The notes under the pieces were generated by a model that did no database searches, was not told the DNA's origin, and saw only the letters and a list, made by a program, of their open reading frames with translations. A stretch of 26,344 bases of DNA from Corynebacterium rhinophilum (GTDB lineage: Bacteria > Actinomycetota > Actinomycetes > Mycobacteriales > Mycobacteriaceae), in the NCBI RefSeq assembly GCF_030227225.1, contig NZ_JASPHQ010000022.1, positions 1 through 26,344 on the forward strand, read 5' to 3'. This document shows positions 1 through 26,344 of this stretch, one piece after another. The stretch's first letter is position 1, and each line of letters opens with the position of its first letter. Made by a program: the position numbers and the translations under genes.

Positions 1-16
1 ATCGGCGGCTCGCACT

Positions 17-45
17 AACTTACCCAACAACCTGAACCAAGTCAA
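17..45 (-). promoter_or_regulatory. Strong sigma-A-type promoter, probably of an rRNA operon
   Basis: On the minus strand TTGACT (40-45) and TAAGTT (17-22) are separated by exactly 17 bases, with a predicted start near position 10, so transcription leaves the window at the left edge. A near-consensus promoter just downstream of murA fits the known actinobacterial arrangement in which a 16S rRNA gene follows murA. The rRNA gene itself is outside the window, so the rrn assignment is inference. Confidence 0.6.
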
Positions 46-148
46 ATCCTTGAGCCAAGTCAGTACAAAAAGTCACTCAAAAATAACCAACCGGCTACCT
101 CTCGGCGACTTGGATAAACCTACACCCCACTCCAAGAAACGCACAAAT

Positions 149-181
149 CCCCAGCACACACGAGAAAAATGCGTACTGGGG
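149..181 (-). terminator. Hairpin after murA
   Basis: A 12-pair stem (149-160 with 170-181) lies 8 bases past the murA stop codon. Read as minus-strand RNA its two irregular positions are G-U wobbles, but as plus-strand RNA they are C-A mismatches, so the structure belongs to the leftward transcript. It lacks a clean U-tract, so it may only slow polymerase or protect the 3' end. Bases 46-148 hold nothing else I can recognise. Confidence 0.5.
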
Positions 182-189
182 AAGGTTAA

Positions 190-1458
190 TTAGAAGATTT
201 CTTCTTCCTGCGTCCTTTCGATGGTGGCTCCAAGCCGCGAAAGGTTCTCCACAAAGTGGGGATAGCCGCGGTCTATATGGAAGACATCGTGAACGGTCGT
301 CGCTTCGTCGGCGCACAGTGCGGAGAGGACCAGGCCAGCTCCGGCACGGATATCGGAACTCCATACATGCGTAGAGGAAAGATGTTCCTTACCCCGTACC
401 ACCACGTGATGGCCATCCACTTGGGCATCGGCACCCAAGCGCAGCATTTCGTCCACGAAGCGGAACCGGGATTCGAAGACGTTCTCCGTGATCACGGTGG
501 TCCCTTCGGCGATGGAGGAAATGCCGATGGCCATGGGCTGGAGGTCCGTCGGAAAGCCTGGGAAAGGCAACGTCTGGTAATCCACGGCGGTAGGACGCTT
601 ATCCATGCGCACGCGGAAGCCGTTTTCATAGGTTTCAATCTCTGCGCCGGCGGACTTCAGCTTTTCCAGCGGAAGGTGCAGGTGACGCGGAGCAATACCG
701 CCAACGGTAATATCGCCTTGTGTCATGGCTGCGGCATAAGCCCAGGTGCCAGCCACGATGCGGTCACCAATGACTTCGTGCTCCGTTGGGTTAAGCCGGT
801 CCACGCCGTGGATGGTGACCTCGGAGGTGCCTTCGCCTTCGATATTGGCGCCCATGGATTTCATCATCTCGCACAGGTCCACGATCTCGGGCTCGCGGGC
901 GGCATTGTGGAGAACAGTAGTGCCCTCGGCCAAGACGGCGGCGGTCAAGATGTTTTCCGTCGCACCAACGGAAGGAAAGTCCAAGCGGATATTAGAGCCG
1001 CGAAGCTCGGAAGCTTCAGCGACCACGGCGCCGTGTTCAATGCGCGTGGTGGCGCCGAGCTTCTCCAAGCCAGTCTGGTGCATATCAAGCGGGCGAGAGC
1101 CAATGGCGTCACCACCGGGCAGCGCAACCTTTGCATGCCCGCAGCGCGAGGTCAGTGGGCCTAAGACGCATACCGACGCCCTAAATTGGCGGACCGCATC
1201 AAAGTCCGCGTTCGATTGCGGCGTCGCGGGGGTAGTAATGCGGACGGTGCTGCCATCGATTGTCACCTCGCAGCCCAAGCCCTCGAGCACCTTCTTCATC
1301 AAAGGTACGTCCAGAATCTCTGGGCAATTGGTCAGCGTCGTCGCCCCCTCCGCCAGCAATGCGGCGGCCATGAGCTTAAGGACGCTGTTCTTGGCGCCAT
1401 CTACTTTGACGGTGCCTGCAAGGCGGGCACCACCGGAAACAATAAACTGATCTTTCAC
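190..1458 (-). CDS. murA: UDP-N-acetylglucosamine 1-carboxyvinyltransferase
   Basis: This is the cytoplasmic enzyme for the first committed step of peptidoglycan synthesis: it transfers enolpyruvate from PEP to UDP-GlcNAc. The 422 residues match the usual length of about 420. Visible family motifs are GAKNS (Lys23-Asn24, substrate contacts) and the catalytic loop [15 protein letters not shown] at 113-127. In that loop the residue that is Cys in E. coli MurA is Asp117, as in Mycobacterium tuberculosis, where this replacement makes the enzyme insensitive to fosfomycin. The start is GTG with no good ribosome-binding site, 21 bases after the ramA stop, so the gene may be read with ramA. A hairpin and an rRNA-type promoter follow. 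Confidence 0.97.
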
Positions 1459-1479
1459 AGCTTTATACGCTACCGGTTA

Positions 1480-2319
1480 TCAGGGCAACGCGCCGATCCG
1501 GCGGGCGGCATTGACGGCTTCGTAGCGAGTGTGTGCCCCCAACTTGCGCATTACGGAGCGTAGGTAGGACTTGACGGTTTCGGCGCCAATCCCCATTTCT
1601 TCCGCCGCTTCCACGTTGGTGTGGCCTAGCGCCACGCAGGAGAGGACGTCGAGTTCGCGGGCTGAAAGCTTGGTCGATTGCTTCACGCGCACAGGAGAGA
1701 CCATCTGATCGCAAAGTGCCTCGAGTTCCTTGCGCAATTCCTCGTCCTCGACGCGATTGGCCAGCATGCGCAGCTTGGAGTGGGTGGAACGAACCTGTTC
1801 CCATTCCGCACCGTTCATGGCATGGCCGCGGGAGGCACCCCCCTTTCCGCCATCGGCGCGGCGCATCGCGGAGTTGACCGCGAGGTCTTGCTCCAGGGTC
1901 CGCGCCGTCATCGTGACTTCCTCGATGACCTTATCCCCCAGGCGCACTGGGGAGTGCACGCCAACATAGAGCACGCCGCGGATTTCACGCTGCACGGTAA
2001 CCGGTACCGCAACGATCGAGTGCAGGCCTTCGTCTTGGATCACGCTGTCGTTCTCGTGGGAAATGGTGGTGGCACGCGTGTAGTCCGATACGCCCACCGC
2101 GCGGCGGGTGGTGATGACGCGCCCGCCGACGCCCACGCCGGCATCGATAAGCAGATTCTGTAGCGCCGGTGTACGCAGACCCACCCACTGGGTAATTTGC
2201 AGGCGATTATCCGCCAATAATGTTGCGTACATCGTCACTGGGATTCCGGTGGCGGTTTTGAGAGACGACAGTGCCGCGCGTACGGATTCTTCATCATCTT
2301 TGAGGCGATGCGACTCCAT
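1480..2319 (-). CDS. ramA: LuxR-family regulator of acetate metabolism RamA
   Basis: RamA is a global transcription regulator of carbon metabolism in corynebacteria, known to activate acetate genes (pta-ackA, aceA, aceB) and others. The 279-residue protein has an N-terminal GAF-like sensor region (about residues 15-150) and a C-terminal LuxR-type helix-turn-helix (about 215-275; LSARELDVLSCVALGHTN, then ETVKSYLRSVMRKLG). It closely resembles the C. glutamicum protein as I remember it (282 residues). I chose the ATG at 2319 because GAGGAAAG lies about 7 bases before it and the protein then starts like RamA (MESHRLKDDE). An upstream in-frame start at 2358 would add 13 unlikely residues. G-rich half-sites upstream suggest autoregulation. 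murA follows after 21 bases. Confidence 0.93.
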   Translation of the reverse strand: MESHRLKDDEESVRAALSSLKTATGIPVTMYATLLADNRLQITQWVGLRTPALQNLLIDAGVGVGGRVITTRRAVGVSDYTRATTISHENDSVIQDEGLHSIVAVPVTVQREIRGVLYVGVHSPVRLGDKVIEEVTMTARTLEQDLAVNSAMRRADGGKGGASRGHAMNGAEWEQVRSTHSKLRMLANRVEDEELRKELEALCDQMVSPVRVKQSTKLSARELDVLSCVALGHTNVEAAEEMGIGAETVKSYLRSVMRKLGAHTRYEAVNAARRIGALP

Positions 2320-2335
2320 GAGACTCTTTCCTCGT

Positions 2336-2424
2336 CGGGGGTAACCAAGTAGGTGCACCCGATATCCCCGAAAACTTGGGGAGCAGCGGGTAACTACGTG
2401 GAATTATAGACAGCAAGTGGGGGT
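2336..2424. promoter_or_regulatory. Cluster of RamA-like half-sites upstream of ramA
   Basis: The region contains CGGGGGT (2336-2342), an inverted CCCC(N8)GGGG (2366-2381) and TGGGGGT (2418-2424). The published RamA half-site is a run of 4-6 G followed by T or C, or its complement, often in tandem. The position, directly upstream of ramA, matches RamA autoregulation known in C. glutamicum. This is a match by eye and GC-rich DNA gives chance hits. The rest of 2320-2584 holds the cysK control region. Confidence 0.45.
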
Positions 2425-2498
2425 AATTCGAAATCGCCCCTTTGCCTCCACGGCCGCGAATCCCACATTTCATGCCCGAATGGGTAGTCTGTAATAAA

Positions 2499-2514
2499 TA
2501 TACCACTCTGTCTA
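2499..2514. promoter_or_regulatory. McbR operator upstream of cysK
   Basis: TATAC-CACTCT-GTCTA fits the McbR operator TAGAC-N6-GTCTA at 9 of 10 fixed positions. McbR is the TetR-type repressor of methionine and cysteine genes in C. glutamicum, released by S-adenosylhomocysteine, and cysK is one of its known targets. The site lies 70 bases before the cysK ATG. I could not define the -10 and -35 with confidence, so its exact overlap with the promoter is open. Confidence 0.6.
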
Positions 2515-2584
2515 CTTAAATAGTGTATCCTTGCGCTTGTACCTGATTTGACCACGAATACGATTCCCAAAGGAGTCCTAATAA

Positions 2585-3520
2585 ATGGCTATTTACAACA
2601 ATGTCCTAGAGACCATCGGCGGTACCCCACTCATCCGCATCAACCGCTTGGCAGAGGGCAAGGGTGCCACCGTGCTGGCCAAGGTGGAGTCCTTTAACCC
2701 TGGTAACTCCGTTAAGGACCGCATCGGTCTGGCCATCATCAAGGCCGCCGAGGAGTCCGGTGACCTGAAGCCGGGCGGCACCATCGTTGAAGCTACCTCC
2801 GGTAACACCGGCATTGCTCTGGCACTGGCCGGCGCGACCTTGGGTTACGACGTTGTCCTCACCATGCCAGAGACCATGTCCAATGAGCGCAAGGTCCTGC
2901 TTCGCGCATACGGTGCAGAAATCATCCTGACCCCGGGCGCTGCCGGCATGCAGGGTGCGGTTGACAAGGCCAACGAGATCGTCGCCGAGCGCGGCAACGC
3001 CATCCTGGCTTCCCAGTTCGCTAACGAGGCCAACCCCAAGATCCACGAGGCCACCACCGGCCCGGAGATCTGGGACGACGCCGAGGGCAATGTCGATGCC
3101 TTCGTCGCAGGCGTCGGCACCGGCGGCACCATCACCGGTGCAGGCCGCTACCTGAAGTCCAAGAACCCAGACGTTTACCTCGCTGCCGTTGAACCGGCTG
3201 ACTCCCCTGTTCTGTCTGAGGGCCAGGCAGGCCCACACAAGATCCAGGGCTTGGGCGCCAACTTCGTACCGGACGTGCTCGACCGCGAGCAGCTGGATGA
3301 GGTTTTGACCGCCTCCCTCGAGGAGTCCATCAAGCTCTCTCGCGCCCTTGCTACCGAAGAGGGCCTGCTGGTTGGTATTTCCGCCGGTGCAAACCTCTCG
3401 GCTGCACTGAAGCTGGCTGAGCGCCCCGAGTTCGAGGGCAAGACCATCGTCGTTGTCCTGCCGGACTTTGGTGAGCGCTACGTTTCCACCGTTCTTTTCG
3501 AGGACATCCGCGAGGCATAA
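2585..3520 (+). CDS. cysK: Cysteine synthase A (O-acetylserine sulfhydrylase)
   Basis: The PLP enzyme makes cysteine from O-acetylserine and sulfide in the cytoplasm. The 311 residues are normal for CysK. Lys44 in NSVKDR binds PLP, TSGNTG (71-76) is the substrate-binding loop, and GVGTGGT (176-182) holds the PLP phosphate. The start ATG has AAAGGAG nine bases upstream. cysE, which makes its substrate, follows after a terminator, and the pair is a conserved actinobacterial cassette. The C-terminal Ile of CysE (ends DPDYYI) is the feature known to dock into the CysK active site in the cysteine synthase complex, so complex formation is likely. The McbR-type operator upstream suggests repression when sulfur amino acids are plentiful. 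Confidence 0.97.
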
Positions 3521-3546
3521 TTAGCCCCGCAGCCTAGTCCGTGAAT

Positions 3547-3581
3547 AAAAGGCACCCGTCAAGCTTGGCGGGTGCCTTTTT
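3547..3581 (+). terminator. Rho-independent terminator after cysK
   Basis: A perfect 12-pair stem (3547-3558 with 3569-3580) with a 10-base loop ends in a run of five T. It lies 26 bases after the cysK stop. Its right arm overlaps the proposed -35 of cysE. Confidence 0.9.
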
Positions 3582-3595
3582 GTGACCAGTACTAT
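3565..3595 (+). promoter_or_regulatory. Proposed cysE promoter, leaderless
   Basis: TACTAT (3590-3595) ends seven bases before the ATG at 3603, the spacing that gives a transcript starting on the start codon. TTGGCG (3565-3570) is a weak -35 with a 19-base spacer, lying inside the cysK terminator. There is no Shine-Dalgarno sequence before cysE, which agrees with a leaderless mRNA. Confidence 0.45.
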
Positions 3596-3602
3596 AGTCC
3601 CC

Positions 3603-4166
3603 ATGAGCATTATTAAATATATCCGCGAAGATTTAGCCAATGCCCGGGACCATGACCCAGCCGCCCGCGGCGACGTTGAAAATGCGATCGTCTATTCCGG
3701 CCTGCACGCCATCTGGTCGCACCGCGTCTCCCACTGGCTGTGGAAGCGCGGCCTGCGGGGCCCTGCGCGCATCCTGTCCCAGATTAACCGCTTTTTTACC
3801 GGCATCGAGATCCACCCAGGCGCCACCATCGGGCGCTGCTTCTTCATCGACCACGGGATGGGCATTGTCATTGGGGAAACCGCGGAAATTGGTGATGGCG
3901 TGATGCTCTACCACGGCGTGACGCTCGGCGGTCAGGTCCTCACCCAGACCAAGCGCCACCCCACGGTGGAAGATAACGTCACCATCGGCGCGGGCGCTAA
4001 GGTTTTAGGCCCCATCACCATCGGTGCCGGTTCCGCCATCGGTGCCAATGCCGTTGTAACGAAGGACGTACCAGCCGATCACATCGCGGTGGGCATCCCC
4101 GCCAAGAATCGGCCTTCAAATAGGCATGAGCGGGTCAAGCTCGTGGATCCGGACTACTACATCTAA
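3603..4166 (+). CDS. cysE: Serine O-acetyltransferase
   Basis: CysE acetylates serine with acetyl-CoA to give O-acetylserine, the CysK substrate. The 187-residue protein has a short helical N-terminus ([13 protein letters not shown]) and a left-handed beta-helix built from hexapeptide repeats ([20 protein letters not shown] through [10 protein letters not shown]), with the active-site His in the FIDHG segment. It is of the short actinobacterial form and ends in Ile, the docking residue for CysK. I chose ATG 3603 over an in-frame GTG at 3582 because the protein then begins as the C. glutamicum homologue does (I remember a short start before IREDLANA) and because TACTAT sits seven bases before it. 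A strong terminator follows. Confidence 0.95.
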
Positions 4167-4173
4167 ATAGACT

Positions 4174-4208
4174 AAAAGCGGCCCACAGGCTTGTGTGGGC
4201 CGCTTTTT
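4174..4208. terminator. Bidirectional terminator between cysE and the GNAT gene
   Basis: A perfect 14-pair stem (4174-4187 with 4194-4207) with a six-base loop is flanked by A-run and T-run, so it can stop cysE on the plus strand and the convergent acetyltransferase gene on the minus strand. Confidence 0.9.
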
Positions 4209-4215
4209 GCTGTGC

Positions 4216-4506
4216 TTAACCGCGCAGCAGGTCCTGGTATTCGGGGTTCTTGTCCATAAAGTGCGCCACGGCAGAGCAGGTGGCGATGACCTTCATGCCG
4301 GCAGCCCGAGTTTCATCGAGGGCCGCCTTAATCAACGGCGAGGACAGGCCCTGTCCGCGGAAGTCATCCCCGATGACCGTGTGGTTGAACTCGCGGGTAT
4401 CGCCGGAATCTACATATTCGCAGATTCCTGCTTCCACACCGTCAACGGTAAGCACGAAACGGGACAAATCGGTCTGATGAGAAACTGCTTTTTCCATGTC
4501 CCCCAT
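4216..4506 (-). CDS. Small GNAT-family N-acetyltransferase
   Basis: The 96-residue protein looks like the single-domain Gcn5-related acetyltransferase family often annotated YjdJ/GtfA-like (DUF-type small GNAT). The acetyl-CoA pyrophosphate loop is seen in HTVIGDDFRGQGLSSPLI (RGQGL, about residues 50-54), followed by an amphipathic helix and the C-terminal CSAVAHFMDKNPEYQDLL, typical of these small enzymes. The substrate is unknown. The start is uncertain: ATG 4506 gives 96 residues and ATG 4497 gives 93. For 4497, TTTAAT lies seven bases upstream, so a leaderless start is possible. Neither has a good ribosome-binding site. The gene begins only seven bases after the terminator of the tRNA-Asp/Phe unit, so it needs its own promoter or readthrough. 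Confidence 0.85.
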   Translation of the reverse strand: MGDMEKAVSHQTDLSRFVLTVDGVEAGICEYVDSGDTREFNHTVIGDDFRGQGLSSPLIKAALDETRAAGMKVIATCSAVAHFMDKNPEYQDLLRG

Positions 4507-4512
4507 TAAACC

Positions 4513-4547
4513 AAAAATGGTCCCTCCTTGATAATAAGGAGGGACCA
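4513..4547 (-). terminator. Terminator after tRNA-Phe
   Basis: A perfect 12-pair stem (4518-4529 with 4536-4547) with a six-base loop is followed on the minus strand by five T (4513-4517). It closes the leftward tRNA-Asp/tRNA-Phe unit. Confidence 0.9.
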
Positions 4548-4553
4548 TAGTTG

Positions 4554-4626
4554 TGGCCAGAGCCAGGATCGAACTGGCGACCCCACACTTTTCAGGCGTG
4601 TGCTCTACCGACTGAGCTATCTGGCC
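4554..4626 (-). tRNA. tRNA-Phe (GAA)
   Basis: The 73-base gene folds as a full cloverleaf with acceptor stem GGCCAGA/TCTGGCC, T-loop TTCGATC, and anticodon loop CTGAAAA giving GAA. The 3' CCA is not encoded. It follows tRNA-Asp by 19 bases, so the two are probably one transcript. Confidence 0.96.
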
Positions 4627-4645
4627 AGAAACCCGAAGGTTTCCG

Positions 4646-4719
4646 CGACCTTGACGGGACTTGAACCCGCGACCTCCGCCGTGACAGGGCGGCGCGCTAA
4701 CCAACTGCGCCACAAGGCC
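4646..4719 (-). tRNA. tRNA-Asp (GTC), copy 1
   Basis: The 74-base gene has acceptor stem GGCCTTG/CAAGGTC, discriminator G, and anticodon loop CTGTCAC giving GTC. It is identical over its full length to the copy at 4908-4981. CCA is not encoded. It is the first gene of the Asp-Phe unit. In the 146 bases upstream (4720-4865) I see no gene and only a weak -10-like TAAAGT. Confidence 0.96.
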
Positions 4720-4865
4720 ATTTTCAGTTTTGTGTGCCTCTTGGACACGGGTAGTTACTTTACACAGCCGCCTAGAAACAACACAAATCAGCACTACAAG
4801 GGCAGTTTTCACGCTTTCCGATGCCCCTGTACCAAGGTGGCACCAACAAGCAGCGGCCCAAAACC

Positions 4866-4901
4866 AAAAAAGAACAGTACCCGCCGAAGCGTGTACTGTT
4901 C
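4866..4901 (-). terminator. Terminator after the second tRNA-Asp
   Basis: On the minus strand a nine-pair outer stem (4872-4880 with 4893-4901) encloses a CGC-UUCG-GCG tetraloop hairpin and is followed by six T (4866-4871). It starts seven bases after the tRNA-Asp at 4908 and separates the two tRNA units. Confidence 0.9.
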
Positions 4902-4907
4902 AGAATG

Positions 4908-4981
4908 CGACCTTGACGGGACTTGAACCCGCGACCTCCGCCGTGACAGGGCGGCGCGCTAACCAACTGCGCCACAAGGCC
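4908..4981 (-). tRNA. tRNA-Asp (GTC), copy 2
   Basis: This is an exact duplicate of the tRNA-Asp at 4646-4719, with anticodon loop CTGTCAC. It follows tRNA-Glu by 38 bases and has its own strong terminator. CCA is not encoded. Confidence 0.96.
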
Positions 4982-5000
4982 AAATGAGAAATTATTTCGT

Positions 5001-5020
5001 ACCAACACGATGGTGTTGGT
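5001..5020 (-). other. Hairpin between tRNA-Glu and tRNA-Asp
   Basis: A perfect eight-pair stem (5001-5008 with 5013-5020) with loop GATG begins at the discriminator base of tRNA-Glu. There is no U-tract, so I read it as a processing or weak pausing structure rather than a terminator. It competes with the 3' end of the mature tRNA, which suggests it folds in the precursor trailer. Confidence 0.5.
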
Positions 5021-5092
5021 ACCCCCAACGGGATTCGAACCCGTGCCGCTGCCGTGAAAGGGCAGTGTCCTAGGCCGCTAGACGATGGGGGC
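5020..5092 (-). tRNA. tRNA-Glu (TTC)
   Basis: The 73-base gene has acceptor stem GCCCCCA/TGGGGGT, T-loop TTCGAAT and anticodon loop CTTTCAC giving TTC. CCA is not encoded. It leads a Glu-Asp unit. Its leader contains a small inverted repeat AGTCGC/GCGACT (5094-5111). Confidence 0.96.
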
Positions 5093-5117
5093 CAGTCGCT
5101 TCTTGGCGACTTCTAGA

Positions 5118-5146
5118 AATATACTGGAGACATCACCAAGAAACAA
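5118..5146 (-). promoter_or_regulatory. Promoter of the tRNA-Glu/Asp unit
   Basis: On the minus strand TTGTTT (5141-5146) and TATATT (5118-5123) are 17 bases apart, giving a leader of about 20 bases before tRNA-Glu. The -10 overlaps TATACT (5120-5125) on the other strand, the likely -10 of csoR. Confidence 0.55.
5120..5125 (+). promoter_or_regulatory. Probable -10 of csoR
   Basis: TATACT is a good -10 with a predicted start near 5132 and a leader of about 43 bases carrying the csoR ribosome-binding site. No convincing -35 is visible. It overlaps the tRNA-Glu -10 on the opposite strand. Confidence 0.45.
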
Positions 5147-5174
5147 AATCGCTCCCCCAGAAGGAGTTTTAACC

Positions 5175-5507
5175 ATGTCTGAGCAGCAAAAAACCTGTTC
5201 CTGCCACGAGCCGGATATCCACGGATACAACGCCGATAGTAAGAGCAAAGCACGTTATCTGGCGCGCCTGAAGCGCATCGAAGGCCAAGCGCGCGGGATT
5301 CACCGCATGGTCGATGAGGACCAGTACTGCATCGATATCATCACCCAAATCTCCGCGGTGACATCCGCACTAGAGAATGTCTCTCTCGCGCTCTTAGAGG
5401 ACCACATAGAGCACTGTGTGGCCGGTGCGGCGGCCGAGGACGGCGAGGTGGCCAAGGAGAAGCTAGCGGAGGCTATGCACGCCATTAAGAAGCTGGTAAA
5501 AAACTAG
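5175..5507 (+). CDS. csoR: CsoR-family copper-sensing (or related) transcriptional repressor
   Basis: CsoR proteins are all-helical DNA-binding repressors that let go of their operator when Cu(I) or a related ligand binds. The 110-residue protein has the diagnostic Cys52-x24-His77-x3-Cys81 ligand set of copper-type CsoR, with Tyr51 next to the first Cys, and the conserved RLKRIEGQARGI helix (31-42). The extra N-terminal segment CSCH (Cys8, Cys10, His11) is an unusual additional metal-ligand candidate. The ATG at 5175 has AAGGAG eight bases upstream. No copper ATPase or chaperone is nearby, so its target is outside the window. It sits between tRNA units and may control itself. Confidence 0.9.
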   Translation: MSEQQKTCSCHEPDIHGYNADSKSKARYLARLKRIEGQARGIHRMVDEDQYCIDIITQISAVTSALENVSLALLEDHIEHCVAGAAAEDGEVAKEKLAEAMHAIKKLVKN

Positions 5508-5533
5508 AAAAGGAGCCGCCCGAAGGCGGCTCC
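5508..5533 (-). terminator. Terminator after tRNA-Lys
   Basis: A perfect nine-pair stem (5512-5520 with 5525-5533) with a UUCG loop in the minus-strand RNA is followed by four T (5508-5511) and more T further on. It could also act weakly on csoR, but the plus-strand side has no U-tract. Confidence 0.8.
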
Positions 5534-5538
5534 TGATG

Positions 5539-5611
5539 TGGGCCCTGTGGGGATCGAACCCACGACCTGCGGATTAAAAGTCCGTAGCTCTACCAACTGA
5601 GCTAAAGGCCC
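5539..5611 (-). tRNA. tRNA-Lys (TTT)
   Basis: The 73-base gene has acceptor stem GGGCCTT/AGGGCCC, T-arm GTGGG/CCCAC and anticodon loop CTTTTAA giving TTT. The top pair of the anticodon stem (27-43) is an A-C mismatch, the only irregularity. CCA is not encoded. Confidence 0.95.
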
Positions 5612-5622
5612 AACGTCGCTCT

Positions 5623-5628
5623 ATATTA
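5623..5628 (-). promoter_or_regulatory. Possible -10 of tRNA-Lys
   Basis: TAATAT on the minus strand lies 11 bases before the mature tRNA, giving a leader of about five bases. I see no clear -35. Nothing else is recognisable between 5629 and 5680. Confidence 0.35.
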
Positions 5629-5680
5629 GCGTGTTGACTTTTAGATCTCCTAATTAACCCCTCGCCTGAGAGTATCCAAA

Positions 5681-5721
5681 CAAAGCAAAAGGAGGGCTTC
5701 CCAGCCGGGAGGCCCTCCTTT
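5681..5721 (-). terminator. Terminator after actA
   Basis: A 15-position stem with one imperfect pair (5688-5702 with 5707-5721) and a four-base loop is followed by a T-rich stretch on the minus strand. It begins 17 bases after the actA stop. Confidence 0.85.
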
Positions 5722-5737
5722 GCCATGGCGGTGGAGA

Positions 5738-7240
5738 TTAACCGCGCATGTCACCCTTTTCCATGAAGTTAACCTGGAAGTCGAAGGCGGACTTCAAGTC
5801 GTGCGGGGTGTGCTGGAACTTGTTTTCCTTCGCACGCTCGTAGTACTCCTCCAACAGCGGACGGTAGTCCGGGTGAGCCACGGCGATGATCTTCTCTACG
5901 CGCTGCTTTGGAGCCAAGCCACGCAGGTCAGCCACACCGTATTCGGTGATGATGACCATGGTGTCGTGCTCGGTGTGGTCGGTGTGGGACACGAACGGAA
6001 CCAGAGCGGAGATGGCGCCATCCTTCGCGATGGACGGGGACACGAAGGTGGAGATGTACGCGTTACGGGTGAAGTCACCAGAGCCACCGGTGCCGTTCAT
6101 GATGCGGGAACCGGACACGTTGGTGGAGTTGATGTTGCCGTAGATATCTCCCTCGATCATGCCGTTGGAAGAAATCAGGCCGACGCGGCGGATGACCTCA
6201 GGGTGGTTGGAAATCTGCTGCGGGCGCAAGATGATGTGGTTGCGGTAGCGGTCTGCTTCCGCGTTCATCTTTTCTGCGTACTCCGGCGACAGCGCGAAGG
6301 AGGTTGCAGAAGCCACGGTCATCTTGCCGGCATCGATGAGGTCCAGCATGCCGTCCTGGATAACCTCGGTATATGCCTGAATGTTTTCGAACTTGGAGTC
6401 CAAAAGACCTGCCATCACGGCGTTCGGCACGTTACCCACGCCGGACTGCATGATGAACTTGTCGTACTCGAGGCGGCCTGCGGCAACCTCGCCCTCCAAG
6501 AACTCGATGAAGTTAGCGGCGATCTTCTCAGAGGTCTCGTCCGGCTCGCGGAATGGAGCGTTGCGGTCTGCCGAGTTGGTCTTGACCACTGCAACGACCT
6601 TCTCCTCGGGGATCTCCATGTAGGTGGTACCGATGCGGTCACCCGGCTTGTTAATCGGGATGGGCTGGCGGTTAGGCAGCTTGTCGATGCGGTAGATGTC
6701 GTGCATGCCCTCGAGGTTCTCGGACTGCCACTCGTTGATCTCAATGATGATCTTGTCTGCGGCCTCGACGAACTCGAGGTTATTGCCCACTGCGGAGGAC
6801 GGCACGATATTGCCTTCCTCAGTAATGCGTACCGCCTCAATGATGGCTACCTGGAAGTCACCGTAGAAGCCCTCTTCTACCTGCTGGCCCAAGTGGGACA
6901 GGTGAATGTCCTGGTAGAGCGCGGTGCCATCGTTGAACTGCTTACGCAGTAGCGGGTCAGAGTTGTATGGGGAGCGGAAGTTAATGGCCTCTGCCTCTGC
7001 CAAAACACCGTCGCAGTCCGGGGCGGTAGAAGCACCGGAGAAGAGGTCAATCTTGAACTCTTCGCCCTTTTCGTGCAGCGCCTTCGCCTTATCTGCAATG
7101 GCGGTAGGCAAACCCTTGGGGTAACCTGCACCGGTGAAGCCGGAGATTCCTACGCGGTCACCATTGTTGACGTACTTCGCAGCCTCCTCTGCAGAAACTA
7201 CGAGCTTCTCAAACGGGGCGTATGCGATTCTATCGGACAA
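5738..7240 (-). CDS. actA: Succinyl-CoA/acetate CoA-transferase (ActA/Cat1 type)
   Basis: The enzyme moves CoA between acetyl-CoA, succinyl-CoA and related acids in the cytoplasm, linking acetate handling to the TCA cycle. The 500 residues align throughout with C. glutamicum ActA (Cg2840, 502 residues) as I recall it: FSGASTAPDCDG, SGVGNVPNAVMAGL and the segment AYTEVIQDG, in which Glu292 is the likely catalytic residue that carries the CoA thioester. The start is TTG at 7240, backed by AAGGAGGA six bases upstream and by identity of the N-terminus (MSDRIA) with the homologue. In C. glutamicum sucCD lies close by. Here it does not, so this enzyme may serve the succinyl-CoA step. 4-Hydroxybutyrate CoA-transferase is a less likely alternative. 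Confidence 0.93.
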   Translation of the reverse strand: MSDRIAYAPFEKLVVSAEEAAKYVNNGDRVGISGFTGAGYPKGLPTAIADKAKALHEKGEEFKIDLFSGASTAPDCDGVLAEAEAINFRSPYNSDPLLRKQFNDGTALYQDIHLSHLGQQVEEGFYGDFQVAIIEAVRITEEGNIVPSSAVGNNLEFVEAADKIIIEINEWQSENLEGMHDIYRIDKLPNRQPIPINKPGDRIGTTYMEIPEEKVVAVVKTNSADRNAPFREPDETSEKIAANFIEFLEGEVAAGRLEYDKFIMQSGVGNVPNAVMAGLLDSKFENIQAYTEVIQDGMLDLIDAGKMTVASATSFALSPEYAEKMNAEADRYRNHIILRPQQISNHPEVIRRVGLISSNGMIEGDIYGNINSTNVSGSRIMNGTGGSGDFTRNAYISTFVSPSIAKDGAISALVPFVSHTDHTEHDTMVIITEYGVADLRGLAPKQRVEKIIAVAHPDYRPLLEEYYERAKENKFQHTPHDLKSAFDFQVNFMEKGDMRG

Positions 7241-7432
7241 CTGTCATCCTCCTTCATATACGAGTAGACCGGTGTTACGGCCAACCCAATTTTGTTACAC
7301 AGACCACAGTAGCGAAAATTAACGTTTTCGCCACCATCATTTTGTGACTTTCACCCCAATAATGGGATTCCTCGGTGGCCGCCACCTTCGTTTCAGTTGC
7401 TAAATTCCGCGGTTAACGAGCACAATTAGGGC

Positions 7433-8578
7433 GTGAATTTGCGCATTGGAAACTATGACCTCTCCTCCCCCGTCATCCTCGCTCCCATGGCGGGGGTAAC
7501 CAACGTCGCCTTCCGCACGTTGTGCCGGGAACAGGAGCTGGCCCGCACCGGAACGGTGTCGGGCTTGTATGTCTGCGAGATGGTCACCGCGCGCGCCCTA
7601 GTGGAGCGCAACGAGAAAACCATGCACATGACCACCTTTGCCCCGGATGAAGATCCGCGTTCCCTGCAGATTTATACGGTGGACCCGGAATACACCTATA
7701 AAGCAGCCAAGATCATCGTGGATGAGAACTTGGCTGATCACATCGACATGAACTTTGGCTGCCCCGTTCCCAAGGTAACTAGGCGTGGCGGCGGCTCTGC
7801 CCTGCCTTATAAGCGCCGTCTCTTTGGCAATATCGTCTCCGCCGCGGTCAAGGCCACCGAGGGCACGAATATCCCCGTTACGGTGAAGATGCGCGTGGGC
7901 ATTGATGACGAGCACCATACGCATCTCGATGCCGGGCGCATCGCCGTGGATTCCGGCGCCGCCGCCGTAACCCTGCACGGTCGCACGGCCGCGCAGCGCT
8001 ATTCTGGCGATGCCCGGTGGGATGAGATCGCCCGGCTCAAGGAACACCTCGCGGATACCGGTGTTCCGGTGCTGGGCAATGGCGATATTTTCCGCGCCGA
8101 TGACGCCCGCCGCATGATGGAGGCCACCGGCTGCGATGGCGTGCAGGTGGGCCGCGGCTGCCTGGGCCGGCCGTGGCTATTCGCGGAGCTGGGTGCTGCC
8201 TTGCGCGGCGAGTCCATCCCCGCCGAGCCCACCTTGGGCGAGGTCACCCAGGTAATCTTGCGTCACGCAGAGCTGCTCGCGCAGCACGAGGGTGAAGAGC
8301 ACGCATCCAGGGACATCCGCAAGCACATTGGCTGGTACCTGCGTGGCTTCCCCGTCGGCGGGCAAGTGCGCGCCGGCTTGGCCAAGGTGGATTCCTTAGA
8401 GAGCCTGCGCGAATTGCTGGCGCCCTGGGCGGATTCTGATGCTTTGGCTGCCGATGCCGATGGTGCGCGCGGGCGCCAGGGCTCGCCTTCTAAGGTCGCG
8501 CTTCCCGATGGCTGGCTCGATGACCCCGAGGATGAATTCGTTCCGGTCGGCGCCGATATTTATAACTCCGGCGGCTAA
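7433..8578 (+). CDS. dusB: tRNA-dihydrouridine synthase
   Basis: This FMN enzyme reduces uridines in the tRNA D-loop with NADPH. The 381 residues form an N-terminal TIM barrel (APMAGVTNVAFR at 17-28, MNFGCPVPKVTRRGGGSAL with catalytic Cys110, LHGRTAAQRYSG, GNGDIF, GCDGVQVGRGCLGRPW for the FMN phosphate) and a C-terminal helical tRNA-binding domain. The long form with a charged tail is usual in actinobacteria. The start is GTG at 7433 without a ribosome-binding site, so translation may be leaderless, though I see no good -10 at the right distance. The 192 bases before it (7241-7432) also hold the actA start and a single RamA-like ACCCCA (7353-7358). Confidence 0.93.
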   Translation: MNLRIGNYDLSSPVILAPMAGVTNVAFRTLCREQELARTGTVSGLYVCEMVTARALVERNEKTMHMTTFAPDEDPRSLQIYTVDPEYTYKAAKIIVDENLADHIDMNFGCPVPKVTRRGGGSALPYKRRLFGNIVSAAVKATEGTNIPVTVKMRVGIDDEHHTHLDAGRIAVDSGAAAVTLHGRTAAQRYSGDARWDEIARLKEHLADTGVPVLGNGDIFRADDARRMMEATGCDGVQVGRGCLGRPWLFAELGAALRGESIPAEPTLGEVTQVILRHAELLAQHEGEEHASRDIRKHIGWYLRGFPVGGQVRAGLAKVDSLESLRELLAPWADSDALAADADGARGRQGSPSKVALPDGWLDDPEDEFVPVGADIYNSGG

Positions 8579-8623
8579 AATCGCGCAGGTGTGACTCAGC
8601 AAGCATTTACCCGGTTTGTGAGC

Positions 8624-8629
8624 TATCAT
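8624..8629 (+). promoter_or_regulatory. -10 of a leaderless phoU transcript
   Basis: TATCAT ends seven bases before the phoU ATG and no Shine-Dalgarno sequence is present, so transcription should begin on or next to the start codon. A -35 is not clear. Confidence 0.5.
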
Positions 8630-8636
8630 TTTCTGC

Positions 8637-9365
8637 ATGCGTACTGCCTACCGTGAACATCTGGACAACTTCTCGCACGACCTCATCGTCATGTGCGATA
8701 CCGTCCGCACCATCATGGATAAGGCCTCCCAGGCGCTGCTCGATCGCGCACTGGAACCCGCGGAGGAGGCGCTCAGCCTTACCGAGGAACTCGATGAGAT
8801 CCGCTCACGCTGCTCCGAACGCGCGGTAAAGCTTTTGGCGCTGGAAAACCCCATGGCTCAGGATCTGCGCCAGGTGGTGTCTTCCATCTATATTGTCGAA
8901 GACCTCTTCCGCATGGGTCAGCTGGCCCAGCACATTGCCGATGCCGCGCGCCGCCGCCACCCTGAGGCCGTTGTACCCGCTGAATACCTCGGGTTCATGG
9001 AGGAGATGTTCCGCTTAACCCAGGAAATGGGTTCGGTGGTACACGATATTTTAGTCACCCCAGATGCCGAGCTATCCGTTAATCTGCGTTCTGATGATGA
9101 TGCGGTGGACGATATTAACCATCACCTGCTGCGCATTCTCACCCAACGCGAATGGAACGGAACGGTGCGCGAGGCCGTAGAGACGGCGCAGATTACCCGC
9201 TACTACGAGCGCTACGCGGATCACTGCGTCTCCGTGGCTGGACGTATCATCTACTTTGCCACCGGCCTATTGCCGGAAGAGTTTGAAAAGAAGCTCCAAG
9301 AGGACCAAAAGGATGCCGAGTTCGAGGCCCGCATGAGCGAATTAGAGCGCCAATTCCGCCGCTAA
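8637..9365 (+). CDS. phoU: Phosphate transport regulator PhoU
   Basis: PhoU passes phosphate status from the Pst transporter to the PhoR sensor kinase and restrains uptake. The 242-residue all-helical protein contains two PhoU repeats (about residues 15-100 and 120-205), with acidic metal-binding patches such as DIVHD-like ETAQITRYYERYADHC in the second. The ATG at 8637 has TATCAT seven bases upstream. It converges on pstB, with a shared strong terminator between them. This separate, convergent placement of phoU next to the pst operon is also found in C. glutamicum. Confidence 0.95.
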   Translation: MRTAYREHLDNFSHDLIVMCDTVRTIMDKASQALLDRALEPAEEALSLTEELDEIRSRCSERAVKLLALENPMAQDLRQVVSSIYIVEDLFRMGQLAQHIADAARRRHPEAVVPAEYLGFMEEMFRLTQEMGSVVHDILVTPDAELSVNLRSDDDAVDDINHHLLRILTQREWNGTVREAVETAQITRYYERYADHCVSVAGRIIYFATGLLPEEFEKKLQEDQKDAEFEARMSELERQFRR

Positions 9366-9377
9366 TAAAACTGCCAC

Positions 9378-9416
9378 AAGGGCGGTACCTCCCTGCGCTG
9401 GAGGTACCGCCCTTTT
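9378..9416. terminator. Terminator between phoU and pstB
   Basis: A perfect 15-pair stem (9378-9392 with 9400-9414) with a seven-base loop, then TT. It lies between convergent phoU and pstB and probably serves both. Confidence 0.88.
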
Positions 9417-9436
9417 CGGACAATCAGAGTCTACTT

Positions 9437-10210
9437 TTAACCGAAGCGGCCAGAGATGTAGTCTTCGGTCTCCTTCTGGGAAGGGTTCTCAAAGATGCGG
9501 GTGGTTTCATCGAACTCCACTAGGTGGCCCGGCTTGCCGGTAGCTTCTAGGGAGAAGAAGCCGGTCTTATCGGACACACGGGCGGCCTGCTGCATGTTGT
9601 GGGTCACGATGACGATGGTGAAGTTTTCCTTCAGCTCGTGGATAAGGTCCTCCACGGCCAGGGTGGAAATCGGGTCCAGTGCGGAGCAGGGCTCGTCCAT
9701 CAGCAGGACTTCTGGTTCCACGGCAATCGCGCGGGCGATGCACAGGCGCTGCTGCTGACCACCCGAGAGGCCGCCGCCCGGCTTATCCAGGCGGTCCTTG
9801 ACCTCGTCCCAGAGGTTAGCGCCGCGCAGGGACTGTTCGGCTACTTCCTTGAGCTTCTTTTTATTCTTCTCACCAGACAGCTTCAGACCGGCAACGACGT
9901 TGTCTTCGATGGACATGGTGGGAAATGGGTTGGCCTTCTGGAAGACCATGCCGATGGTATTGCGCACGGAAACTGGGTCGACCTTGGGACCGTAGATATT
10001 GGTGCCATCGAGCAGGATCTCGCCCTTGACGGATGCGCCAGGGATGACCTCGTGCATGCGGTTTAGGGTGCGCAGCACGGTGGATTTACCGCAGCCGGAC
10101 GGGCCGATGAAGGCGGTCACGGCTTGTGCCGGGATCTGCATATTTACGTTCTGTACGGCGTGGAAATCACCGTAGAAAATATCGACGTCATTGAGCTCGA
10201 GCTTAGACAT
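9437..10210 (-). CDS. pstB: Phosphate ABC transporter ATP-binding protein
   Basis: PstB is the ATPase that powers high-affinity phosphate import through PstA/PstC. The 257 residues have Walker [10 protein letters not shown] (36-44), Q-loop [10 protein letters not shown] (88-97), signature LSGGQQQR (148-155), Walker B VLLMDEP (168-174), D-loop SALDP and switch His204 in VTHNM. The start ATG follows GAGGAG by 11 bases. It is the last gene of the pstSCAB operon, 52 bases after pstA, and it ends before a terminator shared with phoU. Confidence 0.97.
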
Positions 10211-10262
10211 TGTGGAGGTTTCTCCTCTAGAGGGGGTGTATAAGTGGCGGAATCGTGTGCGG

Positions 10263-11177
10263 CTATTTCTTGACCGAGAACTTCGCGGAAATTACTCGCG
10301 CCGCAATATTGAGGATGGCGATGAGGATAACCAGCGTCAGCGCTGCGCCCCACAGCTTATCCAGCACGGCGGGCTGCGCGCCGGCCTTGTACATATCAAG
10401 CATCATCAGCGGCAGCGAAGATTGCGAGCCCTTAAACGCGTCCCAGTTGATGACCGAGGAGGAACCAACCAAGACCAGAACTGGGGAGGATTCACCCATC
10501 ACGCGGGCAATGGCCAGCATGATGCCGGTCACGATGCCGGACAGGGCTGTCGGCAGCACGATGCGTGCGATGGTCTTCCACTTGGGCACGCCGAGGGCAT
10601 AGGAAGCCTCGCGGAGGTCCATGGGGACCACGCGCAGCATCTCTTCGGTATTGCGCACCACGATGGGGATCATCAGCAAGACCAAGGACAGGGCGACGGC
10701 CAAGCCGGAGCGGCCAAAGCCGAAGAGCGTGATCCACATGGCGAAAATGAACAACGCTGCCACGATGGAAGGCACGCCGGACAAGATGTCCACCATGAAG
10801 GTGGTGGTACGGCCGAGCCAACCACCCTTGGAGTATTCCACCAAGTAGATGGCGGTAAAGATACCGATCGGGATTGACAGGATGGAAGCCAGGGCGGTTT
10901 GCACGAAGGTACCGACGATGGCGTGTGCGGCACCGCCGCCTTCGGCACTATTCATCACGCCGCGCTGGGACAGCGTCCACCAGTCAGCGGAGAAAATCAC
11001 GCCACTACCGCGAGAGATGAGCTCCCACAGTACCCAGATCAAAGGGACCATCGCCAAGGCCATAGCGCCCCATACAACGACGGTGGCAATGCTATTGGCC
11101 GCTTTGCGGGAACCGGAGATTTCCAGGAAGGTTGCCCCGCCAGCGGAGGCGGGCTTGTTATTTGTCGTAGTAGTCAT
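10263..11177 (-). CDS. pstA: Phosphate ABC transporter permease PstA
   Basis: One of the two membrane subunits of the Pst importer. The 304 residues hold about six membrane segments (the first near 30-55, later ones around 90-115, 125-150, 155-175 and two after 220). The coupling loop that contacts PstB is [21 protein letters not shown], a standard EAA motif. ATG 11177 has AAGGA about seven bases upstream and is 12 bases after the pstC stop, so the two genes are coupled in one operon. Confidence 0.96.
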
Positions 11178-11189
11178 TGTTGTCCTTCC

Positions 11190-12242
11190 TTACTTGCTCT
11201 TCACGATGGCGCGGGCAATGGCGTTGACCACAAACGTCAGCAAGAACAGCATCAAACCGGCGGCGATATAGGCACCGGCGCGCGTCTCGTTACCGAACTC
11301 GGCCGCGGCGAGGGCGATGGCGGTAGCGAAGGTGGTACCGCCATCGAAAAGCGAGAAGCGGAAGTCCACCAGCGGCGAGACCACCATGTACAGCGCCATG
11401 GTCTCACCCAGAGCGCGGCCCAAGCCCAGCATGGAGCCGGCGACGTAGCCGGACATGCCGAATGGTAGGACGGTCATGCGGATGACTTCCCAGCGCGTAG
11501 CGCCCAGCGCCAAGGCGGACTCGATCTGGCCCGGAGGGGTTTGCACGAATACCTCGCGGGCGGTAGCGGCGATGATCGGCAGAATCATCACGGCTAGCAC
11601 GATGCCACCGGTAAAGAGGTTGCGGCCGGTAGCAAAGGCGGGCGAATTATCGTATTGGGTAAACAGGAAGAACCCGCCGGCCCAGGATTCCAACCATGTG
11701 TAGAAGCCGGACAGGGCCGGTCCGAGGACCTGCCAACCCCATAGGCCGTAGACGATGGACGGCACTGCGGCCAGCATGTCCACCAAGAAACCCAGCGGCT
11801 TAACTAAGCGGGCTGGGGCGTAGTTGGACAAGAAGATGGCAATCGCAAGTGCGACTGGCATGGCCAGAAGCAGGGCGAAGACCGAGATGAGGACGGTAGT
11901 GCCGAACATGGTCGGGATACCGAACTTCATCGCGGAAGTATCGGTGGTCTCCCAGCGTTCACCGTGGGTGAAAAAGCCCAATAGTCCATTCTCGTTCACG
12001 CTGAGCGCAGGAACGGCACGCCAGATAAGGAAGGCGGCAATCGCCGCGATCATCACGGTAATCAGCGTGGCAGAGGCCGTGGAGAGGAATTCGAAAATGC
12101 GGTCACCGGGGCGCTTGACGGAGCTACCGGAGCTGGAGGTAGCCAAGTCATTCTCGTTATCGCCACGGGTATGAGGCTGTTCGGCGCCAGAGACAGGAAG
12201 GGCCTCCGAGGTCGATGCCTGGGTGAGATTATTGTCTGCCAT
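11190..12242 (-). CDS. pstC: Phosphate ABC transporter permease PstC
   Basis: The second membrane subunit of the Pst importer. The 350 residues begin with an N-terminal tail of about 55 hydrophilic residues, followed by a first membrane helix (about 57-78) and five more. The EAA coupling loop is IESALALGATRWEVIRMTVLP. A conserved charged loop (YDNSPAFATG) follows the family pattern. The ATG has AAGGA 12 bases upstream. It lies 135 bases after pstS, a gap that contains a GC-rich hairpin. Confidence 0.96.
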   Translation of the reverse strand: MADNNLTQASTSEALPVSGAEQPHTRGDNENDLATSSSGSSVKRPGDRIFEFLSTASATLITVMIAAIAAFLIWRAVPALSVNENGLLGFFTHGERWETTDTSAMKFGIPTMFGTTVLISVFALLLAMPVALAIAIFLSNYAPARLVKPLGFLVDMLAAVPSIVYGLWGWQVLGPALSGFYTWLESWAGGFFLFTQYDNSPAFATGRNLFTGGIVLAVMILPIIAATAREVFVQTPPGQIESALALGATRWEVIRMTVLPFGMSGYVAGSMLGLGRALGETMALYMVVSPLVDFRFSLFDGGTTFATAIALAAAEFGNETRAGAYIAAGLMLFLLTFVVNAIARAIVKSK

Positions 12243-12294
12243 GAGACGTACTAATCCTTATTTGAAGTGGAACAAAGGGACATACGATGTACAT

Positions 12295-12342
12295 GCCTGC
12301 GCCCCCAAAGCGCGTCTCGAGGGCGGCAGTGGGGGCGGGCGG
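12295..12342 (-). other. GC-rich hairpin in the pstS-pstC intercistronic gap
   Basis: GCCTGCGCCCCC (12295-12306) pairs imperfectly with the G-rich arm at 12331-12342. No U-tract follows on the minus strand. It lies between the stop of pstS and the start of pstC. Such structures between a binding-protein gene and its permease gene commonly give partial termination or protect the upstream mRNA, so pstS would be made in excess. That role is inference. Confidence 0.4.
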
Positions 12343-12377
12343 AATGTTATTTCTCGAGGTAAAGCGGGGTTTACGCG

Positions 12378-13484
12378 TTACTGCAGTGCGTCAACAGCGC
12401 TCTTCAGGCGGTCAAGGTGGTCACCCTTAACCGGGATGAAGCCCTGCTCTGCCAACTGGTCATCCTGGTGGTCCAAGACGTTGGTGAAGAATCCCTTGAC
12501 CAGTTCAGCGGTCTCATCATCGTAGCCAGCGGAGCAGACGATGTTGTAGGTGGTCAAGATGAGCGGGTATGCACCCTCAGCATCGGAAGCGAAGAGAGCC
12601 TTGGAGTCAACGACCATGTCGTTCTCAGAAGCGGTGTCCTTGAACTCCAGGTTCTCCAGTGCCTTGTTGACGGTATCGTCATTCAGCTCAACCGGGCCGT
12701 TGCCAAAGTCGATATTGGCCTTCTTGACGCCGTCAGCTTCCTTCTGGTCAGCGAAGCCGGCCTCAACGTAGGTGATAGCACCCTCGATGTTTGCTACCTG
12801 GTCAGCAACACCGGCAGAGCCGTTTGCGCCCTCACCTACAGCGTCAGGGAACTGCTTGCCTTCGCCGTCCCAGTTACCAGTGGAGGCGTTGAGGAACTTC
12901 TGGAAGTTATCGGAGGTACCGGACTCGTCAGAACGGAAGATGACGTGGATGTCGGTGTCCGGCAGGTCTGCGCCTTCGTTATCAGCGGCGATGGCCTCGT
13001 CGTTCCACTTCTTGATCTCGCCCTTGAAGATCTTGGCAAGGGTATCGGTGGAGAGGTTGATCTCCTGGTCACCCAGGTTATAAGCAATGGCAACCGGGCC
13101 GATGGTGGAAGGCAGGTGCCATGCGTCGTTGCCATCGCAACGCTCCTTGGCGGCCTCAATTTGGCCGTCGTCTTCCTTCAACGGGGAGTCAGAACCAGCG
13201 AAATCTGCCTGGCCGTTGATGAAAGCCTCAACACCCTTACCGGAACCGGAAGCGGTGTAGGACAGGTTTGCGTCTGGGTTGTCCCCTGCGAAGGCGGTGC
13301 CGAAGTAGGACATTGCGTTCTGCTGGGAGGACGCGCCCTCACCAACAAGCTCGCCAGCGACGCCGCTGCCGTCGGAGGAACCCGAGGAGTCAGAGGAGGT
13401 GTCCTCAGAACAAGCTACGAGAGCGGTAGAGGTAGCGGCCACGAGGCCGAAGATAGCGGCAGAGCGCTTGAAGTTGCGAATCAC
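12378..13484 (-). CDS. pstS: Phosphate-binding lipoprotein PstS
   Basis: PstS captures phosphate outside the membrane and delivers it to PstC/PstA. The 368-residue precursor has a basic N-terminus, a hydrophobic stretch (about 9-21) and lipobox LVAC with lipid-modified Cys25, followed by a Ser/Asp-rich linker (about 26-43). The mature part has the phosphate-binding motifs GEGASSQQ, ADFAGSDSPL and IFRSDESGTSDNF. I start it at GTG 13484, with GAAAGGG seven bases upstream. The ATG at 13565 would add 27 residues that spoil the signal peptide. The first gene of pstSCAB. A PHO-box-like repeat lies about 180 bases upstream. Confidence 0.95.
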   Translation of the reverse strand: MIRNFKRSAAIFGLVAATSTALVACSEDTSSDSSGSSDGSGVAGELVGEGASSQQNAMSYFGTAFAGDNPDANLSYTASGSGKGVEAFINGQADFAGSDSPLKEDDGQIEAAKERCDGNDAWHLPSTIGPVAIAYNLGDQEINLSTDTLAKIFKGEIKKWNDEAIAADNEGADLPDTDIHVIFRSDESGTSDNFQKFLNASTGNWDGEGKQFPDAVGEGANGSAGVADQVANIEGAITYVEAGFADQKEADGVKKANIDFGNGPVELNDDTVNKALENLEFKDTASENDMVVDSKALFASDAEGAYPLILTTYNIVCSAGYDDETAELVKGFFTNVLDHQDDQLAEQGFIPVKGDHLDRLKSAVDALQ

Positions 13485-13536
13485 GGGAAAACCCTTTCCG
13501 GTGCAGATCAGAGATTGATTGTCCGAGGAAACCGCA

Positions 13537-13552
13537 TCCCCATAAAAGGGGA
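13537..13552. repeat. Short inverted repeat in the pstS leader
   Basis: TCCCC-ATAAAA-GGGGA is a perfect five-base palindrome with a six-base spacer, 53 bases before the pstS start. It resembles paired RamA-like half-sites or a small leader hairpin. I cannot say which. Confidence 0.3.
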
Positions 13553-13659
13553 ACCTACATCCCACGTCCGCTTTTCGGGAGCGGGGTGCAGGTGCGCAGG
13601 TGCGGCTTTCTCACAATCAGTAAAGCTAACCGGAAGAATTAACCAGCAGGGTGCCGTGA

Positions 13660-13677
13660 GGTAAACAATTAATGAAC
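13660..13677 (-). promoter_or_regulatory. PHO-box-like direct repeat upstream of pstS
   Basis: On the minus strand GTTCA and GTTTA start 11 bases apart within GTTCATTAATTGTTTACC. Direct repeats of GTTCA-type units every 11 bases are the known binding pattern of actinobacterial PhoP/PhoR response regulators. Two more GTTA-type units (in GGTTAATTCTTCCGGTTAGC) follow downstream at looser spacing. The rest of 13485-13708 holds no gene. Confidence 0.45.
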
Positions 13678-13708
13678 AAGCTAGAAAGGTGACATGACCT
13701 TAATCACA

Positions 13709-14620
13709 CTAGCCCCAGACGACATGCTCTTCATCAACGGAAAAGCCTAGACGCTTGTAGGCCTTGAGCGCCGGTTCATTGTCCGCTTCCACGTACAAAA
13801 TGACCCGCTGAGCCCCCTTTTCTACCATGCGGCGCAGGCCAATCTGCAGCAATGGTCCGCCTAATTTTTGGCCACGGTACGCCTCTGCAAGGCCCACCAC
13901 GTAGACCTCACCAAAACCGGGATCTTCCTCGTCGTGCCACTTTGTCCAGTGGAATCCGGCAAGGGTCGGGTGCCCCTGCTCTTTCTCATCCCAGAAGAAC
14001 AAGACATCTTGAGGATCGAACCACTCGGCCTCCATGCCGCGGTGCAGGCGCTCTAAATCCCAGCCGCCTTGCTCTGGGTGCCAAGAAAAGGCCTCGTTAT
14101 TAACACGCAGCCACTCCTGTTCCACGGTGTCCTTACCCCACTTGTCCACTGCCTCGCTGTAATTGGCGGCCTGCAGCGGTAACTCGCCCACTTGTGCCGC
14201 GCTATCCAGATCCGCGCCATCGATACCCATGACCACAAGGGTGCGGGTGACATTCAGGTCGCGGGAGTTAGCCAGGGCCTGGGCCGGCTTGCCATTGCCA
14301 TGTGCCCAAGTCTCGAGGTTAGTGGTGGCGTTAGCAGTGGCATCGTAAAGCGCGGTGCCATAGCCTTTACCGCGATAGTCTGGGGCGATAAAAAGCTCCG
14401 CGGTGGAATCCTCGCGGCTCGATACGCCAATAGGGGCGCCGTCCAACCAGGCCACCAAGTGCTTGTGGTGCAAGCGCTCATCGCGCAGGCCGTTGAGGAA
14501 TTGCTCTGAAAGCGGGGCGATGCCATCGGCCTTTTCCGCGTGCGCTGCTAGTTCTTCCAGGGTGCCCGCCAACTCTGGGGAGGCGGGGAGGTTTTCTTCG
14601 GTGATATTCATGGTGTCCAT
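13709..14620 (-). CDS. mshD: Mycothiol synthase (acetyl-CoA:Cys-GlcN-Ins acetyltransferase)
   Basis: MshD does the last step of mycothiol synthesis, acetylating the cysteinyl amine of Cys-GlcN-Ins. Mycothiol is the main thiol of actinobacteria. The 303 residues form two GNAT domains, with acetyl-CoA loops RGKGYG (83-88) and RGQKLG (249-254), and the signature NNEAFSWHPEQGGW (174-187) between them. I chose ATG 14620, because TAGCCT lies seven bases upstream (leaderless). ATG 14611 is a possible alternative, and an upstream in-frame start would run through the divergent gene. It is followed by pstS. The same neighbourhood (mshD near pst genes and an LmeA gene) occurs in M. tuberculosis. Confidence 0.93.
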   Translation of the reverse strand: MDTMNITEENLPASPELAGTLEELAAHAEKADGIAPLSEQFLNGLRDERLHHKHLVAWLDGAPIGVSSREDSTAELFIAPDYRGKGYGTALYDATANATTNLETWAHGNGKPAQALANSRDLNVTRTLVVMGIDGADLDSAAQVGELPLQAANYSEAVDKWGKDTVEQEWLRVNNEAFSWHPEQGGWDLERLHRGMEAEWFDPQDVLFFWDEKEQGHPTLAGFHWTKWHDEEDPGFGEVYVVGLAEAYRGQKLGGPLLQIGLRRMVEKGAQRVILYVEADNEPALKAYKRLGFSVDEEHVVWG

Positions 14621-14627
14621 GATACGT

Positions 14628-14637
14628 AGGCTAAATT
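14628..14637. promoter_or_regulatory. Overlapping divergent -10 elements of mshD and the lmeA-like gene
   Basis: On the minus strand TAGCCT (14628-14633) ends seven bases before the mshD ATG. On the plus strand TAAATT (14632-14637) ends seven bases before the GTG at 14645. The hexamers overlap by two bases, in a gap of only 24 bases. A possible mshD -35, TTGACT (minus strand, 14653-14658), lies inside the opposite gene. Confidence 0.55.
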
Positions 14638-14644
14638 TGAAGGT

Positions 14645-15469
14645 GTGAGTGTAGTCAAAGTCGACCGGCGCATTGTGCACGTCCTCATCCTGGTGGGCGT
14701 GGTCTTTGCTGGATGGGTGGCCGATGCCTGCGTGGCCATGCATTCTGAGCACAAGATTGCCCAGGAGGTAAAGGAGAACTCCCGGCTGGAAAACTCCCCT
14801 CAGGTGTATATCGGCGGCACCCCGTACCTGTTGGCGGCAGGCTCTAAAGAAATCCCCTATTTGCAGGTCAAGGCCCTCGACGTGGAGGTTCCCAAGCTGG
14901 GCATGGTCAATGCCTCGACCGTGCTGCGCGATATCACCGTTACCCCTGAGCAGGTAGTAAACGGCGATATTGAAGGCGCACCAGTATCCACGTATTCGCG
15001 CGGGATCTCCCTGGACGGCGTTGCGCTGGGACGCCTTTTGGGCATTACCGATCTCTCCATTGCCAACCCGGATGATATTTCGCCCTCCGGCGGCGTTTCT
15101 GCCGAGGCGGAGCTTACCGGCACTCTGCCCGGCGATAAGGAAAAATCCACCGCCATGGTCACGCTGCGGCTAGTGGGCCCGGAGTTTCGCATGGAGGTCT
15201 ACGGCACCGATGATCCGCGCCTCAAGGAGGCGTTTTCCCTCAACTTCGATACGCGCGAGCTCCCCCTGCCGGCGCAGGCCACGATGGTAAGGCTGCAGGG
15301 CGGCACCATTTACTTTGAGGTCCAGCGCCGCAATATCAAGGTCCAGATGGCCCAGCTTTCCCCGCTGGAAATCGAGGGTTCGGAGCAACGGGCCGTGGAA
15401 GAGGCCGAAAAGAAGGCGGCCGATACCGCCAATAAGGTAGGTCCTGCCCCAGATGAGGACGAATCCTAA
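14645..15469 (+). CDS. LmeA-like (DUF2993) phospholipid-binding envelope protein
   Basis: DUF2993 proteins are exported lipid-binding proteins. M. tuberculosis LmeA (Rv0817c) binds phospholipid and helps lipomannan elongation. The 274 residues start with a basic stretch and a membrane or signal segment (about 9-30), then a beta-rich domain with the typical pattern QVYIGGTPYLLAA, EIPYLQVKALDVEVPKLG and GISLDGVALGRLLGI, and end in a charged, probably disordered tail (about 240-274). The start is GTG with TAAATT seven bases upstream, so leaderless. Its gene lies next to mshD as in mycobacteria. Its stop codon overlaps the stop of the convergent kinase gene by two bases. Confidence 0.85.
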   Translation: MSVVKVDRRIVHVLILVGVVFAGWVADACVAMHSEHKIAQEVKENSRLENSPQVYIGGTPYLLAAGSKEIPYLQVKALDVEVPKLGMVNASTVLRDITVTPEQVVNGDIEGAPVSTYSRGISLDGVALGRLLGITDLSIANPDDISPSGGVSAEAELTGTLPGDKEKSTAMVTLRLVGPEFRMEVYGTDDPRLKEAFSLNFDTRELPLPAQATMVRLQGGTIYFEVQRRNIKVQMAQLSPLEIEGSEQRAVEEAEKKAADTANKVGPAPDEDES

Positions 15470-16503
15470 CGAAGGCGAATAAAGTCCCGCAGCACTTCCT
15501 GCACGGAGCGCTGGGCCACCTGCCGCCTGTCTTGCGGCGCGTAGACCTCAATGGCATCGGCCACAGAGGTCAGCGTTACATGGCGGAAGGTCCCCTCGGA
15601 TTCGCCATCGGCCTGGAAGCGCTGCGGGGTATGGCAATCGAGCTCGACGCGCTTGGCATCATCAAAGCCCAAGGTCTTTTCCTTCACCAGGCGTTTGAGC
15701 CAGCCGTGCTTATCGGCTCCAAAGAGGTGCAGCAGGCCAATGACCCCACGCACGCCGCTGAGCTTCTCCAGCCCAAAAAGGGCTAGGCCCTCATCGAAGG
15801 AATTGCGCGGGTTGGTCACCACCGGCAAGGGGCCCAAGAAAGTCCAGGGGTTGGTATTAGAGGTAAATAAGAGTGGGAAGTCCTTCTTATGGAGCGTCTG
15901 CCCCAAACGGGATTCTGCGTACACCGTGATCTGCGGCGGGTTGCGGCGCGCGCGCAGCCAAGCCCGAATAGCCACGTTGAGGTAGCGCAGCGGGGTGGCG
16001 GAAAAGCCTTGTTCGCGGGCGCGGTCCACGCGTGCGAGGACGTCCGCGTCCATGCCAAAACCGGCGTTGACGGCAAACCAGCGTTCGTTCCAGGTGCCCA
16101 GGTAAATGGTGCGGCGCAGATCGCGCTCTAGCATGCGGGCCAAGACGTGGGTGGCCTCAACCGGCGTATTGGGAAAGCCGAGGGCGCGGACGAAGACGTT
16201 CGCGGAGCCGGTGGGAATGACGGCGAGCGCCGGGACCTCGTGCGGGCTGGGGAGATCTTCACCGGCCGACCCCAGCAGGCCATTGACGATCTCATTGACG
16301 GTGCCATCGCCACCCACGGCAATGATGACATCATAATCATCCCTGGTCAGCCCCCGGACGATGTCTTCTGCATGCCCTGGGTAATGGGTGAATTTCACCA
16401 ATAGGTGCATGCCTTCTACGGCCCGCAGGGCGGGTACGATTTGGCGAAAGAGCCCGTTGGATTGCGAGGTCGAATTGGGATTGGAAATCATCAGCGCATG
16501 CAC
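15466..16503 (-). CDS. Diacylglycerol kinase family lipid kinase
   Basis: The protein has the DAGK catalytic fold: SNPNSTSQSN near the N-terminus, GGDGTVNE (64-71, ATP and catalytic motif) and PTGSANVFVRALG (about 97-109). The 345 residues fit the family of lipid or sphingosine-type kinases that phosphorylate diacylglycerol or similar lipids at the membrane. The start GTG 16503 gives the common beginning (MHALMISNPN) and has TAGACT eight bases upstream. The gene is convergent with the LmeA-like gene and overlaps it by a few bases with no terminator, and it is divergent from the nitrobindin-like gene. Its exact substrate cannot be read from the sequence. Confidence 0.87.
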   Translation of the reverse strand: MHALMISNPNSTSQSNGLFRQIVPALRAVEGMHLLVKFTHYPGHAEDIVRGLTRDDYDVIIAVGGDGTVNEIVNGLLGSAGEDLPSPHEVPALAVIPTGSANVFVRALGFPNTPVEATHVLARMLERDLRRTIYLGTWNERWFAVNAGFGMDADVLARVDRAREQGFSATPLRYLNVAIRAWLRARRNPPQITVYAESRLGQTLHKKDFPLLFTSNTNPWTFLGPLPVVTNPRNSFDEGLALFGLEKLSGVRGVIGLLHLFGADKHGWLKRLVKEKTLGFDDAKRVELDCHTPQRFQADGESEGTFRHVTLTSVADAIEVYAPQDRRQVAQRSVQEVLRDFIRLR

Positions 16504-16511
16504 AACTGACT

Positions 16512-16548
16512 AGTCTAGTAGTTAAAGCACCCCCAGCACGACTAGGCT
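16512..16548. promoter_or_regulatory. Divergent leaderless promoters of the lipid kinase and nitrobindin-like genes
   Basis: TAGACT on the minus strand (16512-16517) ends eight bases before GTG 16503. TAGGCT on the plus strand (16543-16548) ends eight bases before ATG 16557. The two starts are 53 bases apart. No ribosome-binding site is seen for either gene. Confidence 0.45.
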
Positions 16549-16556
16549 GGACGCCC

Positions 16557-17252
16557 ATGAGCGAAAATACCGAGAACACCAATACCCCGAACGTCGAGAC
16601 CGCCGCCGCGTCCCACCCGGAAAACACCTCCGGCGCGCTCAATGGCAATGACGCGGTCAACCAGGCCGCCGAGCAGTGGAAGGATGCGGCCAGCCACAAT
16701 ATCCCCGCCATCGAGCTTGGGGATGTCCCCGTCCCCGCAGATACCGCCAATCTGCGCCAGGGCCCTTCGCTGCACGATGGCCTGCTGGGGCTGCTCCCCC
16801 TCGTAGGCGTCTGGCAGGGCGAGGGCCAGGCCCACGACACCGATGGCAGCGAATACACCTTTGGCCAGCAGCTGGTCGTCGCCCACGACGGCGAGAATTA
16901 CCTGACCTTTAGCTCGCGCACCTGGAAGATCGATACCGAGGGCAAGCCGCAAGGCCCGTCTACCCGTGAGACCGGTTTCTGGCGCATCTCCGCCAAGGAT
17001 GAAATCGAGGTCACCTACACCTCTTCCACCGGCATCGTGGAAATCTTCTACGGCGAGCCCTTCAACGAGCGCGCTTGGCAGCTCGAATCCGCTTCCACCA
17101 TGGTCACGGAGACCGGCCCGAAGAACCTGGGCCCCGGCAAGCGCATGTACGGCCTCATGCCCAATAACAACCTGGGCTGGGTAGATGAGCGCATGGTCGA
17201 TGGTGAAATGCGCCCCTACATGTCCGCCGAGCTCACCCGCATCGCAGGCTAA
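16557..17252 (+). CDS. Ferric nitrobindin-like protein (FABP-like beta-barrel), heme His absent
   Basis: Nitrobindins are 10-strand beta-barrels that bind ferric heme and act on NO or peroxynitrite. The 231 residues carry the family signature GVWQGEG (84-90) and a matching barrel to the end. At the place where M. tuberculosis nitrobindin Rv2717c has the heme-ligand His (in DHLAAVLHR), this protein has Tyr221 (in PYMSAELTR), so classic heme binding is doubtful. The first 70 residues are a Thr/Asn/Ala-rich, likely disordered extension that the family usually lacks. The ATG has TAGGCT eight bases upstream. It is convergent with pabC, with 8 bases between stops and no terminator. Confidence 0.88.
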   Translation: MSENTENTNTPNVETAAASHPENTSGALNGNDAVNQAAEQWKDAASHNIPAIELGDVPVPADTANLRQGPSLHDGLLGLLPLVGVWQGEGQAHDTDGSEYTFGQQLVVAHDGENYLTFSSRTWKIDTEGKPQGPSTRETGFWRISAKDEIEVTYTSSTGIVEIFYGEPFNERAWQLESASTMVTETGPKNLGPGKRMYGLMPNNNLGWVDERMVDGEMRPYMSAELTRIAG

Positions 17253-17260
17253 GCAGCTGG

Positions 17261-18130
17261 CTAAGCCCCTAGCGCGGCATCGATAAGGCCTCGGATTTCT
17301 TCCTCGTTATCCGGGGCTTTTAACGTTTTTTCATTCAGCTTGGTCACCCGCACCGCCACGCGCACGGAAGAGACCAACCACACCGAATCGGATTTTTCTA
17401 AGTACTCCACCGTCAGCGGCTTGGCCTTGCAGCGGTAACCGCGGTCCTGGGCGTAATCAAAGAGCGCTGCCTGCGTGGTGCCGGGCAAAATGCCGCGGCC
17501 GGCGGCGGTGCGCAGTTTCTTTCCCCGCACCGCCACCACGGTGGAGGTAGCGCCCTCTAAGATTTCGCCGGTATCTGGATCCGTCAAGATGAGATCGTCG
17601 TAGCCCTTGTCCTTGGCCATGCGCAGCATCGCCATCGTCGCGGCGTAGTTGAGCGTCTTGGCCGGTAGCTCTTCGGCCACGTGCCACAGGCGCGGGCTCG
17701 TCATGACGGTGACGCCGGTGGCGCGTTGGCGCAGCGGGACATCGCCAAGCGGCTGCACCGTCACCCACGCGGTGGGCACGCCGGTCGAGGCCCGGCCGCG
17801 GGTATAGGTCCAGGTGCATTTGGCATCGGCAAGCTCGGTATCGGCGCCGCAATAATCCGCAATTGCCAGCCGGGTCGCCTCTTCCCACTTATTCATCGGC
17901 GGCTCCGGCAGGTCGAGCGCCCGCGCCGAATCGCGGAAGCGCTGCGCGTGACGAGCAAGGTTGGCCGCCTTCCCGTCCCGGACCAACAGCGATTCAAAGA
18001 TGCCATCGCCGCGGGTCACGGCGGCATCATCGGCATAGACCAGCGGCAGGGAGGGCGAATGCTTGCGCACCGACCCACCAAAAGGTTCCACGACGTAGAT
18101 GACCGGCTCTTTTCGCGGGGAAGGTTTCAT
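17261..18130 (-). CDS. pabC: Class IV aminotransferase, probably aminodeoxychorismate lyase
   Basis: The fold type IV PLP family includes branched-chain aminotransferase, D-amino-acid aminotransferase and aminodeoxychorismate lyase, the last making p-aminobenzoate for folate. The 289 residues have PLP Lys158 (AKTLNY), EGATST (192-197; Glu192) and GILPGTT for the phosphate. The length and the N-terminal YADDAAVTRGDGIFE suit aminodeoxychorismate lyase better than IlvE, but substrate cannot be assigned with certainty. The start ATG has CATAAT seven bases upstream on its strand, so a leaderless mRNA is likely. It is divergent from ygfZ, the folate-dependent protein, so the neighbourhood has a folate theme. 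Confidence 0.82.
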   Translation of the reverse strand: MKPSPRKEPVIYVVEPFGGSVRKHSPSLPLVYADDAAVTRGDGIFESLLVRDGKAANLARHAQRFRDSARALDLPEPPMNKWEEATRLAIADYCGADTELADAKCTWTYTRGRASTGVPTAWVTVQPLGDVPLRQRATGVTVMTSPRLWHVAEELPAKTLNYAATMAMLRMAKDKGYDDLILTDPDTGEILEGATSTVVAVRGKKLRTAAGRGILPGTTQAALFDYAQDRGYRCKAKPLTVEYLEKSDSVWLVSSVRVAVRVTKLNEKTLKAPDNEEEIRGLIDAALGA

Positions 18131-18137
18131 ACGCTCG

Positions 18138-18152
18138 ATTATGCCCTACCAT
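18138..18152. promoter_or_regulatory. Divergent leaderless promoters of pabC and ygfZ
   Basis: CATAAT on the minus strand (18138-18143) ends seven bases before ATG 18130. TACCAT on the plus strand (18147-18152) ends eight bases before GTG 18161. The whole gap is 30 bases. Confidence 0.5.
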
Positions 18153-18160
18153 CGGTAGAT

Positions 18161-19225
18161 GTGAGTTATTCTTCGCCACTTCTTCAACGCGCCGGTGCCG
18201 CCGAGCACCAGGACGCGACTGTACTCGATGCCCAAGGTGTGGCCTGGCACTATGGCAATCCCCTCGGGGAACAGCGTGCGGCCGAGACCAGGACCATCGC
18301 CATCGACCGCTCGCAGCGCCGCGTGCTGCGTGTAAGCGGGGCTGATGCGCCGGGATTTCTTAATAACCTGCTTTCGCAGAAGCTTGACGATGCCCCCTCC
18401 GGCTTCTCCGCCGGCGCCCTCGACCTGGATATCCAAGGCCACATTTTGCACCACATGGATATCACCCGCGAGGGCGAGGACTTCTACCTCGATCTGCCCG
18501 CCGCGCAGTTCGAATCCGCCCAGGACTTTTTTACCAAGATGGTCTTTTGGTCTGAGGTCACGGTCGAGGAAGCAGACATCGCCATCGTGACTTTGCTGGG
18601 TGAGACCGATATTCCTACCCCACCCACCGTGGCTTTTTCCCGCGAGGTGCTATGGCCGGGAATCAAACGCATTGACCTGGGTATTCCGCGCGAAAAATTG
18701 GTGGAATCCATGGCTGACCTAGAGGCAGAGGGCGCGCGCTTGGCTGGGCTCATGGCCTTTACTGCCGAGCGCGTGCGCGCCCGCGAGCCGGAGCTGGCCG
18801 CCGACTTGGATAAGAAATCCATCCCGCACGAGGTTCCGCAGTGGATTAGCCGCAGCGATGCCGACCCCGCCCACGTGCACCTGAATAAGGGCTGCTACCG
18901 CGGCCAAGAAACCGTGGCGCGCGTGGAGAACCTGGGCCGCTCTCCCCGCCTCTTAGTGCTCCTCCACCTCGACGGATCCGCGCCGGAGCGGCCGAATGTG
19001 GGCGATGACATTTCATTTAATGAACGTAAGGTAGGTCGCATCGGCACCATCGTGGATGACTGCGATTTCGGCCCCATCGCCTTAGGCTTGGTCAAGCGTT
19101 CTGCGCTGGATGCAGGCACATTGGATATCGGCGATACCGCGGCGTCCATTGATGCCTCCTCCATCCCCGAAGATGAGGGCCCCAAGGCCGGGCGCGAGGC
19201 GGTAAACCGGCTGCGCGGGCGATAG
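18161..19225 (+). CDS. ygfZ: Folate-binding protein YgfZ/GcvT family
   Basis: YgfZ is a tetrahydrofolate-binding protein needed for full activity of some Fe-S enzymes, such as the tRNA methylthiotransferase MiaB. The 354 residues show the GcvT-like fold and the signature KGCYRGQE (243-250) with the essential Cys245. The GTG at 18161 gives MSYSSPLLQRAGAAE, like the C. glutamicum protein in my memory, and has TACCAT eight bases upstream. The reading frame stays open upstream, to 17681, but that part is antisense to pabC and is rejected. Confidence 0.92.
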   Translation: MSYSSPLLQRAGAAEHQDATVLDAQGVAWHYGNPLGEQRAAETRTIAIDRSQRRVLRVSGADAPGFLNNLLSQKLDDAPSGFSAGALDLDIQGHILHHMDITREGEDFYLDLPAAQFESAQDFFTKMVFWSEVTVEEADIAIVTLLGETDIPTPPTVAFSREVLWPGIKRIDLGIPREKLVESMADLEAEGARLAGLMAFTAERVRAREPELAADLDKKSIPHEVPQWISRSDADPAHVHLNKGCYRGQETVARVENLGRSPRLLVLLHLDGSAPERPNVGDDISFNERKVGRIGTIVDDCDFGPIALGLVKRSALDAGTLDIGDTAASIDASSIPEDEGPKAGREAVNRLRGR

Positions 19226-19274
19226 ATTTTCCACTCATCGGGGGCCGGTGCGGAATTTTTTCGTCACACGCGCT

Positions 19275-19301
19275 ATTGTGTCTTACAGGAAGATACACAA
19301 T
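19275..19301. promoter_or_regulatory. Inverted repeat upstream of the DUF3073 gene
   Basis: ATTGTGT (19275-19281) and ACACAAT (19295-19301) form a perfect seven-base dyad with 13 bases between the arms. TTGACA (19301-19306) overlaps its right end, but no good -10 follows at 16-18 bases. TATTGT (19274-19279) could instead be a -10. It may be an operator or part of the leader. Confidence 0.4.
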
Positions 19302-19365
19302 TGACAAGCCGATGGGGCGCCCAAGAATCCCTGGAGCGCCCTACTAGCCCAAGGGGGTCATGCAC

Positions 19366-19563
19366 ATGGGACGCGGACGCGCTAAGGCAAAGCAGACCAA
19401 AGTTGCACGCCAGCTCAAGTACAACTCACCCGAGATGGATATCGAGTCCCTTCAGCGGGAACTCGCTGCTCAGCAGGAGGGTGACTCCCACGACTACGAA
19501 GAGGATGATCCCTACGCCGAGTATGTCGACGAATGGGATGAGGACAACGACGACGAGCGCTAA
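19366..19563 (+). CDS. DUF3073 family protein
   Basis: This is a small protein typical of actinobacteria, function unknown. The 65 residues have a strongly basic N-terminal third (MGRGRAKAKQTKVARQLKY) and a strongly acidic C-terminal third (EEDDPYAEYVDEWDEDNDDE), the full pattern of the family. I chose ATG 19366 over 19360 because the family begins with MGRGRAKAKQ and because AAGGGGG lies eight bases before it. The long leader, with a dyad at 19275-19301, suggests regulated expression. A terminator follows. Confidence 0.9.
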   Translation: MGRGRAKAKQTKVARQLKYNSPEMDIESLQRELAAQQEGDSHDYEEDDPYAEYVDEWDEDNDDER

Positions 19564-19590
19564 TCTTCCGCTCGCCGGATAGATCCACAA

Positions 19591-19618
19591 AAGGCCTTAG
19601 GTTTTAACCTAAGGCCTT
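19591..19618. terminator. Terminator between the DUF3073 gene and purM
   Basis: A perfect inverted repeat (AAGGCCTTAGGTT at 19591-19603, complement at 19606-19618) lies between the convergent genes. T-richness follows on both sides, so it probably acts in both directions. Confidence 0.8.
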
Positions 19619-19628
19619 CCTCTTGTAC

Positions 19629-20681
19629 CTAGAAGTTGGAGTGTTCGCCGTGCATGATAACGCGCGGTTCTTCGCCGTCTGCTTCGCGGACGCTGCCCAG
19701 CTCCCACGCATCGATGTGGCGGGCGGTAAGCATGGCCAGCGCGCGGTCACGGTCCTCCGGGTTGACCACGGCAATCATGCCCACGCCCATGTTGAAGGTC
19801 TTTTCCATCTCTGCCAGCTCAACCTTGCCCATGGAAGAAATGAGCTTAAAGATCTGGCCCGGATTCCACGTGGAGCGGTTGACCTCAGCGCTCAGACCCT
19901 CTGGAATAACGCGCTCTAGGTTGCCGGCCAACCCGCCGCCAGTGACGTGGCAGAAGGTGGATACGGAGCATTCCTGCGCCAGTGCTAGGCATTCCTTGGC
20001 ATAGATGCGGGTGGGTTCCAAAAGCTCCTCGCCTAGCGGGCGGCCGAGCTCTTCCACATAACCATCTAGCGGCATGCCCGCCTGCTCCAGCAGGACGTGG
20101 CGCGCGAGCGAATAGCCGTTGGAGTGAAGCCCAGACGAGCCCATGGCGATGAGCACATCGCCCTCGCGCACGTTCTCTGGGCCCAACACGCCATCGGCCT
20201 CGACCACGCCGACGGCGGTGGCGGAGACGTCGTATTCGTTCTCCCCCATCATGCCTGGGTGTTCCGCGGTCTCGCCGCCGAGCAGCGCAGCGCCTGCCTG
20301 CACGCAGCCCTCTGCGATGCCCTTGACCACCTCGGCCACCTTTTCCGGCACGACTTTGCCCACGGCGATGTAGTCCTGCAGGAATAGCGGCTCGGCGCCG
20401 CAGACGACTAAGTCATCGACGCACATGGCCACCAGATCGATGCCGATGGTGTCGTGCTTATCCATGGCCTGCGCCACGGCGAGCTTGGTGCCCACGCCAT
20501 CGGAGCCAGCCGCGAGAATCGGTTCCTTGTAATCGCCCAGCTTGAATAGCCCCGCAAAGCCGCCGAGGCCGCCCATGACCTCCGGGCGGGTGGCGCGCTT
20601 GGCGTGTGGGGCAAATAGGCTTACCGCGCGGTCGCCTTCTTCGATATTGACGCCGGCTGCGGCGTAGGTGTTGTCACTCAT
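19629..20681 (-). CDS. purM: Phosphoribosylformylglycinamidine cyclo-ligase (AIR synthetase)
   Basis: PurM closes the imidazole ring to make aminoimidazole ribotide with ATP, in purine synthesis. The 350 residues include GSDGVGTKLAVAQ (about 59-71), VVCGAEPLFLQDYIA, and GSSGLHSNGYSL, the family's ATP and substrate segments. The start ATG has AAGGAA 12 bases upstream. It lies 25 bases after purF on the same strand, so the two are one operon. Confidence 0.96.
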   Translation of the reverse strand: MSDNTYAAAGVNIEEGDRAVSLFAPHAKRATRPEVMGGLGGFAGLFKLGDYKEPILAAGSDGVGTKLAVAQAMDKHDTIGIDLVAMCVDDLVVCGAEPLFLQDYIAVGKVVPEKVAEVVKGIAEGCVQAGAALLGGETAEHPGMMGENEYDVSATAVGVVEADGVLGPENVREGDVLIAMGSSGLHSNGYSLARHVLLEQAGMPLDGYVEELGRPLGEELLEPTRIYAKECLALAQECSVSTFCHVTGGGLAGNLERVIPEGLSAEVNRSTWNPGQIFKLISSMGKVELAEMEKTFNMGVGMIAVVNPEDRDRALAMLTARHIDAWELGSVREADGEEPRVIMHGEHSNF

Positions 20682-20706
20682 GTTTCTAGAAGTTCCTTAG
20701 AAGTTT

Positions 20707-22203
20707 TTATTCGGTTCCGAGCAGGGTGCGCACGGCATCGGCATTGGGGTTTCCTGCGGGAAGACCAAGGGGATATTCGCCAGAGAAGCAGGCGGTGCAC
20801 AGCTCGGAGCGGGGCTGTTCGGTGGCGGCGACCATTTCATCGATGGAGACAAAGCCCAAAGAGTCAGCGCCGATGGTCTCGCAGATGGTGGAGCAAATCT
20901 CGTCCGGATCATCGGACGGGCTGGCATTGGCAATGAGCTCGCCGGGCGAGGCAAAGTCGATGCCATAAAAGCACGGCCACTTCACCGGCGGGGAGGCGAT
21001 GCGCACGTGGACCTCGGCGGCGCCGGCCTCGCGCAACATGCGGATAAGCGCGTGCTGGGTATTGCCGCGCACGATGGAATCATCCACCACGACGAGCTTC
21101 TTGCCGTCGATGACCTCGCGCAACGGGTTGAGCTTTAACCGGATGCCCAGCTGGCGCAGGGTCTGCGTGGGCTGAATAAAGGTGCGGCCCACATACGCGT
21201 TTTTCACCAAGCCGTGGGCGAAGGTGATGCCGGATTCGCGGGCGTAGCCCACCGCGGCCGGGTTGCCGGATTCCGGTACGGGGATGACCAGGTCTGCATC
21301 CTCAACCGGGTATTCGCGGGCCAGGCGGCGGCCGATCTCCACGCGGGAGGCGTTGACGGAGCGCCCCTTGATATCGCTATCCGGGCGGGCCAAGTACACG
21401 TACTCGAAAACGCAGCCGCTGCGCTTGGCGGGCGCGAAGTTTTCAGAGCGGATGCCGGCCTCATCGATGGCGACGAGCTCGCCCGGCTCGATTTCGCGAA
21501 TAAATTGCGCGCCGCAGATATCCAGCGCGCAGGTTTCAGAGGCAACGACCCAGCCCTTGGCCAGTCGGCCCAGCACCAGCGGGCGCACGCCTTGCGGGTC
21601 GCGCGCGGCGTACATGGTGTGACCATCAGTAAAGGTCAAGCAGAATGCGCCCTTCACCCGCGGCAGGAGCTCGCGGGCGGAGTCGAAGACGGAGGTGGTG
21701 TCATCGACGCCATCGGCAAGCAGCATGGACAAACACATCGAGTCAGAAACCGATTCCTCGTGCGGCTTAATCAGGCCGCGCTCGACGGCCTCTGCACGCA
21801 GCTCGAGGTAATTGACTAGGTTGCCGTTGTGGCCCAAGGCAATGTCCACGCCCGTCGAGGAAGTGGAAAACATTGGCTGCACATTGGACCATTCCTTGCC
21901 GCCGGCCGTGGAATAGCGCGTGTGGCCCACCGCCACGTTGCCGGTTAAGGCAGAAAGGGTCGATTCATCGAAAATATTGGCCACCAGGCCCATGTCTTTG
22001 AAGACGACGATGCGGTCATCATCGCCCACCGCAATGCCGGCGGCTTCTTGGCCGCGGTGCTGGAGAGCAAAAAGGCCAAAGTAGGTAAGTTTGGAGACTT
22101 CCTCCCCGGGAGCCCAGACGCCAAAGACGCCACACTCTTCGCGGGGTTCCTCCTCGTTACGATCGTCCAGGTCAGTGATACTAGGAGTATGTACTTCTAC
22201 CAC
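20707..22203 (-). CDS. purF: Amidophosphoribosyltransferase
   Basis: PurF does the first step of purine synthesis, using glutamine to convert PRPP to phosphoribosylamine. The 498 residues have a short propeptide of 23 residues cleaved before the nucleophile Cys24 (EECGVFG), a glutaminase domain and a phosphoribosyltransferase domain with VVVDDSIVRGNT. The Fe-S ligands of the B. subtilis-type enzyme are all present (Cys in SGCVFEY, WPCFYG and CTACFSG). The start GTG 22203 has TAATAT seven bases upstream and no ribosome-binding site, so it is leaderless. It is followed by purM. Confidence 0.96.
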   Translation of the reverse strand: MVEVHTPSITDLDDRNEEEPREECGVFGVWAPGEEVSKLTYFGLFALQHRGQEAAGIAVGDDDRIVVFKDMGLVANIFDESTLSALTGNVAVGHTRYSTAGGKEWSNVQPMFSTSSTGVDIALGHNGNLVNYLELRAEAVERGLIKPHEESVSDSMCLSMLLADGVDDTTSVFDSARELLPRVKGAFCLTFTDGHTMYAARDPQGVRPLVLGRLAKGWVVASETCALDICGAQFIREIEPGELVAIDEAGIRSENFAPAKRSGCVFEYVYLARPDSDIKGRSVNASRVEIGRRLAREYPVEDADLVIPVPESGNPAAVGYARESGITFAHGLVKNAYVGRTFIQPTQTLRQLGIRLKLNPLREVIDGKKLVVVDDSIVRGNTQHALIRMLREAGAAEVHVRIASPPVKWPCFYGIDFASPGELIANASPSDDPDEICSTICETIGADSLGFVSIDEMVAATEQPRSELCTACFSGEYPLGLPAGNPNADAVRTLLGTE

Positions 22204-22210
22204 GGCGTTT

Positions 22211-22216
22211 ATATTA
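22211..22216 (-). promoter_or_regulatory. -10 of leaderless purF, overlapping the SCP2-like stop codon
   Basis: TAATAT on the minus strand ends seven bases before purF GTG, and its first three bases are the stop codon TAA of the upstream SCP2-like gene. Confidence 0.55.
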
Positions 22217-22618
22217 GCGCGTTGGGCCGTCGAAAACTAACGGAATGATGGGCAACCACTGTGCAATCTCCCCTGAACGCGACCCGGAAGCATCGATGCG
22301 ACCTGTGTTTTTGACCTCGTCCCAGTCCGTGACACCGGTGGCCAAACGCAGCCAAGTCTCCGCATCCATTTCCACCACATTGGGTGGGGTGCCGCGCGTA
22401 TGACGAGGGCCTTCAATGCACTGCACCGCAACAAATGGGGGTACGCGCAGCTCCACCGAGTGCCCCGGCGCGTCGGCCTCGAGGGTGCGGGCGGTGCGAC
22501 GGACGGCATCGGCAAGCAGGGCCCTGCCTGGCTTTTGTTGCCCATCCGGGTCCTGAATCCAATCCTTGATGGCGATGACGGCCGCGCGCGTGGCGGCGGG
22601 ATCTACGGGTTTAGGCAT
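22214..22618 (-). CDS. Sterol-carrier (SCP2)-like protein
   Basis: The 134 residues resemble the actinobacterial family of small sterol-carrier-type proteins encoded just before purF (Rv0807 region in M. tuberculosis, as I recall). The C-terminal half has the family pattern NVVEMDAETWLRLATG and DASGSRSGEIAQWLPI. The function is unknown: the fold suggests binding of a lipid-like ligand. I chose ATG 22618, which has TATGCT six bases upstream. GTG 22624 would leave no room for the promoter. It is divergent from the thioesterase gene, 33 bases away. Confidence 0.78.
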   Translation of the reverse strand: MPKPVDPAATRAAVIAIKDWIQDPDGQQKPGRALLADAVRRTARTLEADAPGHSVELRVPPFVAVQCIEGPRHTRGTPPNVVEMDAETWLRLATGVTDWDEVKNTGRIDASGSRSGEIAQWLPIIPLVFDGPTR

Positions 22619-22624
22619 AGCCAC

Positions 22625-22644
22625 AGCATAGCTACTGTTATCTT
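22625..22644. promoter_or_regulatory. Divergent leaderless promoters of the SCP2-like and thioesterase genes
   Basis: TATGCT on the minus strand (22625-22630) ends six bases before ATG 22618. TATCTT on the plus strand (22639-22644) ends seven bases before ATG 22652. The gap is 33 bases. Confidence 0.5.
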
Positions 22645-22651
22645 ATTGTTT

Positions 22652-23662
22652 ATGTCACCTACTGACGCTGCTGCGGAAACCCAAAAGTCCCCTACCCTTA
22701 CGCTGCGCTTTATGGCATCGCCAACCGATGTCACCATGGCCGGCACCCCTGGTATCAACGGCGGGCGCGTGCTGGAGTGGATCGATAAGGCCGCCTACGC
22801 CTGCGCCGTGCAGTGGTCTGGGCAGTACTGCGTGACCGCCTATGTGGGCCATATCCACTTCACCCGGCCCATTCCCTCCGGGCACATCGTGGAGGTGCGC
22901 TCGCGCATCGCGATGACCGGCCGGTCCTCCATGCACATCATCAACGAGGTGCTTTCTGCCGATCCCCGCGAGGGTATTTTCACCCGCGCCTGCGATTGCC
23001 TGGTCATCTTCGTGGCCAAGGATCCCGAAAGCGATAAGACCACCCCGGTTCCCACCTTCGTGCCGGATACCGATGAGCACATGCGCGTGGCCGAGGCCGC
23101 GAAATCCCGCATCGAGCTGCGCAAGGCCATCGAGCTCGAGATGGACAAGCAGAGCTACGATGGGCCTTCCGATGCCCCACGCATGGTCAATCGTTTCCTG
23201 GCCAAGCCCACCGACGTCAACTGGGGCGGCAAGGTACACGGCGGCACCGCGATGCAGTGGATCGATGAAGCCGGCACCGCCTGCACCATGGAGTGGTCCG
23301 GCGAGCGCACCGTTTCCGTCTATGCCGGTGGCATCCGCTTTTATAAGCCCATTTCCATCGGCGATCTCATTGAGGTCGATGCCCGCATGATGCGCACGGA
23401 CCGCCGCTCCATGCAGATGTCCATCCACGTCCGCGCCGGCGATCCCCGCGGCGGCCGCGATAACCTCAAGACCGCCATCCACGCCACCGTGGCCTATATT
23501 GCCTTGGACCGCGACGGGCAGCCGCTGACCGCGCGCACCTTTACCCCACAGACGGAAGAAGATATCCGCCTAGCCGAGCACGCCAATATCTTGCGCGAGC
23601 TGCGCGGCGAATATTCCCCGAAGCCGCTCATCGTGGCGCCGCACTACCAGCACGTGGATTAA
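22652..23662 (+). CDS. Acyl-CoA thioesterase with two hotdog domains
   Basis: The 336 residues hold two hotdog domains in tandem, each beginning with a matching segment: FMASPTDVTMAGTPGINGGR near residue 19 and FLAKPTDVNWGGKVHGGT near residue 187, each followed by a WIDKA/WIDEA helix. This is the acyl-CoA hydrolase (YciA/BACH-type) family, which splits acyl-CoA to free acid and CoA. Duplicated forms make a dimer-like unit from one chain. Asp in PTDV and the Asp of WID are the conserved acidic residues. The ATG has TATCTT seven bases upstream, leaderless. Sequence upstream in the same frame is antisense to the SCP2-like gene. Confidence 0.9.
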   Translation: MSPTDAAAETQKSPTLTLRFMASPTDVTMAGTPGINGGRVLEWIDKAAYACAVQWSGQYCVTAYVGHIHFTRPIPSGHIVEVRSRIAMTGRSSMHIINEVLSADPREGIFTRACDCLVIFVAKDPESDKTTPVPTFVPDTDEHMRVAEAAKSRIELRKAIELEMDKQSYDGPSDAPRMVNRFLAKPTDVNWGGKVHGGTAMQWIDEAGTACTMEWSGERTVSVYAGGIRFYKPISIGDLIEVDARMMRTDRRSMQMSIHVRAGDPRGGRDNLKTAIHATVAYIALDRDGQPLTARTFTPQTEEDIRLAEHANILRELRGEYSPKPLIVAPHYQHVD

Positions 23663-23751
23663 ATTTTCAGCACAATTTCTTTTGCGCGGCGCCTGCGCAC
23701 CAGCGTGGTATTAAATTGGTTACTGAGACCACGCTAGAGAAATGAGTTGAT

Positions 23752-24981
23752 ATGTCTAACCCACGCCTGCGCCGCAGGGTGCAGTACTCCGCCGCATTAG
23801 TTGCCTCCGCAGTGCTACTGGCCTCCTGCCAGAATCCGGCCAACCAGGAGGATAAAGATGAGGCTTCGGCTACACCGACGACTACCTCTTCTTCTACTTC
23901 CGCGGAAAAGACCTCAGAAGCATCTTCCACGGCATCGAGTTCTAGCTCCGCTACCAGCTCCAGTAGCGCCAGCAGCTCCGCCACAAGCTCTTCTACCACT
24001 TCCGCCAAGTCGAGCGGCTCCCACGCCAAGCAGCGCTCCGAAATCGAGGGACATGTGGTGGTGCTTTCTACCGGCGGCACCATCGCCAGCACCCACGATG
24101 ACAAGGGCGCGGTGGTGCCCACCGTAAAGGGCTCTGACCTGGTGGACCCGCTGTACTCTGAATTCGACAAATCCAAGCTGGAGCTTGAGGTCAAAGACAT
24201 TGCCAACCTGGATTCTTCTGCGATGACCTTGGCCGATACCGATAAAATCATCACCGCCGTACAGGAGCAGCTAGAGCGCGATGACGTCGATGGCGTCATC
24301 GTCACCCATGGCACCGATTCCATGGAAGAGACCGCCATTGCGCTCGATACTTTCCACGACAGCGATAAGCCCGTCGTGCTCACCGGCGCAATGCGCCCGT
24401 TCGATGACAACGCCCCAGACGGCCCGGAAAACCTTGCTACCGCGGTAGAGACCGTCACCAACTCGGACTATGCCGGCCACGGCGCATTCATCGCCTTTGG
24501 CGGCAAGATTATCCCCGCCCGCGGCGCGTTCAAATCTGATACAGAAAAGGCCGATGGCTTTGCTACCAATAGCCAGGCGAAATTCCCAGAACGCCCCGAG
24601 CCGCTGAAGTACGCTCCGCTTGGCGATGTCCTCGTAGACATCATCGCCGCCTACCCCGGCGCCCCAGCGGATCTCATTGAGCAATCCTTGGCCAAGGGCG
24701 CACAGGCCATCGTGATTGAGGGCATGGGTTCAGGAAATATCGGCCCCGATCTGGCTAATGCCGCCATGGAAGCCGCCAAGTCCGTTCCCATCGTGCTCAC
24801 TACCCGCGTGGATCACGGACCCGTCGAGGGTATCTACGGCGGCACCGGTGGCGGTGCCACGCTTGCCGATGCCGGCGTCATCCCTTCCGGCAACCTCCGC
24901 GCGCCCCAAGCCCGCATGCTGCTCGCAGCTGCAGTTGCCACGGGAACGGATGCACAGAAGCTCTTTCCAACTGCAAAATGA
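23752..24981 (+). CDS. Lipoprotein L-asparaginase
   Basis: The enzyme hydrolyses asparagine to aspartate and ammonia, here outside the cytoplasm. The 409-residue precursor has a signal peptide (RLRRR, then a hydrophobic stretch to residue 24), lipobox LASC with Cys26, and a Ser/Thr/Ala-rich linker (about 40-92) with low complexity. The catalytic domain shows STGGTIAS (Thr110), THGTDSMEET (Thr188, Asp189) and ARGAFKSD with Lys258, the type II asparaginase set. No ribosome-binding site or clear promoter is seen. 89 bases separate it from the thioesterase gene. Confidence 0.92.
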   Translation: MSNPRLRRRVQYSAALVASAVLLASCQNPANQEDKDEASATPTTTSSSTSAEKTSEASSTASSSSSATSSSSASSSATSSSTTSAKSSGSHAKQRSEIEGHVVVLSTGGTIASTHDDKGAVVPTVKGSDLVDPLYSEFDKSKLELEVKDIANLDSSAMTLADTDKIITAVQEQLERDDVDGVIVTHGTDSMEETAIALDTFHDSDKPVVLTGAMRPFDDNAPDGPENLATAVETVTNSDYAGHGAFIAFGGKIIPARGAFKSDTEKADGFATNSQAKFPERPEPLKYAPLGDVLVDIIAAYPGAPADLIEQSLAKGAQAIVIEGMGSGNIGPDLANAAMEAAKSVPIVLTTRVDHGPVEGIYGGTGGGATLADAGVIPSGNLRAPQARMLLAAAVATGTDAQKLFPTAK

Positions 24982-24992
24982 GGCCGTATACT
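24964..24992 (+). promoter_or_regulatory. Promoter of the Panacea-Doc module
   Basis: TATACT (24987-24992) is a good -10 with predicted start near 24999. TTTCCA (24964-24969), 17 bases upstream, is a weak -35. The promoter overlaps the last codons of the asparaginase gene, so the module has its own transcription start. Confidence 0.45.
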
Positions 24993-25019
24993 TTAGCGCG
25001 ACGCTGAAAGGAGGAAAGC

Positions 25020-25625
25020 ATGGCTGAAATTTTTGACGTTGGGCAATACATAACTGAGCGCATTCCCAACGTGGACAAGCTCAAGCTGTACAAGCTGTGC
25101 TACTTCTCCCAAGGCTGGCATCTGGCGTGGACGGGCCGACCATTATTCCAAGCGGAGTTTCAAGCGTGGCGGCACGGCCCTGTTTCCCGTGAGCTGCACA
25201 TTCAAACCTGGCAGGTAGCGGGGGCTGAAAACCCCTGGCCAGTACCCTATGTTCCCGGTGGTCAGTCCGACAATCTCAGCACATACGAACGTGAAGTAGT
25301 AGATAGCATCATTGCGTTCTACGGCGGAGTTGAATCGACCCGGCTTTCTGACTTGAGTCATGGCCTTGCCTGGAACGAGGCCCGCCGGGGCATCCCGAAA
25401 GACCAGAAGTCTAACGAGAAGCTCCGCACAACGACCCTCCTCCAAGAATTTTCCCAAGCGATAAACTCCCACAATTCCACCCCACGACCTCCGCTACAAC
25501 CAGCAGAAGTTCTTTTGCCTAATGTTGACCTCGACGGAGACGTGGATGAACTCTTAGCCTCGCCGCAGGCCAAGGAAATCGAACAAGACTGGTGGGAGAC
25601 TTTCCGGATATTGGCGGACCGATAA
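25020..25625 (+). CDS. Panacea-domain (SocA/DUF4065) protein, probable antitoxin
   Basis: The Panacea domain (DUF4065) is known from SocA of Caulobacter and as the antitoxin of PanAT systems, where it neutralises many kinds of toxin. The 201 residues show the family pattern KLYKLCYFSQGWHLA (22-36), PLF, and AWRHGPV (49-55), over a domain of about residues 8-125. The C-terminal part (about 150-201, PPLQPAEVLLPNVDLDG, then EQDWWETFRILADR) is outside the domain, and has a Trp-rich amphipathic end that could bind the toxin. AAAGGAGG lies five bases before the ATG. The Doc gene follows after six bases, a typical antitoxin-first pair. Confidence 0.88.
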   Translation: MAEIFDVGQYITERIPNVDKLKLYKLCYFSQGWHLAWTGRPLFQAEFQAWRHGPVSRELHIQTWQVAGAENPWPVPYVPGGQSDNLSTYEREVVDSIIAFYGGVESTRLSDLSHGLAWNEARRGIPKDQKSNEKLRTTTLLQEFSQAINSHNSTPRPPLQPAEVLLPNVDLDGDVDELLASPQAKEIEQDWWETFRILADR

Positions 25626-25631
25626 ACAGGC

Positions 25632-26099
25632 ATGCCGTCTGAAAAAGAAGAGCTAACGGACGAGGAAAAAGCCGCAGACTTCCTCGTCCGCGCTGCGTGT
25701 AGCTTGAATAAGCAATGCGAAAACCGAGTAGAGGGTGACAATCACGTTCACGCATACTCGGGCTACGCAGTTGATATTCCATCCCTCGAATCCGCGATTT
25801 TTGCACCATTCCAAGTCATTATGGGCCAAGAGCGCCGCCCAGGTATATATGACCGAGCAGCCGCGTTACTAGTTCATGTAGCTAAGGCACATGCGTTTCA
25901 CGATGGAAACAAACGCACTGCTCTACATTTAGCCATCTTTTATTTAAGGCTGAACGGAATTACCGTTCGCCCAACACCGAATGCAGAAGCGGGAGCAGAT
26001 CTCGTTACTTCTGTTACTAGTTCCGAAGAAGATTTGGATGCCCTCGTGCACTATGTCAGCACCACATTAGTAAAGTGGACAACGCTCAATCGGGGCTAG
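25632..26099 (+). CDS. Doc/Fic-family toxin
   Basis: The 155 residues carry HAFHDGNKRT (87-96), the Fic/Doc active-site motif with catalytic His87, Asp91 and Arg95. The Lys94 in GNKR, where AMPylating Fic proteins have Gly (GNGR), is the mark of Doc, which phosphorylates elongation factor Tu and stops translation. The length is close to that of Doc-type proteins (126 residues in P1), with about 25 extra N-terminal residues of high charge. The start ATG is six bases after the Panacea stop and has no strong ribosome-binding site, so translation is probably coupled. The gene is visibly more AT-rich and uses rarer codons (TTA, CTA) than its neighbours, a sign of horizontal gain. Confidence 0.87.
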   Translation: MPSEKEELTDEEKAADFLVRAACSLNKQCENRVEGDNHVHAYSGYAVDIPSLESAIFAPFQVIMGQERRPGIYDRAAALLVHVAKAHAFHDGNKRTALHLAIFYLRLNGITVRPTPNAEAGADLVTSVTSSEEDLDALVHYVSTTLVKWTTLNRG

Positions 26100-26100
26100 G

Positions 26101-26313
26101 TTATTTGTTTCTCATTCCCCACGAGAATTCAAATATCTTGTCTGCCTGGCGCTGCAAATTCAAAAGTCTAAGGCACACCGGACGAAAAGCACCGGAAGCG
26201 GGTCCAAAAAGATTAGCCAGTGGGGCTAATGCAACCCGATTGGTCAAGTCCGTTTGAGTGGTGTTTATACCTTTCGATAGAGCATGCAGTGTGATGGTGT
26301 CAGGGGCCAGCAC
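26101..26313 (-). CDS. Small hypothetical ORF, doubtful
   Basis: A minus-strand frame of 70 codons starts with GTG 26313 and ends just past the Doc stop. It has no recognised motif and no ribosome-binding site. A TAA lies five codons before its GTG in the same frame, so it does not continue off the window. The protein is mixed in character (TLHALSKGINTTQTDLTN, then basic). It contains a terminator-like hairpin at 26207-26230. I would not call it a gene without homologues. Confidence 0.15.
   Translation of the reverse strand: MLAPDTITLHALSKGINTTQTDLTNRVALAPLANLFGPASGAFRPVCLRLLNLQRQADKIFEFSWGMRNK
26207..26230 (-). terminator. Possible terminator on the minus strand near the right edge
   Basis: ATTAGCC (26212-26218) and GGCTAAT (26224-26230) form a perfect seven-base stem with a five-base loop, followed by CTTTTT on the minus strand. 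It would stop leftward transcription entering from beyond the right edge, towards doc. The remaining 26100-26344 shows no gene I can support. Confidence 0.4.
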
Positions 26314-26344
26314 GTGCTCGGTGCTTTAACTGGTTCATGCGACC

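Follow-up and report, generated by a model that had tools for sequence, protein, structure and literature searches.

A Panacea–Doc gene pair of the PanAT kind in Corynebacterium rhinophilum: site history and association of the antitoxin tail with Doc in the genus

The PanA and Fic/Doc proteins of Corynebacterium doosanense were characterised in 2022 as a PanAT toxin-antitoxin pair, on the evidence of rescue in E. coli, a complex recovered by pull-down and specific inhibition of protein synthesis (PMC8832971). In 2023, the same PanA was described as carrying two added C-terminal helices, termed Phd-C, that are predicted to contact the active site of Doc; according to that report, removal of Phd-C abolishes neutralisation, and Phd-C by itself does not neutralise Doc but does so when fused to SUMO, with the Panacea domain being proposed to act as a sensor (PMC10440598). 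These two papers were the only ones found in the literature on the Panacea domain in Corynebacterium. The pair described here was called uncharacterised in a first-pass annotation made from the DNA letters, which holds for this copy; its kind had been characterised in the same genus in 2022-2023.

The pair is located near the end of the window, by which we mean the whole 26,344-base stretch of C. rhinophilum DNA that was analysed, equal to the entire contig C14 of a 2.47 Mb genome in 92 contigs. The first gene, panA (25020..25625, + strand), is a complete frame for a 201-residue Panacea-domain antitoxin and is separated by six bases (25626-25631) from doc (25632..26099, + strand), a complete frame for a 155-residue Doc-type toxin. 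PanA matches the Pfam model SocA_Panacea (PF13274) over residues 23-118 with 64.8 bits (cut-off 25.7) and contains, within HGPVSREL, the sequence GPV (residues 53-55) that is named as the Panacea signature in PMC8832971; a search of the PDB with PanA gave no match. Doc matches Pfam Fic (43.9 bits, cut-off 24) and the curated NCBIfam Doc model DOC_P1 (TIGR01550; 46.9 bits, cut-off 38.65), and its four PDB matches, the best at E = 7.3e-10, are all named death-on-curing proteins. Its motif HAFHDGNKR (residues 87-95, codons at 25890..25916, + strand) fits the Doc consensus HxFx(D/N)(A/G)NKR given in PMC4177925. Frames, domain matches and motif thus confirm the annotated arrangement of a Panacea protein followed after six bases by a Doc protein with HxFxDGNKR. 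A broken active site or a Phd-like partner elsewhere had been named as points that would count against the pair: the motif is intact, and the genome holds only one Fic/Doc match and no match to the Phd/YefM antitoxin family (PF02604) at E ≤ 0.001, so that the pair falls outside Phd-Doc in the strict sense.

We consider it highly probable that the window pair is a type II toxin-antitoxin module on the chromosome, one of the Doc subtype within the PanAT kind, operating by the mechanism proposed below. The annotation had likewise proposed a PanAT-type module with Doc as the toxin, and the domain matches, the co-occurrence in the genus and the published C. doosanense experiments all back it. panA and doc would probably be co-transcribed from a promoter just before panA. 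A promoter-like site (TTTCCA-17-TATACT, 24964..24992, + strand) overlaps the 3′ end of the upstream asparaginase gene and is weak, with one site found against 0.8 expected in shuffled sequences; its -10-like hexamer reads TATACT in four of five aligned sequences and TATAAT in G006, and a ribosome-binding-like AGGAGG (25009..25014, + strand) is present in all five. Freed Doc would stop translation, most likely by phosphorylating EF-Tu, a target suggested by analogy with P1 Doc. PanA would bind Doc, its helical C-terminal tail (Phd-C) blocking the active site of the toxin, and the Panacea domain would serve as a stabilising, possibly sensing, platform; toxicity, rescue, binding and the role of the tail are here modelled on the C. 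doosanense work. That Doc is instead an AMP-transferring Fic enzyme, or acts on a target other than EF-Tu, is in our judgement unlikely: the chemistry does vary among Fic-fold enzymes (PMC10440598; PMC4177925), but position 8 of the window motif carries Lys instead of Gly, a replacement taken to distinguish the phosphate-transferring Doc type (PMC4177925), and in C. doosanense the related toxin acts specifically against protein synthesis (PMC8832971).

The surroundings of the pair are chromosomal. panA sits directly after the asparaginase gene, and GC content falls along the module from 60.4% in asparaginase to 54.7% in panA and 49.5% in doc (59.3% for the whole window), which bears out the AT-richer module end noted earlier and fits a foreign origin. 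The supposed syntenic edge, by comparison, is really the end of the contig. The assembly breaks off there inside an IS256-type element (26242..26344), which lies outside both genes and begins 142 bases downstream of doc. When compared with the region of one IS256-family transposase record, this segment (85% identity) and the end of contig C76 of the same genome (87%) fall at opposite ends of it, and the 8-bp direct repeat ACCCGATT that precedes the element (26234..26241), a target-site duplication, is also found beside the other IS end on C76 (L094:2607-2614, reverse complement). Since opposite IS ends and the same eight bases are found on the two contigs, a single IS256-type insertion after doc split the assembly. 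The HlyIII gene of this genome is located near the end of C76, and we infer the order asparaginase-panA-doc-IS-hlyIII. Carriage of the pair by a phage or plasmid was considered and rejected, the flanking genes being of chromosomal type; no match to Doc was found in the plasmid collection at E ≤ 1e-5, and the matches in 23 phage records are all below 60% identity. Assignment to a known defence system was also rejected: the PADLOC models gave no PanA match at E ≤ 0.01 and only five candidate models for Doc, the best being PDC-S23 (8.3e-11).

Comparison with relatives shows the history of the site stepwise, from flanks that adjoin without the pair through the whole module to a toxin remnant and a site from which the toxin is gone. 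In G005, the asparaginase gene is next to the HlyIII gene, with neither panA nor doc between them, and another PanA-Doc pair is present elsewhere in the genome. In G006, panA is full-length at the same site and doc is reduced to a remnant of approximately its first 31 codons. Three relatives, G153 (same species), G105 and L091 (Corynebacterium sp. ACRPS), also have panA behind the asparaginase gene, with doc gone and the HlyIII gene next; the orphan PanA of all three has lost, in frame, a stretch of 57 bases that corresponds to residues 121-139 of the window protein (25380..25436, + strand; ends uncertain by a base or two in the alignment). The orphan loci at the window site are L067, L068, L091 and L069. 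G005 was one of three further strong asparaginase loci compared besides the same-site relatives; at the other two (G004 and G011), no HlyIII, PanA or Doc gene was found in the flank examined. Judging from the arrangement of these loci, the arrival of the module at the site, or else its loss from the site in G005, predates the split between the window's species and G006. Transfer, which the first-pass annotation had suggested, is therefore partly upheld: the adjoining flanks in G005 make either an arrival at this site or a loss in G005 plausible, but a recent gain in this strain is rejected by the four relatives (G153, G105, G006 and L091) that keep PanA at the site, and the edge that had been cited is an assembly break. 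For panA, dN/dS is 0.10-0.22 between the window and G006, G153, G105 and L091, and 1.06, on very few changes, between G153 and G105. The L091 protein has a core like that of the window and a second half of the deleted type and looks like a recombinant of two allele types; because panA alleles recombine in this way, the dN/dS values are no clean proof of selection.

Across a genus sample of 201 genomes that includes the C. rhinophilum genome itself, match rows at E up to 1e-3 number 76 for the window Doc, spread over 66 genomes, and 89 for the window PanA, spread over 59. Rows of the two proteins are neighbours on the same strand in 30 of the 201 genomes, broken copies and remnants counted. Among the 28 Doc rows below E = 1e-10, 25 are preceded on the same strand by a Panacea row. 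This is co-occurrence beyond chance, and the refuting outcome named in the annotation, a pair that does not co-occur in other genomes, was not seen. The two proteins also diverge together: for the 15 intact pairs (of 20) that were compared, distances among the PanAs correlate with those among the Docs (r = 0.82, permutation p = 2e-4, an optimistic value, as the loci are related).

The surroundings of all 89 PanA rows were then searched with a Doc profile built from 21 Doc proteins (20 from the loci plus P1 Doc), a Doc being called intact when one open frame covers profile positions from at most 20 to at least 130 and includes the motif. Of the 38 long, intact PanAs, 20 adjoin an intact Doc and 11 a broken or shortened one, and 7 have none. 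Decay is thus lopsided, with 18 loci at which an intact PanA accompanies a broken or absent Doc and one (G194 C9) at which a broken PanA accompanies an intact Doc, a count that leans towards PanA because the loci were gathered with PanA as the query; a second case against the trend, after G194, is G024, where the small tail protein is frameshifted and the Doc next to it looks whole. More decay of Doc than of PanA is what would be expected if Doc is harmful without PanA, and orphan antitoxins are reported to be common elsewhere (PMC7192599). The same figures could be turned against the window copy, in that the module might be decaying or silent in this strain and its Doc now harmless: 18 of the 38 genus loci have a broken Doc or none at all, the four relatives compared at the window site have lost it or retain a shortened form, and an IS element starts 142 bases after doc. 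We nevertheless regard this as improbable, given that the two frames of the window run uninterrupted from start to stop, Doc retains its motif, the IS has spared the two genes, and public proteins include Docs that are almost identical (P0023, 95% identity; P0024, 93%). Another public protein, P0026 from C. accolens, is a near-identical Doc with a late start and end residues unlike those of the window protein, and is probably another broken copy.

The presence of a C-terminal tail on PanA follows the Doc gene through the genus. This Phd-C-like segment (approximately residues 150-201, 25467..25622, + strand), ending WWETFRILADR and assigned a function by comparison with PMC10440598, is distinct from the Panacea domain, as annotated, with PanA terminating in EQDWWETFRILADR. 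In the 201-genome sample, Doc or pieces of Doc lie beside 31 of the 38 tail-bearing PanAs and beside none of the 15 tail-less ones (Fisher p = 2.7e-8; the loci are not phylogenetically independent, so that p values are optimistic), the remaining 7 of the 38, which count against our reading, having no recognisable Doc adjoining. Rows enter the count if the PanA match has E of 1e-15 or less and its frame is open throughout, and a PanA is scored as tail-bearing at 176 residues or more, a cut that was chosen after the lengths were known. It should be noted that 36 of the 89 PanA rows fall outside the count: 30 have E > 1e-15, of which two, both in G096, are near a Doc piece; four are broken within the match (G196, G066, G191 and G179); and two are pieces of G194 C9. 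The earlier suggestion that the tail holds the neutralising element is backed by this association together with the published work on the C. doosanense tail. A further point against our reading is that the window tail has no significant similarity to that of the more distant G005 PanA (shuffle p about 0.2); each of the two resembles the tail of the G053 protein.

The 15 tail-less Panacea proteins of the genus are 149-162 residues long (e.g., L108, L109, L111 and L113). The C. rhinophilum genome has a second Panacea protein of 149 residues (L084:2436-2885, - strand), which lacks a Doc-type tail and is followed after two bases by a 142-residue frame (L084:2005-2433, - strand); a Panacea protein like it is present in G153, G105 and G006 as well.

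The notion that the globular Panacea domain rather than the tail neutralises Doc, or that PanA is a protease adaptor as SocA is for SocB (type VI), can draw on reports that Panacea alone neutralises some toxins and that SocA is a ClpXP adaptor (PMC8832971; PMC10440598) and on a weak SocA_antitoxin match of PanA (49.1 bits), but it is very unlikely, in view of a score far under the cut-off of 190, a partner that is Doc and not SocB, a tail that tracks Doc (31/38 versus 0/15), Docs whose small partner has a similar tail and no Panacea domain, and a C. doosanense tail without which neutralisation fails and which neutralises when carried on SUMO (PMC10440598).

These Panacea-less partners bear on the proposed role of the tail within the PanAT module. 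The three strong Doc rows that lack a Panacea neighbour (G147, G024 and G178) have a small upstream frame with a similar tail, frameshifted in G024; those of G147 (55 residues) and G178 (62 residues) have a stop that overlaps the Doc start, and neither has a Pfam match. An order-level search with Doc gave a match in 83 of 298 genomes, and 29 loci were examined: one (L164) has a 49-residue tail-like frame before Doc, again with no Pfam match; another (L163) has a Panacea protein as partner (66 bits); and most of the others have partners of approximately 65-70 residues of a ribbon-helix-helix-like sort. Within the genus, 13 of the 20 weaker Doc rows examined have an upstream frame of approximately 68 residues or slightly more, which looks ribbon-helix-helix-like; of two such proteins tested, one gave ribbon-helix-helix matches below the cut-offs and the other only weaker ones. 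In shuffle comparisons, the tail of the G178 small protein is clearly similar to the G005 PanA tail (0 of 500 shuffles) and marginally to the window tail (p = 0.076), that of G147 is marginally similar to the window tail (p = 0.058) and not to the G005 tail (p = 0.37), and that of L164 shows a weak likeness to both (p = 0.018 and 0.016, respectively). The proteins at L030:1851-2036 (- strand), L022:1779-1943 (- strand) and L164, each 49-62 residues long, located directly before a whole Doc and bearing a PanA-like tail without a Panacea domain, are candidate tail-only antitoxins, the tail likeness being clear for one and weak for two. Conversely, relative to the G013 protein (L118), the G123 PanA (L230) has lost, in frame, 363 bases that contain the Panacea core, with the tail still open and Doc broken. 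Antitoxins that consist of a neutralisation domain alone are known (PMC10440598); in the titles and abstract openings of the literature found, none is named as a tail-only antitoxin for Doc, which proves little.

Taken one step further, these observations allow a tentative proposal, which is possible although we lean against it: that the tail, and not Panacea, may be the heritable unit of Doc immunity in Corynebacterium, usually borne on Panacea and in a few operons on domainless proteins of 49-62 residues, so that natural tail-only Doc antitoxins would exist. On this proposal, tail-bearing PanAs would outlive the toxin, with the orphan of the window clade, which has lost 19 residues in frame, being kept open in several genomes and possibly giving lasting protection against incoming Doc modules. 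The genus-wide counts add an evolutionary line of support, independent of bench experiments, for the link between tail and Doc, and the role of Panacea, left open in 2023, can be tested by comparing Panacea-bearing and tail-only Doc partners within one genus. What is new here is a further PanA-Doc copy with its site history, together with the tail-only candidate partners; the kind itself was already known in the genus.

Among known systems, phage P1 Phd-Doc (AF234172) has a Doc of the same motif class, and the antitoxin gene comes first in both; the window Doc matches PDB chain 3k33 (E = 1.4e-9), which agrees with P1 Doc over the stretch printed. The antitoxins differ, the P1 antitoxin being a 73-residue Phd and that of the window a 201-residue Panacea protein in whose tail no sequence likeness to the Phd tail could be detected (shuffle p = 0.77), again a point against our reading. 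No P1 Phd likeness was found in eight Panacea or tail-only tails (shuffle p = 0.12-0.93), and one of two ribbon-helix-helix-like tails weakly resembles it (shuffle p = 0.016); the relation of Phd-C to P1 Phd in PMC10440598 is a structural analogy, whereas the comparison here is one of sequence. SocA-SocB of Caulobacter (type VI) has a Panacea antitoxin in common with the window pair and a different toxin, and assignment to that system is rejected on the SocA_antitoxin score and on the partner. In the Mycobacterium abscessus prophage prophi68-1, genes 3 and 2 encode a Panacea protein that matches all 201 residues of PanA (30% identity) and then a Fic/Doc protein; unlike the window pair, this one is prophage-borne and has the motif HPFHEGNKR. 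Its Panacea protein is deposited as 'GepA-like toxin' and its Fic/Doc protein as 'antitoxin' (L247:3001-3953), labels that look swapped. The C. doosanense PanA:Doc pair (WP_018022804.1/WP_018022803.1) is likened to the window pair by its published description, with the bench data belonging to C. doosanense and the window pair being known from its sequence: both are two-gene modules of the same genus, in which a Panacea antitoxin with a C-terminal extension is paired with a Fic/Doc toxin.
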